Source: Flexivirga aerilata (GTDB taxonomy: Bacteria; Actinomycetota; Actinomycetes; Actinomycetales; Dermatophilaceae). Taken from it: a DNA stretch of 64,000 nt. The translations under genes were made by a program, and so were the position numbers. Position 1 is the stretch's first letter; each line of letters starts with the position of its first letter. The notes under the pieces are model-generated. The model did no database searches and was not told the origin of the DNA. It saw only the letters and a list, made by a program, of their open reading frames with translations. This document shows, one piece after another, positions 1-64,000 of the stretch. The stretch is taken from the NCBI RefSeq assembly GCF_013002715.1, contig NZ_JABENB010000001.1, positions 1,922,001 through 1,986,000 on the forward strand, written 5' to 3'.

Positions 1-247
1 TCTCGTAAGCGATGGTGACGCCGCACGTGCGCTTACGAGATGCGCGGGGGCGTGCAGAAGTCGCGACGGTTGCGGGCTGTGCACGCGGATCGGCGCGGGG
101 GCGTGCAGAAGTCGCGACGGTCGCGGGGTGTGCACGCGAAACCGGCGAGCGGCCGCTGGTCTCGTAAGCGATGGTGACGTCAGCCGCACGTGCGCTTACG
201 AGATGCGCGGGGCTGTGCAGAAGCCGCGACGGTTGCGGGGTGTGCGC
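1..247. repeat. Composite repeat cluster, copy 1 (hairpins plus 51-bp units)
   Basis: Non-coding stretch downstream of the GH13 gene. Two inverted repeats with perfect 11-bp arms TCTCGTAAGCG / CGCTTACGAGA lie at 1-40 and 160-203. Between and after them are units starting GTGCAGAAGTCGCGACGGT at 52 and 103 (51 bp apart) and a variant (AAGCCGCG) at 215. The same elements recur at 46241-46660. Both loci lie next to gene 3' ends. The cluster probably continues to the left of the window. Function unknown; open frames through it are repeat-encoded and are not called as genes. Confidence 0.85.
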
Positions 248-297
248 GCCACCGGTCACGACGGACGCATCCATCGCGACCGGCGGCGGCGCGCTGA

Positions 298-2001
298 CTA
301 CTGCAGCCAGACGGCGGTGTCGGTCGGCAGCTGCCCGGCGATGTCCGGCTCGCTGGCGACGAGCACCTCGCGGTCGGCCGGCAACTGCACCGGCTGGGCG
401 CCGAAGTTGACGATCACCCGCACGGTCTGCGAGCCGCTCGTGACGTCGTAGGCGAGGACGTCGTCGCCGAGGTCGACCGTGGCGAGTGCGCCCTCGCCGA
501 GGTCGAGGTCGCGGCGCACCCGCAGCAGGCGGCGGTAGAGCTCCAGCGTCGAGGCTGGGTCGCCCTCCTGCTGGTCGACGGCGAGGTCGCCATACGCCTC
601 GGGCTGGGGGAGCCACGGCTGGTCTCCCTCGCCGAATCCGTATGACGTAGCGTCCTTCTCCCACGGCATCGGGATGCGGCAGCCGTCGCGTCCCTTCTCC
701 CGGCCCGCGGTGCGGTGGAAGGTCGGGTCCTGACGCACCTCGTCCGGCAGGGCGGTCGCCTCGGGCAGCCCGAGCTCCTCACCCTGGTAGAGGTAGGCGC
801 CACCGGGCAGCGCGAGCATGAGCGTCGTCGCCGCGCGAGCGCGGCGCAGGCCGAGCGCGGCGTCCGGCTGGGGGTCGTCCACGCCGATGCCGTTGGGCCG
901 GGGCTCGCCGACGGGCAGCCCGAGCCGCGAGGCGTGCCGCACGACGTCGTGGTTGGACAGCACCCAGGTGGTCGGGGCGTCCACCGCGTCGTTGGCCAGA
1001 TAGGACCGGTCGATCGCGTCCGCGAGGTCGCGTGCCCGCCAGGGCGCCTGCAGGAACTCGAAGTTGAAGGCCTGCTGGAACTCGTCGTCGCGCACGTAGA
1101 GCGCAGCCCGGTCGGCCGGCTGCACCCATGCCTCGGCGACCATCGCGCGTTCGCCGGGGTAGGACGCGAGCACCCGGTGCCAGTCGCGGTAGACCTCGTG
1201 CACGCCGTCCTGGTCCCACATCGGGGGCCGGGTCTGGTCGCCGCTGAGCTCGAGCATGTTGAGCGGACCGCTCCAGTCGGGCAGGCCGTCGGCCTTGATC
1301 AGGCCGTGCGCGACGTCGACCCGGAAGCCGTCCACGCCACGGTCGAGCCAGAAGCGCAGGATGTCCTCGAACTCCGAACGCACCTGCGGGTTCTGCCAAT
1401 TCAGGTCAGGCTGCTTGCTGTCGAAAAGGTGCAGGTACCACTGGCCGGGGGTGCCGTCGGGCTCGGTGACGCGGGTCCACGCGGCGCCGCCGAAGACGCT
1501 CTCCCAGTTGTTGGGCGGCAGCTCGCCGTGCGCGCCCGAGCCGTCGCGGAAGATGTAGCGCTCCCGCTCCGCCGAGCCCGGAGCCGCCCGCAGCGCCGCC
1601 TGGAACCACGCGTGCTCGTCGGAGGTGTGGTTGGGCACCAGGTCGACCAGCACCCGCAGACCGAGCTCGTGGGACCTGGCGATGAGTGTGTCGGCGTCGT
1701 CGAGCCGGCCGAAGAGCGGCTCGACGCCCCGGTAGTCGGAGACGTCGTATCCCGCGTCGGCCTGCGGGGAGGGGTAGAACGGTGACAGCCAGACCGCGTC
1801 GACGCCGAGTGCCTTGAGGTAGGGCAGGCGTGCCGTGATGCCCGGCAGGTCGCCGATGCCGTTGCCGTCGGCGTCGGCCCAGGAGCGCGGGTAGATCTGG
1901 TAGATCACGGCGCTGCGCCACCACTCGCCGCCCGGGTGGGCGTCGTGCACCTGCACGTCGGTGGTCGTCTCGGCCGTGCCCTGCACGTTGATGTCTTGCA
2001 T
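298..2001 (-). CDS. GH13 alpha-glucosidase (oligo-alpha-glucosidase type)
   Basis: 567-aa cytoplasmic glycoside hydrolase, expected to release glucose from short alpha-glucosides such as maltose, maltodextrin or isomaltose. GH13 hallmarks are visible in order: the N-terminal YQIYPRSWADADGNGIGDL block, DLVPNHTS near residue 121, the nucleophile Asp in GFRVDVAH (about D229), the acid Glu in MVAEAW (about E290) and the NHD motif (about D352). There is no signal peptide. The start has a good ribosome site (AAGGGA). Its neighbours are a ROK regulator upstream on the same strand and a divergent sugar importer, which suggests that the imported oligosaccharide is its substrate. Exact linkage specificity (alpha-1,4 versus alpha-1,6) cannot be settled by eye. 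Confidence 0.93.
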   Translation of the reverse strand: MQDINVQGTAETTTDVQVHDAHPGGEWWRSAVIYQIYPRSWADADGNGIGDLPGITARLPYLKALGVDAVWLSPFYPSPQADAGYDVSDYRGVEPLFGRLDDADTLIARSHELGLRVLVDLVPNHTSDEHAWFQAALRAAPGSAERERYIFRDGSGAHGELPPNNWESVFGGAAWTRVTEPDGTPGQWYLHLFDSKQPDLNWQNPQVRSEFEDILRFWLDRGVDGFRVDVAHGLIKADGLPDWSGPLNMLELSGDQTRPPMWDQDGVHEVYRDWHRVLASYPGERAMVAEAWVQPADRAALYVRDDEFQQAFNFEFLQAPWRARDLADAIDRSYLANDAVDAPTTWVLSNHDVVRHASRLGLPVGEPRPNGIGVDDPQPDAALGLRRARAATTLMLALPGGAYLYQGEELGLPEATALPDEVRQDPTFHRTAGREKGRDGCRIPMPWEKDATSYGFGEGDQPWLPQPEAYGDLAVDQQEGDPASTLELYRRLLRVRRDLDLGEGALATVDLGDDVLAYDVTSGSQTVRVIVNFGAQPVQLPADREVLVASEPDIAGQLPTDTAVWLQ

Positions 2002-2033
2002 CGGAATCCCTTCTCGTTCTTCGAAGTTCGTAC

Positions 2034-2081
2034 GTTCAGACGTTCATGGGTTTCAAGAGTTCATAGGTTTAGAAGTTCACG
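2034..2081 (-). promoter_or_regulatory. Imperfect GTTCA-type tandem repeats in the GH13 leader
   Basis: The gap between the ROK gene stop and the GH13 start holds GTTCA(T/C/G) motifs at 2034, 2042, 2059 and 2075. The last three are 16-17 bp apart and sit in related blocks (GTTCATGGGTTT, GTTCATAGGTTT, GTTCACGGG). The stretch is unusually A/T-rich for this genome. It could be an operator array or leader element; only the repetition itself is seen. Confidence 0.4.
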
Positions 2082-2092
2082 GGCTGGGAGTG

Positions 2093-3241
2093 TTAGGGCC
2101 GGGCCAGCAGCCGCTCCCAGGCGTATGACGCAGCCGCGGCCACGCCCCCGTGGACGACCGCGGTGCCGCCCAGCGTCGATGCCCGCAGTGTGACCGGCCG
2201 CCGCTGGAGCTCGTCCATCCGCGGCAGGCCGGCCTGCAGCGCCTCGATCAACCCCGGGGCACCCGCGACCGCCCCGCTGATGACGATCACCTCAGGGTCG
2301 AGCAGCAGGTGCAGCGAGGCGATGACCCGGGCGACCGGCCGGACCGCCCGCTCGACCAGGCGCCGGGTCGCGACGTCCTTGGTCGCGAGCTCGAACACCG
2401 TTGCCGGGTCTGACATTCCGCGAGGTACGGCAGCCTGGCGGACCAGGTAGCCGACACCGAGAGTGCCCTCGACACCGCGGAGGAGGCCGGCGCCGCCGAT
2501 CTCGCCGGCGCCCCCGCGCGAGCCGTGCAGCAGGCGCCCGTCGCAGACGACGCCGGCGCCGAGTCGTTCCCCGGCGAGCAGTGCCACCAGGTTGTCGCTG
2601 CCCTTGGCGACGCCGCCCGCTCGCTCTGCGAGGGCGGCGAGGTTGGCGTCGTTGTGCAGGACGACCGGCGCGTCCTGTGCGCGGGCGACGTTGTTGGCCA
2701 GACCGGCCCGCGGCAGGTCGCCGAGAAAATCCTCGTCGGCGATGATCTCGGCCCCGTGCACCGGTGCGGGCAGCCCGATCGCCACCGCGAGCAGCCGATG
2801 CCCGGGCAGCTTGGCGCGCAGTCCGGACAACTGCTTGTTGATCGCGCCGATGCGGGCCCGCCCGCCCGCCGTCGGGGAGATCGCCACGCTGCTGGAGTGC
2901 CGGATCCGGCCGGTCAGGTCGGCGATCGCGACACGCACGCGCCCGAGACCGAGGTCGACGCCGGCGACGACACCCGCGTCAGGGTCGATCTCGAAGGTGC
3001 GGGCCGGGCGGCCGCGCCCCGTCGCGGCACCGGGCACTTCGCGCACCCAACCCGCCGCGACGAGATCGTCGCAGGCGGTCAGCACGGTCGGCCGCGACAG
3101 ACCGGTCGCCGCGACCAGGTCACCCGCGGCGGCGGGGGAGTCGGAGCGCAGCACGCTCAGCACGCGGACAGCGCTGTCGCCACGGGCATCCGGCACCCCG
3201 AGGGCCAGAGCGGGCAGCTCAAGGCCCGGCGTCGTCGTCAT
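2093..3241 (-). CDS. ROK-family transcriptional repressor
   Basis: 382 aa. The N-terminal winged helix (about residues 25-90, VLSVLRSDSPAAAGDLVAAT then LSRPTVLTACDDLVAAGWV) is followed by a sugar-kinase-like ROK domain (VVAGVDLGLGRVRVAIADL near residue 90; G-rich GAGEIGGAGLL region near 250). The usual ROK zinc motif GHxxxxxxxxxCxCGxxGC is not evident: the corresponding segment contains no Cys cluster. It therefore looks like a non-catalytic, possibly zinc-free regulator. Divergent from the sugar ABC operon, with a shared ~107-bp intergenic region carrying an A/T-rich inverted repeat (ATTAAA-N9-TTTAAT). It probably represses the importer and alpha-glucosidase until a sugar ligand binds. Confidence 0.9.
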   Translation of the reverse strand: MTTTPGLELPALALGVPDARGDSAVRVLSVLRSDSPAAAGDLVAATGLSRPTVLTACDDLVAAGWVREVPGAATGRGRPARTFEIDPDAGVVAGVDLGLGRVRVAIADLTGRIRHSSSVAISPTAGGRARIGAINKQLSGLRAKLPGHRLLAVAIGLPAPVHGAEIIADEDFLGDLPRAGLANNVARAQDAPVVLHNDANLAALAERAGGVAKGSDNLVALLAGERLGAGVVCDGRLLHGSRGGAGEIGGAGLLRGVEGTLGVGYLVRQAAVPRGMSDPATVFELATKDVATRRLVERAVRPVARVIASLHLLLDPEVIVISGAVAGAPGLIEALQAGLPRMDELQRRPVTLRASTLGGTAVVHGGVAAAASYAWERLLARP

Positions 3242-3273
3242 GGGCGTGCTCCCTCCCGATTGCCGCGAAGTGC

Positions 3274-3335
3274 TTGACAGTGGCCTGCGTCACACGACAA
3301 TATCAACTCAGTTTATTAAAGTCACCTTATTTAAT
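3274..3335 (+). promoter_or_regulatory. Sigma-70-like promoter and putative ROK operator of the sugar ABC operon
   Basis: A perfect -35 TTGACA (3274-3279) is followed, after 18 bp, by CAATAT (3298-3303) as -10. Immediately downstream lies a very A/T-rich inverted repeat, ATTAAA (3315-3320) and TTTAAT (3330-3335), separated by 9 bp and placed where a repressor would block initiation. GGAGG precedes the ATG at 3349. NagC/Mlc-type ROK repressors are known to bind A/T-rich palindromes, so this is the best operator candidate for the adjacent ROK gene. Confidence 0.7.
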
Positions 3336-3348
3336 CGCCGGAGGCAGC

Positions 3349-4629
3349 ATGTCACAGCTCCCACCCACGCGGCGGCAGGTGCTCCGCTGGGGACTGCTCG
3401 GCGCGGCCGGTGCCGCGACCTCGGGCGCCTTGGCCGGGTGCGGACTCGGCTCGAGCGACGACATCCGCTTCCTGCAGAACAAGCCCGAGGTGATCCCCTA
3501 CTTCGACAAGCTGACCGCGCAGTTCAACGGCTCGCAGCGCGGCGTGCGCGCCTCGCACGACCCGACCACGACGCCGCTCACCCCGCAGTTCGTGCGCGGC
3601 ACCCCGCCCGATCTCGCGTGCTACAACTACCAACTCGAGGCCGCGAGCTTCCTCGCGCGCGGTGCGCTCAGCGACCTGTCGGACCTGCCCGAGGCCAAGA
3701 CGATCGCGCCGAGCGTGCAGGCGCTCGTCGGTCAGTTCGCCAGTTACAAGGGCCAGACCAGCGTGCTGCCCTACTCCGTCGCATCGGCCGGCGTGATCTA
3801 CAACAAGGACCTCTTCGCCAAGCACGACGTCGCGGTGCCGACCACCTGGAGTGAGCTGATCGCGGCCTGCAAGAAGTTCCAGGCGGCCGGGGTCACCCCG
3901 ATCTACTTCACCTTCCTCGACGGCTGGACCCTGCTGCAGGGCGTCTGGGACTACGTCAGTGGCGGCACCCTCGACGTCGCCGCGTTCTTCCGCCGGCTCA
4001 AGCAGGAGGAGGGCAAGGTCGACCAGAACTCACCCGCGTCGTTCACCCGCAACTTCGGCGACGCCTGCCACAAGATGGTGGAGCTCTACCGCTACCGCAA
4101 CGCCAACGCGCCGAGCCTCACCTACAACGCCGGCAACACCGAGTTCGCCAAGGGCAAGGCCGCGATGTACCTCCAGGGTCCGTGGGCGCTGACCCCGCTC
4201 GGCACCGCCAACCCCAAGCTGCAACTCGGCTCGTTCCCGCTGCCGTGCACCGACAACCCGGCCGACACCAAGGTGCGGGTCAACCTCGACCTCGCGCTGT
4301 GGATCCCCAACGACTCCAGCCACAAGGAGCAGGCGCGCACCATGCTGCAGTGGCTGATGCGCCCCGAGGTGATGAACGCCTACAACAAGCAGGCACTGGC
4401 CACCTCGCCCACGGTGAACGCTCCGGCGCTCACCGACCCCCGGGTGGCGGGACTCTCGTCATACGTCAAGCAGGCGAAGTTCTACCAGGGCGCGAGCACC
4501 TACATCTCGATGACGATCCCGCTCGGCAACTACATCCAGACCATGCTCACCAGCGGTGACGTCAATGGTCTGCTCAACCGACTCGACACCGACTGGGCAA
4601 ACCGTGCCGCCCGGTCGGCGGCGGCCTGA
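3349..4629 (+). CDS. Sugar ABC transporter substrate-binding lipoprotein
   Basis: 426 aa from the ATG preceded by GGAGG; longer upstream extensions run through the promoter and are rejected. The N-terminus has a twin-arginine pattern (TRRQVLRW), a hydrophobic stretch and a lipobox LAGC (Cys near residue 30), so it should be a membrane-anchored Tat-type lipoprotein on the outer face. The rest is a family 1 extracellular solute-binding fold, with the typical segments GVIYNKDLFAKHDVAVPTTW and AMYLQGPWAL. Two permeases follow directly. The GH13 and malQ context points to alpha-glucoside or maltodextrin uptake, but the sequence does not prove the ligand. Confidence 0.93.
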   Translation: MSQLPPTRRQVLRWGLLGAAGAATSGALAGCGLGSSDDIRFLQNKPEVIPYFDKLTAQFNGSQRGVRASHDPTTTPLTPQFVRGTPPDLACYNYQLEAASFLARGALSDLSDLPEAKTIAPSVQALVGQFASYKGQTSVLPYSVASAGVIYNKDLFAKHDVAVPTTWSELIAACKKFQAAGVTPIYFTFLDGWTLLQGVWDYVSGGTLDVAAFFRRLKQEEGKVDQNSPASFTRNFGDACHKMVELYRYRNANAPSLTYNAGNTEFAKGKAAMYLQGPWALTPLGTANPKLQLGSFPLPCTDNPADTKVRVNLDLALWIPNDSSHKEQARTMLQWLMRPEVMNAYNKQALATSPTVNAPALTDPRVAGLSSYVKQAKFYQGASTYISMTIPLGNYIQTMLTSGDVNGLLNRLDTDWANRAARSAAA

Positions 4630-4642
4630 GAGGACCGATCCG

Positions 4643-5575
4643 ATGACCGCACCTGCTCCCGCAGCGCCTGTCAGCACGGCCACGTCCGGCACCACCGCAG
4701 GCACCGACACCCGGCGGCGGCGCCCCGACGCGGCATACCTCTGGATGCTCTTCCCGGCGCTCGCGCTCTTCACCCTCTTCGTGACCCTCCCGGCGCTGGT
4801 CGGGGTGTTCTTCAGTTTCACCAACTACGCCGGCTTCGGCTCGTGGAAGTGGGTCGGCTTCGAAAACTACCGGTCGCTCTGGCACGACAGCACGATCCTC
4901 GGGTCCTACCAGTTCACACTGCTTTTCGCGGTCGTGACCACGATCGTGGTCAATGCGCTGGCCCTGGCGCTCGCGATCGGACTGAGCTCGAAGATCCATC
5001 TCAAGCGCGGCCTGCGCAGCGTGTTCTTCGTGCCGATGGTGCTGTCCGGCATCGTCATCGCCTACGTCTTCCAGTATTTCTTCTCCTTCTCGGTGCCCGC
5101 CGTCGCCGGCAGCATCGGCTGGACCGGCGGTGAGCAGAGCCTCCTCGCCAACCAGGACTGGGCCTGGCTCGGCGTGGTCATCGTGACCGCATGGCAGGCG
5201 ATCCCGAGCGCGATGATCATCTACCTGGCCGGGCTGCTCGCCATCCCGGGCGAGGTCTACGAGGCCGCGTCGCTCGACGGCGCGAGCGCGTGGCGGCGCT
5301 TCCGCAGCATCACGCTGCCGCTGGTCGCCGGCTACGTCGTCGTCAACTCGATCCTCAGCTTCAAGAACTTCCTCAATGCGTATGACGTGATCGTCGGTCT
5401 CACCGGCGGCGGTCCCGGCACCTCCACCACGAGCGTGGCGATGGGCATCTTCAACGGATTCAACAACGGCGACTACGCCTACTCGATGGCCAATGCGGTC
5501 GTCTTCTTCGTGATCACCGTCGTGATCTCCCTGCTGCAACTGCGGCTGCTCCGCGGTCGAGAGGTGAATCTCTAG
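4643..5575 (+). CDS. Sugar ABC transporter permease (MalF/UgpA-like)
   Basis: 310 aa from the ATG 13 bp after the lipoprotein gene. The polytopic membrane protein has a first hydrophobic segment near residues 32-58 (YLWMLFPALALFTLFVT) and the EAA loop EVYEAASLDGASAWRRFRSI-T-LP (about residues 205-230), which contacts the ATPase. Second gene of the importer operon; the downstream permease starts 2 bp after its stop, indicating co-translation. No ATPase gene accompanies it. In actinobacteria such importers usually borrow a shared MsiK-type ATPase encoded elsewhere. Confidence 0.93.
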   Translation: MTAPAPAAPVSTATSGTTAGTDTRRRRPDAAYLWMLFPALALFTLFVTLPALVGVFFSFTNYAGFGSWKWVGFENYRSLWHDSTILGSYQFTLLFAVVTTIVVNALALALAIGLSSKIHLKRGLRSVFFVPMVLSGIVIAYVFQYFFSFSVPAVAGSIGWTGGEQSLLANQDWAWLGVVIVTAWQAIPSAMIIYLAGLLAIPGEVYEAASLDGASAWRRFRSITLPLVAGYVVVNSILSFKNFLNAYDVIVGLTGGGPGTSTTSVAMGIFNGFNNGDYAYSMANAVVFFVITVVISLLQLRLLRGREVNL

Positions 5576-5577
5576 CC

Positions 5578-6447
5578 ATGGCAACGATTCCGACTCCTGC
5601 ACCCCGCGCGCGCACCAGCGCGGCCACCGGCGAGCGCCGCAGCTGGAAGCTGACCACCGTGCTGGCCCTCGCCAGCCTGGCGGTGTTCATCCCGCTCTAC
5701 CTCGCGGTCACGATGGCGCTCAAGACCAACGCCGAGGCGTCCAGCGGCAGCGGCTTCGCACTGCCGACCTCGCTGCACTGGAGCAACTTCTCCACCGCGT
5801 GGAACCTCGTGCACTTCCCACGGGCGGCGGCGGTCTCGGTGGTGATCGCCGTGGTCGCGGTGGTCGGCTCGCTCGCGGTGTCGTCGATGGCGGCATACGC
5901 GATCGTGCGCAACTGGCACCGCAAGGCGTTCCGCTACTCCTACTTCTACCTGCTGGCCGCGATGTTCATCCCGTTCCCGGTGATCGCGCTGCCGCAGGTG
6001 AAGCTGACCGCGCTGCTCGGGCTGGACAACCCGATCGGCGTCGGGCTGCTGCACGTGCTGCTCTCGATGGGCTTCAACATCCTGCTCTACACCGCGTTCC
6101 TGCGGTCGATCCCGTTCGAGCTGGAGGAGAGCGCCCGGCTCGACGGCGCGAGCACCTGGCAGACGTTCCGGCAGCTGATCGTGCCGCTGCTCGGCCCGAT
6201 GAACGCGACCGTCGGCATCTTCGCGTTCCTCGCGTCCTGGAACGACTACATGATGCCGGCGATCATCACGGCCGACGCGCAGTATCAGTCGCTGCCGGTG
6301 GTGCAGAACATCTTCGCGGTGTCGCTCACCACCAACTACAACGTGGCGTTCGCGTCCTACCTGATGGCGATGCTGCCGACCCTGGTCGTCTACTTCCTCG
6401 CCCAGCGCTGGGTGCTGAGCGGCGTCACCCAGGGCGCGATCAAATAG
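5578..6447 (+). CDS. Sugar ABC transporter permease (MalG/UgpE-like)
   Basis: 289 aa, about six membrane segments. The start overlaps the translational signals of the previous gene (gap 2 bp, RBS GAGGTG). The EAA loop is FELEESARLDGASTWQTFRQ, about residues 180-200. A Pro-rich basic N-terminus precedes the first segment. It forms the heterodimeric channel with the 4643-5575 product. Last gene of the operon and convergent with the globin gene 13 bp away; no classical terminator is visible in that short gap. Confidence 0.93.
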   Translation: MATIPTPAPRARTSAATGERRSWKLTTVLALASLAVFIPLYLAVTMALKTNAEASSGSGFALPTSLHWSNFSTAWNLVHFPRAAAVSVVIAVVAVVGSLAVSSMAAYAIVRNWHRKAFRYSYFYLLAAMFIPFPVIALPQVKLTALLGLDNPIGVGLLHVLLSMGFNILLYTAFLRSIPFELEESARLDGASTWQTFRQLIVPLLGPMNATVGIFAFLASWNDYMMPAIITADAQYQSLPVVQNIFAVSLTTNYNVAFASYLMAMLPTLVVYFLAQRWVLSGVTQGAIK

Positions 6448-6460
6448 AACCTCGTCGCGC

Positions 6461-6838
6461 CTAGTCCTCCCAGGCGTTGACCATCGAAAACGCCGCGCGC
6501 GTGAGGTATTCGCGCAGCAGCGCGTCATGCTGGGCGTCGAGGTCGAGGGTGTCGACGGCGGCGAGCATGTGCGTGAGCCAGCGGTCACGCTGGACCGGCG
6601 TCACCTTGAACGGCATGTGCCGCATCCGCAACCGCGGGTGACCGCGCTCCTGGCTGTAGGTGGTCGGGCCGCCCCAATACTGCTCGAGGAAGAGCAGGAG
6701 GCGCTCCTCGGCCGGGCCGAGATCCTCCTCGGGATAGAGCGCCCGGAGTTCGGGGTCGCCGGCGACCCCGACGTAGAACTCGTGCACCAGCTTGGCGAAC
6801 GTCGGGTGTCCGCCGACCTCGTCGTAGAACGTGCTCAC
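6461..6838 (-). CDS. glbO: Group II truncated haemoglobin
   Basis: 125 aa, the size of the 2-over-2 globin fold. Seen are TFAKLVHEFYVGV with the distal Tyr (B10), LRMRHMPFKV with the proximal His, and QRDRWLTHM with the G8 Trp typical of group II (TrHbO). It should bind haem and O2/NO, with proposed roles in oxygen sensing, NO detoxification or peroxidase-like chemistry near the membrane. GTG start; the stop is convergent with the ABC permease. The gap to the next upstream gene on this strand is 12 bp, so it is probably co-transcribed with the MscS gene. Confidence 0.93.
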   Translation of the reverse strand: MSTFYDEVGGHPTFAKLVHEFYVGVAGDPELRALYPEEDLGPAEERLLLFLEQYWGGPTTYSQERGHPRLRMRHMPFKVTPVQRDRWLTHMLAAVDTLDLDAQHDALLREYLTRAAFSMVNAWED

Positions 6839-6850
6839 GCGGTAAGTCTC

Positions 6851-7777
6851 TCAGCCCGCCGGCGTGGTGCCGCTCGTGCCCTGGCCCGGGTATGACGGCA
6901 GCTGCGGTCCGCGGATGCCCGCGGCGTCCAGCGCGACCTTCGCCCGCTCGCGGATCTCCCGCGCCACGCTGTACTGCTCGTTGGGCACGCAGGTCGCGAT
7001 GATGCGCAGGGTCACCACCCCACTGCCGACCGACTCGACACCGGCGACTTGCGGCTCCTCCAACAGCCTTTCCTTCCAAGGGGATTCGTCATCCACTGCG
7101 GCGGCGACCTGGCGCAGCACCTGCAGCGCCTTCTCGACCGACTGGTCGTAGCCGATCGGCACGTCGATCAGCGCGGTGGCCCAGCCCTGCGACTTGTTGC
7201 CGATGCGCAGGATCTCGCCGTTGCGGACGTACCAGACCACGCCGGAGGCGTCGCGCAGCCGGGTGACGCGCAGGGTGACCTCTTCGACGGTGCCGATCGC
7301 CTGACCGGTGTCGATCACGTCGCCCACGCCGTACTGGTCCTCCATGATCATGAAGATGCCGGAGAGGAAGTCCTTGACCAGGCTCTGCGCGCCGAAGCCG
7401 AGGGCGACGCCGCCGACACCGGCCGACGCGAGCAGCGGGGCGAGCGGCACCCCAAGCGCGGACATGATGGTGAGCGCCGCGATGCCGAAGATGACGATCG
7501 TGCTGACCGATCGCAGGATCGAGCCCATGGTCGCCGCGCGTTGCTTGCGGCGCTCGGAGTCCAGGCCGGTCGCCTGCCGCAGCACCCGGCCCGCGCGGCC
7601 CTCGCGCTGGCTGCCGCGGTGCTCCATCATCCGCACCGCACGCCCGATGGCCCGGATCACCAGCCAGCGCAGCAGCACCGCCCCGATCGCGATGCAGACG
7701 ATCATCAGCGGGGTGCCGACCGCCCAGTCGAGGGTCGATCGCTGGCCGGCCTGAGCAAGAGAAGGCATGGGGTCCAT
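6851..7777 (-). CDS. MscS-family mechanosensitive channel
   Basis: 308 aa from the ATG at 7777 (a second ATG at 7768 is equally possible). Membrane segments lie near residues 18-40 and 90-140. The pore-lining helix and beta-domain signature is LASAGVGGVALGFGAQSLVKDFLSGIFMIMEDQYGVGD (shown in parts: GVGGVALGFGAQSLVKD, then FMIMEDQYGVGD). The cytoplasmic vestibule region follows. It should gate in response to membrane tension and release osmolytes. Long open-frame extensions upstream run antisense into malQ and are not real. Divergent from malQ (66-bp gap). Confidence 0.9.
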   Translation of the reverse strand: MDPMPSLAQAGQRSTLDWAVGTPLMIVCIAIGAVLLRWLVIRAIGRAVRMMEHRGSQREGRAGRVLRQATGLDSERRKQRAATMGSILRSVSTIVIFGIAALTIMSALGVPLAPLLASAGVGGVALGFGAQSLVKDFLSGIFMIMEDQYGVGDVIDTGQAIGTVEEVTLRVTRLRDASGVVWYVRNGEILRIGNKSQGWATALIDVPIGYDQSVEKALQVLRQVAAAVDDESPWKERLLEEPQVAGVESVGSGVVTLRIIATCVPNEQYSVAREIRERAKVALDAAGIRGPQLPSYPGQGTSGTTPAG

Positions 7778-7843
7778 GATGAGCGGTGCCGACCGGGACC
7801 GTGCCATCCGCCGCGCCGCGGCGCCTCTGACACACTGGCGCAC

Positions 7844-10000
7844 ATGCCCGACGCACCACCCGCCGCGCCCTCCGAAACCCTCGCTCAGCTCGCCCGCGCC
7901 CACGGCGTCGCCACCGACTACTGGGACTGGAAGGGCAACCACGTGACGGTCTCGCGGGAGACCGTCACCGCGGTGCTCGCCGCCCTCGGTGTCGACCTGG
8001 GAGACGACGACGCGGCAGACGACGCCGCCCGTGCGGCGCTCGCCGACAAGGCACTGGAGTCGTGGCGCCGGGTGCTGCCGCCGGTGATCGTGATGCGCGA
8101 GGGCTGGACCCCGTGGGTGCCCGTGCACGTGCCCGCCGACACCGCTGTCAGCGCGCGAATCACGTTGGAGGAGGGCGAAACCCGCGACATCGCCGAGGTC
8201 GACCACCAGGTCGAGCCACGCGAGGTCGACGGCGAGCGCATCGGCGAGGTCACCTTCGAACTCCCGAGTGACCTGCCGCTCGGCTACCACCGCATGCAGG
8301 TGTCGTATGGCGACGACGGGCAGTCCGCCGAGACCACGGTGATCGTCACCCCCGCGTCGCTGCAGCTGCCGGCGGCGCTGCAGCACGACCGCGCGTGGGG
8401 CCTGACCACCCAGCTCTACTCGGTGCGCTCGGAACACTCGTGGGGCATCGGCGACGCCGCCGACCTCGCCGAACTCGGCACCTGGGCGGCCCGGCAGGGC
8501 GCCGACTTCGTGCTGATCAACCCGGTGCACGCCGCGGAGCCGGTTGCGCCGATGGAGGCCTCGCCCTACCTGCCGACCTCCCGCCGCTTCGTCAACCCGA
8601 TGTACATCCGCGTCGAGGAGGTCGCCGAACTCGGCTACCTGTCGGCCGCCCAGCACCAGCTGGTCGAGTGGCACAGCGACGACGCGCGCCGGCTCAACCA
8701 GCTCGACCACCTCGACCGCGACGGCAGCTGGCAGTCCAAGCAGGCCGCCCTGCGGATGATCTTCCGCACCGAGCGCACCCACCGCCGGCGGCGCGACTTC
8801 GAGAGCTTCTGCGAGCGCGAAGGGCAGGGGCTGCTCGACTTCGCCACCTGGTCGGCGATCGCCGCCGACCGTGGCCTGCCGTGGAGCGACTGGCCGACCG
8901 ACCTGCAGGACCCGCGCAGCACGGCGGTCGCCGCGGAGCGGGACCGGCTCGCCGAGGACGTGGAGTTCCACTGCTGGCTGCAGTGGGTGGTGCAGTCGCA
9001 GTTCCTGGACGCCCAGCGCGAATTGCGGGCTGCCGGAATGTCGCTCGGCGTCATACAGGATCTCGCGGTGGGGGTGCACCCCGGCGGCGCGGACGCGTGG
9101 TCGCTCGGCGACGTGCTGGCCGGGGGAGTGTCGGTCGGCGCACCGCCGGACGACTACAACCAGCAGGGGCAGAGCTGGAGCCAGCCGCCGTGGCGACCGG
9201 ACCGACTCGCCGCACTCGACTATCAGCCCTACCGCGATCTGCTCCGCACCTCCCTCCGTATGGCGGGAGGGCTGCGCGTCGACCACATCCTCGGACTGTT
9301 CCGGCTCTGGTGGGTGCCCGAGGGCAAGGACCCCTCCCAGGGCACCTACGTGCGCTACGACCACGAGGCGATGGTCGGCATCCTCGCGCTCGAGGCGCAG
9401 CGCGCCGGTGCCGTCATCATCGGCGAGGACCTCGGCACGGTCGAGGACTGGGTGCGCGACTATCTCGCCGAGAGAGGGCTTTTCGGCACTTCGATCCTCT
9501 GGTTCGAGCGCACCGACGACGGGGCGCCGCGTCAGCCGGAGACCTACCGCAGCCTCGCGCTGGCGAGCGTCACCACCCATGACCTGCCGCCCACCGCCGG
9601 CTACCTGCAGGGCGAGCACGTCACCGTCCGGCACGAGCTCGGGCTGCTGGAGCACTCCCTGGAGGAGGAGCTCGAGCAGGACACCGCGCAGCGGGAGAAG
9701 GTGCTGGCGGCGCTGCGCGAGCGCGGACTGCTGCGTGACGGTGCCTCGGTCGACGACCAGGTCGACGCGCTGCACCGCTTCCTCACCTGGTCGCCGAGCA
9801 AGCTGCTCGGCGTCTCGGTCAACGACCTCGCCGGTGACGTGCGCACCATCAACCAGCCGGGCACGTTCGAGGAATACCCCAACTGGCGGCTCCCGCTCGC
9901 CGGCGCCGACCGGGAGGCGGTCACCCTCGACCAGCTGATGGTGTCGCGTCGCGCCAAGCGACTGATCCGTGCGGTCACCCGCCGCGGCGAAGGCGCCTGA
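7844..10000 (+). CDS. malQ: 4-alpha-glucanotransferase (amylomaltase)
   Basis: 718 aa from the ATG at 7844; the upstream reading frame is antisense to mscS and is rejected. GH77 features: the actinobacterial N-terminal extension with the carbohydrate-binding-like region (about 1-160), MEASPYLPTSRRFVNPMYI near residue 240, GGLRVDHILGLFRLWW with the nucleophile Asp (about residue 480), IIGEDLGTV with the acid Glu (about 525), and SVTTHDLPPTAGY with the stabilising Asp (about 580). It transfers maltodextrin segments between chains and releases glucose, completing intracellular maltodextrin use together with the GH13 enzyme. The permease gene starts 5 bp after its stop. Confidence 0.96.
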   Translation: MPDAPPAAPSETLAQLARAHGVATDYWDWKGNHVTVSRETVTAVLAALGVDLGDDDAADDAARAALADKALESWRRVLPPVIVMREGWTPWVPVHVPADTAVSARITLEEGETRDIAEVDHQVEPREVDGERIGEVTFELPSDLPLGYHRMQVSYGDDGQSAETTVIVTPASLQLPAALQHDRAWGLTTQLYSVRSEHSWGIGDAADLAELGTWAARQGADFVLINPVHAAEPVAPMEASPYLPTSRRFVNPMYIRVEEVAELGYLSAAQHQLVEWHSDDARRLNQLDHLDRDGSWQSKQAALRMIFRTERTHRRRRDFESFCEREGQGLLDFATWSAIAADRGLPWSDWPTDLQDPRSTAVAAERDRLAEDVEFHCWLQWVVQSQFLDAQRELRAAGMSLGVIQDLAVGVHPGGADAWSLGDVLAGGVSVGAPPDDYNQQGQSWSQPPWRPDRLAALDYQPYRDLLRTSLRMAGGLRVDHILGLFRLWWVPEGKDPSQGTYVRYDHEAMVGILALEAQRAGAVIIGEDLGTVEDWVRDYLAERGLFGTSILWFERTDDGAPRQPETYRSLALASVTTHDLPPTAGYLQGEHVTVRHELGLLEHSLEEELEQDTAQREKVLAALRERGLLRDGASVDDQVDALHRFLTWSPSKLLGVSVNDLAGDVRTINQPGTFEEYPNWRLPLAGADREAVTLDQLMVSRRAKRLIRAVTRRGEGA

Positions 10001-10005
10001 TCCGC

Positions 10006-11460
10006 GTGAGCACCGACATCGACGCAGCGCCGGAGCTGAGGCGCAAGCTCAAGGCGCGACACATCAACATGATCGCGATGGGCGGCGCGATCGGCACCGG
10101 GCTGTTCGTGGCGTCCGGCAAGTCGATCCACGACGCCGGTCCGGGCGGGGCGCTCGCGGCATACGCGGCGATCGGCCTGATGGTCTTCCTGCTCATGCAG
10201 AGTCTCGGCGAGATGGCGACCTACCTGCCGATGGCCGACTCGTTCGAGGCCTACGGCAGCCGCTTCGTCAGCCCGTCGTTCGGCTTCGCCGCCGGCTGGA
10301 ACTACTGGTACAACTGGGCGATCACGGTCGCCGCCGAGCTGGTCGCCGCCGCCCTGGTGATGGGCTACTGGCTGCCCGACGTGCCGGCGTGGATCTGGTC
10401 GGCGATCTTCCTGGCAATCCTCTTCGGCCTCAACGCATTCAGCGTCGGGACGTTCGGGGAGGCGGAGTTCTGGTTCGCCTCGATCAAGGTCGCCGCGGTC
10501 GTGATCTTCCTCATCGCCGGCGTCGCGATGATCTTCGGCATCCTCGCCGGGCCGTCACCGGGCACGTCCAACTGGACGCGCGGCGAGGCGCCCTTCGTCG
10601 GCGGGTGGTCGGGGATGCTCGGCATCTTCATGGTGGCCGGGTTCTCCTTCCAGGGCACCGAGATGGTCGGTGTCGCCGCGGGGGAGGCCGACGACCCGAA
10701 ACGCACCATTCCCAAGGCGATTCGCACCGTCTTCGTGCGGATCATGCTCTTCTACATCGGTGCGATCGCGGTGATCGGCTTCCTGCTGCCCTACACCGAC
10801 AACCGGCTGCTCAAGGCTAGCGACAACTCCGACGTCAGCATCGCGCCGTTCACCCTGGTCTTCGACAAGATCGGTGTCCTCGGCGCCGCGTCGGTGATGA
10901 ACGCGGTGATCCTCACTGCGATCCTGTCGGCCGGCAACTGCGGGTTGTTTGCCTCCACCCGCATGCTGTGGGCGCTGGCCAGGCGCGGCAAGGCGCCGAA
11001 ACTCTTCTCCCGCATCGACGCCCGCGGGATCCCGTGGCCGGCGCTGCTCGCGACCACCGCGATCGGCGCGCTCTGCTTCCTCACCAGCCTGCTCGGTGAC
11101 GGAGTCGCCTACACCTGGTTGATCAACGCCTCCGGCCTGGCCGGTTTCATCACCTGGCTCGGCATCGCGTGGAGCCACTACAACTTCCGCCGCGCGTTCC
11201 TGCGGCAGGGGCACAGTCTGGACGAATTGCCTTACCGCGCAGCGTTCTTCCCGGCCGGCCCGATCATCGCGATGGTGATGTGCGCGATCGTCATCGTCGG
11301 CCAGAACTACCAGGCCTTCACGTCGGACACCATCGACGTCAAGGCGTTGCTCTCGTCATACCTCGGGCTGCCGCTGTTCCTCGCGATCTGGTGGGGACAC
11401 AAGCTGATCACGAGACAACCCAAGGCGGACCTCGCGACCGCGAGCTTCCGCGTCGACTGA
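10006..11460 (+). CDS. APC-superfamily amino acid permease (LysP/GabP type)
   Basis: 484 aa, GTG start 5 bp after malQ. About 12 membrane helices. The first carries the substrate-binding signature HINMIAMGGAIGTGLFVASG; ETGIC-like GEMATYLPMADSFEAYGSRF follows. Closest in pattern to the AAT family (LysP, AroP, GabP), which are proton-coupled importers. The YNWAITVAAELVAAALVMGYW segment is typical of basic and aromatic amino acid carriers. Substrate is uncertain; the dehydrogenase next door (succinate-semialdehyde type) makes a GABA permease role conceivable, but the two genes are convergent. Confidence 0.88.
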   Translation: MSTDIDAAPELRRKLKARHINMIAMGGAIGTGLFVASGKSIHDAGPGGALAAYAAIGLMVFLLMQSLGEMATYLPMADSFEAYGSRFVSPSFGFAAGWNYWYNWAITVAAELVAAALVMGYWLPDVPAWIWSAIFLAILFGLNAFSVGTFGEAEFWFASIKVAAVVIFLIAGVAMIFGILAGPSPGTSNWTRGEAPFVGGWSGMLGIFMVAGFSFQGTEMVGVAAGEADDPKRTIPKAIRTVFVRIMLFYIGAIAVIGFLLPYTDNRLLKASDNSDVSIAPFTLVFDKIGVLGAASVMNAVILTAILSAGNCGLFASTRMLWALARRGKAPKLFSRIDARGIPWPALLATTAIGALCFLTSLLGDGVAYTWLINASGLAGFITWLGIAWSHYNFRRAFLRQGHSLDELPYRAAFFPAGPIIAMVMCAIVIVGQNYQAFTSDTIDVKALLSSYLGLPLFLAIWWGHKLITRQPKADLATASFRVD

Positions 11461-11497
11461 GTCCGCGCACCCGCGGCCGGCCCAACCCTGACGGTCG

Positions 11498-11539
11498 GAT
11501 TCACGTCTGACGGTCGAATTCGACCGTCAGACGTGAATC
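11498..11539. terminator. Perfect 42-bp palindrome between convergent genes
   Basis: Both 21-nt halves match exactly (GATTCACGTCTGACGGTCGA..., centred on GAATTC between 11518 and 11519). Flanking bases extend the symmetry to ~62 bp with mismatches, and each arm repeats TGACGGTCG. It lies between the permease stop (11460) and the dehydrogenase stop (11576). A bidirectional terminator is the simplest reading, but there is no T-tract and no loop, so a protein-binding or replication-related palindrome is also possible. Confidence 0.65.
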
Positions 11540-11575
11540 TCGCCGTCAGAGTGCGCCTCGGAGTGGGCGTAGGCC

Positions 11576-12922
11576 TCAGGCGATCCGGATGAGCTTCTTG
11601 TTGACGAACTCCTCCATGCCGAAGCGCCCGAGCTCGCGGCCGAAGCCGGAGCGCTTCACGCCGCCGAACGGCAGCTCGGCGGCGTCGGCGCCGACCACGT
11701 TGACGAAGACCATGCCGGCGTCGATCTGGGCGGCGACGCGCTGGGCCTGCTCGGAGTCGGTGGTGTAGAGGTAGGAGCCGAGCCCGAAGGGCGTGTCGTT
11801 GGCGAGGCGCACGGCGTCCGCCTCGTCCTTGGCCTTGACGACCATCGCGACCGGCCCGAAGAACTCCTGGTGGAAGGAGTCACCGTCCGGGTCCATGCCG
11901 GTGAGCACGCCGGGCGGGAAGTGCGCACCGTCGCGCTGACCGGAGGTCTCCAGCGTCGCGCCGGCCGCGGTGGCCTCGTCGACCTGCTTCTGCAGACGCT
12001 CGGCGGCGGCCTCGGACGACAGCACCGCCGGCGGGGCGGCCTTCAGCTGGGCGGTGAACTCGGTGAGGAAGTCGTCGTAGAGGTCCTCGGCGACGATGAA
12101 GCGCTTGCCGCCGTTGCAGACCTGACCGCCGTTCTCCAGCCGGGCCTGCACCGCCGCACCCACGGTCGCCTTGAGGTCGTCGGTGCTGAGCAGGATGAAC
12201 GGGTCGGACCCGCCGAGCTCGAGCACGCACTTCTTGAGGTACTTACCGGCCTGGGCGGCCACCTGCGCGCCGGCCCGCTCCGAACCGGTGAGCGACACAC
12301 CCTGCACGCGCGGGTCGGCGATCAGGTCGGCGATCTGCTCGTTGGTGGCGTAGATGTTGTTGTAGACACCCTTGGGCGCCTGCGCCTCGTCGAACATCTG
12401 CTGGATCGCCGCCGCCGACTCCGGGCACTGCGGCGCGTGCTTGAGCAGGATCGTGTTGCCGATCAGGATGTTGGGGCCGGCGAACCGGGCCACCTGGTAG
12501 TAGGGGAAGTTCCACGGCATGATCCCGACCAGCACGCCGAACGGCTGCCGCACGATGACGGCGCTGCCCTCCTCGACGTCGATCTTCTCGTCGGCGAGGA
12601 ACTCCGCGGCGTGGTCGGCGTAGTAGTCGTAGATCTCCGCGGCGAAGTCGACCTCGCCGAGCGCCTCCTCCTCCGGCTTGCCCATCTCCCGGACGATGAT
12701 CTTGGCCAGCTCGTCGCGGCGGTCGCGGTGCAACTGGGCCACCCGCTTGATGACCGCGACCCGGTCCTCGAGCGCGGACGTGCGGCCCCAGCTCAGATAC
12801 GCAGACTCGGCCGCCTCCAGCGCCGCAGTCACCTCCTCATCGGTCGCCGTGGGGTAGGTCTTGATCTGCTCACCCGTGGCGGGGTCGACGACGGCATAGA
12901 TCACCGAAGCTGCGTCGGACAT
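11576..12922 (-). CDS. gabD: Aldehyde dehydrogenase (succinate-semialdehyde type)
   Basis: 448 aa from the ATG at 12922, preceded by GAAAGAGGGA. ALDH fold features are GIMPWNFPYYQVARF (about 133-147), LELGGSDPFILL with the general base Glu (about E235) and GQVCNGGKRF with the catalytic Cys (about C269). The short length and the sequence pattern match the actinobacterial GabD1/Sad group, which oxidises succinate semialdehyde with NAD(P)+. A different aldehyde substrate cannot be excluded. Monocistronic by context: hairpins lie on both sides. Confidence 0.85.
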   Translation of the reverse strand: MSDAASVIYAVVDPATGEQIKTYPTATDEEVTAALEAAESAYLSWGRTSALEDRVAVIKRVAQLHRDRRDELAKIIVREMGKPEEEALGEVDFAAEIYDYYADHAAEFLADEKIDVEEGSAVIVRQPFGVLVGIMPWNFPYYQVARFAGPNILIGNTILLKHAPQCPESAAAIQQMFDEAQAPKGVYNNIYATNEQIADLIADPRVQGVSLTGSERAGAQVAAQAGKYLKKCVLELGGSDPFILLSTDDLKATVGAAVQARLENGGQVCNGGKRFIVAEDLYDDFLTEFTAQLKAAPPAVLSSEAAAERLQKQVDEATAAGATLETSGQRDGAHFPPGVLTGMDPDGDSFHQEFFGPVAMVVKAKDEADAVRLANDTPFGLGSYLYTTDSEQAQRVAAQIDAGMVFVNVVGADAAELPFGGVKRSGFGRELGRFGMEEFVNKKLIRIA

Positions 12923-13008
12923 CACTGTCCCTCTTTCGTGGGTCGCGAACTTTCCAAATCGAACAAGTCCCACGCTAGCCGCCCGGAGTGAGCTGCGACA
13001 CTCAAGGG

Positions 13009-13035
13009 CCGGGGATCCGTGCGGCGGATCCCCGG
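13009..13035 (-). terminator. Hairpin downstream of pepN
   Basis: Perfect 11-bp stem CCGGGGATCCG / CGGATCCCCGG with a 5-nt loop, 10 bp past the pepN stop and before the dehydrogenase gene. No U-tract, as is common for actinobacterial terminators. Confidence 0.6.
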
Positions 13036-13044
13036 TCCGAGGGG

Positions 13045-15657
<2,613 letters not shown>

Positions 15658-15757
15658 GGAGCGGCTCCATCGGGTTCTGCGGGACGGAAATGTGGCGTCG
15701 GTCATCCTCGCACGCTGGTGTTCCCGGCCCGCCGCGCTGGTGGCAGGATGAGGACTC

Positions 15758-16405
15758 GTGAGCACTGAGACGAATCAGCAGCGAACCCAGGTCGAGATGT
15801 TCTTCGACCCCATCTGCCCGTGGGCCTGGATGACCTCGCGGTGGCTGATGGAGGTCGAGAAGGTGCGACCCATCGACGTCACCTGGTCGGTGATGAGCCT
15901 GTCGGTCCTCAACGAGGACCGTGACGAACTGCCCGACCAGTACAAGGAATTGCTCAGCCGCGGCTGGGCGCCGGTGCGCGTGGTCATCGCCGCCGCCCGC
16001 GAGCACGGCGACGAGATGAAGAAGAAGCTGTACGACGCGATCGGCACGCGCGTGCACCCGGGCGGCCGCGGCAAGGACGAGGCCGACATGCGCGCCGTGC
16101 TGGTCGAAGCGCTCGCCGAGGTCGGCCTCCCGCCGGAGCTGATCGAGGCGGCCGACAACGTGCCGGGCGACGACATCGACAAGGCGCTGCGCGCCTCGCA
16201 CGAGCGCGGCATCAGTCTGGTCGGGCAGGACGTGGGCACGCCGATCATCGCGCTGGAGGACACCGCGTTCTTCGGCCCGGTCGTGACCCCGGCCCCCAAG
16301 GGTGAGGCCGCCGGGAAGCTCTGGGACGGTTGCGTGCTGGTCGCGAGCACGCCGGGCTTCTACGAGCTCAAGCGCACCCGCGACGAAGACCCCGACTTCA
16401 GCTGA
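15758..16405 (+). CDS. DsbA-like thioredoxin-fold protein (mycothiol-dependent nitroreductase family)
   Basis: 215 aa, GTG start. Strong resemblance to the Rv2466c family: FFDPICPWAW near residue 15, TSRWLMEVEKVR, VMSLSVLNEDRDELPDQY, and VGTPIIALEDTAFFGPV with the cis-Pro. Family members use a CPWC active site with mycothiol as cofactor in oxidative stress defence. Here the site is Cys20-Pro-Trp-Ala23, so the second cysteine is missing. That would favour monothiol (glutaredoxin-like) chemistry or another role. Cytoplasmic, no signal peptide. rpiB follows 12 bp downstream, so the two are probably co-transcribed. Confidence 0.88.
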   Translation: MSTETNQQRTQVEMFFDPICPWAWMTSRWLMEVEKVRPIDVTWSVMSLSVLNEDRDELPDQYKELLSRGWAPVRVVIAAAREHGDEMKKKLYDAIGTRVHPGGRGKDEADMRAVLVEALAEVGLPPELIEAADNVPGDDIDKALRASHERGISLVGQDVGTPIIALEDTAFFGPVVTPAPKGEAAGKLWDGCVLVASTPGFYELKRTRDEDPDFS

Positions 16406-16417
16406 GGAGACCTCGCG

Positions 16418-16885
16418 ATGCGAGTGCACATCGGCGGCGACCACGCCGCCTACGACATGTCCCGCGCCCTGGTGGAGTGGCTGCCGACGCAGGGCCACGA
16501 GGTGATCGACCACGGCGCGACGGAGTATGACGCCGTCGACGACTACCCCGTCTTCGTGCTGCGGGCGGCGCAGGGGGTCGCCAAGGACCCGGGGTCGCTC
16601 GGCATCGTGCTCGGCGGCTCGGGCAACGGCGAGCAGATCGCGGCCAACAAGGTGCCCGGCATCCGCGCCGCGCTCTGCTACAACACCGAGCTCGCGCAGC
16701 TGGCCCGGCAGCACAACGACGCGCAGATCATCTCGATCGGCGGTCGCTTCAACTCGATCGACGAGGCCAAGGAGATGGTGCGGGTCTTCCTGGAGACGCC
16801 GTTCTCCGGCGAGGAGCGCCACCAGCGCCGCCTGGACATGGTCTCGGCCTACGAGAAGGACGGCTCACTTCCCCCGGAGGGGTGA
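16418..16885 (+). CDS. rpiB: Ribose-5-phosphate isomerase B
   Basis: 155 aa. RpiB/LacAB fold: MRVHIGGDHAAYDMSRAL at the start, GIVLGGSGNGEQIAANKVPG (anion-hole loop, about residues 62-81) and ALCYNTELAQLARQHNDAQI. The catalytic position is Ser/Gly-type as in the mycobacterial enzymes (GGSGNG), not a Cys. It interconverts ribose-5-P and ribulose-5-P in the pentose phosphate pathway. RBS GAGGAGA. A ribokinase lies two genes downstream, giving a small ribose-metabolism neighbourhood. Confidence 0.95.
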   Translation: MRVHIGGDHAAYDMSRALVEWLPTQGHEVIDHGATEYDAVDDYPVFVLRAAQGVAKDPGSLGIVLGGSGNGEQIAANKVPGIRAALCYNTELAQLARQHNDAQIISIGGRFNSIDEAKEMVRVFLETPFSGEERHQRRLDMVSAYEKDGSLPPEG

Positions 16886-16931
16886 GTTTCCCAAGGAAAT
16901 CACGGCCGCGGGGTCAAGGCTTGGCATGTGG

Positions 16932-16954
16932 TCGGTAAGAACTCGGTAAAGAAC
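16932..16954 (+). promoter_or_regulatory. Tandem TCGGTAA(A)GAAC motif upstream of the phosphatase gene
   Basis: TCGGTAAGAAC and TCGGTAAAGAAC lie head to tail at 16932-16942 and 16943-16954, in the 106-bp gap before the SpoIIE-type gene. They could be part of a promoter or activator site; no -10 box can be assigned with confidence. Confidence 0.3.
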
Positions 16955-16991
16955 GATCCGTCCGGCCACGACGGGCGTCAGGATCGTCCGC

Positions 16992-18086
16992 ATGGCCATC
17001 GATCTGTCGCTCGCTCCGCGACGGCTCACCCGTGCCCACGGGCCGAGCGCCGCGGAGCCGACCCGGATCGGGCCGTGCGCTCCCGCGCTCGTGTCGCTGG
17101 CCGCCGCGGTCCTGCTGGTGACGCTTGCCTGGCCGTGGGCTGCGTCATACGCGTTGTTCATCCCCATCGCCGTCGCGGCCGGCATGCTGCTGCCGCGACG
17201 GCAGGCCGCCTTCGTCTTCGGTTGTCTCGGCGTCGCGTATGTCGTGAGCGTCGTGCAGACCGGGCAGCCCGGCGCGGTCTCGATGGGTCTGGTGCTGCTC
17301 GCCACGATGGCGCTGGTGACGGTCGTGGACCGCAGGCACACCCGGGCCGGAGTGAGCCCGGCCGTCGGCAACGACATGCTGCTCGACCTGCGCGAGCGGT
17401 TGCGGGCCCAGGGCCGCCTGCCGGTGCTGCCCACCGGGTGGAACGTCGAGGCGAGCGTGCAGCCGGCGTACGGCGACTCCTTCTCCGGTGACTTCGTGGT
17501 CGGCAACTGCCCGACGCCCGACCGGTTCGAGCTCGCGCTGGTCGATGTGTCCGGGAAGGGCTGCACCGCCGGCACCCGGTCGTTGCTGCTCGGCGGCGCG
17601 TTCGCCGGTCTGCTGGGCGCGATGGAGCCGCGCCGCTTCCTGCCCGCCGCCAACGACTACCTGGTGCGGCAGGGCTGGTCGGAGGGGTTCGCGACCGCGG
17701 TGCACGCGTCGGTGGACCTCGCGACCGGCGACTACTCGATCGGTTCGGCGGGACACCCGCCGGCCATGCACTTCCGCGCCGGCTCCGGCCGCTTCGCGCC
17801 GGTCACCGGCGCCTCCGGGATGCTGCTCGGCGTGCTCGAGCGGCAGGGCCCCGACGACTTCGTGCGCGCGCACGGCCGGCTGGCCCGCGGCGACGCGCTG
17901 CTCTTTGTGACCGACGGGGTGATCGAGCAGCCGGGCGTCGACCTGATGCAGGGGGTCGACCGGATGCTCGGCTACGCCGACCGCGAGATGACGACCGGGG
18001 TGCGCGGCGCAGCGACCCGCATCTGCAACGTCGGCAGCGGCGGTGACGCGGACGACCGCGCGGTGGTCGTAATCTGGCGCGAGTGA
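16992..18086 (+). CDS. Membrane PP2C/SpoIIE-type serine phosphatase
   Basis: 364 aa. N-terminal membrane domain with about four helices (residues 35-115), then a cytoplasmic PP2C/SpoIIE domain (about 145-360): the metal-binding SFSGDFVVGN...LALVDVSGKG, DYSIGSAGHPPAM and LLFVTDGVIE segments are the usual motifs. Such proteins dephosphorylate anti-anti-sigma factors or other Ser/Thr-phosphoproteins in stress signalling. No sensor (PAS/GAF/HAMP) domain is present, and no anti-sigma partner gene is adjacent, so the target is unknown. The ribokinase start overlaps its stop by 4 bp. Confidence 0.9.
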   Translation: MAIDLSLAPRRLTRAHGPSAAEPTRIGPCAPALVSLAAAVLLVTLAWPWAASYALFIPIAVAAGMLLPRRQAAFVFGCLGVAYVVSVVQTGQPGAVSMGLVLLATMALVTVVDRRHTRAGVSPAVGNDMLLDLRERLRAQGRLPVLPTGWNVEASVQPAYGDSFSGDFVVGNCPTPDRFELALVDVSGKGCTAGTRSLLLGGAFAGLLGAMEPRRFLPAANDYLVRQGWSEGFATAVHASVDLATGDYSIGSAGHPPAMHFRAGSGRFAPVTGASGMLLGVLERQGPDDFVRAHGRLARGDALLFVTDGVIEQPGVDLMQGVDRMLGYADREMTTGVRGAATRICNVGSGGDADDRAVVVIWRE

Positions 18087-19012
18087 GCGGTCGCGTCTTC
18101 GTCGTCGGCAGTATGTCGGCGGATGTCACCACCTTTTCCCAGCGACTGCCGCGGCCCGGCGAGACGATCCACGGCGACCGGCTCAGCCTGGTGCTCGGCG
18201 GCAAGGGCGCCAACCAGGCAGTGGCCGCGGCCCGGGCCGGTGCGCCGACGGCGCTGATCGGCTGTGTCGGTGACGACCTCTTCCACGACCTGGTGCTGGG
18301 CGGCCTGCGCGATGCCGGCGTCGTCGTCGACGGCATCCGCACCGCACCCGGCGCGACCGGCGTCGCGCACATCCGGGTCGACCGGGCAACGGGGCAGAAC
18401 GACATCGTGATCGTCGCTGGCGCCAACGGGGCGCTCACCGGTGCGGACGCCGAGCGTCAGCTGCACGCGATGGGCGCGGCTGCGGGGGACGTGCTCCTGC
18501 TGCAGCTGGAGGTGCCGCTCGAGACCTCGGTGCACGCCGCACGGGTCGGGGCCGAGCTCGGGCTGACGGTCGTGCTCGACCCGGCTCCCGCGATGGAACT
18601 GCCGGACGAGCTGTGGCCGTCGCTCACGGCGGTGACGCCGAACGAGTCGGAGGCGGCGCTGCTGACCGGCATCCCGGAGGGCTCGTCGGATGCCGCGGAG
18701 CAGGCGGTGCGCTGGCTGGCCGGCCGCGGCGTCGACCACCCGATCGTCACGCTCGCCGAGCGCGGGCTGGTCGGGATCTGGGCGGACGAGGTGCGCACGC
18801 TGCCCGCCATACCCGCGGACGCGGTGGACACCACCGCGGCGGGTGACGCGTTCGCCGGTGCGCTCGGCGCCGCCCTCGCCGCCGGGCTCTCCTGGGGCGA
18901 GGCGATCCGGCGGGGGAGTGCGGCCGGTGCGTATGCCGTCACCGTCGAGGGCGCGAGCCCGAGCCTGCCGACGGCCGCGCAGGTGGATGCGCTGCTCGCG
19001 GGCATGAAGTAA
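18083..19012 (+). CDS. rbsK: Ribokinase (PfkB family)
   Basis: 309 aa, GTG start overlapping the previous stop (GTGA), indicating translational coupling. PfkB signatures are GGKGANQAVAAARAGA (about residues 38-53) and the C-terminal DTTAAGDAFAGALGAAL (about 250) with the catalytic Asp. It phosphorylates ribose to ribose-5-P, which rpiB two genes upstream can isomerise. No ribose transporter is nearby. The last bases of the gene are duplicated just downstream (see the repeat at 18998). Confidence 0.92.
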   Translation: MSGRVFVVGSMSADVTTFSQRLPRPGETIHGDRLSLVLGGKGANQAVAAARAGAPTALIGCVGDDLFHDLVLGGLRDAGVVVDGIRTAPGATGVAHIRVDRATGQNDIVIVAGANGALTGADAERQLHAMGAAAGDVLLLQLEVPLETSVHAARVGAELGLTVVLDPAPAMELPDELWPSLTAVTPNESEAALLTGIPEGSSDAAEQAVRWLAGRGVDHPIVTLAERGLVGIWADEVRTLPAIPADAVDTTAAGDAFAGALGAALAAGLSWGEAIRRGSAAGAYAVTVEGASPSLPTAAQVDALLAGMK

Positions 19013-19037
19013 GGCATGTAGCGGGCATGAAGTAAGG
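18998..19037 (+). repeat. 17-bp direct repeat at the rbsK 3' end
   Basis: GCGGGCATGAAGTAAGG occurs at 18998-19014, containing the rbsK stop, and again at 19021-19037. This is a small tandem duplication with a 23-bp period. Confidence 0.8.
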
Positions 19038-19062
19038 GCCCGGGCGAGTTGCCCGGGCCCTT
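19034..19062. terminator. Strong hairpin terminator between rbsK and the small MT0933-type gene
   Basis: Perfect 12-bp stem AAGGGCCCGGGC / GCCCGGGCCCTT with loop GAGTT, followed by TTCAAC. It lies between convergent genes and can serve both. Confidence 0.85.
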
Positions 19063-19086
19063 CAACTCACGCGAGGTGAGTCGTCG

Positions 19087-19299
19087 TCACTGCTGCTGCT
19101 GGTCTTCGGCGTTGCCCTCGGCGCCGCCGCCGAACTTGTCCTTGGCGAAGTCCTGACCCTGGTCGACCTTGTCGGCGTACTGACCGCCGGTCTTGTCGTC
19201 GACGAAGTCGCCGGCCTTGTCGATGCCGTCACCGACCTTGTCCGGGTTGTTCCCGGCGAACTCGGAAGCCTTGTCCTTGGCACTGTCGAACAGACCCAT
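19087..19299 (-). CDS. Small MT0933-type antitoxin-like protein
   Basis: 70 aa from the ATG at 19299 with GGAG upstream. MGLFDSAKDKASEFAGNNPD followed by an Asp/Lys/Gly-rich, low-hydrophobicity tail ending in four Gln. This is the pattern of the MT0933-like antitoxin family (PF14013), also annotated as Rv0909-type. No SRPBCC-type toxin gene is adjacent, so it may be an orphan; many family members are simply stress-related small hydrophilic proteins. The sequence is amphipathic and likely largely disordered or helical. Confidence 0.7.
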   Translation of the reverse strand: MGLFDSAKDKASEFAGNNPDKVGDGIDKAGDFVDDKTGGQYADKVDQGQDFAKDKFGGGAEGNAEDQQQQ

Positions 19300-19492
19300 T
19301 GTGGGAGTCTCCTTCGGTTGCCACCGGCCCGTCGCCGGCGGGGCTTCCGTCATGCAAGCACAGATCGCCGGATAGGTCGATACCCCCGCGGATGCGTGTT
19401 TACCTTCCCGTAGGTGGCGTGGGAGCGGGCTGGGAGTCGCCTGTGGAGATGGTGGCTTCGGGGCCGGAGTGCGGACTCGTCCGCGGCGCGTC
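19300..19492. other. Gene-free spacer
   Basis: Upstream region of the small MT0933-type gene, joining the phased repeat array. I see no supported gene in it. The promoter of the small gene should lie here, but no clear -35/-10 pair was found. Confidence 0.4.
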
Positions 19493-19642
19493 GACTTGTC
19501 ACGTGCGTGCCCGACTTGTCACGTTGACCGCGACTTGTCACGTCTTCTACCGACTTGTCACGTGCAGTAGCACGTGACAAGTCCATGTAGCACGTGACAA
19601 GTCCGCACTTTGCGTGACGAGTTGCCGAGAACGTGACAGTAC
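19493..19642. repeat. Phased array of eight 12-bp sites with ~20-bp period
   Basis: GACTTGTCACGT occurs at 19493, 19513, 19532 and 19552. Its reverse complement ACGTGACAAGTC occurs at 19572 and 19592, and two weaker copies in the same inverted orientation start at 19612 (GCGTGACGAGTT) and 19631 (ACGTGACAGTAC). Start-to-start spacing is 19-20 bp throughout, about two helical turns. The central pair makes a perfect 14-bp stem with loop AGTA (19552-19583). The region is intergenic, between a small gene and two tRNA genes. It looks like a multi-site protein-binding array; its function is unknown. Confidence 0.85.
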
Positions 19643-19657
19643 GGCGGAGCGACGATG

Positions 19658-19689
19658 CCGCCCGGGCGAGCGCCAGCGAGCCCGGGCGG
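19658..19689. repeat. GC-rich inverted repeat
   Basis: Arms CCGCCCGGGC (19658-19667) and GCCCGGGCGG (19680-19689) with a 12-nt loop, followed by GGAGGAGCGCAGC, a motif also present inside the ileS repeat element at 38319-38331. Probably a REP-like extragenic element. Confidence 0.6.
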
Positions 19690-19716
19690 AGGAGGAGCGC
19701 AGCCCAAAAGACATGT

Positions 19717-19765
19717 CGCTCAAATGAATTCGCCCGCGCGAAGCGCGGGCGAATTCATTTGAGCG
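19717..19765 (-). terminator. 23-bp-stem hairpin abutting tRNA-Gly
   Basis: Perfect 23-bp arms (CGCTCAAATGAATTCGCCCG + CGC and its complement) with a 3-nt loop GAA. The inner end of the right arm overlaps the discriminator and last acceptor bases of the tRNA-Gly gene. On the minus strand a TTTT run follows ~10 nt later. It is placed to end tRNA transcription. The overlap means that part of the acceptor strand can alternatively pair with the trailer. Confidence 0.7.
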
Positions 19766-19832
19766 GGCGACGAGAATCGAACTCGCGTAATCAGTTTGGA
19801 AGACTGAGGCTCTACCATTGAGCTACGCCCGC
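19762..19832 (-). tRNA. tRNA-Gly (anticodon TCC)
   Basis: Cloverleaf read on the minus strand: acceptor GCGGGCG / CGCCCGC, D arm GCTC...GAGC, anticodon stem TCAGT/ACTGA around CTTCCAA, T arm GCGAG-TTCGATT-CTCGT, discriminator T. No encoded CCA. Decodes GGA (and probably GGG). Confidence 0.97.
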
Positions 19833-19936
19833 GGGGTCTGCCGGGACCGCGATGTGCGGTGTGACGAACCGGGGCGTTAGCCTACTGCCCGCCATACCTC
19901 GTGCCAAAACCGGCCGGGCGTGTGGAACGTGTCGGG

Positions 19937-20010
19937 CGGGGTATGGCGCAGTTTGGTAGCGCGTCCGCTTTGGGAGCGGAAGGCCGCCGGTTCGAATCCG
20001 GCTACCCCGA
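19937..20010 (+). tRNA. tRNA-Pro (anticodon TGG)
   Basis: Acceptor CGGGGTA / TACCCCG with discriminator A, D arm GCGC...GCGC, anticodon stem TCCGC/GCGGA with loop TTTGGGA, T arm GCCGG-TTCGAAT-CCGGC. CCA is not encoded. Divergent from tRNA-Gly; 132 bp upstream of tig. Confidence 0.97.
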
Positions 20011-20142
20011 CAGCTAGCATGACTGGGAAGTGCGGTTGCGGACGTCCGCGTCATTGCCCTGCACGGAACCACTACCGAACCACCGAACCATTCGGTCCGC
20101 TGATCCCTCGGACCACACCACCACCCATTTGGAGTCCTTGCA

Positions 20143-21525
20143 GTGAAGAGTGCCGTCGAGAAGTTGGGTCCGACCCGGGTCAAGCTGACCGTCGAGGTCC
20201 CCTACGAGGAGCTGAAGCCGAGCGTCGACGAGGCGTACAAGACGATCGGTGCGCAGATCCAGGTGCCGGGTTTCCGCAAGGGCAAGGTGCCGGCGCGCAT
20301 CATCGACCAGCGGGTCGGGCGCGGCGCGGTGCTGCAGGAGGCGGTCAACGACGCGCTGCCGACCTTCTACGGTCAGGCACTGGCCGAGAACGACGTGCAC
20401 CCGATGGGTCAGCCGGAGCTGGAGGTCACCGACGTCCCGGCCGACGAGTCGCAGCCGCTGAAGTTCGACGTCGAGGTCGACACCGTGCCGGAGTTCGACC
20501 TGCCCGACTTCAAGGACATCACCGTCGAGGTCGACCCGTTGAAGGTCACCGACGAGGACACCGAGAAGGAGCTCGAGTCGCTGCGTGAGCGCTTCGGCAC
20601 CCTGGCCGGTGTCGAGCGCCCGGCCGCCGAGGGTGACTCGGTCACCATCGACCTGAAGGCGACTATCGGCGACGAGGACATCGACGACGTCACCGGCATC
20701 TCGTATGTCGTGGGCGCCGGCAACATGCTCGAGGGCATGGACGAGGCGATCACCGGCATGTCGGCCGGTGACACCAAGACCTTCAAGGCGCCGCTCGCCG
20801 GCGGTGAGCACGAGGGCGAGGACGCCGACGTGACCGTGACCGTGCAGTCGGTCAAGGAGCGTCAGCTGCCGGAGCTGGACGACGAGTTCGCCCAGATGGC
20901 CTCCCCGCACGACACGTTCGAGGAGCTGAAGGCCGACGTGGCGCAGCAGGCCGAGCGTGGCAAGCGCTTCGAGCAGGGTGTGCAGGCGCGCGACAAGGCG
21001 CTGGACCAGCTGCTGGAGACCTTGGACATCCCGTTGCCCGACAAGGTGATCGAGGCCGAGGTCAACCAGCACCTGGAGCAGGAGAACCGCCTGGACGACG
21101 ACGAGCACCGCGCGGAGGTCGACGAGCAGACCCGCAAGGCGCTGAAGACCCAGCTCATCCTCGACAAGCTGGTCGAGCGTGACGAGGTGCAGGTCTCCCA
21201 GGAGGAGCTGATCGAGTACCTCATCATGTCGGCGCAGCAGTATGGCATGGACCCCAACCAGTTCGCGCAGGCGCTGGACCAGCAGGGCCAGGTGCCGGCG
21301 ATCATGGGTGAGGTCGCCCGCCGCAAGGCGCTCGCCTCGATCCTGGACGAGATCAAGGTCGTCGACACCGACGGCAACGAGGTCGACCTGAGCGAACTCG
21401 ACGACGAAGACGAGCCTGCCGAGGCTGCTGAGGACGCCGACGGCCCCGATAGCTCTGTCGAGGCGGACGACGCTGAGGCCGACGACACCACGACGGACGA
21501 GGACAAGGCCGACGCGAAGGCCTGA
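20143..21525 (+). CDS. tig: Trigger factor (ribosome-associated chaperone, PPIase)
   Basis: 460 aa, GTG start with GGAG upstream. N-terminal ribosome-binding domain with the signature GFRKGKVPARII (about residues 43-54), a central FKBP-type PPIase domain (about 160-245) and a helical C-terminal domain. The tail is strongly acidic (DDEDEPAEAAEDADG...), as in other actinobacteria. It binds ribosomal protein uL23 at the exit tunnel and shields nascent chains. Followed by a terminator and the clp genes, the conserved tig-clpP-clpX order. Confidence 0.97.
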   Translation: MKSAVEKLGPTRVKLTVEVPYEELKPSVDEAYKTIGAQIQVPGFRKGKVPARIIDQRVGRGAVLQEAVNDALPTFYGQALAENDVHPMGQPELEVTDVPADESQPLKFDVEVDTVPEFDLPDFKDITVEVDPLKVTDEDTEKELESLRERFGTLAGVERPAAEGDSVTIDLKATIGDEDIDDVTGISYVVGAGNMLEGMDEAITGMSAGDTKTFKAPLAGGEHEGEDADVTVTVQSVKERQLPELDDEFAQMASPHDTFEELKADVAQQAERGKRFEQGVQARDKALDQLLETLDIPLPDKVIEAEVNQHLEQENRLDDDEHRAEVDEQTRKALKTQLILDKLVERDEVQVSQEELIEYLIMSAQQYGMDPNQFAQALDQQGQVPAIMGEVARRKALASILDEIKVVDTDGNEVDLSELDDEDEPAEAAEDADGPDSSVEADDAEADDTTTDEDKADAKA

Positions 21526-21563
21526 TCCACCCGTGTCGTATGACGCGGCACCCGGCTGACAGG

Positions 21564-21593
21564 GGCCCGGACGACCATGCGGTCGTCCGGGCC
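21564..21593 (+). terminator. Terminator after tig
   Basis: Perfect 13-bp stem GGCCCGGACGACC / GGTCGTCCGGGCC with loop ATGC, followed by TTTCC; 38 bp past the tig stop. Confidence 0.9.
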
Positions 21594-21749
21594 TTTCCGT
21601 CGCCTTTTCCGCCCGTGGCGAACATCGCCGAAGCCGGGGACGAAGACGTCAGTTCGTGGCGTTAGGGTCCAGTGAAGCCACGCAGCAGGAAGCTGCCAGC
21701 ACCACCAACAACGATGGAGACGCGTGTGAGCAACACATCGGAGGTGTCC

Positions 21750-22337
21750 ATGGCCACCGAACCGCAGGCCGGCCTGGACGACCAGATCTACAACCGCCTG
21801 CTCAAGGAACGAATCATCTTCCTGGGCTCCGACGTGCGCGACGACAACGCCAACGCGATCTGCGCGCAGCTGTTGCTGCTTGCCGCCGAGGACCCCGAGA
21901 AGGACATCTGGCTCTACATCAACAGCCCCGGCGGGTCGATCTCGGCCGGCATGGCGATCTTCGACACGATGAACTGGATCCCCAACGACGTCGCGACGGT
22001 CGCGATGGGTATGGCGGCCAGCATGGGCCAGTTCCTGCTGTCGGCCGGCACGCCCGGCAAGCGTTACGCCACCCCGCACGCCCGCGTCATGATGCACCAG
22101 CCGTCCGGCGGCATCGGCGGCACCGCCTCGGACATCAAGATCCAGGCCGAGCAGCTGGTCTTCATCAAGAAGCAGATGGCCGAGCTGATCGCCGAGCACA
22201 CCGGTCAGAGTGTCGAGCAGATCGAGCAGGACTCCGACCGCGACCGCTGGTTCTCCGCGCAGGAGGCCAAGGACTACGGCTTCGTCGACCACGTCTTCGA
22301 GCGGTCGACCGACGCACCCGGTGGGACCAACCGATGA
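21750..22337 (+). CDS. clpP1: ATP-dependent Clp protease proteolytic subunit ClpP1
   Basis: 195 aa from the ATG at 21750, which has CGGAGG at ideal spacing; the in-frame ATG at 21714 lacks a site. Catalytic Ser in GMAASMGQ (S91) and His in MMHQPSGG (H116), with [13 protein letters not shown] lining the core. In actinobacteria ClpP1 and ClpP2 form a mixed tetradecamer fed by ClpX or ClpC1. Directly followed by clpP2, whose possible ATGs begin at or just after its stop. Confidence 0.97.
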
Positions 22338-22357
22338 CCGAAAACTTTGGAGCACAG

Positions 22358-23002
22358 ATGAATTCGCCGTATGCCGGGCTGCGCGCCCCGCAACCGAGCA
22401 GTCGCTACATCCTGCCGCAGTTCGAGGAGCGCACCTCCTACGGCATGAAGCGGTCCGACCCCTACAACAAGCTCTTCGAGGACCGCATCATCTTCCTCGG
22501 GGTGCAGGTCGACGACGCGTCCGCCGACGACGTCATCGCCCAGCTGATCGTGCTGGAGAGCCAGGACCCCGACCGGGACATCCTGATGTACATCAACTCC
22601 CCGGGCGGCTCGTTCACCGCGCTGACCGCGATCTACGACACGATGCAGTACATCCAGCCGGACGTGCAGACCTTCGTGGTCGGCCAGGCCGCGTCGGCCG
22701 CCGCGGTCCTGCTGGGCGCGGGCGCGCCGGGCAAGCGGTTCGCGCTGCCCAACGCGCGGATCCTGATCCACCAGCCCGCGATGGAGGGCACCGGCGGCAC
22801 CGCCTCCGACCTGGAGATCACCGCCAACGAGATCTTCCGGATGCGTGAGTGGCTGGAGCAGACGATGGCCAAGCACACCGGACGCAGCGCCGACGAGGTG
22901 AAGAAGGACATCGAGCGCGACAAGATCCTCACCGCCGAGGAGGCCAAGGAGTACGGACTGATCGACCAGGTGCTGACCAGCCGTAAGGCGTCCGCCCAGT
23001 AG
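22358..23002 (+). CDS. clpP2: ATP-dependent Clp protease proteolytic subunit ClpP2
   Basis: 214 aa from the ATG at 22358, chosen because GGAG lies 5 nt upstream and the N-terminus MNSPY...RYILPQFEERTS matches mycobacterial ClpP2. An ATG at 22334 overlapping the clpP1 stop is the alternative. Catalytic Ser in GQAASAAA (about S113), His in LIHQPAM (about H138). Partner of ClpP1 in the hetero-oligomeric protease. Confidence 0.96.
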   Translation: MNSPYAGLRAPQPSSRYILPQFEERTSYGMKRSDPYNKLFEDRIIFLGVQVDDASADDVIAQLIVLESQDPDRDILMYINSPGGSFTALTAIYDTMQYIQPDVQTFVVGQAASAAAVLLGAGAPGKRFALPNARILIHQPAMEGTGGTASDLEITANEIFRMREWLEQTMAKHTGRSADEVKKDIERDKILTAEEAKEYGLIDQVLTSRKASAQ

Positions 23003-23024
23003 GGCACGCATGCGATCCCACGTC

Positions 23025-23064
23025 CGGGCCGGTATGACGGGAAACCCCCCGCCATACCGGCCCG
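23025..23064 (+). terminator. Hairpin after clpP2
   Basis: 12-bp stem CGGGCCGGTATG / CATACCGGCCCG with partial pairing inside the 16-nt loop. It lies in the 230-bp gap between clpP2 and clpX, which suggests that clpX also has its own promoter. Nothing else was recognised in that gap. Confidence 0.7.
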
Positions 23065-23232
23065 CACGTGTGTGTCGCCGGCGATCAGGACGCCGTGTGG
23101 ACGCCGGGTTGCGCTGTCAGCGGACAGGCGTGACTTCGCGGCCGACACCGCGATTCAATGGGGGCCCGTACGGTGCCGGCGAGGTAGCGTCGATCAGGCC
23201 AGCGCAGTGAAGTCGTAGGACATGGAGGGCAC

Positions 23233-24522
23233 GTGGCACGCATCGGAGAAGGCGGAGACCTGCTGAAGTGCTCCTTCTGTGGGAAGAGTCAGAAGCAGGT
23301 CAAGAAGCTCATCGCAGGCCCCGGCGTCTACATCTGCGACGAGTGCATCGACCTCTGCAATGAGATCATCGAGGAGGAGCTGGCCGAGACCTCCGAGCTG
23401 GGGCTGGAGCAGCTGCCGAAGCCGCGGGAGATCTTCGACTTCCTCGAGCAGTACGTCATCGGTCAGGAGACCGCCAAGCGTGCGCTGTCGGTGGCCGTCT
23501 ACAACCACTACAAGCGCATCCAGGCCGCCGAGCAGCCCGCACCGGGCAAGAAGGACGCCGCGGCCGTCGAGATCGCCAAGTCCAACATCCTGCTGATCGG
23601 CCCGACCGGCTGCGGCAAGACCTACCTGGCGCAGACGCTGGCCCGCATGCTCAACGTGCCGTTCGCGATCGCCGACGCGACCGCGCTCACCGAGGCCGGC
23701 TACGTCGGTGAGGACGTCGAGAACATCCTGCTGAAGCTGATCCAGGCCGCCGACTTCGACGTGAAGAAGGCCGAGACCGGCATCATCTACATCGACGAGA
23801 TCGACAAGGTCGCCCGCAAGAGCGAGAACCCGTCGATCACCCGCGACGTGTCCGGTGAGGGCGTGCAGCAGGCGCTGCTGAAGATCCTCGAGGGCACCAC
23901 CGCGAGCGTGCCGCCGCAGGGTGGCCGCAAGCACCCGCACCAGGAGTTCATCCAGATCGACACCACCAACGTGCTGTTCATCGTGGGTGGGGCGTTCGCC
24001 GGGCTGGAGAAGATCATCGAGGGCCGCACCGGCCGTCAGGGCCTCGGCTTCGGCTCGGAGCTGCGCACCGCCAAGGACCCGATGACGAGCTTCTCCGACG
24101 TGCTGCCGGAGGACCTGATGAAGTTCGGGCTGATCCCGGAGTTCATCGGCCGCCTGCCGGTCATCACCACCGTCGAGCCGCTCGACCGCGAGGGCCTGGT
24201 CTCGATCCTCACCGAGCCGCGCAACGCGCTGATCAAGCAGTACGAGCGGATGTTCGAGATCGACAACGTCGAACTCGAGTTCACCACCGACGCGATCGAG
24301 GCCGTCGCCGAGCAGGCGATGCTGCGCGGCACCGGCGCCCGCGGGCTGCGCGCGATCCTGGAGGAAGTGCTGCTGCCGGTGATGTTCGACGTGCCGAGCG
24401 ACGACGACATCGCCCGGGTCGTGGTGACCCGCGAGGTCGTGCTCGACAACGTCAACCCGACCATCGTGCGGCGCGACCCGCAGCCGGCCCGCAAGCGCGC
24501 CGCGCGCAAGGAGTCCGCCTGA
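23233..24522 (+). CDS. clpX: ATP-dependent Clp protease ATP-binding subunit ClpX
   Basis: 429 aa, GTG start with GGAGGG. N-terminal zinc-binding domain with Cys13, Cys16, Cys35 and Cys38; Walker A GPTGCGKT (123-130); Walker [19 protein letters not shown] pore-loop region; C-terminal small domain with sensor-2 [10 protein letters not shown]. An AAA+ unfoldase that recognises tagged substrates and threads them into ClpP1P2. Convergent with the next gene. Confidence 0.98.
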
Positions 24523-24535
24523 CGCCTACGGGTGC

Positions 24536-25066
24536 TCATCGGCCGGCGCGACGGGCGAGGGCCACCCCCGTGGCCGCGAGTGCGAGCAGCGCGAGTGTTG
24601 CGGCATACGGCAGGAGCGGGCCGGTGAGCGGTGACGCCGTGCGGCCGACGACCGCGACGAGTGCGGTGGCCGCCGCGACCACCCCGACCCGCCGCAGCCA
24701 GGTGAGCAGCTGCTTGCGCGGGATGGCCGCCGCGTCCGGCGCCGACGACAGCAGCGCAACCGACGCGAACGCGACCAACAGCAACCACGCCGCGAGCAGT
24801 GACCACCACGTGTCGGTCGGCGGCCGGCTCGAAATCCATTGCCAGACAAGGGCAATCAGCAGCAGCGCGCCGCTGAGTCCGTCGCTGTCGCCCGCAACCG
24901 CGAGGGTCGCCAGCGCCACCATCAGCAGACCCAGGCGGCCGATGCGGTCGCGGTCGGCGGAGTGCAGCACCGGCGTCCGGTGCGCTGTGGTGATGACGGT
25001 GAGCGCGATCAAGCCGGCGACCGTCGCGGCGGCGACCAGCCACCCCCGCCCGCGGGCCCCTGTCAC
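24536..25066 (-). CDS. Hypothetical membrane protein
   Basis: 176 aa, GTG start. About five hydrophobic segments (residues 8-28, 45-60, 63-78, 88-106 and 123-172), little polar sequence and a short basic C-terminus. No family recognised. It lies downstream of valS on the same strand, 131 bp away, and its stop is 13 bp from that of clpX. Possibly a small integral membrane protein of unknown function; coding is supported by codon bias and a hydrophobicity pattern that antisense frames lack. Confidence 0.7.
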   Translation of the reverse strand: MTGARGRGWLVAAATVAGLIALTVITTAHRTPVLHSADRDRIGRLGLLMVALATLAVAGDSDGLSGALLLIALVWQWISSRPPTDTWWSLLAAWLLLVAFASVALLSSAPDAAAIPRKQLLTWLRRVGVVAAATALVAVVGRTASPLTGPLLPYAATLALLALAATGVALARRAGR

Positions 25067-25139
25067 GCCCGCCAGGCTAGATCGCCGGCTCGACCCGCGG
25101 TCGCCGGGCGCCCGCTTTCGTTATCGAACGTATGCCTGC

Positions 25140-25161
25140 GGTCGATCGGCACCGATCGACC
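25140..25161 (-). terminator. Hairpin downstream of valS
   Basis: Perfect 10-bp arms GGTCGATCGG / CCGATCGACC around CA, 36 bp past the valS stop. No T-tract. Confidence 0.5.
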
Positions 25162-25197
25162 ACCGATCAGCACCGGTCGGCGTTGCTCGGTGGCCCG

Positions 25198-27837
25198 TCA
25201 GTTCTTGGGCGGCGGCGGCACCAGCTCGACGTCGCGCACCTCGAGACGCTCGGCGTCGTCATACCCGAGATCGCCGGTGACCTTGCCCGCGGCGCGCAGG
25301 TCGCGCTCGGACCGGCGCACCAGCTCCTGCAGGTCGGCCGGTGCCGCGAGGGTGGCGGCGGTGACCTCGGCGCGCATGCCGAGCTTGGCGTCCGACTTGG
25401 CCTTGCGCAGGCCGGCGAGCGCCTCGCCCACCGCGTGCAGCGCGGCCGGCTCGCCGCTGTCCGGGCCGGTCTCCTCGACCGTCGGCCAGCTGCTGCGATG
25501 CACCGAACCCTCCTGCCACCACGACCACACTTCCTCGGTCGAGTAGGGCAGGAACGGTGCGAACAAACGCAATTGGACGTTCAGCGCGATGCGCAACGCG
25601 GCGCGGGCGCTGGCGGCCGCGGCCTCACCCTGACCGCCATACGCGCGGTCCTTGACCAGCTCGATGTAGTCGTCGCAGAAGGTCCAGAAGAACGCCTCGG
25701 TCAGCTCCAGGCTGCGGGTGTAGTCCCACGCCTCGAAGTGCTTGGTCGCCTGCTCGACCACCGTGCGCAGGCCGGCCAGCATCGCCAGGTCGAGCGGCTC
25801 GGTGACGGCGGCCTCCAGGTCCCCGTCGACCTCACCCATGCCGAGCGCGAACTTGCTCGCGTTCAGCAGCTTCATCGCGAGGCGTCGGCCGACCTTCATC
25901 TGGCTCTCGTCGTACGCCGCATCGGCGCCCAGCCGGCCGGACGCCGCCCAGTAGCGGACGGCATCGGCGCTGTGCTTCTTCAGCACGTCCTCCGGGGTGA
26001 CCGCGTTGCCCTTCGACTTGGACATCTTCTTGCGGTCCGGGTCGAGGATCCAGCCGTTGATCGAGGCGTTCTTCCACGGCACGGTGTCGTTCTCGAAGTG
26101 GGCGCGCACGACCGTCGAGAAGAGCCAGGTGCGGATGATGTCGTGGCCCTGGCTGCGCACGTCCATGGGGAAGAGCTTGGCGAAGAGCTCGGCGTCGTTG
26201 CGGCCGCCGGCGTTGCTCGCGACTGGCCAGCCGGTGGCGATCTGCGGGCTCAGCGACGACGTCGCCCAAGTGTCCATGATGTCCGGGTCGGCGGTGAATC
26301 CGCCTGGCACGTCACGCTGTTCGGCGATGTAGCCGGGCGGCACGTCGGTCGCCGGGTCGACCGGAAGTGACTCGGGAGCGGCGAGGATCGGGTGCTCGTG
26401 GTCGGCCTCCCCGTCGGCGTCGAGCGGATACCAGACCGGGAACGGCACCCCGAAGAAACGCTGGCGGCTGATCAGCCAGTCGCCGTTGAGGCCGTCGACC
26501 CAGTTGGTGTAGCGGCTGCGCATGAACCCTGGGTGGAAGTCGACCTGCTCGCCGCGGGCAACGAGCTCCGTGCGCAGGTCGGCGTTGCGGCCGCCGTTGG
26601 TGATGTACCACTGGCGGCTGGTGACGATCTCCAGCGGCTTGTCGCCCTTCTCGAAGAAGTTGGCCTTGCGCTGGGTCGGCTTGGGCTCGCCGTCGAGGTC
26701 GCCGGACTCGCGCAGCGCGTCCACCACGGCGGTGCGGGCCGAGTGCACAGTCTTGCCCGCGAGACTCTCGGCATACAGACCGGCGCCGGGACCGCCGGCG
26801 ATCCAGTCGGGGGTCTCGGCCTGCAGGCGGCCGACGCGGGTGATGATCGAGCGGGTCGGCAGCTGCAGCTCGCGCCACCACATGACGTCGGTGAGGTCAC
26901 CGAAGGTGCAGCACATCGCGATGCCGGCGCCCTTGTCGGGCTCGGCTGCGGGGTGTGCCAGCACGGGCACCTCGACGCCGAAAAGCGGTGAGGTGACGGT
27001 GGATCCGAAGAGCGGCTGGTAGCGCTCGTCGTCCGGATGAGCGATCAGCGCCACGCAGGCAGGGATGAGCTCGGGGCGGGTGGTCTCGATGTAGATCGGC
27101 TCGTCACCGTGGTGGAACGCCACCCGGTGAAAGGCGCCCGGGTAGTCGCGAGCCTCCAATTCGGCTTGTGCGACTGCGGATTGGAAGGTCACGTCCCACA
27201 GCCCCGGCGCCTCGGCCTGGTAGGCCTCGCCGCGCTCGACGTTGTGCAGGAACGCCTCCTGCGCGACCGCGCGGGAGCGGTCGTCGATCGTGCGGTAGGT
27301 CTGCGCCCAGTCGCAGGAGACGCCGAGCCGCTCGAAGAGCGACTCGAAGGCCACCTCGTCCTTCTCGGTGAGCTCCTCGCACAGCGCGATGAAGTTGGCG
27401 CGGCTGACCGGCACCTGGTCGGCCGCCTTCACCGACTTGCCCTCCGCACCCTGCAACGGCGGGGTGAAGTCGGGGTCGTAGGCCGCGCCGTGGTCGCCGC
27501 GCACGCCGTAGTAGTTCTGCACGCGACGCTCGGTCGGCAGGCCGTTGTCGTCCCAGCCGATCGGGAAGAACACCTCCTTGCCGCGCATCCGCTGGTAGCG
27601 GCCCATGCAGTCGGTGTGGGTGTAGGCGAAGACGTGCCCCACGTGCAGGCTGCCGCTCGCGGTCGGCGGGGGAGTGTCGATCGAGAAGACCTGATCGCGC
27701 GGCAGCTCGAGCGCACGGTCCCGGTCGAAGCTGTAGGTGCCCTGCTCCCGCCATACGGCAGCCCACTTGTCCTCCAAGCCGTCGACGGTGGGCTTGTCGG
27801 GGACCTGGGCGGTGCGCGGGTGGGCGGAGTCACTCAT
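25198..27837 (-). CDS. valS: Valyl-tRNA synthetase
   Basis: 879 aa from the ATG at 27837. Class I synthetase: HIGH-type motif GSLHVGHVFAY (about residues 55-65), zinc-free CP1 editing insertion in the middle, KMSKSKGN (about 600), and an anticodon-binding helical domain. The actinobacterial form lacks the long C-terminal coiled coil and ends PPPPKN, as here. It charges tRNA-Val and edits Thr-tRNA-Val. Longer upstream frames run into the antisense of the aminotransferase and are not real. Confidence 0.97.
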   Translation of the reverse strand: MSDSAHPRTAQVPDKPTVDGLEDKWAAVWREQGTYSFDRDRALELPRDQVFSIDTPPPTASGSLHVGHVFAYTHTDCMGRYQRMRGKEVFFPIGWDDNGLPTERRVQNYYGVRGDHGAAYDPDFTPPLQGAEGKSVKAADQVPVSRANFIALCEELTEKDEVAFESLFERLGVSCDWAQTYRTIDDRSRAVAQEAFLHNVERGEAYQAEAPGLWDVTFQSAVAQAELEARDYPGAFHRVAFHHGDEPIYIETTRPELIPACVALIAHPDDERYQPLFGSTVTSPLFGVEVPVLAHPAAEPDKGAGIAMCCTFGDLTDVMWWRELQLPTRSIITRVGRLQAETPDWIAGGPGAGLYAESLAGKTVHSARTAVVDALRESGDLDGEPKPTQRKANFFEKGDKPLEIVTSRQWYITNGGRNADLRTELVARGEQVDFHPGFMRSRYTNWVDGLNGDWLISRQRFFGVPFPVWYPLDADGEADHEHPILAAPESLPVDPATDVPPGYIAEQRDVPGGFTADPDIMDTWATSSLSPQIATGWPVASNAGGRNDAELFAKLFPMDVRSQGHDIIRTWLFSTVVRAHFENDTVPWKNASINGWILDPDRKKMSKSKGNAVTPEDVLKKHSADAVRYWAASGRLGADAAYDESQMKVGRRLAMKLLNASKFALGMGEVDGDLEAAVTEPLDLAMLAGLRTVVEQATKHFEAWDYTRSLELTEAFFWTFCDDYIELVKDRAYGGQGEAAAASARAALRIALNVQLRLFAPFLPYSTEEVWSWWQEGSVHRSSWPTVEETGPDSGEPAALHAVGEALAGLRKAKSDAKLGMRAEVTAATLAAPADLQELVRRSERDLRAAGKVTGDLGYDDAERLEVRDVELVPPPPKN

Positions 27838-27997
27838 GCGACACATGATCCCATCCGGGGGCGGCCCGAATCGAATCGGTTGGTGCGGCAGGCTTGGCCG
27901 CATGGCCGACCGTATGGCGAGCGCCGCGCTCGACGCCCACGTCACCGCGTTCAACGCGCTGGTTGCCTCCGGTCCCGATCGGACCTGCCCCGCCCGC

Positions 27998-28052
27998 GAG
28001 GTAGTACTCGTTGTCGTTATTCGCGCGCTATGGCGACAACGACTGCTACCTC
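27998..28052 (-). terminator. Hairpin between the aminotransferase gene and valS
   Basis: 19-nt arms (GAGGTAGTACTCGTTGTCG and its near complement, 17 of 19 pairing) around a 17-nt loop, starting 9 bp after the aminotransferase stop. The rest of the 224-bp gap holds no supported gene. Confidence 0.7.
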
Positions 28053-28061
28053 GGCGAGCGG

Positions 28062-29420
28062 TCAGCCCGTGTAGTGCTCGTCGGCGACCTTGAGCGCCTC
28101 GTCGAGGATCGCGATGCCCTCGAGCGCCTCGTCCCGCGTGGTCGTGCAGGGCGGCACGACGTGGGTGCGGTTGAAGTGGGTGAACGGCAGCAGGCCGCGC
28201 TGCTTGCAGGCGGCGGCGAACTGCGCCATCGGAGCGGCGTCGGCGCCGGTCGCGTTGAACGGCACCAGCGGCTCGCGGGTGTCCCGGTCGCGCACCAACT
28301 CCAGCGCCCAGAACGCGCCGATCCCGCGGACGTCCCCGACCGACGGGTGGCGGTCGGCCAGCTCCCGCAGCCGCGGCTCGTAGACGTCCTGCGCCATACG
28401 GCGGACGTGGCCGAGGATCTCCTCCTCCTCGAAGATCCGCATCGAGGCGACCGCCGACGCGCAGGCGAGCGGGTGCCCGGAGTAGGTCAGGCCGCCCGGG
28501 AACGGCTTCTCGTCGTATGACGCGGCGATGTCCTCGTGGATGACGACCCCGCCGAGCGGCACATATCCGGAGTTGACGCCCTTGGCGAAGCTGATGAGGT
28601 CGGGCGCGACGTCCCACGCGTCGATCGCGAACCACTGCCCGCACCGGCCGAATCCGCTCATCACCTCGTCGGCGATCATCACGATGCCGTGCTCGTCGCA
28701 GATCTCGCGGACCCCGGCGAGGTAGCCCGGCGGCGGCACGAGGACGCCGTTGGTGCCGACGACGGTCTCCAGCATGATCGCCGCGATCGTCTGCGGCCCC
28801 TCGACCATCACCACGTCGCGCAGGTGCTGCAGCGCGCGCTCGGTCTCCTGCTCCGGCGAGTCGGAGTGGAACTGGCTGCGGTAGGGATATGGCCCCCAGA
28901 AGTGCACGGTGCCGTGGGTGACCGGCTCGTTGGCCCACCGCCGCGGTTCGCCGGTCAGCCCGATCGCGCCGGTCGTCGCGCCGTGGTAGCTGCGATAGGT
29001 GGTGAGGATCTTGGGCCGGCCGGTGTGTCCCTTGGCCAGCCGGATCGCATACTCGTTGGCCTCCGCGCCGCCATTGGTGAAGAACACCTTGGTGAGCTTC
29101 TCGGGTGCGACGTCGCTGATGCGCCGGGCCGCTTCGCTGCGCACGTCGTTGGCGACCGCGGGCGCGATCGTGCACATCCGCGCAGCCTGATCCTGTATGG
29201 CGGCAACGAGTTTCGGGTGCTGGTGGCCGATGTTGACATTGACCAGCTGCGACCCGAAGTCGAGGTAGCGGTTGCCGTCGTAGTCCCAGACGTAGGAGCC
29301 CTCACCGCGCTCGATCGCCATCGGGTCCAGGGTCGCCTGTGCCGACCAGGAGTGGAAGACGTGCGCTCGGTCGAGCGCCTTCACCTCGTCGCCGGAGAGG
29401 CCGAGATCGTGTGTGCTCAC
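28062..29420 (-). CDS. Class III omega-aminotransferase
   Basis: 452 aa. PLP-dependent fold type I: FTNGGAEANEYAIRLAKGHTG (about 108-128), YRSYHGATTGAIGLTG, MIADEVMSGFGRCGQWF with the PLP Asp, and the Schiff-base Lys in ISFAKGVNSGYVPLGG (about residue 290). It resembles beta-alanine/taurine:pyruvate or GABA-type omega-transaminases. It precedes valS and lies 28 bp downstream of mmsA on the same strand, so the pair probably converts an omega-amino acid to a semialdehyde and then to an acyl-CoA. RBS GAAGGAA. Confidence 0.9.
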   Translation of the reverse strand: MSTHDLGLSGDEVKALDRAHVFHSWSAQATLDPMAIERGEGSYVWDYDGNRYLDFGSQLVNVNIGHQHPKLVAAIQDQAARMCTIAPAVANDVRSEAARRISDVAPEKLTKVFFTNGGAEANEYAIRLAKGHTGRPKILTTYRSYHGATTGAIGLTGEPRRWANEPVTHGTVHFWGPYPYRSQFHSDSPEQETERALQHLRDVVMVEGPQTIAAIMLETVVGTNGVLVPPPGYLAGVREICDEHGIVMIADEVMSGFGRCGQWFAIDAWDVAPDLISFAKGVNSGYVPLGGVVIHEDIAASYDEKPFPGGLTYSGHPLACASAVASMRIFEEEEILGHVRRMAQDVYEPRLRELADRHPSVGDVRGIGAFWALELVRDRDTREPLVPFNATGADAAPMAQFAAACKQRGLLPFTHFNRTHVVPPCTTTRDEALEGIAILDEALKVADEHYTG

Positions 29421-29448
29421 TGGAGATTCCTTCTCGTCACGGGGTGGC

Positions 29449-30939
29449 TCAGCGGGTCGTCGGGAAGCCGAGGTCGACCTGCGACGTCGCAGGGTCGGGC
29501 CAGCGGCTGGTGACGACCTTGCCGCGGGTGTAGAAGTTGATGCCTTCGGGTCCGTACATGTGGGTGTCGCCGAAGAGCGACGCCTTCCACCCGCCGAAGG
29601 AGTAGTAGGCGACCGGCACCGGGATCGGCACGTTGATGCCGATCATGCCGACCTCGACGTCGTTCTGAAACTCCCGCGCTGCTCCGCCGTCGCGGGTGAA
29701 AATGGCTGTGCCGTTTGCGAATTCGTTTGCGTTGATCAGCTCGAGCGCTTCCTCGAAGGTCTCGCAGCGCACCACCGACAGCACCGGCCCGAAGATCTCG
29801 TCGGTGTAGACGCTCATCTGCGGGGTGACGTTGTCGAGCAGCGTGGTGCCGAGGAAGAAGCCGTCGCCGGGCACGTCGGCCGCGCGCCCGTCGGCGACGA
29901 CGGTGGCGCCGGCCTCCTCGCCGGCCGCGATGTAACCGGCCACCTTGTCCCGGTGCTCGGCGGTGATCAGCGGGCCCATCTCGACCCCCGCTTCGGCACC
30001 GTTGCCGATCCGCAACGACGGCAGTCGCTTTGCGATCGCCGGCACCAGGTCGTCGGCGACGTCGCCGACCGTGACGCAGACCGAGATCGCCATACAGCGT
30101 TCGCCGGCCGCGCCGTAGGCGGCCGACACCGCAGCGTCCGCGGCGAGGTCGAGGTCGGCGTCAGGCAGCACCACCATGTGGTTCTTGGCGCCGCCGAGCG
30201 CCTGCACGCGTTTGCCGGCCTGGGTGCCCCTCTCGTAGATGTAGCGCGCGATCGGGGTGGAGCCGACGAAGCTGATCGCCGCGACGTCGGGGTGGTCGAG
30301 CAGTGCGTCGACGGCGGTCTTGTCGCCGTGCACGACGTTGAAGACGCCGTCGGGCAGTCCGGCCTCCTTCCACAGCCGCGCCAGCAGCAGCGACGCCGAC
30401 GGGTCCTTCTCGCTCGGCTTGAGCACGAACGTGTTGCCGCAGGCGATGGCGTTGACGCACATCCACAGCGGCACCATCCCCGGGAAGTTGAACGGGGTGA
30501 TGCCGGCGACGACGCCGAGCGGCTGCCGGATCGAGTAGACGTCGACGCCGGTGGAGACCTGCGAGGAGTAGTCGCCCTTGAGCAATTGCGGTATGGCGGT
30601 GGCGAATTCGACGTTCTCCAGCCCACGGGCGATCTCGCCCCTGGCGTCGGCGAGCACCTTGCCGTGCTCGGCGGTGAGGATCGCGGCCAGCTCGTCGGCG
30701 TGCTCGTGGACCAGGTGACGGAAGGCGAAGAGGATGCCCGCGCGCTGCGACAGCGAGCTGCGCGACCAGGTCGTGGCCGCCTCCTTGGCCGACTGCACCG
30801 CGGCGTCGACCTCGCGCGCGTCGGCCAGGTCGACCGCGCCGGTCTGCTCACCGGTCGCCGGATTGAAGACCGGTCCGGTGCTGCCCGAGGTGCCGGCCTG
30901 CTCGGCACCGTTGATCCAGTGATGAATGCCCGTCGTCAT
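29449..30939 (-). CDS. mmsA: Methylmalonate-semialdehyde dehydrogenase (CoA-acylating)
   Basis: 496 aa. ALDH-family with the MMSDH variations: [14 protein letters not shown] (about 147-160), [17 protein letters not shown], and the catalytic Cys in GERCMAISV (about C282). MMSDHs oxidise methylmalonate or malonate semialdehyde to propionyl- or acetyl-CoA in valine, thymine, beta-alanine and inositol catabolism. No inositol or valine genes are nearby. With the adjacent omega-aminotransferase and MocR regulator, beta-alanine (or a similar omega-amino acid) breakdown is the best guess. Confidence 0.92.
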
Positions 30940-30998
30940 ACGGCCACGTTACGTGTGGTCGTATGCCGTGACAATAGAAACAATGTACTGTCACAAAC
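30940..30998. promoter_or_regulatory. Divergent mmsA / MocR control region
   Basis: The 59-bp gap between divergent starts holds the inverted repeat GTGACA (30968-30973) / TGTCAC (30989-30994), with an A/T-rich spacer AATAGAAACAATGTAC. It is a likely operator for the adjacent regulator and overlaps any promoter that would fit in this space. Confidence 0.55.
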
Positions 30999-32393
30999 AT
31001 GCCAGTGCCGTCGAAGTCGTCGAAGACCTCTGAGCCCGAGAAGCCCTCGGGCGATGCCGTCGAGACGATGCGTGCGCACCTCGCCGAGCCGAGTGCGCGG
31101 GGCATCGCCGACGCGGTGACCGCGGCGCTCCGCTCGGGGGAGCTGACCCCCGGGGAGCTGCTGCCGCCGGTGCGGCAGGTCGCGCGGCGGCTGCAGGTGT
31201 CGCCGACGACGGTGAGCGCCGCCTGGTCACTGCTCTCCCGGGCCGGCGCGATCCGCACCGACGGCCGCCGCGGCACCCGCGTCGCGGCGCTCGAGCATCC
31301 CGGTCCGGCCCGCTACCGGCGGGCGATCGAGACCCGGCCGGAGTTCGCACTCGACCTGGCGACCGGAGTGCCGGACCCGGCGCTGCTGCCCGACCTGCGT
31401 CCGGCGCTCCGCAGCGTGCAGACCGGTTCCGGCGCGAGCAGCTACCTCGAAGCGCCCGTCCTGCCGGAGCTGGAGGCCCAACTCCGGGCGACCTGGCCGG
31501 GCGATCCCGAGCGCATCACGGTGGTGGACGGCGCGATGGACGGGCTGGACCAGGTGATCGGGCAGTTCGTCCGGCCCGGTGACCGGGTGGTCGTCGAGGA
31601 CCCGACCTTCCCGCAGATCCTCGACCGGCTGGACGCTGCCGGCGCCGTCGCCGTGCCCGTCGCGCTCGACCGGCACGGCATGCGCCCGGACGCTCTCGCC
31701 GACGCGCTGACCGGGCGGGTGCGGCTCGTCATTCTCCAGCCGCGCGGGCACAACCCGACCGGTGCCACGCTCACGCCGGCCCGGGTGCGCGAGCTCTGCC
31801 GCGCGCTCGCCGACCACGACTGCCTGGTGATCGAGGACGACTCGGCGGGCGACTTGTCGGACCGGCCGCCGATCAGCCTGGCCGAGCGGCTGCCCGACCG
31901 CACCGTGCACGTGCGCAGCTTCTCCAAGTCGCACGGTCCGGACCTGCGGCTGGCCGCGGTCGGCGGCCCGGCATCGCTGATCGACCCGATCGTCGAACGT
32001 CGGCTGCTGGGCCAGGGCTGGACCTCCCGGTTGTTGCAGCAGGTGCTGCTCGAGCTGCTCCGCGACCGCGACGCCGTGCAGGCTGTCTCCGACGCGCGCG
32101 CTGAATATGCTCGCCGCAGAAGGACTTTGGTCGATCGCCTGCGCACGGAAGGCATCGATCTGCCTGACGGCGAAGGCCTCAACCTCTGGCTGCCGGTCGC
32201 CGACGAGCCGGCGGCGCTGGTGCTGCTGGCGAGCCGGGGAATCGGCGCTGCCGCTGGCCGCCCGTTCAGCGCGACCGCTGATCCGCAGCCGCACCTGCGG
32301 GTGACCTGCGGCCTCGCCGCGACCGACCACGAGTCCCTGGCGGCCCACCTCGCGGCCGCCGCCCGCGCCCCCGGCTGGTCCGGCCCACGCTGA
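30999..32393 (+). CDS. MocR-type (GntR/aminotransferase) transcriptional regulator
   Basis: 464 aa. N-terminal GntR-like winged helix (about residues 30-90, GELLPPVRQVARRLQVSPTT) joined to an aminotransferase-like domain (about 110-455) with the PLP-binding Lys in RSFSKSHGPDLR (about residue 308). MocR proteins use PLP or its adducts as an effector and usually control a neighbouring transaminase or vitamin B6 gene. Here the divergent partners are mmsA and the omega-aminotransferase, so autoregulation plus control of that operon is expected. Confidence 0.9.
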   Translation: MPVPSKSSKTSEPEKPSGDAVETMRAHLAEPSARGIADAVTAALRSGELTPGELLPPVRQVARRLQVSPTTVSAAWSLLSRAGAIRTDGRRGTRVAALEHPGPARYRRAIETRPEFALDLATGVPDPALLPDLRPALRSVQTGSGASSYLEAPVLPELEAQLRATWPGDPERITVVDGAMDGLDQVIGQFVRPGDRVVVEDPTFPQILDRLDAAGAVAVPVALDRHGMRPDALADALTGRVRLVILQPRGHNPTGATLTPARVRELCRALADHDCLVIEDDSAGDLSDRPPISLAERLPDRTVHVRSFSKSHGPDLRLAAVGGPASLIDPIVERRLLGQGWTSRLLQQVLLELLRDRDAVQAVSDARAEYARRRRTLVDRLRTEGIDLPDGEGLNLWLPVADEPAALVLLASRGIGAAAGRPFSATADPQPHLRVTCGLAATDHESLAAHLAAAARAPGWSGPR

Positions 32394-32407
32394 CCGGACT
32401 CATCGGC

Positions 32408-32860
32408 TCACCAGGCCGGCAGCTCACCCTCGCCGGGCGTCACCCGCAGGTCGGACTCCGCGATCGCCACGTCGTTGATCGACGCCTCGCGCCGGCGCAT
32501 GTAGCCGTCGGCGTCGAACTCCCAGAGCTCGTTGCCGTAGGAGCGCCACCACTGCCCGGCGGCGTCGTGCCACTCATATTGGAAGCGCACCGCGATGCGG
32601 TCGTCGCCGAAGGCCCAGAGGTTCTTGCGCAGCCGGTAGTCCAGCTCGCGCTCCCACTTGCGGGTGAGGAAGGCCACCACCTCGTCCCGGCCGCGGACGT
32701 GCTCGTCCCGATTGCGCCACTCCGTGTCCACCGTGTAGGCGCCCGCGACACGCTCGGGATCCCTGGTGTTCCAGGCGTCTTCGGCTGCCTGCACTTTCGC
32801 CAGGGCGGTCTCGCGGGTGAACGGCGGCAGCGGCGGGCGGGGCTGACGGGGTGTGGTCAT
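32408..32860 (-). CDS. NTF2-like protein (DUF1348 family)
   Basis: 150 aa from the ATG at 32860. SnoaL/NTF2-like cone fold of the DUF1348 group: [59 protein letters not shown] and the C-terminal [13 protein letters not shown]. Function of the family is unknown. Convergent with the MocR gene (14 bp between stops) and divergent from the GAD-like gene. Confidence 0.88.
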
Positions 32861-32939
32861 GGACCCATGATCCACGGGATTCAGCGTGCGCGCGCTACGG
32901 TCGGGGGCGAAGCGCCATACAACCGAGGAGAGAGCACCG

Positions 32940-33527
32940 ATGCCCGACAGGATCGCGCTGCAGCAGTTCGTCGACGCCTTCCCGCCCGATGCCGGCACCC
33001 GGGTGCCGACCGACCCCTTCCTCACGTATGGCGAGGGCCACGTCCCCGACGCGCTCGTCGAGTTGTGGCGCACCCACGGCCTCGGCTGGTACGGCAATCA
33101 GCGGATCGCGCTGGTCGACCCCGGCGAGTGGATGTCGACGTTGCAGACGTGGTTCGGCAACGAGGTGGGCAGCTTCCCCATCGCGGTGACGAGCTTCGGT
33201 CACGTCTACCACTACGACCGGCCGGGCGGCCGGGACCGCATCCAGTGCCTCGACCCGCACTTCCAGAACAACCAGGTGGTCTCCGACGACATCGTCGACT
33301 TCTTCAACTCACACCTGACCGGCAACAACTCCCACCCGGCCGACCTGCACGCGCTGCACAACGCGTCGCGCGACGCCAAGGGCGACCTCGGCGAGAACGA
33401 GATCTACTACTTCGACCCGATGCTCGCGATGGGCGGGCAGGTGCGCATCGAGAACCTGCAGAAGGGCGACGGCCCGCGCCATCTCGCCGAGATCCACCGG
33501 GCCGTCGGGGCGCGCGCCGGGGCGTGA
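32940..33527 (+). CDS. GAD-like / Tdi1-like (DUF1851) domain protein
   Basis: 195 aa from the ATG at 32940 with GAGGAGAG upstream. The N-terminal part ([38 protein letters not shown] in parts; residues 8-45) fits a GAD-like domain. The rest ([11 protein letters not shown] near residue 120, [18 protein letters not shown] near 155) fits the C-terminal domain of Tdi1-type immunity proteins against type VI DNase effectors. This is a fold assignment: no toxin gene or secretion system is visible here, and in actinobacteria such proteins may be solitary immunity proteins or have other roles. Followed by a terminator. Confidence 0.75.
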
Positions 33528-33543
33528 AAACCGTTCCGCGCGA

Positions 33544-33575
33544 TGCGGATCGCGTGCCATTCCACGCGATCCGCA
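33544..33575. terminator. Bidirectional hairpin
   Basis: 13-bp perfect stem TGCGGATCGCGTG / CACGCGATCCGCA with a 6-nt loop, between the convergent GAD-like and monooxygenase genes. Confidence 0.85.
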
Positions 33576-33606
33576 CCGCCGGGAGCGCCTGCCGTCATAC
33601 GCCGGA

Positions 33607-35475
33607 TCAGCCGGTGTGGTGCACCTCCTGCAGCCGGTAGACCGGCGTCGGGATGCCCTCGTAGCGCGCCTTCAGCTGCAGGGCGAGGTAGAGCGAGTAG
33701 TGCCGTGACTGGTGCAGGTTGCCGCCGTGGAACCACAGCGCCTCCTGCTGCGTGGGCTTCCACATGTTGCGCTGCTCGCCCTCCCACGGACCGGGGTCCT
33801 TGGTCGTGTCGGAGCCGAGGCCCCACACCTTGCCGACCTTGTCCGCGGTGGCCTGGTCGATGATGTCGGCGACCCAGCCGTTCATCGAGCCGTAGCCGGT
33901 CGCGTAGACCACCAGGTCGGCCGGCAGCTCCGTCCCGTCGTCGAGGATGACGGAGGTCTCGGTCAGGTGGTCGACCTGCCCGTGGGCCAGCTTCACCTTG
34001 CCGTCGCACACCAGGTCGGCGGCACCCACGTCGATGTAGTAGCCCGAGCCACGCCGTAGGTACTTCATGAAGAGGCCGCTGCCGTCGTCGCCCCAATCGT
34101 GCTGGAAACCAACGGCTTCCAGCCGGTCGTAGAAGTCCTTGTCGCGCTCCTTCATGCGCTCGTAGAGCGGGATCTGGAATTCGTGCATGATCCGGTAGGG
34201 GAGCGAGGCGAAGATCATGTCCGCCTTCTCGGTGGTCACGCCGTTGGCGACCGCACGCTCGGAGTAGAGGTCGCCGAGGCCGATGTCCATCAGCGTCGCC
34301 GACTTCACGATGTGCGTCGACGAACGCTGCACCATCGTCACGTCTGCTCCGTGCTCCCACAGTGCGCCGCAGATGTCATGGGCCGAGTTGTTCGAGCCGA
34401 TCACCACGACCTTCTTGCCCTCGTAGGCCTCCGGGCCGGGATGCTGCGACGAATGCTGTTGCTCGCCCGAGAAGACATCCATGCCAGGGAAATTCGGCAG
34501 GTTGGGCTTGCCCGACATGCCGGTCGCAAAGACGAGGTGCTTCGGCTCGAGCACGATCTCCTCGCCGTCGCGATCGACCACCACACGCCAGGTCTGCGAG
34601 TCCTCGTCATACGACGCCGTGCGCACGGTCGACTTCGACCAGTAGGGCACCTCCATCACCCGCGTGTACATCTCCAGCCAGTCGCCGATCTTGTCCTTGG
34701 GCGCGAAAACCGGCCAGTTCGCTGGGAATTGGAGGTAAGGCAGGTGGTCGTACCAGACCGGGTCGTGCAGGCACAGGCTCTTGTAGCGGCCGCGCCACTG
34801 GTCCCCGGGCCGGTCGTGCTTGTCGAGGACCACGTGCGGCACGCCGAGCTGACGCAGCCGTGCGCCGAGCGCGATGCCGCCCTGGCCGCCGCCGATCACC
34901 ACGACGTAGGGCTGCTGCTCGCGGCCGAGTGTGGCTTCCTCCTCCTGCTTGCGCTCCAGCCACGACTTGCGGCCCGGCGCCAGCCGGTGCTCGACACCCT
35001 GCGGACGGCGCTCGCCGAGGCCCTCCTCGTGGCCCTTGAGCTCGCGCAGGGTGGTGAGCAGGGTCCAGCCGCGCAGTTGCCCGTCGTCGTCGGCCTTGAG
35101 TCGCAGGTGGCCCTTGCCGCGGCCGACTCCGGTCTCGAAGGCGAGCCAACCCTCGATCACGCCGTCCGCCTCGGTGACCGGCTCGGTGAACTCGAAGGTC
35201 TGCGGGGCGGCCTGGTCCAGGGTCGCGGCCAGCAGGTCGTGAATGCCGTCGCGGCCCTCGGCGGTGGTGATGTTCCAGGTGAGCGCGACCAGATCCCGCC
35301 AGAAGCTCTGGGTGCCGAAGAGACCAGTCACCGCCTCGGCGTCGCGGGCGTCGAGCGCGGCGTTGAAGTCGGCGAGCCAGCCCTCTGCGCGGCTCTGGGC
35401 GTCGCCCGTGTCGGTCGGGTCGGTCGTGTGCTCGGTGGTCGCGGCACCGGTGTCGGGTTCGAGGGTCTGTGTCAT
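33607..35475 (-). CDS. NTF2-domain / flavin-dependent monooxygenase fusion
   Basis: 622 aa from the ATG at 35475. Residues ~20-140 form an NTF2/SnoaL-like domain (WLADFNAALDARDAEAVTGLF). Residues ~185-600 are an FMO-type monooxygenase: FAD motif VVVIGGGQGGIALG, the fingerprint FSGEQQHSSQH (FMO/BVMO-like), a second Rossmann site VVVIGSNNSAHDI with Asn in place of the usual Gly, and DLVVYATGYGS near the end. NAD(P)H-dependent oxygenation of a small molecule is expected. Divergent from a GAF-domain regulator, which probably senses the substrate. Substrate unknown. Confidence 0.88.
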   Translation of the reverse strand: MTQTLEPDTGAATTEHTTDPTDTGDAQSRAEGWLADFNAALDARDAEAVTGLFGTQSFWRDLVALTWNITTAEGRDGIHDLLAATLDQAAPQTFEFTEPVTEADGVIEGWLAFETGVGRGKGHLRLKADDDGQLRGWTLLTTLRELKGHEEGLGERRPQGVEHRLAPGRKSWLERKQEEEATLGREQQPYVVVIGGGQGGIALGARLRQLGVPHVVLDKHDRPGDQWRGRYKSLCLHDPVWYDHLPYLQFPANWPVFAPKDKIGDWLEMYTRVMEVPYWSKSTVRTASYDEDSQTWRVVVDRDGEEIVLEPKHLVFATGMSGKPNLPNFPGMDVFSGEQQHSSQHPGPEAYEGKKVVVIGSNNSAHDICGALWEHGADVTMVQRSSTHIVKSATLMDIGLGDLYSERAVANGVTTEKADMIFASLPYRIMHEFQIPLYERMKERDKDFYDRLEAVGFQHDWGDDGSGLFMKYLRRGSGYYIDVGAADLVCDGKVKLAHGQVDHLTETSVILDDGTELPADLVVYATGYGSMNGWVADIIDQATADKVGKVWGLGSDTTKDPGPWEGEQRNMWKPTQQEALWFHGGNLHQSRHYSLYLALQLKARYEGIPTPVYRLQEVHHTG

Positions 35476-35596
35476 GACGCAGCCTTCCGAGTCGGGGAAT
35501 GTGATCCACAGCACACCGCGCCGGTTAGGCTTGCCGGAAGCGTTGCACCACGTTGCAGCCGCGCACCGCGCGATGCGGCGGCGACCAGGAGACCTT

Positions 35597-36796
35597 GTGA
35601 CCGACTACAGCGCCATCAGCGCCGGCACCGACCTGACGCGTTACGCGCACGAGCTGGTGCGGATGCACGATGCGCTGATCGGCGGCAGCCGGCCGGCGAT
35701 GCAGCCGCGGCCGCTGGTCGAGCGGTCCTGGCAGCGCGTGATGCAGCTCGGCCTGGTGCCGGATCGGCCGGGTGCGCGTGACCCGCTGCCGATCGAGGCG
35801 CTCGAACGTCGCCGGCGGGAGTCGCCGCTGCGGCTGGTGATCGACGACCTGGAGAGAGTGGTCTCCTCGGTCGCCGACGCCTCGCACTTCCTGATGGTCG
35901 TGACCGACGGCGACGGCGTGATCCTCTGGCGCAAGGGTGCCCCTGCGGTGCGGCGGCGCGCGGACGAGCTGGGCTTCTGCGACGGTGCGCGCTGGACCGA
36001 GGAGGCGGTCGGCACCAACGCGATCGGCACCGCGCTCGCCGAGGCGTCGCCGGTGCAGCTCTTCTCCGGCGAACACTTCGAGCAGGCCCAACACCCCTGG
36101 TATTGCACGGCTTTCCCGATCCACGACCCACGCACCGGTGAGCTGCTCGGCATCGTGGACATCAGCGGACCGGCCCTCACGCTGCACCCCGCGATCGGCG
36201 CGCTGGTCGAGACCGCGGTGTTGCTGGCGGAGTCGTTGCTGCACCGGCACCATGCCGCGTCGCTGGAGCGCCTGCGCCAGGCGGCCGAGCCTGTCGTGGC
36301 CGCCGCCGGCGGCCCCGCGCTGGTGGTGGACGACGCCGGCTGGGTGGCGCACAGCCTCGGGGTGAGCACGCGGGACCGCATCGCGGTCCCCAGCGCCGAC
36401 CGGCCACTCGCTGTCCCCGGACTCGGGCTGTGCCTGCCCGAACGCCTCGACCACGGGTGGCTGGTGCGGCCGTCGGGTGGCGACCGTGGCGTGGAGGCCC
36501 GACTCGAGCTCGGTGACTCACCGGTCGTCGAGGTGCGCTCGGAGGGCGAGCCGTGGCGGATTGCGTTGTCCCCGAGACGTGCCCAGATCCTGCGCGAGCT
36601 GACCCGCGCGGGCCGCGAGGGTATGACGGCGCAGCAGCTGTCGGTCGCACTCTTCGGCGACGGCGAGCACACTGTCGCCGCACGCGCCGAGGTGTCCCGC
36701 ATGCGGCGGAGCCTCGGCGCGATCGTCGCGGGCAGCCCCTACCGGATCGCCGAGGGCGTGCGGCTGACGGTGATCGAGCCGCACCCGGCGGGCTAA
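35597..36796 (+). CDS. GAF-domain transcriptional activator with C-terminal winged helix
   Basis: 399 aa from the GTG at 35597 (AGGAGA upstream). The N-terminal half resembles the sensor part of AcoR/MimR-type activators: [15 protein letters not shown], a GAF core ([29 protein letters not shown]) and [26 protein letters not shown]. There is no sigma-54 AAA+ domain. The C-terminus (about 325-395, [20 protein letters not shown] then [11 protein letters not shown]) looks like a winged-helix DNA-binding domain. It probably controls the divergent monooxygenase gene. Confidence 0.85.
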
Positions 36797-36814
36797 CCGA
36801 GTTGGCCCGCCCGC

Positions 36815-37050
36815 GCGTGGTCCGTAGACTGGACACATCAGCGTTCGAGCCGTCATCAGCGGCGAGCTTCCGGAAGAACCGCACTCCCTCAGGGTGCGCA
36901 GTAGAACCGGACGGGACGAGCCCGTCACAGCTCATGCACGAGCGGTCGCCGGCCCCGGCATACGGGATCGGCGGCAAGCGAGGTGGTACCGCGGTGCCGA
37001 CCGGAAATCCGGGCGGACGTCGTTCTCGCACCAAGAGATTCGATCGACCG
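36815..37050 (+). promoter_or_regulatory. T-box riboswitch of ileS
   Basis: The 269-bp leader between the regulator stop and ileS contains the conserved T-box sequence AGGTGGTACCGCG (36981-36993), which pairs with the uncharged tRNA acceptor end, and an upstream candidate specifier ATC (36837-36839, Ile codon) in a short stem I. Actinobacterial ileS T-boxes are known as the ultrashort stem-I class acting on translation start; no terminator hairpin with U-tract is seen here, which fits that class. Boundaries are approximate. Confidence 0.9.
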
Positions 37051-37065
37051 CGAAAGAGTGCACCC

Positions 37066-40000
37066 ATGGCCTACCCCAAGGTCGACCTGACGTCCGAGCA
37101 GCCACACGGCGTGGCCCCGAGCGCCAACTTCCCCGACATCGAGGTCGCGGTGCTGAAGTACTGGGACGCCGACGGCACCTTCCGGGACTCGGTCGAACAG
37201 CGCGACGCCGGCAAGGACGGCGACAACGAGTTCGTCTTCTACGACGGGCCGCCCTTCGCCAACGGCCTGCCGCACTACGGTCACCTGCTCACCGGCTACG
37301 TCAAGGACCTCATCCCGCGCTACCAGACGATGCGCGGCAAGCGCGTCGAGCGCCGCTTCGGCTGGGACACCCACGGGCTGCCCGCCGAACTCGAGGCGAT
37401 GAAGCAGCTCGGCCTCAAGACCAAGGACGAGATCCTCGACATGGGGGTCGACAAGTTCAACGCGGCTGCGCGCGACTCGGTGCTGCGCTACACCCAGGAG
37501 TGGCGCGACTACGTCAACCGGATGGGCCGCTGGGTCGACTTCGACGGCGACTACAAGACGCTCGACCCCGACTTCATGGAGTCGGTGCTCTGGGCCTTCA
37601 AGAAGCTGTATGACGAGGGCCTCGTCTACGAGGGCTTCCGGGTGCTGCCCTACTGCTGGAACGACGAGACCCCGCTGTCCAACCACGAGCTGCGCATGGA
37701 CGACGACGTCTACCAGATGCGGCAGGACCCGGCGGTCACCGTCGGATTCACAGCAACGAGTGGGCAACTCGCCGGTGCGAAGCTGCTGATCTGGACGACC
37801 ACGCCGTGGACGCTGCCGTCCAACCTGGCGGTCATGGTGCGGCCCGACATCGACTATGTCGTGGTGGAGAGCGACCTGCCGACCGGCAAGCCCGAGCGTT
37901 ACGTGCTCGCCGAGGCGCGGGTTGCGGCATACGCCAAGGAGCTCTTCGGCGACGCATCAGCCGACTGGCAGGAGCACGTGGTGCAGCGGCTCACCGGAGC
38001 CGACCTGCTCGGCACCACCTACGCGCCGCCGTTCACCTACTACGAGGGTCACGAGGGCGCGTTCCGGGTCGTCGAGGCCGACTTCGTCACCACCGGCGAC
38101 GGCACCGGGCTGGTGCACAGCGCCGGCGCGTTCGGTGAGGAGGACATGGAGGTCACTGACCGCGAGGGCATCGCGCCGGTGATCCCGGTCGGCCCCGACG
38201 GGAAGTTCACCTTCCCGGTCACCGAGTACGAAGGCATGCAGGTCTTCGACGCCAACCCGCACATCATCGACGACCTCAAGGCGGCCACCAACGCCGCCAC
38301 CGATGCTGGTCGAGTAGCGGAGGAGCGCAGCGGGGGAGCGTATCGAGACCAGGCCGCTGGTCGAGACCAGGTCGCTGGTCCAGACCAGGTCGCTGGTCTC
38401 GATACGGCCTCCGCTAGCGCTCCGGCCTACTCGACCAGCGAGGGCAGCGCTCCGGCCTACTCGACCAACTCGGCGGGGTCGGTCACTCCGGGCACCGTGC
38501 TGCTGCGGCGCGAGACCTACGACCACTCCTACCCGCACTGCTGGCGGTGCCGTAACCCGCTGATCTACATGGCGGTGTCCTCGTGGTTCGTGCAGGTCAC
38601 CAAGTTCAAGGACCGCATGCTCGCGCACAACCAGGAGATCAACTGGGTGCCGGGCAACGTCCGCGACGGGCAGTTCGGCAAGTGGCTGGAGAACGCCCGC
38701 GACTGGTCGATCTCGCGAAACCGCTTCTGGGGCAGCCCGATTCCGGTGTGGAAGTCGGACAACCCGGAGTTCCCGCGGGTCGACGTCTACGGCTCGTTCG
38801 CCGAGCTGGAGCGCGACTTCGGCGTCACGGTCGACGACCTGCACCGTCCCGGCGTCGACCAGCTCACCCGGCCCAACCCCGACGACCCGAGCGGGAAGTC
38901 GACGATGCGCCGCGTCGAGGACGTGCTCGACGTGTGGTTCGACTCCGGGTCGATGCCGTACGGCCAGGTGCACTACCCCTTCGAGAACTCCGACTGGTTC
39001 GAGCACCACTTCCCGGCCGACTTCATCGTCGAATACATCGGGCAGACCCGCGGCTGGTTCTACATGCTGCACATCCTGTCGACCGCGCTCTTCGACAAGC
39101 CGGCCTTCAAGAACGTCATCTGCCACGGCATCGTGCTCGGCTCCGACGGACAGAAGATGTCCAAGTCGCTGCGCAACTACCCGGACGTCACCGAGGTGTT
39201 CCACCGCGACGGCGCCGACGCGATGCGCTGGTTCCTGATGAGCAGCCCGATCCTGCGCGGCGGCAACCTGGTCGTCACCGAGCAGGGCATCCGCGACGGC
39301 GTGCGTCAGGTGCTGATGCCGCTGTGGAGCAGCTGGTACTTCTTCAGCCTCTACGCCAATGCCGCTGGTGCCGAAGGCCATTGGTCGACCGACTCGACCA
39401 ACGTCATGGACCGCTACATCCTCGCCAAGACCCGCGAACTGGTCGAGACCGTGCAGCGCGACCTCGACGAGTTCGATGTGGCCGACGCCTGCGACGCGGT
39501 GCAGTCCTTCCTCGACGTGCTGACCAACTGGTACATCCGCCGCTCCCGCGAACGCTTCTGGGCGCAAGGGGGCGTCGACGCCGACAACCAGGCCGCCTTC
39601 GACACGCTCTACACCGTGCTCGAGGTGACCTGCCGGGTTGCCGCACCGCTGCTGCCCTTCGTCACCGAGCAGGTATGGCGGGGGCTCACCGGCGGCCGGT
39701 CCGTGCACCTGACCGACTGGCCCGTCGCCGCGGACCTGCCCGCCGACAGCGGCCTCGTCGAGGCGATGGACCGCGCCCGTGCGGTGTGCTCGACGACGCT
39801 GTCGGTGCGCAAGGCCGAGCAGCTGCGGGTGCGGTTGCCCCTCGCCGGGCTGACCGTGGTGACCGCCGACGCCGACAAGCTCGCTCCCTTCACCGGGCTG
39901 ATCTCCGACGAGGTCAACGTGCGCGAGGTGCGGCTGGTCGACGTGGCGGACGCCGGCGAGTCCGACTTCGGCGTGACCACCAAGCTGACCGTCAACGCCC

Positions 40001-40530
40001 GTGCCGCCGGACCGCGCCTCGGCAAGGACGTGCAGCAGGCGATCAAGGGCAGCAAGAGCGGCGACTGGTCGGTCGCCGAGGACGGCACCGTGACCAGCGG
40101 CGGCCTGCAGCTGCAGGACGGCGAATACGTCCTGGAGACAGTCGTTTCGGACGAGGCGCGCGCGGGCCAGGTGCCCGCGATGCTGCCCGGCGGCGGTTTC
40201 GTCGTACTCGACACAGAGGTCACCGACGAACTGCGCGCCGAGGGCCTGGCCCGTGACGTGATCCGTGCCGTGCAGCAGGCCCGGCGCGCCGCCGATCTCG
40301 ACGTCAGCGACCGGATCAGCCTCGGCGTCGCCGGTGACGACGAGGTCTGGCAGGCGACCGTGGCCCACCAGGAACTGATCATGCGCGAGACCCTCGCGGT
40401 GCAGTTCGGGTCGGCCGGTGCCGGCCACGACCTGCCGGGTGGCACGCTCGCCGACCTCGGTGGCGGGAAGAAGGTCACCATCACCGTCAAGCGGGTGGCC
40501 CCGCGAGCCGCGACCGAACAGGGGGCCTGA
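37066..40530 (+). CDS. ileS: Isoleucyl-tRNA synthetase with internal repeat-derived insertion
   Basis: 1154 aa from the ATG after the T-box. HIGH-type motif GLPHYGH (about 67-73), CP1 editing domain (about 190-400), WCF-region SSWFVQV, KMSKS at about 697-701, and the eukaryotic-like C-terminal domain of the type 2 IleRS (mupirocin-insensitive class in many actinobacteria). Between the editing domain and [24 protein letters not shown], residues ~414-467 are foreign: a low-complexity stretch ([28 protein letters not shown]) encoded by a nested inverted repeat, in frame, with no stop. The motifs on both sides are intact, so the enzyme is probably functional with an extra surface loop. Confidence 0.95.
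38305..38467 (+). mobile_element. REP-like nested palindrome inserted in ileS
   Basis: Outer arms GCTGGTCGAGTAG (38305-38317) / CTACTCGACCAGC (38427-38439) and inner arms GTATCGAGACCAG (38340-38352) / CTGGTCTCGATAC (38393-38405), both perfect 13-bp pairs. The core is built of CGAGACCAG/CTGGTC repeats. The outer-to-outer length is 135 bp, exactly 45 codons. A 22-bp segment (38416-38437, AGCGCTCCGGCCTACTCGAC + CA) repeats at 38446-38467, giving a 10-residue tandem repeat in the protein. It resembles the extragenic REP/BIME-type elements common in high-GC actinobacteria, here in coding sequence. Confidence 0.8.
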
Positions 40531-40533
40531 GCG

Positions 40534-41043
40534 ATGAAGGTGGCCAACGGGGTGCTGCTGCGGGCCGCGACCGGCGAGGACCTGCAGGGCGTGGTCGAGG
40601 TCGGCCGGCGGACCTGGCCCGCCACCTATGCGCCGATCGCCGGAAAAGACTATGTCGCAATGGGTTTGGCCAAATGGTGGACCGCCGATGCGACCGTGCC
40701 GGCGATCCGCGCGGGACGGGTGACCGTCGCCGAGTTCGACGACGAGATCATCGGCATGACGTCGGTCGGTCCGCTCGACGGGCACCTGGCCCTGTGGAAG
40801 CTCTACGTGCTACCGGAATATCAGGGCGGTGGCGTCGGCGGGATGCTGCTGCGGGCGGCGATCGCCAAGGCGAAGGCCGATGGCTACGACGAGTTGCGGC
40901 TGTCCTACCTGGACGGCAACGACTCGGCGCGCGGCTTCTACGAGCACTACGGATTTGTCGAGACCGGTCGGGAGAGCTCCGGCTCCGGGGTGCCCGACTC
41001 GGTCTGGCTCAAGCTGACCCTGGAGGATGGCACGCATGGCTAG
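40534..41043 (+). CDS. GNAT-family N-acetyltransferase
   Basis: 169 aa, 3 bp after ileS. GNAT motifs: LLRAATGEDLQGVVEVGRRTW at the start, LWKLYVLPEYQGGGVGGMLL with the acetyl-CoA P-loop Q/RxxGxG/A (QGGGVG, about residues 96-101) and NDSARGFYEHYGFVETG. The acceptor is unknown. Translationally coupled with folC, whose start lies inside its end. Confidence 0.92.
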   Translation: MKVANGVLLRAATGEDLQGVVEVGRRTWPATYAPIAGKDYVAMGLAKWWTADATVPAIRAGRVTVAEFDDEIIGMTSVGPLDGHLALWKLYVLPEYQGGGVGGMLLRAAIAKAKADGYDELRLSYLDGNDSARGFYEHYGFVETGRESSGSGVPDSVWLKLTLEDGTHG

Positions 41044-42427
41044 TGGACGACCCGACGCAGCGCAGCGCGAGGCCGAGCGCAAGCTCGAGGTGCGCAAGCG
41101 GCTGCGCGAGGTGACCGACGAGATCCTGGCCCGCACCCCCGAGAGCTCTCCGGAGCCGTCGCTGGAGCGGGTGCGCCAGATCATGGAGTTGCTCGGCGAC
41201 CCGCAGCGCTCCTTCGCGGTGATCCACCTGACCGGCACCAACGGCAAGACCACGACCACGCGCGTGATCGAACGCATCCTGCGGGAGGCGGGTCTGTCCA
41301 CCGGGCGCTTCACGTCGCCCCACCTGCACGACATGCGTGAGCGCATCAGCTTGAACGGCAAGCCGATCGACGCCGAACGCTTCATCGAGACCTATGACGA
41401 CGTGCTGCCCTACGTGCGGATCGTCGACGAGCGTGCGGAGGCGGAGGGCGAGCCGCGCACGACCTACTTCGAGATCCTCGTGGTGATGGCGTATGCCGCC
41501 TTCGCCGACGCCCCGGTCGACGTCGCGATCGTCGAGGTCGGCCTCGGCGGGGTCTGGGACGCCACCAACGTCGCCGACGGCCAGGTCTCGGTCATCACCC
41601 CGGTCTCGCTCGACCACACGCGCCTGCTCGGCTCCACGCTCGAGGAGATCGCGATGGAGAAGCGCGGCATCGTCAAGGACGGCGCGATCACCGTGGTCGG
41701 CCGGCAGGAGCCGATCGTCGACGAGGTCATCGCCGAGCGCGTCGCCGAGGTCGGCGCCACCGTGCGCCGCGAGGACACCGACTTCGAGGTGCTCGAACGC
41801 GAACAGGCCGTCGGCGGTCAGCAGCTGACCGTGCAGGGCCTCGCCGCGGTCTATCCCGACCTGTTCGTGCCGCTCTTCGGCGAGCACCAGGCGCACAACG
41901 TCGTCACCGGCATCGCCGCCGCCGAGGCATTCCTCGGCGGGGGAGAGCAGCCGCTCGACCTCGAGGTGCTGCAGGCGGCGCTCACCGACCTGACGTCGCC
42001 CGGACGGCTGGAGATCGTGCGGCGGTCGCCGACGGTCCTGGTCGACGGCGCGCACAACGCCGCCGGCGTGCGCGCGCTGCGCGACGCCCTCGAGGACTCG
42101 TTCAACTTCGCCCGGCTCGTCGGGGTGGTCGCGATCTTCGCCGACAAGGACGCCGAGGACATGCTGCAGACCCTCGAGCCGGTGCTGGACGAGATCGTCA
42201 TCACCCGCAACTCCTCGCCCCGGTCGGCCGACCCGGCCCAGCTCGGCGCACTCGCCGTCGACATCTACGGCGAGGACCGGGTGAGCGTCGAACCCGGGCT
42301 CGCCGACGCCATCGACCGGGCCGCCGAACTCGCCGACGAGGGCGGCGTCGCCGGCGGCGTGCTCGCCACCGGCTCGATCGTGACCGCCGCCGACGTCCGC
42401 GCGATGCTCGGTGCCACCGACACGTGA
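41036..42427 (+). CDS. folC: Folylpolyglutamate/dihydrofolate synthase
   Basis: 463 aa from the ATG at 41036 (GGAGG 9 nt upstream; an ATG at 41027 is too close to that site). Mur-ligase fold: P-loop HLTGTNGKTTTTR (about 66-78), SPHLHDMRERI, the ATPase Glu in VEVGLGGVWDATNV, and VDGAHNAAGVRAL. It adds Glu to dihydropteroate and folate polyglutamates. The initial ~35 residues are a charged helical extension typical of actinobacterial FolC. Overlaps the GNAT stop by 8 bp. Confidence 0.96.
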   Translation: MASGRPDAAQREAERKLEVRKRLREVTDEILARTPESSPEPSLERVRQIMELLGDPQRSFAVIHLTGTNGKTTTTRVIERILREAGLSTGRFTSPHLHDMRERISLNGKPIDAERFIETYDDVLPYVRIVDERAEAEGEPRTTYFEILVVMAYAAFADAPVDVAIVEVGLGGVWDATNVADGQVSVITPVSLDHTRLLGSTLEEIAMEKRGIVKDGAITVVGRQEPIVDEVIAERVAEVGATVRREDTDFEVLEREQAVGGQQLTVQGLAAVYPDLFVPLFGEHQAHNVVTGIAAAEAFLGGGEQPLDLEVLQAALTDLTSPGRLEIVRRSPTVLVDGAHNAAGVRALRDALEDSFNFARLVGVVAIFADKDAEDMLQTLEPVLDEIVITRNSSPRSADPAQLGALAVDIYGEDRVSVEPGLADAIDRAAELADEGGVAGGVLATGSIVTAADVRAMLGATDT

Positions 42428-42450
42428 AAACCGCTGTGCAGCAACAGATC

Positions 42451-42591
42451 GGCGGCCTGCAGGTCTACGGCATCCCCGACCGTATGAACACCCCACGAAG
42501 TTCTCCGCTCCTTCGTCGCTCCGATACTTCGCGGGGGCCCCGAGCATGCTGACCGGTGGTCTGCCGATTTACGGCATCCCCGACCGTATGA
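42451..42591 (+). repeat. Duplicated 22-bp segment flanking a REP-like hairpin
   Basis: TACGGCATCCCCGACCGTAT + GA is perfect at 42466-42487 and at 42570-42591; similarity extends weakly ~15 bp upstream of each (GGCGGCCTGC versus GGTGGTCTGC). Between the copies is an inverted repeat CCCCACGAAGT (42491-42501) / ACTTCGCGGGG (42526-42536). The second copy contains the DUF4233 start. The ATG in the first copy opens a 22-codon frame that ends at 42552. Confidence 0.8.
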
Positions 42592-42953
42592 CGCGACGCT
42601 TCGCCGGCATCGTCGTCGGCTCGGAGACGCTCGCGGTCTTCCTCGGCGCGCTCGTCGCCTGGGCCATCGCGAAGGCCCAGGGCAACGAGGCGCACACGTC
42701 ATACCTCGTGGTCGGACTCGTGCTCGCGGTGCTGTGCATCGTGTCGGCCGGGTCGCTGCGGCGGCCCTGGGGTGTGACCCTCGGCTGGCTGATCCAGCTG
42801 GCCACCATCGCCTCGGCGGTCATCGTGCCGATGATGCTGATCGTCGGGGTGATGTTCGCGGCCCTCTGGGTCACGGCGCTGCACCAGGGCCGCAAGATGG
42901 ACGCCCTGACGCTCAGCGCGTCGTCGCGAGCCGGCGAGCCACCACGGGAATGA
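42588..42953 (+). CDS. DUF4233 membrane protein
   Basis: 121 aa from the ATG at 42588 (an ATG at 42546 would add 14 residues derived from the duplicated segment). Four hydrophobic helices: VVGSETLAVFLGALVAWAIA, SYLVVGLVLAVLCIVSAG, VTLGWLIQLATIASAVIVP and LIVGVMFAALWVTALHQG. The gene after folC in many actinobacteria belongs to this family; its function is unknown. Its 3' end overlaps the convergent DUF6069 gene by 41 bp. Confidence 0.88.
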   Translation: MTRRFAGIVVGSETLAVFLGALVAWAIAKAQGNEAHTSYLVVGLVLAVLCIVSAGSLRRPWGVTLGWLIQLATIASAVIVPMMLIVGVMFAALWVTALHQGRKMDALTLSASSRAGEPPRE

Positions 42954-43356
42954 CGATGAGCGCCGCCACCAGGTGCAGCGTCATCAGCACCGCGGCGCTC
43001 GCGACGTCGAAGCCGAAGGTCGCGTCCGGCACCACCGACAGCGCCGTCAGCGCGACCGTGGTCCGCACGAAGGTGCGCCGCGGACGGCGGGCGACGCGCG
43101 ACATCACGACGGCCATCGCGACCCCGACGAGGGAGAAGACCGCGGTCAGCTGAGTGAAGCCCAGCAGCGGGATCGCGCTGCCCCCGGCCTCGAACGAGAC
43201 GCCGGCGGCCGACGCGAGCGCGGCAAGGCCGGTGGTGGCGAGGGTGGCGCCGGCGGCCGCGGCGACCCCGGCCTTCCAGATCGCGGGCGTGGCGGTGGAG
43301 CCGGAGGCGGCTGTGGCGGTCGAGCTGGTGGTGGGGTTGCTGATCGAGGTCGACAT
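42913..43356 (-). CDS. DUF6069-like membrane protein
   Basis: 147 aa from the ATG at 43356. Thr/Ser/Ala-rich N-terminus, then four hydrophobic segments: [56 protein letters not shown] and AAVLMTLHLVAALIVIPVVA. The pattern matches small DUF6069 proteins. Function unknown. Divergent from uppP. Confidence 0.78.
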   Translation of the reverse strand: MSTSISNPTTSSTATAASGSTATPAIWKAGVAAAAGATLATTGLAALASAAGVSFEAGGSAIPLLGFTQLTAVFSLVGVAMAVVMSRVARRPRRTFVRTTVALTALSVVPDATFGFDVASAAVLMTLHLVAALIVIPVVARRLATTR

Positions 43357-43664
43357 GGCGGTCTCCGATTCGTGAGCGGTGACGGCCCCCGGTGGGCCGT
43401 TCTGCAGAGACCACGAACGGGCCCGGCCGGATTCGACAACCGGCGGCCAAGAATTTCTCGGAGCCACCTCCGGTGGTGTCGGGCGGTGTCCGGTGGTGTG
43501 TCGCCGCCCGCCCCGGCGGGCCCGTGTGCGACCCTTCTCCCGGCCCTGGCCGATCCCCGCTGCCGCCCGCGGCATACCACGCCGGGACGACCTGCCACCC
43601 AGAACAGACCACCCGGAACAGACCACCCGGAACAGACCACCCAGAGCAGGAGCTGAGCAGAACG
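43357..43664. promoter_or_regulatory. Repeat-rich divergent region upstream of uppP
   Basis: 308 bp without a gene. It holds three adjacent 10-bp GGTG-type units (CGGTGGTGTC, GGGCGGTGTC, CGGTGGTGTG; 43471-43500) and, just before uppP, four tandem 14-bp units of consensus CCACCCGGAACAGA at 43595, 43609, 43623 and 43637 (the middle two identical). uppP starts 14 bp after the last unit with AGGAGCTGAG as ribosome site. The repeats could be a binding-site array or a slippage-prone leader. Confidence 0.7.
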
Positions 43665-44486
43665 ATGACGTGGATCGAAGCGATCGTGCTCGGGATCGTG
43701 CAGGGGCTGACCGAGTTCATCCCGATCTCGTCCTCGGCCCACCAACTGATCGTCGGCCGGTTGTTCTTCGACAACGACGGCGGCGGATCGGCGTTCACCG
43801 CCGTCAATCAGCTCGGCACCGAGACCGCCGTCATCGTCTACTTCTGGCAGGACATCGTGCGGATCATCAGGCAGTGGGCACTGTCGGTCGTGGGCAAGGT
43901 GCCCAAGAGCGACCCCGACGCCCGGATGGGCTGGCTGGTCATCGTCGGCACGATCCCGATCGGCATCCTCGGCCTGGTCTTCAAGAACGTCATCGAAGGC
44001 CCCCTGCGCAACCTGTGGATCACCGCGTCGATGCTGGCGCTCTTCGCCATCGTCATCGCGGTCGCCGACAGCACCGCCAAGCAGCGCAAGACCCTGGACG
44101 ACCTCGACACCAAGGACGGTCTGCGCTTCGGCCTCTGGCAGGCGCTCGCGCTGATCCCGGGCGTCTCCCGCTCCGGCGGCACGATCGCCGGCGGTCTGTT
44201 CATGGGCTACACCCGCGAGTCGGCCGCCCGCTACTCCTTCCTGCTCGCGATCCCGGCGGTCGTCCTCTCCGGGCTGTTCCAGCTGAAGGACGTCTCCGAC
44301 GGGTCGAGTGACGGGTGGGGCCAGATCGCGGTCGCCACCGTGCTCGCCTTCGCCGTCGGGTATGCCGTCATCGCCTGGCTGATGCGCTACATCTCCAGCC
44401 ACACCTTCCGGCCGTTCGTCTACTACCGGCTGGCGCTCGCCGCGGTGCTGTTCGGGCTGCTCATCAGCGGCCAGATCGCCGCCTAG
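43665..44486 (+). CDS. uppP: Undecaprenyl-diphosphatase (BacA/UppP)
   Basis: 273 aa polytopic membrane enzyme. Conserved motifs: LGIVQGLTEFIPISSSAHQ (about residues 8-26, with the (E/Q)xxxE region) and ALIPGVSRSGGTIAGGL (about 163-179) with the Arg/Ser active site. It dephosphorylates C55-PP to recycle the peptidoglycan carrier lipid and can confer bacitracin tolerance. Functionally related to the mre/mrdA elongation genes 3 kb downstream. Confidence 0.96.
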   Translation: MTWIEAIVLGIVQGLTEFIPISSSAHQLIVGRLFFDNDGGGSAFTAVNQLGTETAVIVYFWQDIVRIIRQWALSVVGKVPKSDPDARMGWLVIVGTIPIGILGLVFKNVIEGPLRNLWITASMLALFAIVIAVADSTAKQRKTLDDLDTKDGLRFGLWQALALIPGVSRSGGTIAGGLFMGYTRESAARYSFLLAIPAVVLSGLFQLKDVSDGSSDGWGQIAVATVLAFAVGYAVIAWLMRYISSHTFRPFVYYRLALAAVLFGLLISGQIAA

Positions 44487-44534
44487 CGCCGGGCAGTGAC
44501 GCCCCGGCATACGGGGTCCGGTTGAATGTCGCCC

Positions 44535-44960
44535 ATGGAACGCACCCTGGTCATCGTCAAACCCGACGGATTCGCGCGCGGCCTCACCGGTGAGGTGCTG
44601 CGTCGCATCGAGGCCAAGGGCTACGGCCTGTCGGCGCTGCGCATCGACACCCCCGACCGTGAGCGGCTCGCCCGCCACTACGCCGAGCACGAGGGCAAGC
44701 CGTTCTACGGGCCGCTCGTCGACTTCATGTCCAGCGGCCCGGCGACCTTCGTGATCGTCGCCGGCGACCGCTGCATCGAGGGCTTCCGCTCGCTCGCCGG
44801 CGCGACCGACCCCACCACGGCGGCGCCGGGCAGCATCCGCGGCGACCTCGGCCGCGACTGGGGCCTGCCGGTGCAGCAGAACATCGTGCACGGCTCGGAC
44901 TCCCCGGAGTCGGCCGAGCGCGAGATCGGCATCTGGTTCCCCGAGCTTGCGGCAGACTGA
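44535..44960 (+). CDS. ndk: Nucleoside-diphosphate kinase
   Basis: 141 aa from the ATG at 44535 (MERTLVIVKPDG, the standard family start). Phospho-acceptor His in NIVHGSDSPESAEREI (about H119), KPFYGPLVDFMSSGP and the GSIRGDLG loop. It transfers the gamma-phosphate among NTPs via a phosphohistidine. The sequence GRDWGLPVQQN replaces the usual R(G)DF...GRN loop, a mild divergence. Followed 4 bp later by the next gene. Confidence 0.95.
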   Translation: MERTLVIVKPDGFARGLTGEVLRRIEAKGYGLSALRIDTPDRERLARHYAEHEGKPFYGPLVDFMSSGPATFVIVAGDRCIEGFRSLAGATDPTTAAPGSIRGDLGRDWGLPVQQNIVHGSDSPESAEREIGIWFPELAAD

Positions 44961-44964
44961 ATCC

Positions 44965-46212
44965 ATGACCACCACCCGCCGGGCCGGCGCCGGCCTCGCC
45001 ACCATCGCCTGCGCCGGCCTGACCGGTTTCGCGCTCGCCGCCCCGGCGGGCGCCGCGACCCCCGACGCCGGCACCGCCGGCTCCTTCCTCACCGCGCAGC
45101 TCGCCGCCGGGGGAGACCACTTCTCCACCTCTGCGGGCGGGCAGTCCTACCCCGACTACGGCCTCACGATCGACGCCGTGCTGGCACTCGACGCGGCCCG
45201 GGTCGGGCAGCAGGGCGCCGGTCGAGCGGCGGCCTACGTCAGCAAGAACGCTGCGTCATACAACGCGATGGGCAGTGACCTCTACGCCGCGGCGACCGCG
45301 AAGCTGCTCGTCTTCGCGCAGGTGCAGGGCCTGCCGAGCGCGGGTTACGCCGGCCAGCTGCGGTCGCTGCAGCAGCCGAGCGGTCAGTTCAAGGACAAGT
45401 CGGCCTATGGCGACTACTCCAACACGATCGGTCAGTCGCTCGGTGTCATCGGGCTGCAGCGCGCCGGCACCCCGAATGCCGCGGCCACCGCGTTCCTGCT
45501 GAAGCAGCAGTGCACCGACGGCGGCTTCCGGATCTCCTTCGCCGGCGCGTGCACCAGCGACCCCGACGCCACCACCTACGCCGTGCAGGCGCTCGCCGCC
45601 TCCGGCGGCCACGCCGCCGCGATCGGCAAGGCGGCCGGTTTCCTCGCCGGCAAACAGACCGCGAACGGCGGCATCATCGAGCCGGCCGCCGGGCCCACCC
45701 CCAACGCCAACACCACCGCGCTCGCGGCCGTCGCGTTCACGCTCGCCGGCAACCCGGCCGCGGCCGCCAAGGCCAAGGCTTTCGTCGCGGGGCTGCAGTA
45801 CGACTGCTCGTTCCCGGCGGCGCTGCGCGGCGGGATCGCCTACGACCGCAAGGCATTCGACGCGCAGAAGGCCAAGGGCAAGGCCTCCACGGCGATCGAC
45901 TCCGACCGGCGCAGCACCTCCCAGGCGGTGCTCGGCCTCACCGGCACGCCCTACCTGACGCTGACCGCGGGCGGGTCGGCGAGCGCGCCGTCGCTCGCGT
46001 GCGGTGCTCCCGCGCCGACGGGTACGCCGAGTGCGACCGGCACGGCGACCGGCACGGCCACCGCGACGAGCACCACCACCGGTCCGCCGATCATCACCGA
46101 CGGCGGCACGACCGGCACCGGCAACTCGGCGTTCGTGGTCGGCGGTGCTGCCGCGGTCGGCGGCGTCGCGCTCGCGAGTGCGGGCCTGCGTCGGCGGTTG
46201 CGCCGGCGCTGA
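44965..46212 (+). CDS. Secreted prenyltransferase/squalene-oxidase-repeat protein with C-terminal anchor
   Basis: 415 aa. Sec signal peptide (residues 1-30, ending PAGAA). Residues ~45-345 contain helical alpha/alpha-toroid repeats (YGLTIDAVLALDAA, NTIGQSLGVIGLQRAG, TYAVQALAASGG). A Thr/Ser/Pro-rich spacer (355-385) leads to one membrane helix and a basic end RRRLRRR. The architecture resembles actinobacterial surface proteins of the intrinsic-factor-like/terpenoid-cyclase-fold group, some linked to cobalamin uptake; no transporter lies nearby. Ligand unknown. Ends at the repeat cluster. Confidence 0.82.
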   Translation: MTTTRRAGAGLATIACAGLTGFALAAPAGAATPDAGTAGSFLTAQLAAGGDHFSTSAGGQSYPDYGLTIDAVLALDAARVGQQGAGRAAAYVSKNAASYNAMGSDLYAAATAKLLVFAQVQGLPSAGYAGQLRSLQQPSGQFKDKSAYGDYSNTIGQSLGVIGLQRAGTPNAAATAFLLKQQCTDGGFRISFAGACTSDPDATTYAVQALAASGGHAAAIGKAAGFLAGKQTANGGIIEPAAGPTPNANTTALAAVAFTLAGNPAAAAKAKAFVAGLQYDCSFPAALRGGIAYDRKAFDAQKAKGKASTAIDSDRRSTSQAVLGLTGTPYLTLTAGGSASAPSLACGAPAPTGTPSATGTATGTATATSTTTGPPIITDGGTTGTGNSAFVVGGAAAVGGVALASAGLRRRLRRR

Positions 46213-46240
46213 CCGGCTTCGGGGCTGCGGGTCCGGCCCC

Positions 46241-46660
46241 GTGCAGAAGTCGCGACGGTTGCGCCGTACGCACGCGGATCTGGCGAGCAGCCGCTGGTCT
46301 CGTAAGCGATGGTGACGTCAGCCGCACCACCGCTTACGAGATGCGCGCCGGCGTGCAGAAGTCGCGACGGTCGCGGGGTGCGCACGCGGAACCGGTTGGA
46401 GGCGTGCAGAAGTCGCGACGGTCGCGGGGTGCGCACGCGGAACCGGTTGGAGGCGTGCAGAAGTCGCGACGGTCGCGGGGTGCGCACGCGAAACCGGCTG
46501 GAGGCGTGCAGAAGTCGCGACGGTTGCGGGGTGCGCACGCGGATCTGGCGAGCAGCCGCTGGTCTCGTAAGCGATGGTGACGTCAGCCGCACCACCGCTT
46601 ACGAGATGCGCGGGGGCGTGCAGAAGTCGCGACGGTCGCGCCATACGCACGCGGGACTGG
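46241..46660. repeat. Composite repeat cluster, copy 2 (hairpins plus 51-bp tandem units)
   Basis: The core GTGCAGAAGTCGCGACGGT starts at 46241, 46352, 46403, 46454, 46505 and 46617; the middle four are exact 51-bp tandem steps. Two 44-bp inverted repeats with perfect 11-bp arms TCTCGTAAGCG / CGCTTACGAGA lie at 46298-46341 and 46563-46606; pairing extends inward through TGGTG / CACCA to 16 of 17 bp. The cluster fills the whole gap between the convergent surface-protein and MarR genes. Same family as 1-247. Frames through it are not genes. Confidence 0.9.
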
Positions 46661-46677
46661 CTGGCCGCGCGCCCGGC

Positions 46678-47202
46678 TCAGCGCAGGCCGTCGTCGAGGC
46701 CGGCGATCGCCAGCTCGAGCAGCTTGGCGAGGCGTTCGCGGTCGCGCTCGGGCACGCGGGCCAGCACGTCGGACTCCACGACGTCGGACTCGCGCACGAC
46801 CTGCTGGAACATCTGCCAGCCCTGCTCGGTGAGCCGCACCAGGATGCGGGTCCGGTTGGTCGGGTCCGGGTTGCGCTCGATCAGGCCGCGCTCGGCCATC
46901 TTGTCCAGCCGGTGCGTCATCGACGACGGCGCCACCGCGGCGGCATCGGCGAGCTGCGACGGCGTCGACACGTGGTCGGTGGTCTCGGCGGCGAGGTGGG
47001 AGATGACCGCCCACTCGCCGGCGGACAGCCCGATGTCGGCCAGTTGCTTGGTGTACCACTGCGCCAGCCGGCGGTGCAGTCCGTGCACGGCGGTCACCAC
47101 CCGCTGCACCTGCTCGTTGCCGCCAGCCGCGACATACGCGGCCACCTCGGCCTCGTAGCGCTGCTGTTCGCTCGGCTCGGCGGGCTTGTCGGCGCTGGTC
47201 AT
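46678..47202 (-). CDS. MarR-family transcriptional regulator
   Basis: 174 aa. Winged helix-turn-helix core: GLSAGEWAVISHLAAETTD, TPSQLADAAAVAPSSMTHRL (recognition helix, about residues 85-105), then the wing IERNPDPTNRTRILVRLTEQG. N-terminal helix region VTAVHGLHRRLAQWY suits dimerisation. Divergent from mreB with ~100 bp between starts. Effector and targets unknown. Confidence 0.93.
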   Translation of the reverse strand: MTSADKPAEPSEQQRYEAEVAAYVAAGGNEQVQRVVTAVHGLHRRLAQWYTKQLADIGLSAGEWAVISHLAAETTDHVSTPSQLADAAAVAPSSMTHRLDKMAERGLIERNPDPTNRTRILVRLTEQGWQMFQQVVRESDVVESDVLARVPERDRERLAKLLELAIAGLDDGLR

Positions 47203-47303
47203 GGCAACCCATTCAAACGTATGACGCGCCTCGGCCCCGCCGCGACGTGCCCCCGCCGGGTGTCGGCCCCGCCATACGGAGCCGGATCGTTAGCATCGCT
47301 CAG

Positions 47304-48332
47304 GTGACGGGAGCGCGCGGACTGGCCGGACGGGATCTGGCGATCGACCTCGGCACCGCCAACACCCTGATCTACGAACGCGGCCGCGGCGTGGTGCTCG
47401 ACGAACCGTCCGTGGTGGCTCTCGAAGTGGGCACCGGCCGGCTCATCGCGGCGGGCGCGACCGCCCGCGAGATGCTCGGCCGGACCCCCGGCCACGTCGA
47501 CGTCGTGCGTCCGCTGCGCGACGGCGTCATCAACGACGCCGAGGTCGCCGAGCGGATGCTGCGCTACTTCGTCGCGCAGGTCCGGCCGTCCCGGCTGATC
47601 CGGCCGCGGATGATCGTGTGCGTGCCGAGCGAGGTGACCGGTGTGGAGCGCCGGGCGCTGGAGGACGCGGCGACCCGTGCGGGCGCGCGCCGGGTCTATG
47701 TCGTCGAGGAGGCGATGGCCGCCGCGCTCGGCGCCGATCTGCCGATCAACGGCACCACCGCGAGCATGGTGTGCGACATCGGTGGCGGCACCACGGACGT
47801 CGCGGTCATCAGCCTCGGCGGCATCGTCGTGGCGCGCTCGATCCGCGTCGGCGGCGACGAGATCGACGAGGCGATCATCGGTCACGTCAAGACCGAGTAC
47901 AGCCTGCTGCTGGGGGAGCGCAGCGCCGAGGAGATCAAGCGCACGGTCGGTTCGGCGTTCCCGCTGCGCGAGGAACTGTCGATGCGGGTGCGCGGTCGCG
48001 ACCTGATCAGCGGGCTGCCCAAGACCGTCACGATCACCTCGGGTGAGGTGCGCCGCGCGATCGAACCCCCGCTGCTGCAGATCTGCGAGCTCGTGCGGGC
48101 CACCCTCGACGTCTGCCCGCCGGAACTGGCCGGCGACGTGCTCGTGGACGGCATCGTGCTCACCGGCGGCGGCGCCCTCCTGCGCGGTCTGGATGCCCGC
48201 ATGCGTCACGAACTCGGCGTGCCGGTGCGGGTGGCCGAGGAGCCGCTGCGATCGGTTGCGCTCGGATCGGGCCGGTGCGTCGAGGAATTCGCCACGTTGC
48301 AGTCCGTGCTCGTCGACGGCAAGCGCTACTGA
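47304..48332 (+). CDS. mreB: Rod shape-determining protein MreB
   Basis: 342 aa from the GTG at 47304 (upstream residues lack family similarity). Actin-fold motifs: DLAIDLGTANTLIY (phosphate 1), VCDIGGGTTDVAVISLGGIV (phosphate 2, about 155-175), and IVLTGGGALLRGLDARM (adenosine). Polymerises on the membrane and positions the elongation peptidoglycan machinery. First gene of mreBCD-mrdA. Its presence suggests a rod or rod-coccus cycle, since many coccoid Micrococcales lack it. Confidence 0.96.
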   Translation: MTGARGLAGRDLAIDLGTANTLIYERGRGVVLDEPSVVALEVGTGRLIAAGATAREMLGRTPGHVDVVRPLRDGVINDAEVAERMLRYFVAQVRPSRLIRPRMIVCVPSEVTGVERRALEDAATRAGARRVYVVEEAMAAALGADLPINGTTASMVCDIGGGTTDVAVISLGGIVVARSIRVGGDEIDEAIIGHVKTEYSLLLGERSAEEIKRTVGSAFPLREELSMRVRGRDLISGLPKTVTITSGEVRRAIEPPLLQICELVRATLDVCPPELAGDVLVDGIVLTGGGALLRGLDARMRHELGVPVRVAEEPLRSVALGSGRCVEEFATLQSVLVDGKRY

Positions 48333-48349
48333 ACGGCGGCCACCCGGCG

Positions 48350-49183
48350 ATGGCACTCCAGGTCCGCACCAGGCGACGGCTGCTCGCCGGCGGTGTGGTC
48401 GCGACCCTCGCACTCGTCGCCGTGGGGCAGGCGCGACCGGCCGCGCTCGACCCGGTCCGCAGCGCCGCCGGCGAGGTGTTCGGGCCCGCGGAGAGCCTGC
48501 TCACCGCACGCGACACCACGATCGAGACGCTCACCCGCCAGCGCGACGACGCCCGCCGCCAGCTCGCACAGCGCAGCCGGGACGCCCAGCAACAGGACGA
48601 CCTGCACGGTCTGCAGGGCGCACTCAGCAGGGTGACCCGATTCCTGCCGGCCCAGGTCGTCGGGTTCGCCAGCGACGCCACGACGGGTCTGCTGCAACAG
48701 ATCACCATCGACCTCGGCAGCGCCGACGGCATCGAGACCAACCAGGCGGTGCAGGCGTCGGCGGGTCTGGTCGGACGCACGGTCTCGGTGTCCCGGCACA
48801 GCAGCACCGTGCAACTGGTCACCGACCCGAAGGCGGTCGTCGGAGCGCGGGTCGGCGCCGAGGGTGCGCTCGCGACCGTCGGCAACGTCACGCCGCCGGG
48901 GCTGTCCGCACGCAGTCCCGGGCTGCTCACCCTGACCATGGTCGCCGGCGGCACCGTGCGCAAGGGCGACCAGGTGCGCACCCTCGGCAGCGAGGGCGGT
49001 CGCCCCTATCCGGCGGGCATCGTTGTCGGACAGGTGGTTTCGGTCGATCCGGATCGTGGTCAGTCGGGCACGACGGCGGTCGTGCGGCCGGCCGTCGACC
49101 TGGCGAGGCTCGACCTGGTGGCCGTCGTGATGTCGGTCGAGCGGGCGACGCCCGACCGCATCCTGCCGGGGGCCGGCGCATGA
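48350..49183 (+). CDS. mreC: Rod shape-determining protein MreC
   Basis: 277 aa from the ATG at 48350. One N-terminal membrane helix (about 13-30), a coiled-coil segment (about 55-90, TIETLTRQRDDARRQLAQRS), then the beta-rich MreC core (VVGFASDATTGLLQQITIDLG, GLVGRTVSVSRHSSTVQLVTD, GLLTLTMVAGG). Extracytoplasmic scaffold linking MreB to PBP2. Its stop overlaps the mreD start (ATGA). Confidence 0.95.
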   Translation: MALQVRTRRRLLAGGVVATLALVAVGQARPAALDPVRSAAGEVFGPAESLLTARDTTIETLTRQRDDARRQLAQRSRDAQQQDDLHGLQGALSRVTRFLPAQVVGFASDATTGLLQQITIDLGSADGIETNQAVQASAGLVGRTVSVSRHSSTVQLVTDPKAVVGARVGAEGALATVGNVTPPGLSARSPGLLTLTMVAGGTVRKGDQVRTLGSEGGRPYPAGIVVGQVVSVDPDRGQSGTTAVVRPAVDLARLDLVAVVMSVERATPDRILPGAGA

Positions 49184-49674
49184 TCGAGCTGCCCGGCCGA
49201 CTCGCGCTGCTGCGCACCGTCTGGCTGCTGGCGGCCGCGCTGCTCGCGGCAACGGTGCTCCCGCGCTTCGTCGTCGCACCAGACCTCGTCGTGCTCGTCG
49301 TCGTGGCCGTGGCGTTGCGCGCCGGCGCGACCGTCGGGGCGCTGACCGGCCTCGCCGCGGGATGGCTCGTCGACCTGGTGCCGCCCGGCGGACTCCCGCT
49401 CGGCGCCACAGGGCTGATGTATGCCGTCATCGGGGCGGCAATCGGCTTGGCGCAGAGCAGTTTTCGGGTGTCCGCCCTCCTGCCCGCACTCAGCGCGGGC
49501 GCTGCGTCCGCCGTCATCCAGGTGGTGCGCGCCGGCCTCACGATCTATCAGGGCCGGGCCGTCGACTGGCCGGTCGCGGCCGCCACCGTGGTCTGCACGG
49601 CCGTGGTCGGGGCGCTCCTCGTGCCGCCACTGATCCATTGGGAGCGCCGTCTCGCGCAGCGGGGGCTGGTGTGA
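49180..49674 (+). CDS. mreD: Rod shape-determining protein MreD
   Basis: 164 aa, about five membrane helices (LLRTVWLLAAALLAATVL, LVVLVVVAVALRAGATVG, GATGLMYAVIGAAIGLA, LLPALSAGAASAVIQVV, AAATVVCTAVVGALLVPP). Overlaps mreC by 4 bp and mrdA by 4 bp, so the three are translationally coupled. Confidence 0.92.
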   Translation: MIELPGRLALLRTVWLLAAALLAATVLPRFVVAPDLVVLVVVAVALRAGATVGALTGLAAGWLVDLVPPGGLPLGATGLMYAVIGAAIGLAQSSFRVSALLPALSAGAASAVIQVVRAGLTIYQGRAVDWPVAAATVVCTAVVGALLVPPLIHWERRLAQRGLV

Positions 49675-51722
49675 TCCGGCCCCTGCGAGCGCGCAGGCGC
49701 CGCCGGGCGAGTCGCTGGCGACCGCCGCGACGCTCGCCATACATCGCTCGCATCTGGGCACTGGTGCTCGTCGCGGTGCTGGTCGTCGGCACGCTGGTGG
49801 GCAGGCTCGGGCAGCTGCAGGTCTCCGACGGTCCGCAGATGCGCGCCGCGGCCGAGCGCATCAACACTCGCTCGGTGCCGATCCCCGCGGTGCGGGGACG
49901 CATCCTTGACGCGAGCGGAAAACCGTTGGTGGCCAACGGATCCACCGAAGTGCTGACGATCGACCCGGCCACGCTCGCCGCGGCGGCCGACGGTGGCAGG
50001 GCGCTCATCGCACGCGTCGCGAAGGTCGTGGGCGGGGACCCGGTGCAGATGTTCGGCCGCACCAAACCGTGCGGCACGAAGGGCGCCCCGAAGCCGCCGC
50101 TGTGCAACACCGCGGACGCCGTGCGACCGGTGCCGATCCTGCTCGACGTGTCGCCGGTGAAGGCGCTGCCTCTGCTCGAGCGGCCCGAGGACTTCCCCGG
50201 CCTGGCGGTCGAGTCGGTGCCGGTGCGCCGCTACCCGGGGCCGGATGGCGCCAACGCGGCGCAGCTGCTCGGTTATCTCGGGCCGGTCAATCAGGCTGAC
50301 CTCGAAGCCGATCCGGCGCTGACGGCGGACGACCGCGTCGGTCGTGCCGGACTGGAGTTGCAGTACGAAGCCCAGCTGCGCGGCACCGACGGCAGGTCCG
50401 TGCTCGCCGTCGACGCCCGCGGGTTGCCGACCCGAGAGGTGGAGCGCACCGCTCCCGTCGCCGGCGCCGACGTGCGGACCAACCTCGACGCCGCCGTCCA
50501 GCAGCGCGCGGAATCCGCTCTCGCCCAAGGCGTCAGCCGGCTGCGTGCGACCAAGAAGGTCGCGGCCACCGGGGGCGCGGCGGTCGTGCTTGATGCGAGC
50601 AGCGGTGCCGTCGTCGCGGCCGCGAGCAATCCGTCATACGACCCGAGTGTGTGGAGCGGCGGGATCAGCACCGCGGACTATGCGGCGCTCACCGCGCAGA
50701 CCGCCCACCAGCCACTGCTCAACCGCGCGGTCGGCGACCTGCAACCGCCCGCGTCGACCTTCAAGGGGGTCACGCTGCCCGCCGCGATCGCCTCCGGTGT
50801 CGACCCGAAGGGCAGCTACGAGTGCTCCTCGGCATACCGGGTCGGCGGGCGGGTGTTCACCAACTTCGAGTCGTCCGCCTACGGCCCGATCTCGATGACC
50901 AAGGCCCTCGAGGTCTCCTGCGACACGGTCTTCTACCGCTGGGCCTACGGGCAGTGGCAGCAGGCCGGCGGCCTCAAGGCACCTGCCGACAGCGCCGACC
51001 CGTTCGCCGCGATGGCGCGCCAGTTCGGGATCGGCGAGCGCACCGGCGTCGACCTGCCGGGGGAGCAGGCCGGGCTGCTGCCCGACCGGCAATGGAAGGT
51101 CGCCAACTGGCAGGCCACCCGAGCCGACCTCTGCCGGCGCGCGAAGACCGGCTACCCGGAGGTGAAGGACAGCAAGCAGGCCGACTACCTCAAGCAGGTC
51201 GCCGCGGAGAACTGCGCCGCCGGCTACCTCTACCAACCCGGCGACGCGGTCAACTTCGCCATCGGCCAGGGCTCCACCCAGGTCACTCCACTGCGTATGG
51301 CGGTGGTCTACGCCGCGATCGCCAACGGCGGGACGCTGTGGACCCCACAGGTCGCGGCCGCCGTCGAGCCCGCGTCGGGCAGGGCCCGGCCGATCGCACC
51401 GAAGATCGCCGGCCCGGTGACGATGCCCGCGGCGGCGCAGCAGATCGAGCGGGACGGGCTGCGCAACGTCGTGGCGCAGCCACAGGGCACGGCATACGCC
51501 GCCTTCCGGGGCTTCCCGGGCAGCTACCCGATCTCCGGAAAGACCGGCACCGCAGAGGTTTTCGGCAAACAGGCAACCGCGTGGTTCGTGTCCTACGGCC
51601 CGAAGCTGCCGAGCGGCAAGCAGTATGTCGTCGCAGTGATGATCGAGCAGGGCGGCACCGGTGCGGAGGGCGCCGCGCCGGTCGCACGGCAGATCTGGGA
51701 CCTGCTGCGCGGCAGGAAATAG
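49671..51722 (+). CDS. mrdA: Penicillin-binding protein 2 (elongation transpeptidase)
   Basis: 683 aa from the GTG overlapping the mreD stop. Very basic N-terminus, one membrane helix (about 25-45), the dimerisation/allosteric domain starting VPAVRGRILDASGKPL, and a transpeptidase domain with STFK (Ser362), SCD (third-Asp variant of SxN) and KTGT (Lys624). It crosslinks peptidoglycan during lateral growth. The usual partner rodA is absent immediately downstream; the next gene is a dioxygenase. Confidence 0.95.
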   Translation: MIRPLRARRRRRASRWRPPRRSPYIARIWALVLVAVLVVGTLVGRLGQLQVSDGPQMRAAAERINTRSVPIPAVRGRILDASGKPLVANGSTEVLTIDPATLAAAADGGRALIARVAKVVGGDPVQMFGRTKPCGTKGAPKPPLCNTADAVRPVPILLDVSPVKALPLLERPEDFPGLAVESVPVRRYPGPDGANAAQLLGYLGPVNQADLEADPALTADDRVGRAGLELQYEAQLRGTDGRSVLAVDARGLPTREVERTAPVAGADVRTNLDAAVQQRAESALAQGVSRLRATKKVAATGGAAVVLDASSGAVVAAASNPSYDPSVWSGGISTADYAALTAQTAHQPLLNRAVGDLQPPASTFKGVTLPAAIASGVDPKGSYECSSAYRVGGRVFTNFESSAYGPISMTKALEVSCDTVFYRWAYGQWQQAGGLKAPADSADPFAAMARQFGIGERTGVDLPGEQAGLLPDRQWKVANWQATRADLCRRAKTGYPEVKDSKQADYLKQVAAENCAAGYLYQPGDAVNFAIGQGSTQVTPLRMAVVYAAIANGGTLWTPQVAAAVEPASGRARPIAPKIAGPVTMPAAAQQIERDGLRNVVAQPQGTAYAAFRGFPGSYPISGKTGTAEVFGKQATAWFVSYGPKLPSGKQYVVAVMIEQGGTGAEGAAPVARQIWDLLRGRK

Positions 51723-51817
51723 TCCGCTCCAACGGGGTGATGCAGCACGATGTGCGGGCGCTGACGATCTATGGTGCAAGTGGAAGACCGACAACTGGTA
51801 GGGAAGTGGGGAACGCA

Positions 51818-52657
51818 ATGCCGCACCTGGGCCGCGAGGTGGACGTCGACGCATTCTGGCGCGACGGATTCACCATCGTTCGCAACGTGTACAGCCCGGA
51901 AGAGGTCGAGGAGCTGCGCCAGGCATGCCGGGCCGGGGGTGGTGCGTCGTCCGGTGACCTGCTGGCGCGGCCCAACCTGCGGAGGGTGCTGACCGACGGC
52001 GTGATGATCGAGATTGCCCAGAAGGTGCTCGGGCGGGACGACATCGTCTACGCCGGCGACAGTTCCTTCACGATCAACAGCACCGGCCGTGGCTGGCACA
52101 AGGACAACGCCGACCGGGTCGACCCCAACGCGCCGGACTGGCGGTCGCCGTACACGCAGCTGCGGTTCGGGATCTACCTGCAGGACCACAAATTCCACTC
52201 CGGCGGCCTCAACGTGCGGGTCGGCTCGCACAACAAGCCGACCAACCAGGAGGGCAAGATCGTCTCGGTGCGCTCCGGCATCGGCGACGTCGGGGTCTGG
52301 AGCATGCGCATCACGCACTCGGCCAACTCCGACCTGTTGCGTTTCCCGCCGTTCGGCTCGACGGACCCGGCCACCGCGGAGACCGCGCCGCCCAAGCCGT
52401 GGAAGCTCTTTCCCAAGAACGACGAACGGATCGCGGTGTTCGCCGCGCTCGGCCTGGACGACGACCACGGCCGGCGCTACACCGACTACCTCAAGACCCG
52501 CACCTACATGGTCAACCTCTGGCGCAACGGGCCCTACACCCCGGAGGCGATCGCCGAGGCGGAGGCGGCGGGCTTGACGGTGCGCGACATCCCGGCGGAA
52601 GTCAAGGACGACGCGACCGCCGGCCAGAACGCCGAGTGGGCGCCGATCCCTTACTGA
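51818..52657 (+). CDS. Phytanoyl-CoA dioxygenase (PhyH) family protein
   Basis: 279 aa from the ATG at 51818. Double-stranded beta-helix Fe(II)/2-oxoglutarate oxygenase: N-terminal FWRDGFTIVRNVYSPEEVEEL, metal-binding HxD in GRGWHKDNAD (H94, D96), YTQLRFGIYLQDH, GGLNVRVGSH with a possible distal His, and RITHSAN. Metal and cosubstrate residues look intact, so it may be active; substrate unknown. It lies 95 bp after mrdA and before a strong terminator; any functional tie to the cell-wall genes is not established. Confidence 0.87.
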   Translation: MPHLGREVDVDAFWRDGFTIVRNVYSPEEVEELRQACRAGGGASSGDLLARPNLRRVLTDGVMIEIAQKVLGRDDIVYAGDSSFTINSTGRGWHKDNADRVDPNAPDWRSPYTQLRFGIYLQDHKFHSGGLNVRVGSHNKPTNQEGKIVSVRSGIGDVGVWSMRITHSANSDLLRFPPFGSTDPATAETAPPKPWKLFPKNDERIAVFAALGLDDDHGRRYTDYLKTRTYMVNLWRNGPYTPEAIAEAEAAGLTVRDIPAEVKDDATAGQNAEWAPIPY

Positions 52658-52662
52658 CCCAT

Positions 52663-52715
52663 CGACAACTGAGCCGGCGGCACTGAGGTGGCGACAACTG
52701 AGTCGGCGGCATTGG
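52663..52715 (+). repeat. Two CGACAACTGAG units
   Basis: CGACAACTGAGCCGGCGGCA at 52663 and CGACAACTGAGTCGGCGGCA at 52692, 29 bp apart, right after the PhyH stop. A minor tandem duplication. Confidence 0.6.
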
Positions 52716-52738
52716 CCCGGCGACGACCGCGAGCCGAC

Positions 52739-52773
52739 GAGCGGTGCCCGACCGATTAGGTCGGGCGCCGCTC
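52739..52773 (+). terminator. Terminator after the PhyH gene
   Basis: 15-bp stem GAGCGGTGCCCGACC / GGTCGGGCGCCGCTC (one G-U wobble in RNA), loop GATTA. The rpsO promoter must lie between here and 52882. Confidence 0.85.
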
Positions 52774-52881
52774 CCGCTGTTAACCTGAGCACTGCCGTGA
52801 ACCGGCCGCGGATTCGATAGCGCCCTGGTGGATATGCCCAGGAGCACCGCGCAACGATCGAGAAAACGGAGTCGCCACACC

Positions 52882-53151
52882 ATGCCTTTGGACACTGCCA
52901 CCAAGCAGCAGATCATCTCCGAGTACGCCACCAAAGAGGGCGACACCGGCTCGCCCGAGGTGCAGATCGCGATGCTGACGCAGCGCATCAAGGACCTCAC
53001 CGAGCACTCGCGGCAGCACCCGCACGACCACCACAGCCGTCGTGGCCTGCTGCTGCTCGTCGGTCAGCGCAAGCGCATGCTGCGTTACCTCGAGACCGTC
53101 GACATCGAGCGCTACCGTGCGCTGATCAAGCGACTCGGACTGCGTCGCTGA
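52882..53151 (+). CDS. rpsO: 30S ribosomal protein S15
   Basis: 89 aa. Characteristic [37 protein letters not shown] and [13 protein letters not shown]. Binds 16S rRNA and organises the small-subunit platform. Followed by a terminator and pnp, the conserved rpsO-pnp order. Confidence 0.98.
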
Positions 53152-53191
53152 ACGACGCCGAGAGTAGCTGCACAATCAAGACTTACGACCG

Positions 53192-53223
53192 CAAGGCGGC
53201 CACCGGTGACGGTGGCCGCCTTG
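53192..53223 (+). terminator. Hairpin between rpsO and pnp
   Basis: Perfect 13-bp stem CAAGGCGGCCACC / GGTGGCCGCCTTG with a 6-nt loop, 40 bp past the rpsO stop. A terminator or processing site; pnp probably has its own promoter in the remaining ~125 bp. Confidence 0.85.
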
Positions 53224-53347
53224 TCGGCGTGAGCGGACGTTTCCGGGGCGCCGCGCGAGGCGCGGGCCGGCTCGGCATACGTCCGTAAGAACGACGCCCA
53301 CGCACAACGACGATGCGTGGACCACGAAGAGAAGAACAGGAGGGCCC

Positions 53348-55843
53348 ATGGAGGGTCCAGAGATCACGTTCGCCGAAGCCGTCATCGACAACGGCAAGTT
53401 CGGCACCCGCACCGTCCGGTTCGAGACCGGACGTCTCGCCAAACAGGCCGGCGGCTCCGTCGTCGCGTACTTGGACGACGAGACCACGCTGCTGGCGACC
53501 ACGGCCGCCGGCAAGCACCCGAAGGAGCAGTTCGACTTCTTCCCCCTGACCGTCGACGTCGAGGAGCGGATGTATGCCGCGGGCAAGATCCCGGGCAGCT
53601 TCTTCCGTCGTGAGGGTCGCCCGTCGACCGACGCCATCCTCACCGCCCGGCTGATCGACCGCCCGCTGCGCCCGTCCTTCGTCAAGGGCCTGCGCAACGA
53701 GGTCCAGGTCGTCATCACCGTGTTGTCGCAGAACCCCGACCACCAGTACGACGTGCTGGCGATCAACGCCGCCTCGGCGTCCACCCAGATCTCCGGTCTG
53801 CCGTTCTCCGGCCCGATCGGCGCCACCCGCGTGTCGCTGATCGACGGCCAGTGGGTGGCCTTCCCCAACTTCTCCGACGCCGAGCGCTCGACGTTCGACA
53901 TGGTCGTCGCCGGCCGCAAGGTCACCGGTGCCGACGGCACCGACGACGTGGCGATCATGATGGTCGAGGCCGAGTCCACCGAGTCCACCTGGGACCTGGT
54001 GAAGGTGCAGGGCCAGCAGGCTCCCACCGAGGAGATCGTCGCCCAGGGCCTGGAGGCCGCCAAGAGCTTCATCCGCGCGCTCTGCGACGCCCAGGAGCAG
54101 CTCGCCGGCCAGGCCGCCAAGGACGTGCAGGAGTTCCCGCGCTTCCTGGACTACGAGGACGACGTCTACGCCGCCGTCGAGAAGGACGCGACCGACCAGG
54201 TCGCGGCCGCGCTGACCATCGCGGGCAAGCAGGACCGCGAGGAGAAGCTCGACGACATCAAGGAAAACCTCAAGGAACTGCTCGCCGGTGAGGGCAAGCC
54301 GTTCGAGGGGCGCGACAAGGAAGTCTCCGCGGCGTTCCGCGCGCTGCAGAAGAAGCTGGTGCGCGAGCGCATCCTGCGCGAGAAGGTGCGCATCGACGGC
54401 CGTGGCCTGAAGGACATCCGTGCCCTGTCGGCCGAGGTCGAGGTGCTGCCGCGGGTGCACGGCTCGGCGCTGTTCGAGCGCGGCGAGACCCAGATCCTGG
54501 GTGTCACCACGCTCAACATGCTCCGCATGGAGCAGCAGCTGGACACCCTGTCGCCGGTGACCCGCAAGCGCTACATGCACAACTACAACTTCCCGCCCTA
54601 CTCCACCGGTGAGACCGGTCGCGTGGGTTCGCCCAAGCGCCGCGAGATCGGCCACGGTGCGCTCGCCGAGCGTGCCCTGCTGCCGGTGCTGCCGACGCGT
54701 GAGGAGTTCCCCTACGCGATCCGTCAGGTCTCCGAGGCGCTGAGCTCCAACGGCTCGACCTCGATGGGCTCGGTCTGCGCCTCGACGCTGTCGATGCTGA
54801 ACGCGGGTGTGCCGCTGCGCGCGCCGGTCGCCGGCATCGCGATGGGTCTGGTGTCGGCCGAACTCGAGGACGGCAAGGGCGGCACCTCGACGCAGTATGC
54901 CGCGATGACCGACATCCTGGGAGCCGAGGACGCCTTCGGCGACATGGACTTCAAGGTCGCCGGCACCCGCGAGTTCGTGACCGCGATCCAGCTGGACACC
55001 AAGCTCGACGGCATCCCCGCCGAGGTGCTCGCCGGTGCGCTGACCCAGGCCCGCGACGCGCGCCTGCACATCCTGGACGTGATGCACGAGGCGATCGACG
55101 CGCCCGACGAGATGTCGCCGTTCGCCCCGCGCGTCATCTCGGTCAAGGTCCCGGTCGACAAGATCGGTGAGGTCATCGGCCCGAAGGGCAAGATGATCAA
55201 CCAGATCCAGGAGGACACCGGCGCCGACATCTCGATCGAGGACGACGGCACCGTCTACATCGGCGCCACCGACGGACCCTCGGCGGAGGCGGCCCGTGCG
55301 GCGATCAACGGCATCGCGAACCCGCAGATGCCGGAGGTCGGCGAGCGCTTCCTCGGCACCGTGGTCAAGACCACGACGTTCGGTGCGTTCGTGTCGCTGC
55401 TGCCGGGCAAGGACGGCCTGCTGCACATCTCCGAGGTGCGCAAGCTCGTCGGTGGCAAGCGCATCGATGCGGTCGAGGACGTCCTCAAGGTCGGCCAGAA
55501 GGTGCAGGTCGAGCTCAAGGAGATCGACCCGCGCGGCAAGCTGTCGCTGGCCGTCGTCGAGGAGGGTGGCGACAAGGGCGCCGCCGACGAGGCCTCGGAT
55601 GCGGCTGGTGCCGACGGCGATTCGGCTCCGGCGTCGACCGACGCGTCGGACGTGTCGGATGCGGCTGACGCCGGCAATGACGACGCCGCGTCCGGTGACG
55701 CTGCCGACTCCGGTGACGACAAGCCGGAGCGCGAGCGTCGCCCGCGCAACCGCCGTCGTGGCGGTCGCGGACGCGACAAGGCAGCCGAGTCGGGCGACTC
55801 CGCGCAGGACGCCGAGCCGGTCACGGCCGGCGACGACGCCTGA
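53348..55843 (+). CDS. pnp: Polyribonucleotide nucleotidyltransferase (PNPase)
   Basis: 831 aa, RBS AGGAGGG. Two RNase PH-like domains (first near 10-230; second near 340-560 with [19 protein letters not shown] active-site region), KH domain ([20 protein letters not shown], about 610-635) and S1 domain ([20 protein letters not shown]). The C-terminus adds an Asp/Ala/Ser-rich tail ending in an Arg-rich [15 protein letters not shown] block, typical of actinobacteria. It degrades RNA phosphorolytically and can polymerise 3' tails. Confidence 0.98.
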
Positions 55844-55862
55844 GTCACCTCTCGCACACGGT

Positions 55863-55902
55863 CCGCGGGCCCGGCACTCCTTCGTGGGTGCCGGGCCCGC
55901 GG
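55863..55902 (+). terminator. Terminator after pnp
   Basis: Perfect 15-bp stem CCGCGGGCCCGGCAC / GTGCCGGGCCCGCGG with a 10-nt loop, followed by CCTTTTC. Confidence 0.95.
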
Positions 55903-55928
55903 CCTTTTCGCTGGGCGAGAATGACCGG

Positions 55929-56912
55929 ATGACCGCTGCCCCCGAGACTGCGCCCAGCGCCGTGCTGCTCGGCTGCCCCGACGGCCTCGACGACCTGGTG
56001 CGCGGCGACCTGCGCGAGCGGCACGGCATCGCCTCGGAGCGCGTCGCCCCCGGTGTCGTCGGCGTCGACGCGGTGCCTGCCGCCGAGGCGCTGGGCCCGA
56101 TGGTGGAGCGGGTCGGCCTGGCGCTCGACCCGTCCGACCCGCAGCGGGCGCTGCCGGTGCTCGACGCGGCTGCCGCCGCGATCGGTATGACGCAGCCGGC
56201 GTTCCGGGTGCAGTCGGCCGACCCGGACACCCGCTCCCGGTGGATCGACGCGATCGGCGCCCGCGGCTGGCCTAACCTGCCGGCGGACTGGCAACTCAAC
56301 GTCGACCTCGACACCGGCCGGGTCGACCTCGGCCCGCTGCACTGGTCCCGCCGGGTGGCCCGGCTGGAACGACTGCCGGCGACGACCCCGGGACCGGTGG
56401 CCGCCGGCCTGCTGCGGCTGGCCAAGCTGCGTCCCGGCGACCTCCTGCTCGACCCGTGCGGCGGCGTCGGCACCGTGGCGATCGTCGACGCGGTGCAGCG
56501 CGGCGGCCCGGCGATCAGCGCCGACAGCGACGCCGAGTCGGTGGCGACCGCTCGGCGCAACGTAGCCGCGCTCGGCCTCGACGACGCGGTCGAAGTGCTG
56601 GAAGCCGACGCCGCGCACCTGCCGCTCGACGACGATTGCGTGGACCGGGTGGTGAGCGACCTGCCCTTCGGCAAGCGCATCGGCAGCAACGAGCTCAACC
56701 GCACGCTCTACCCGGCGATCCTGCGCGACCTGGAGCGGGTGCTGACCGCCGACGGCAGGTGCGTGCTGCTCACCGACGACAAGCGCGTCTTCGCCGACGC
56801 CGTCGCCCGCGCGCGTGGGTTGAAGGTGGTGGGCGAGCGGGTGATCCGTTACAACGGAGTGACCCCCACGGCATACGTCGTGGTGCGCAGCCGCCGTCGC
56901 AAGCGTCGCTGA
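55929..56912 (+). CDS. THUMP-associated RNA guanine-N2 methyltransferase-like protein
   Basis: 327 aa. Rossmann methyltransferase in the second half: SAM motif LLLDPCGGVGTVAI (about 175-190), acidic loop ISADSDAESVATARRN, and motif IV DLPFGKRIGSN (about 240-250), in the DPPY-type position of the Trm14/RlmL-like UPF0020 group. The N-terminal half is a poorly conserved substrate-binding region rather than a clear THUMP. It probably modifies tRNA or rRNA; exact target unknown. Basic C-terminus RSRRRKRR fits RNA binding. Confidence 0.82.
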   Translation: MTAAPETAPSAVLLGCPDGLDDLVRGDLRERHGIASERVAPGVVGVDAVPAAEALGPMVERVGLALDPSDPQRALPVLDAAAAAIGMTQPAFRVQSADPDTRSRWIDAIGARGWPNLPADWQLNVDLDTGRVDLGPLHWSRRVARLERLPATTPGPVAAGLLRLAKLRPGDLLLDPCGGVGTVAIVDAVQRGGPAISADSDAESVATARRNVAALGLDDAVEVLEADAAHLPLDDDCVDRVVSDLPFGKRIGSNELNRTLYPAILRDLERVLTADGRCVLLTDDKRVFADAVARARGLKVVGERVIRYNGVTPTAYVVVRSRRRKRR

Positions 56913-57017
56913 CCCGAGGGGACACCGCAGGATGGGCAACCGCGGGCGCCGGAGGTGACAGGCCATCCTCAGCGACCTGCTGGACGGTCGCCCGGTGGCT
57001 CGGGGCACAATGACGCG

Positions 57018-58691
57018 ATGACTGCCCAACTCCTGCTCGGTCCGCTCGTGCGCTATGTCGACGAGACCTCCGCGACGATCTGGGTCGAGACCTCCGAGGC
57101 CACTGACGTCACCGTGTCGATCGGGCAGGCCAGCTGGCTCGCACCGACCTTCTCCGCACACGGGAAGCACTACGCGCTGGTGATCGTCGACGGGCTGGCA
57201 CCGGGCAGCGTCTCGGACTACCAGGTGCGGCTGGGCGCCGAGCAGGTGTGGCCGCCCGCTGATTCGCCGTTCCCGCCGAGCCGGGTCGCCACCCTCGACC
57301 CGGCCAAGCCGTTGCGCATGGCGTTCGGGTCGTGCCGCACCAGCGTGCCGCACAACGCGGAGGGCAACCGCACGCACGGTGTCGACGCGATGCGCGCCTA
57401 CGCCTACGACATGGCCAACAACCCTGACTCGCACCGGCATTGGCCGGATCTCGTGCTCTTCCTCGGGGACCAGGTGTATGCCGACGAGACGTCGCCGGCG
57501 ATGCAGGACTACATCGAGAAGCGGCGTGGTCTCGAGGAGCCGCCCGGCGAGGAGCTGAAGGACTTCGTCGAATACGCCCACCTCTACCACCTCGCGTGGA
57601 GCGACCCCGCCAACCGGTGGCTGTTGTCGACGCTGCCGAGCGCGATGATCTTCGACGACCACGACGTGCGCGACGACTGGAACACCTCGCTGACCTGGCA
57701 CGAGGAGATGAACGCGGTGCCGTGGTGGCACGAGCGCATCGTCGGTGCCCTCGCGTCTTATTGGGTCTATCAGCATGCCGGCAACCTGTCGCCGGAGGAG
57801 CTGGCGAAAGACCCCATCTGGCAGGCGATTTCGTCATACGAAGGCCCGGGGGAGTATGACGCGACGGAGCTGCTCGACAGCTTCGCAGAGCGGGTGGACA
57901 AGGACCCGACCAGCTACCGCTTTAGCTACGCCCGGGACCTCGATCAGGCCAAGCTGATCGTGATCGACTCGCGCGCGGCCCGGGTGCTCGACCCGGAGCG
58001 GCGGGCCATGCTGGACGACAACGAGTGGCAGTGGCTCGACGGCCAGCTGCGCGGCGACTTCGACCATCTGCTGATCGGCACGTCGCTGCCGGTGCTGCTG
58101 CCGCCGGGCATCCACGACCTGGAGTCGCTCAACGAGGCGATGGCCGAGGGCGCGTGGGGCGACCGGGTCGGCCGGTTCGGCGAAAAGGTGCGCCAGGCGG
58201 TCGATCTCGAGCACTGGGCCGCTTTCGAGAAGTCGTTCCGGCAGTTGATCGGTGCGGTGGTGTCGGTCGCGCGTGGTGAGCGCGGGAAGGCGCCCGGCAC
58301 GATCACCTTCCTGTCCGGCGACGTGCACAACTCCTACGTCACCGAGCTCGACCGCGACGTGCCCGGCATGACGTCGGTCGTCGCGCAGGCGGTGTGCTCG
58401 CCGATCCGCAACCCGCTGCCGGTGCACGTGCGTGCCCTCCAGGGCGGCGTCGCCCGCGGACTGGCCCGCCCGATGCGCGCGCTCGTCGGCCGGCTGCGCA
58501 AGGTGCCGAAGCCGCCGTACGACTGGTCGATCACCCACGGCCCGTGGTTCGACAACAACCTGGCGACGCTCGAAGTGGACGGGGATTCCCTTCTGCTGAC
58601 CTGGGATTCGGGCAAAGTGATCGGCGAGGAGTATGACAACCCGAAGCTGCACCGGGTGGCCGAGGTGCGGGTCGGTCGGCGGGAGGACTGA
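57018..58691 (+). CDS. PhoD-like alkaline phosphatase D family protein
   Basis: 557 aa from the ATG at 57018; no signal peptide. N-terminal beta-sandwich (about 5-95), then the metallophosphatase core: FGSCRTSVPHN, DLVLFLGDQVYADE (metal Asp, about 150-160), MIFDDHDVRDDWN (about 215), and FLSGDVHNSYVTEL (about 435). It belongs to the PhoD group that lacks a Tat signal, so it is probably cytoplasmic; phosphodiesterase or phosphatase substrate unknown. Confidence 0.9.
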   Translation: MTAQLLLGPLVRYVDETSATIWVETSEATDVTVSIGQASWLAPTFSAHGKHYALVIVDGLAPGSVSDYQVRLGAEQVWPPADSPFPPSRVATLDPAKPLRMAFGSCRTSVPHNAEGNRTHGVDAMRAYAYDMANNPDSHRHWPDLVLFLGDQVYADETSPAMQDYIEKRRGLEEPPGEELKDFVEYAHLYHLAWSDPANRWLLSTLPSAMIFDDHDVRDDWNTSLTWHEEMNAVPWWHERIVGALASYWVYQHAGNLSPEELAKDPIWQAISSYEGPGEYDATELLDSFAERVDKDPTSYRFSYARDLDQAKLIVIDSRAARVLDPERRAMLDDNEWQWLDGQLRGDFDHLLIGTSLPVLLPPGIHDLESLNEAMAEGAWGDRVGRFGEKVRQAVDLEHWAAFEKSFRQLIGAVVSVARGERGKAPGTITFLSGDVHNSYVTELDRDVPGMTSVVAQAVCSPIRNPLPVHVRALQGGVARGLARPMRALVGRLRKVPKPPYDWSITHGPWFDNNLATLEVDGDSLLLTWDSGKVIGEEYDNPKLHRVAEVRVGRRED

Positions 58692-58779
58692 GGGAGCCGG
58701 CTGGCCAGTCCAGTGCGCAGAAGTACCCCCTGTGGATAACTTCTGCGGCGCCGGGCCGGTCCGTGCCACGGTCTCCCAC

Positions 58780-59859
58780 ATGCGATTTCGAGGTCTGACC
58801 AACACGATGCCGGGCGTGGCCGCGGCAGCCATCTGCGCCGCGGCCGCGCTCACTGTGTCCGGCTGCAGCGGATCCACCGGGATCGGAGCGGCGACGAGCA
58901 CCGGCACCTCGCGCCCCGCGACGTCGGCGGCTCCGGCCGCCGTCAGCATGGCGGAGGCGAAGGCAATCGTCGCCACCTACGACCGGGACAATCAGCGTGC
59001 GATCGCCCGGGCGCTCAACCCGCCCTATGACGAAAAGGCCTGGCAGCAGGTGGATTCCGAGCAGGTCCTGGCCAGCGACCTCTATGACACCAAGGACGCG
59101 CGACTGACCAAGCGAAAGGCGAAACCGTCCGCGTTCGATGTCCGCCTCGACGCCGCGTACGGCAGCACGACCGTGAGCGCGGACGGTCAGGCCCCGTGGG
59201 TGTTGACGGTCGGGCAACGGGGCGGCGGGTCGCCGTCCAGTGCCTCGCCGAGCGCCGGCGAGTCAGCGAAGCGGACGGCGATGTCCTGGATCCGCACCTC
59301 CGCGGGCTGGCGGCTCGCGGCGACCATCGCCGGTGTGGACCCTGCGACGTTGCCACCCCAGGGCACTCCGCCGGCCAAGCTCACCGCGGCGCAGCGGCAG
59401 GCGGCCGCCAATGTCGTGCCGGCCGTCGCCCGTGCGGTCAACGTCGGCGATGCGAGCACCGTGCAGAACCCGGGGCCGCTCACCGAGTTCCGCAAGGTGA
59501 CCAGCTCCGACGGCGGGAAGGGCTACATCGTCACGCCGACCTGCCGCCCTTGGGGCAGCCCGGTCGGCACCAACCCCAACACCGCGATCACTGTCGGCAC
59601 ACCGGCCCTGAGGGTGGTGCGGGCCGGCACAGTGACCTTGGGGGTGCTGGCCTTCGACTGCTCGCTCTACACCGAAGCGACGGATGGCGGTCAGATCCAG
59701 ATCCCATCGGGCGCCGCCGCCGTCGAGGGTGATGACGGAAAGCCCAAAACCACTGTGGTCAGGCGGAGCTCGCTGACCGTTCTGCTGTCCATTCCGGACT
59801 CCGGGAAGGCGACGGTGCTGAGCTCCGACGGCGACCTGATCATTCCGGCCGGCAAGTAG
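58780..59859 (+). CDS. Putative lipoprotein, hypothetical
   Basis: 359 aa from the ATG at 58780. Signal peptide with a lipobox VSGC (Cys near residue 29), then an Ala/Ser/Thr-rich linker and a mixed alpha/beta domain (YDRDNQRAIARALNPPYDEKAW... around 65-100; LGVLAFDCSLYTEA near 300). Similar lipid-anchored proteins of unknown function are common in actinobacteria. No catalytic motif recognised. Convergent with the HD gene (5 bp between stops). Confidence 0.8.
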   Translation: MRFRGLTNTMPGVAAAAICAAAALTVSGCSGSTGIGAATSTGTSRPATSAAPAAVSMAEAKAIVATYDRDNQRAIARALNPPYDEKAWQQVDSEQVLASDLYDTKDARLTKRKAKPSAFDVRLDAAYGSTTVSADGQAPWVLTVGQRGGGSPSSASPSAGESAKRTAMSWIRTSAGWRLAATIAGVDPATLPPQGTPPAKLTAAQRQAAANVVPAVARAVNVGDASTVQNPGPLTEFRKVTSSDGGKGYIVTPTCRPWGSPVGTNPNTAITVGTPALRVVRAGTVTLGVLAFDCSLYTEATDGGQIQIPSGAAAVEGDDGKPKTTVVRRSSLTVLLSIPDSGKATVLSSDGDLIIPAGK

Positions 59860-59864
59860 CGCGG

Positions 59865-60530
59865 TCAGCTCAGACGGTGGATCTCCCGCCGCACGTTGGC
59901 GCGTGCGAGGTCGGTCCACGCCTCCTGCGCGGTCGGCGTGCGGTAGACCTGCCCGCGGTCGACGAGGTCACCCAGGATCAGTGACCGCGCCCGGCGATAG
60001 GCGTCGTCCGGCACGTGCGCATACTCCTGCCGGACCTGCCCGCAGTAGGCGTCGAACCGCTCCGCCGACGCCGCGAGGATCCACAGGTCGGCGTCGTGGA
60101 AGACGTCGCCCGCCGGGGTCGCCGCGGTGTCGCCGTGATCGATCGTCATCAGCACCAACGCCTCGACCTCGGCGACGTCGGCGTCGCGAAAGCCCAGCGA
60201 CGACAGTGTCTCCCGGGCGAGGGCGGCACTCGCCCGCTCGGTGTCGCCGGGCGGCGCCTGCACGTCATACACCGCATCGTGCAGCCACGCCCCGATGCGT
60301 ATGACGGCACTCTCGCGCGCGCTGAGGCCCGCGGGCCGAGCCAGCCGCTCGAAGGCCGCGAACATCTCGGCGAGGTGCTGGAGTGTGTGATAGCGGCGGT
60401 GCGGCTCCGACCACCGCGCGACGAGGTCGTCTCCCGCGGCGGCCACCAGATCCGGATCGGCCTGCGGTGCAAGGGTGTTCACGTCGTCGAGCCAGGCCTG
60501 CGGGAGGCCGACACCAGCGTCGTCGGTCAT
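59865..60530 (-). CDS. HD-domain phosphohydrolase-like protein
   Basis: 221 aa. HD-superfamily metal site: RRYHTLQHLAEM (first His, about 45-56), IGAWLHDAVYD (HD, about 79-89), LVLMTIDHGDT and the closing Asp in FHDADLWILAAS (about 144-153). Matches the predicted metal-dependent HD hydrolases with unknown nucleotide substrate. In a run of three minus-strand genes with ctaG-like and MFS genes (10-bp gaps). Confidence 0.9.
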   Translation of the reverse strand: MTDDAGVGLPQAWLDDVNTLAPQADPDLVAAAGDDLVARWSEPHRRYHTLQHLAEMFAAFERLARPAGLSARESAVIRIGAWLHDAVYDVQAPPGDTERASAALARETLSSLGFRDADVAEVEALVLMTIDHGDTAATPAGDVFHDADLWILAASAERFDAYCGQVRQEYAHVPDDAYRRARSLILGDLVDRGQVYRTPTAQEAWTDLARANVRREIHRLS

Positions 60531-60540
60531 CGCGCGCCTC

Positions 60541-61524
60541 TCAGGAGTCGTCGTGCCGCCCGAACCGGTCGGCCAGTCGCGGATCAGTCAACCACCACGG
60601 CTGATCGGGCCCGGTGCCGACCGCGTCCGGAGCCTGCGCACGGCGGCGTGCTTCCAGGTCGTCGAGCCGGGCGTCGGTGACGGCGGCCTCGGCCCGGTCC
60701 GAGCGCAGCCACTCCACGAACACCGCGGCGAGCATCGGGATGCCGATCGTCTCGGCCACCACGAGCAGCGCGCCACCGGCATATTGCTGGTCGAGTCCGT
60801 GACTCAGCCCGCCGCGCACCACGTCCGCGGACGCCGCAAAGCCCGGAAACCCCGGCAGCAGAAGGGAATGCGCGGTCATCACCAGGATCCCGGGCACGGC
60901 GTCGGCGAGGCCGTCGAAGAACGCGAGGAACGTCCGGACGGCGGGTGTCGCCCAGTCGGGCAGCAGGTCGTCGGCGAGGGTGGGCAGCACGAAGAGCAGA
61001 CCGACGACGAGGAGCTGCACCAGCAGCAGAGTCCCGACCAGCGTCGATCGCGCTGCCTTTTCGCCATACGGGGTCAGGAAGACCGCGAGGATGCCGCCGA
61101 TGTCGAGCAGGCAGCTGACCGCCGGGAAGGTGAGCACCCGGGCGGCCCGTGAATGCGTGATGCGATGCACCAGGCTGCCCCGCGATCCGGCCGCGGCCTC
61201 GATCAGCCGCAGCGGATCGCCGATCGCCAGCCCCACCGGGGTCACGGTGCCGACGACCGCCACCTGCGCGGCGAACATCCACATCAGCGTGCTGCGGTAG
61301 ACGCCCACCGGCCCGCAGGTGACGTAGACCAGCGAACCCACCCCCAGCACGATGTATGACGCAGCGCGCCACCACGGCCAGTGGATCCCGCGGGATCGGG
61401 CGCGCGCGAGGAGCACGACATACGGCACGAGCAGTGCCAGGGCGAGGATCACGCCGACCGCGTCGAACCGCCAGGCGGTCAGCCAGCTCGAGGTCTGCAG
61501 TGGCGCCGGTGCGAGGGAGCTCAC
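60541..61524 (-). CDS. CtaG/caa3-type cytochrome c oxidase assembly protein
   Basis: 327 aa from the GTG at 61524, 10 bp after the exporter stop; a TTG at 61551 inside that gene is the alternative. Seven-helix membrane protein with family pattern: FDAVGVILALALLVPYVVLL, STLMWMFAAQVAVVGTVTPVGLAIGDPL (in part), HSRAARVLTFPAVSCLLDIGG, DGLADAVPGILVMTAHSLLLPG. CtaG homologues aid copper insertion in haem-copper oxidases in Bacillus; role here inferred. Hydrophilic C-terminal tail. Confidence 0.87.
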   Translation of the reverse strand: MSSLAPAPLQTSSWLTAWRFDAVGVILALALLVPYVVLLARARSRGIHWPWWRAASYIVLGVGSLVYVTCGPVGVYRSTLMWMFAAQVAVVGTVTPVGLAIGDPLRLIEAAAGSRGSLVHRITHSRAARVLTFPAVSCLLDIGGILAVFLTPYGEKAARSTLVGTLLLVQLLVVGLLFVLPTLADDLLPDWATPAVRTFLAFFDGLADAVPGILVMTAHSLLLPGFPGFAASADVVRGGLSHGLDQQYAGGALLVVAETIGIPMLAAVFVEWLRSDRAEAAVTDARLDDLEARRRAQAPDAVGTGPDQPWWLTDPRLADRFGRHDDS

Positions 61525-61534
61525 CCGCGGATTG

Positions 61535-63346
61535 TCACCGGGGAACCGCAACGTCCGCTGAGTGCTGCGACCTGGAGGCGTCGAGTGAGTCGTCGTGGAC
61601 GTACTTGCTGCCGCGCATCAGGCTCGCGACCGCGGCCACGACCATCATCGCGGCCGCCGCGCCGAACACCACGACCAGCCCGTCGTGGAACGGCCCGGAC
61701 AGCAGGTGCGGGAAGAACTCCTTGCCGGTCAGCGTGTGCACGTTGCCCGCCGGGAGGTGCTGCAGCGCGCCCGTCGGCTCCAGCAGCGACTGGATCGGGT
61801 TGAAGCCGAGGAACGCGGCGAACATCGACCCGACCGGCGGCAGCGCGGCCACCTGGTCGGCGACGCCGGGGGAGACGTGCTGCGCGGTCAGCCCGGTCCG
61901 CATCGCGTCCGGCAGGTGCTGCGACAGCCCGACGATCATCAGCGAGAAGAAGATGCCGATCGACAGCGACGTGCCCGCGTTGAAGAAGGTCGCGCGCATC
62001 CCGGAGGCGGCACCTCGCTGGTGGGCCGGCACCGCATTCATGATCGCGGTGGTGTTGGGCGCGGAGAACATCCCCGAGCCGACGCCGTTGAGGAAGAGCA
62101 GCAGCGCGAAGCTCCAGTAGTCGAAGTCGACCGGGATCAGCAACAGCCCGACGAAGGTCGCGGCGTTGAGCAGCAGCCCACCGCTGGCAAACGCGCGGGC
62201 GCCGAACCGGTCGGACAGGTAACCGGACACCGGGCCGGCGATGAGGAAGCCGATCGTGAGCGGTAGTAGGAAGATTCCCGCCCATAGCGGGGTCGACTCG
62301 TAGTCGTAGCCGCGCAGCGGTAGCCAGATGCCCTGCAGCCAGATGATCAGCATGAACTGCATGCCACCGCGGCCGATCGAGGCGAGCAGCCCGGCGAAGT
62401 TGCCCGCGCTGAACGCCTTGATGCGGAACAACCCCATCGAGAACATCGGGTCCGCCACCCGCGTCTCGATGACGCAGAACGCGACGAGCACGAGCGCCCC
62501 ACCGACGAGACCGGCGAGCACCCACGGGTTGGTCCAGCCCATCGTGTGCCCTCCATACGGCTGGATGCCGTAGGTGATCGCGACCAGGATCGCGGTGACG
62601 CCGACCGCGAAGGTGAGGTTGCCCGGCAGGTCGAGTCGGCCGCGCCGGGTGCTGCCGAGCTCGTGGAGTGACTTGTAGGACCAGATCGTGCCGAGCAGCC
62701 CGATCGGCACGCTCACCCAGAAGACCGCGCGCCAATGCCATTCGGAGAGAACGCCGCCGATGATGAGGCCGAGGAACGACCCGGCGATCGCCGCGACCTG
62801 GTTGATGCCGAGCGCCATCCCGCGCTGGGTGGAGGGGAATGCGTCGGTGAGGATCGCGGTCGAGTTGGCCATCAGCATCGCGCCGCCGACCCCTTGCACG
62901 ATGCGCCCGACGATGATCCAGAGCGCGCCGGAGCCGCCGCCCCACGGGTCGAGCGAGAGCAGGATCGAGGCGATGGTGAAGACGACGAAGCCGAGGTTGT
63001 AGATCTTCACCCGGCCGAACATGTCGCCGAGCCGCCCGAGCGCCACCACCAGCACCGCCGAGACCACCAGGTAGCCCATCAGGGTCCAGAGCAGGTAGCT
63101 GATGTTGCCGGCACCGAGCGGGTCGAGGTCGATTCCGCGGAAGATCGCCGGCAGCGAGATGATCACGATCGAGGAGTTGATCGTCGCCATCAGCACGCCG
63201 AGCGTGGTGTTGGACAGCGCCACCCACTTGTAGTGCGGGTGGTCGGCCTCGTACCGGCGGCGCGGGCCGCGCCGGCGGGCGTCGACGGCGTGCCGGCCGG
63301 CGGAGGGACGATCGGGTGCGGGGGAGGGGCGGGGAGCTTCGGTCAC
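61535..63346 (-). CDS. DHA2-family MFS multidrug exporter
   Basis: 603 aa, GTG start. 14-helix DHA2 (EmrB/QacA) pattern: VALSNTTLGVLMATINSSIVIISLPAIF (helix 1 region, in part), LGRLGDMFGRVKIYNLGF (motif A, about 105-122), VGGAMLMANSTAILTDAFPS (motif C area), and GVGSGMFSAPNTTAIMNAVP later. Uses the proton gradient to expel small molecules. The operator-like palindrome ahead of the gene suggests local repression, though no regulator gene is adjacent. Confidence 0.92.
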   Translation of the reverse strand: MTEAPRPSPAPDRPSAGRHAVDARRRGPRRRYEADHPHYKWVALSNTTLGVLMATINSSIVIISLPAIFRGIDLDPLGAGNISYLLWTLMGYLVVSAVLVVALGRLGDMFGRVKIYNLGFVVFTIASILLSLDPWGGGSGALWIIVGRIVQGVGGAMLMANSTAILTDAFPSTQRGMALGINQVAAIAGSFLGLIIGGVLSEWHWRAVFWVSVPIGLLGTIWSYKSLHELGSTRRGRLDLPGNLTFAVGVTAILVAITYGIQPYGGHTMGWTNPWVLAGLVGGALVLVAFCVIETRVADPMFSMGLFRIKAFSAGNFAGLLASIGRGGMQFMLIIWLQGIWLPLRGYDYESTPLWAGIFLLPLTIGFLIAGPVSGYLSDRFGARAFASGGLLLNAATFVGLLLIPVDFDYWSFALLLFLNGVGSGMFSAPNTTAIMNAVPAHQRGAASGMRATFFNAGTSLSIGIFFSLMIVGLSQHLPDAMRTGLTAQHVSPGVADQVAALPPVGSMFAAFLGFNPIQSLLEPTGALQHLPAGNVHTLTGKEFFPHLLSGPFHDGLVVVFGAAAAMMVVAAVASLMRGSKYVHDDSLDASRSQHSADVAVPR

Positions 63347-63371
63347 AGGCGGGACGGCTTTCGGTCGCTCG

Positions 63372-63394
63372 ATTCGTTACCTTAGGTAATGAAT
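63372..63394 (-). promoter_or_regulatory. Operator-like palindrome before the MFS gene
   Basis: TTACCT-T-AGGTAA is perfect at 63377-63389 and extends to ATTC...GAAT (63372-63394) with one mismatch. It lies 26 bp upstream of the GTG in an A/T-rich stretch (TATATT on the minus strand as a possible -10). Typical size and symmetry of a TetR- or MarR-type operator. Confidence 0.65.
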
Positions 63395-63486
63395 ATAGCA
63401 ATGGTATGACGAAACGGAAGGCGTCTCCGTCTGATGCGTGAGACGTGTCCGGATCCCGGACGGCGCGCTGTCCTAACCTGATCGGC

Positions 63487-64000
63487 GTGACTGACACGAT
63501 CGATGTCGCCGTCATCGGCGCCTCCGGACGCATGGGCTCCACCACGTGTGAGGCGGTGGAGGCGGCCGACGGACTACGGCTGGTCGGCCGGTATGACGAG
63601 GGCGACGACCTCGGTGACCTCGGCGGAGCGCAGGTCGCGATCGACTTCACCGTGCCGAGCGCGTCCCCGGCCAACGTCGCCTACTGCGTCGACCGCGACG
63701 TCAGCGTCGTCGTCGGCACCACCGGCTGGGACGACGCCAAGCTCGACACGCTGAAAAAGCAACTGGCGCAGCATGATTCGGTCGGCGTGCTGATCGCCCC
63801 CAACTTCGCGATCGGCGCGTTGCTGATGATGTCGTTCGCCCAGCAGGCGGCCCGGTTCTACGAGTCCGTCGAGGTCGTCGAGACCCACCACTCCGGCAAG
63901 GTCGACGCTCCGTCGGGCACCGCCGCGCGGACCGCCCGGCTGATCGCGCAGGCCCGCGACGAGGCGGGCCTCGGGCCGGTCCCGGACGCGACGCAGACCG
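63487..64000 (+). CDS. dapB: 4-hydroxy-tetrahydrodipicolinate reductase (5' part)
   Basis: Starts at the GTG at 63487 and runs off the window after 171 codons (family length ~245). Nucleotide-binding VAVIGASGRMGSTTCEAV (residues 7-24), VVVGTTGWDD, and the diagnostic VVETHHSGKVDAPSGTAARTA (in part) with the catalytic His and Lys. Uses NAD(P)H in lysine/diaminopimelate synthesis, feeding peptidoglycan. Confidence 0.96.
   Translation, partial: MTDTIDVAVIGASGRMGSTTCEAVEAADGLRLVGRYDEGDDLGDLGGAQVAIDFTVPSASPANVAYCVDRDVSVVVGTTGWDDAKLDTLKKQLAQHDSVGVLIAPNFAIGALLMMSFAQQAARFYESVEVVETHHSGKVDAPSGTAARTARLIAQARDEAGLGPVPDATQT

Follow-up and report, generated by a model that had tools for sequence, protein, structure and literature searches.

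How does a palindromic repeat come to lie in frame inside an essential gene? The gene in question is ileS of Flexivirga aerilata, which, like dnaX and purL discussed below, is presumably essential. It lies in the window (the whole stretch of 64,000 nt that we analysed) and encodes an isoleucyl-tRNA synthetase (IleRS) that is probably of the type-2 (eukaryote-like) form; a genus-wide search found one full-length ileS match in this genome. The insert at 38305-38467 is a REP-like pair arranged head-to-head (A minus, B plus), with a spacer of 18-nt repeats, followed by a copy of a half unit. The features, in window coordinates, are:

37066-40530, plus strand: ileS, isoleucyl-tRNA synthetase, 1154 aa
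38281-38493, plus strand: IleRS variable loop, residues 406-476 (71 aa), after IIDDLK, where the editing domain ends, and before the next conserved motif
38305-38352, minus strand: REP-like unit of type A, core CTCCCCCGCTGCGCTCCTCCG
38305-38317, plus strand: outer inverted-repeat arm, pairing with 38427-38439 (13 bp, perfect)
38308-38466, plus strand: IleRS residues 415-467, the sole internal stretch (at least 3 residues) with pLDDT < 50
38339-38352, plus strand: inner inverted-repeat arm, pairing with 38393-38406 (14 bp, perfect)
38343-38396, plus strand: three 18-nt tandem copies joining the A and B units (100, 94 and 89% identity to the first copy)
38392-38439, plus strand: REP-like unit of type B, core GCCTCCGCTAGCGCTCCGGC
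38446-38467, plus strand: duplicated half unit, 22 nt, 100% identical to 38416-38437

An earlier note on this DNA had described a REP-like element in frame within ileS, and that description stands. Remeasurement returned the same span of 135 bp for the palindromic region and the same perfect 13-bp outer arms; the inner arms, given in the note as 13 bp, are 14 bp long. Rather than the single 135-bp element proposed there, the region consists of two inverted units of ~48 bp and the spacer of 18-nt repeats. Its length does equal 45 codons as noted, but the match is incidental: relative to F. meconopsidis, the net insert is 62 codons (a loop of 71 versus 9 residues). The 22-nt direct copy was found again at 38416-38437 and 38446-38467 with 100% identity, and the reading frame indeed runs open through the insert, with no stop codon and with the motifs on both flanks intact; the loop is predicted to be translated.

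When folded as single-stranded DNA, the 135-nt insert gave -60.3 kcal/mol, compared with -29.2 +/- 3.2 kcal/mol for shuffled sequences (z -9.7; none of 200 shuffles as low). The single units folded no better than their shuffles (z 0.0 and -1.0). Used as a query against its own 4.0-Mb genome, the insert returned 114 matches; the insert is one of them, and overlapping matches from either strand are counted. Because it recurs at this number and folds below every shuffle, the repeat in ileS is not a chance arrangement. The only Rfam matches at the insert were animal miRNA hairpins, all under the gathering score, which we take as chance. The type A unit shares 51 identical nt (38300-38350) with a stretch within dnaX of the same genome, and the type B unit 50 identical nt (38392-38441) with a stretch within an AftD-like gene. 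All five Flexivirga genomes searched contained matches to the insert, with between 29 and 114 each.

To define the repeat unit, 38 distinct units were aligned. The unit is an imperfect palindrome of 44-52 nt, CTGGTCTCGATACG - core - CTACTCGACCAG, with several alternative cores. In 36 of the 38, the inner hairpin has the tetranucleotide GTAG at its foot when the opposite strand is read; further complementary arms enclose the GTAG, which is therefore not at the palindrome's very end. RNAalifold on the MAFFT alignment of the units predicted no pairs; the outer stem was named by hand afterwards, and the unit model (R1) is for this reason built on sequence only. Pairing in this stem holds in 96.2% of cells, and 23 cells are changed on both sides, a number that none of 500 shuffles reached (5.5 +/- 1.9). 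Neither of two further counts was in excess: pairs in which both sides had changed (3 versus 2.7 in shuffles; 325 of 500 as high) and further pair types (4 versus 5.7, i.e. fewer than by chance). As the stem was designated from the very units on which it was counted, and the units are related, we read the covariation as support to which no probability is attached.

A search of the genome with the unit model gave 155 matches. Among the matches listed, 123 units were retained in 60 clusters, half-unit matches being left out; seven of these clusters consist of weak matches alone (E > 1e-6). Single units make up 35 of the 60 clusters. Where neighbouring units lie < 150 bp apart, 48 of 58 are in opposite orientation. 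The family thus has the high copy number and short palindrome of REPs, with units that exceed the 20-40 bp of the definition, and it forms inverted dimers of which most are intergenic, if the 52 of 60 clusters without an open frame common to both flanks are taken as such. At five of the 52 (L157, L177, L186, L187 and L207) the two flanks agree in their best coding frame, but that frame is not open through the element; these may be broken genes or chance.

The site of the insert in the protein was examined by structure prediction. AlphaFold2 with 93 aligned sequences gave a model of IleRS with a mean pLDDT of 82.7 (a run with 23 close sequences gave a poor model, pLDDT 51, and was set aside). 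The only internal stretch of at least 3 residues with pLDDT < 50 is residues 415-467, which is nearly exactly the repeat-encoded part. The tolerated surface loop that the earlier note had offered as one explanation agrees with this predicted disorder. A fold search returned, among the matches listed, class I synthetases, as expected. Sequence alignment with two relatives of solved structure leaves just 3 residues unaligned at the insert, between 382 and 386 of 8wnd_A and between 384 and 388 of 9w01_B, which places the insert in a short turn.

We compared the same loop across relatives in an alignment of 203 IleRS rows, in which three genomes occur twice. P0003 was left out; this 2230-aa metagenome protein has an IleRS match plus an extra tRNA-synt_1e domain. 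The loop is 14-15 aa long in 162 of the 203 rows and at least 30 aa in 11 rows, which represent 10 genomes or proteins. In two of these long loops (P0023 and P0030) no repeat was identified, nor in other species with moderately longer loops of 17-33 aa. The nearest proteins are from Flexivirga, family Dermacoccaceae. IleRS of F. meconopsidis is 97% identical to that of the window and has a 9-aa loop without the insert, and the DNA flanking the loop is 94.2-95.7% identical between the two. F. caeni also has an empty 9-aa loop. A second close pair of filled and empty alleles is L114 and P0006, with 95.3% IleRS identity. The species assignments rest on 100% protein identity for F. meconopsidis (genome G003; L113 = P0002) and F. 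caeni (G001; L115 = P0008), and F. endophytica was matched to G002, where L031 and L112 are identical.

Filled loops were of more than one kind. Peptides like those of the A and B units were seen by eye in F. lutea (P0004), P0005, P0007 and genome G004 (L114). The F. endophytica loop carries a different kind of element, with ends GACGAAGT; that genome matches it 45 times (including the insert), once within the span of dnaX. In Nocardioides donggukensis, of the Nocardioidaceae, the loop contains four tandem copies of that species' own half palindrome, with 20 genome matches including the insert; similar-looking inserts are present in N. agariphilus (L100) and P0009. By eye, a second IleRS loop of F. 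caeni (L115) holds an in-frame palindrome that resembles the F. endophytica kind, and P0007 has a peptide similar to that encoded by this second-loop palindrome. On a tree of 25 IleRS rows the state of the insert changed at least 5 times, gains and losses not being separable; the count includes the P0023 insert, which was not identified as a REP.

Other genes carry the element in frame too. All 60 cluster loci were tested by codon usage, trained on 30 genes of the window, and six had the same coding frame on both flanks, open through the element: ileS, dnaX, purL, an AftD-like gene, an FhaA-like gene and a maltokinase/GlgB frame. Examination by eye of five further loci added the N-termini of NuoE (nuoE) and of one gene without a known name. 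The total is thus eight of 60 clusters, the last two less surely, as a later start codon would leave the element outside the protein. In all six non-ileS frames with Pfam matches (AftD, DnaX, FhaA, PurL, maltokinase/GlgB and NuoE), the element is placed between Pfam domains or next to them; in maltokinase/GlgB it lies at the junction and may fall between two genes. At that locus (L192), maltokinase and GlgB share one open frame and are joined by tandem half elements, either a fusion made by the repeats or two adjacent genes. At L176, an open frame without a Pfam match has three REP units in its N-terminal part.

The dnaX gene has in-frame elements in all five Flexivirga genomes. In G004 (L143) there are four successive REP pairs in frame, with plus units spaced 189, 147 and 147 bp; these pairs lengthen the part of DnaX after domain III. 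At one site in purL (L184, L212, L211), an element is present both in the F. aerilata genome and in F. caeni, in different frames, which argues for separate insertions; G004 has a degenerate copy there (by eye), and F. meconopsidis and F. endophytica are empty. According to the earlier note, it is extremely rare for extragenic elements of this kind to occupy an essential gene. The dnaX and purL cases contradict this, as do PMC3733652 and PMC10969869. At the peptide level, a search with the ileS element against proteins of 635-2020 aa found itself and an AftD homologue of the same genome (E 4e-4); a match to F. caeni dnaX (E 4.6) is not significant alone and was confirmed only at the DNA level. 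Proteins of 220-700 aa gave no match. Gene-borne units tended to have other gene-borne units as nearest relatives, but this post hoc test is weak, with 94 of 2000 permutations as high; it covered 117 of the 123 units and 56 of the 60 clusters, long weak matches having been dropped.

Very probably, then, a REP-like pair entered ileS and was retained since the frame was kept and only a disordered hydrophilic loop was added at a permissive turn. The element would have arrived through dispersal, or else through recombination with a copy elsewhere, and would then have lengthened as half units and 18-mers slipped. Insertions that were out of frame or caused misfolding would be removed by selection, and the turn that links the editing domain to the catalytic core would be a permissive site. 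The same process may have produced the elements in dnaX, purL and the other genes, and no benefit to the IleRS protein would be required. The earlier note posed a tolerated loop and a moving, frame-filtered element as alternatives; we hold movement or exchange and loop tolerance together.

A different history would have a single ancient insertion in the Flexivirga ancestor that was remodelled by repeat exchange and repeatedly lost, with no recent movement into ileS. This has a real chance of being correct, somewhat short of even. Its plausibility comes from the A/B-like plus units of P0001, P0004, P0005, P0007 and L114, which by eye share a single frame and orientation and read GLDT or nearly so. 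The 9-aa loops of the empty Flexivirga alleles, shorter than the usual 14-15 aa, can also be read as deletion scars. Against such a history stand the other kinds of element in the same loop of F. endophytica and N. donggukensis, and the different frames of the purL elements in F. aerilata and F. caeni. The 25-row tree adds its changes of state to the objections, but is silent on whether these were gains or losses.

The earlier note had suggested looking for a RAYT-type transposase; a profile search for the Y1 transposase family PF01797 found none in this genome (control matches were obtained in five of 14 genomes), and only one of 59 genomes of the family contains it. With PF01797 absent, RAYT was rejected as the mobiliser here. 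A gene of ~600-650 aa is present in seven copies, with ~81-85% nt identity over the longest aligned pieces, two of them frameshifted:

L156/L157, L160/L161, L170/L171, L177/L178, L189/L190, L200/L201 and L205, in the same genome, outside the window: seven copies of an HNH-like gene

REPs flank six of the copies on both sides and the seventh on one, whole or partial copies occur at 13 of the 60 fetched REP loci, and homology among the copies stops within ~200 bp of the REPs. It is conceivable, albeit unlikely, that this family, with its weak DUF222/HNH similarity, supplies the spreading nuclease in place of RAYT. The association is biased by selection because the loci read were REP loci only, and copies without REPs would escape such a set. 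The HNH Pfam scores (14.2-17.3, cut-off 21.4) were below threshold in all four copies tested at a looser setting, and DUF222 reached 23.0 (cut-off 24.4) in one of the seven. The gene was absent from the 22 REP loci of two other genomes (11 of N. donggukensis, 11 of F. endophytica), two copies are frameshifted, and the genes may be passengers. The REP13E12/DUF222-HNH repeats of Mycobacterium, named in PMC10589994, are likewise a multi-copy HNH-like gene that is regarded as a repeat; the Flexivirga copies differ in scoring below cut-off and in being flanked by REPs, and kinship is only suggested. More speculatively, and with similarly low expectation, GTAG palindromes mobilised by this REP-flanked family, as in an analogue of a REPtron, might repeatedly enter fixed permissive linkers of essential proteins. 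If so, IleRS, DnaX and PurL would be a running record of element activity.

That the repetitive peptide is instead a functional IleRS extension, selected for the protein, we consider very improbable. Loop length does vary among actinobacteria and the encoded peptides are hydrophilic in appearance, but the insert is missing in F. meconopsidis and F. caeni, its DNA is identical over 50-51 nt to unrelated genes, and disorder is predicted. A sequencing or assembly artefact is scarcely credible: hairpins can trouble assembly, but the frame is preserved, related inserts occur in the same loop of several other genomes, and the insert lies on a 2.5-Mb contig.

Entry of a REP-like pair into a permissive loop of ileS can be set beside known systems. 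BIMEs are inverted clusters of REP units; the Flexivirga clusters are alike, but some are also found in frame within genes, and one dnaX has four pairs in a row. Ogata reportedly described Rickettsia palindromic elements (RPEs) in 2000 and 2002. PMC10969869 and PMC3733652 describe RPEs as in-frame palindromic insertions in protein genes, which is the arrangement in Flexivirga (ileS, dnaX, purL and others). The likeness is by description only: the Flexivirga unit is a ~48-bp hairpin with a GTAG foot, other genes are hit, and eight of 60 clusters are in frame, whereas in R. conorii close to half of the RPEs are. GTAG REPs, as PMC3733652 presents them, share the GTAG at the hairpin foot, the inverted dimers and an occasional position within ORFs, including those of tRNA synthetases; two Xanthomonas species have one in recB at roughly the same position. 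They differ in that the Flexivirga genome lacks RAYT, the arms here are complementary beyond the GTAG, and a single ileS loop has received distinct repeat families in two families of bacteria. The Flexivirga repeats are intragenic REPs, most like RPEs. What is new, as far as the cited papers go, is an actinobacterial family without RAYT, its load in core genes, and the occupation of one ileS loop by different families in two bacterial families. Among open-access full texts we found no paper that treats REP sequences, RAYT and Actinobacteria together, or REPs, Nocardioides and transposase together, although the family may still have been published.

According to a recent review (PMC10969869), palindromic elements in frame are exceptionally common in Rickettsia, and a role elsewhere is no more than conceivable. 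Here an actinobacterium shows in-frame palindromes in core genes of replication, translation and purine synthesis, which raises the question of what spreads such repeats where RAYT is absent. Since close relatives include both filled and empty alleles of ileS, tolerance, gain and loss are directly testable. The repeats resemble selfish DNA, which proteins put up with in the form of floppy loops, and loop insertions in essential enzymes may accordingly be mobile DNA rather than adaptation.
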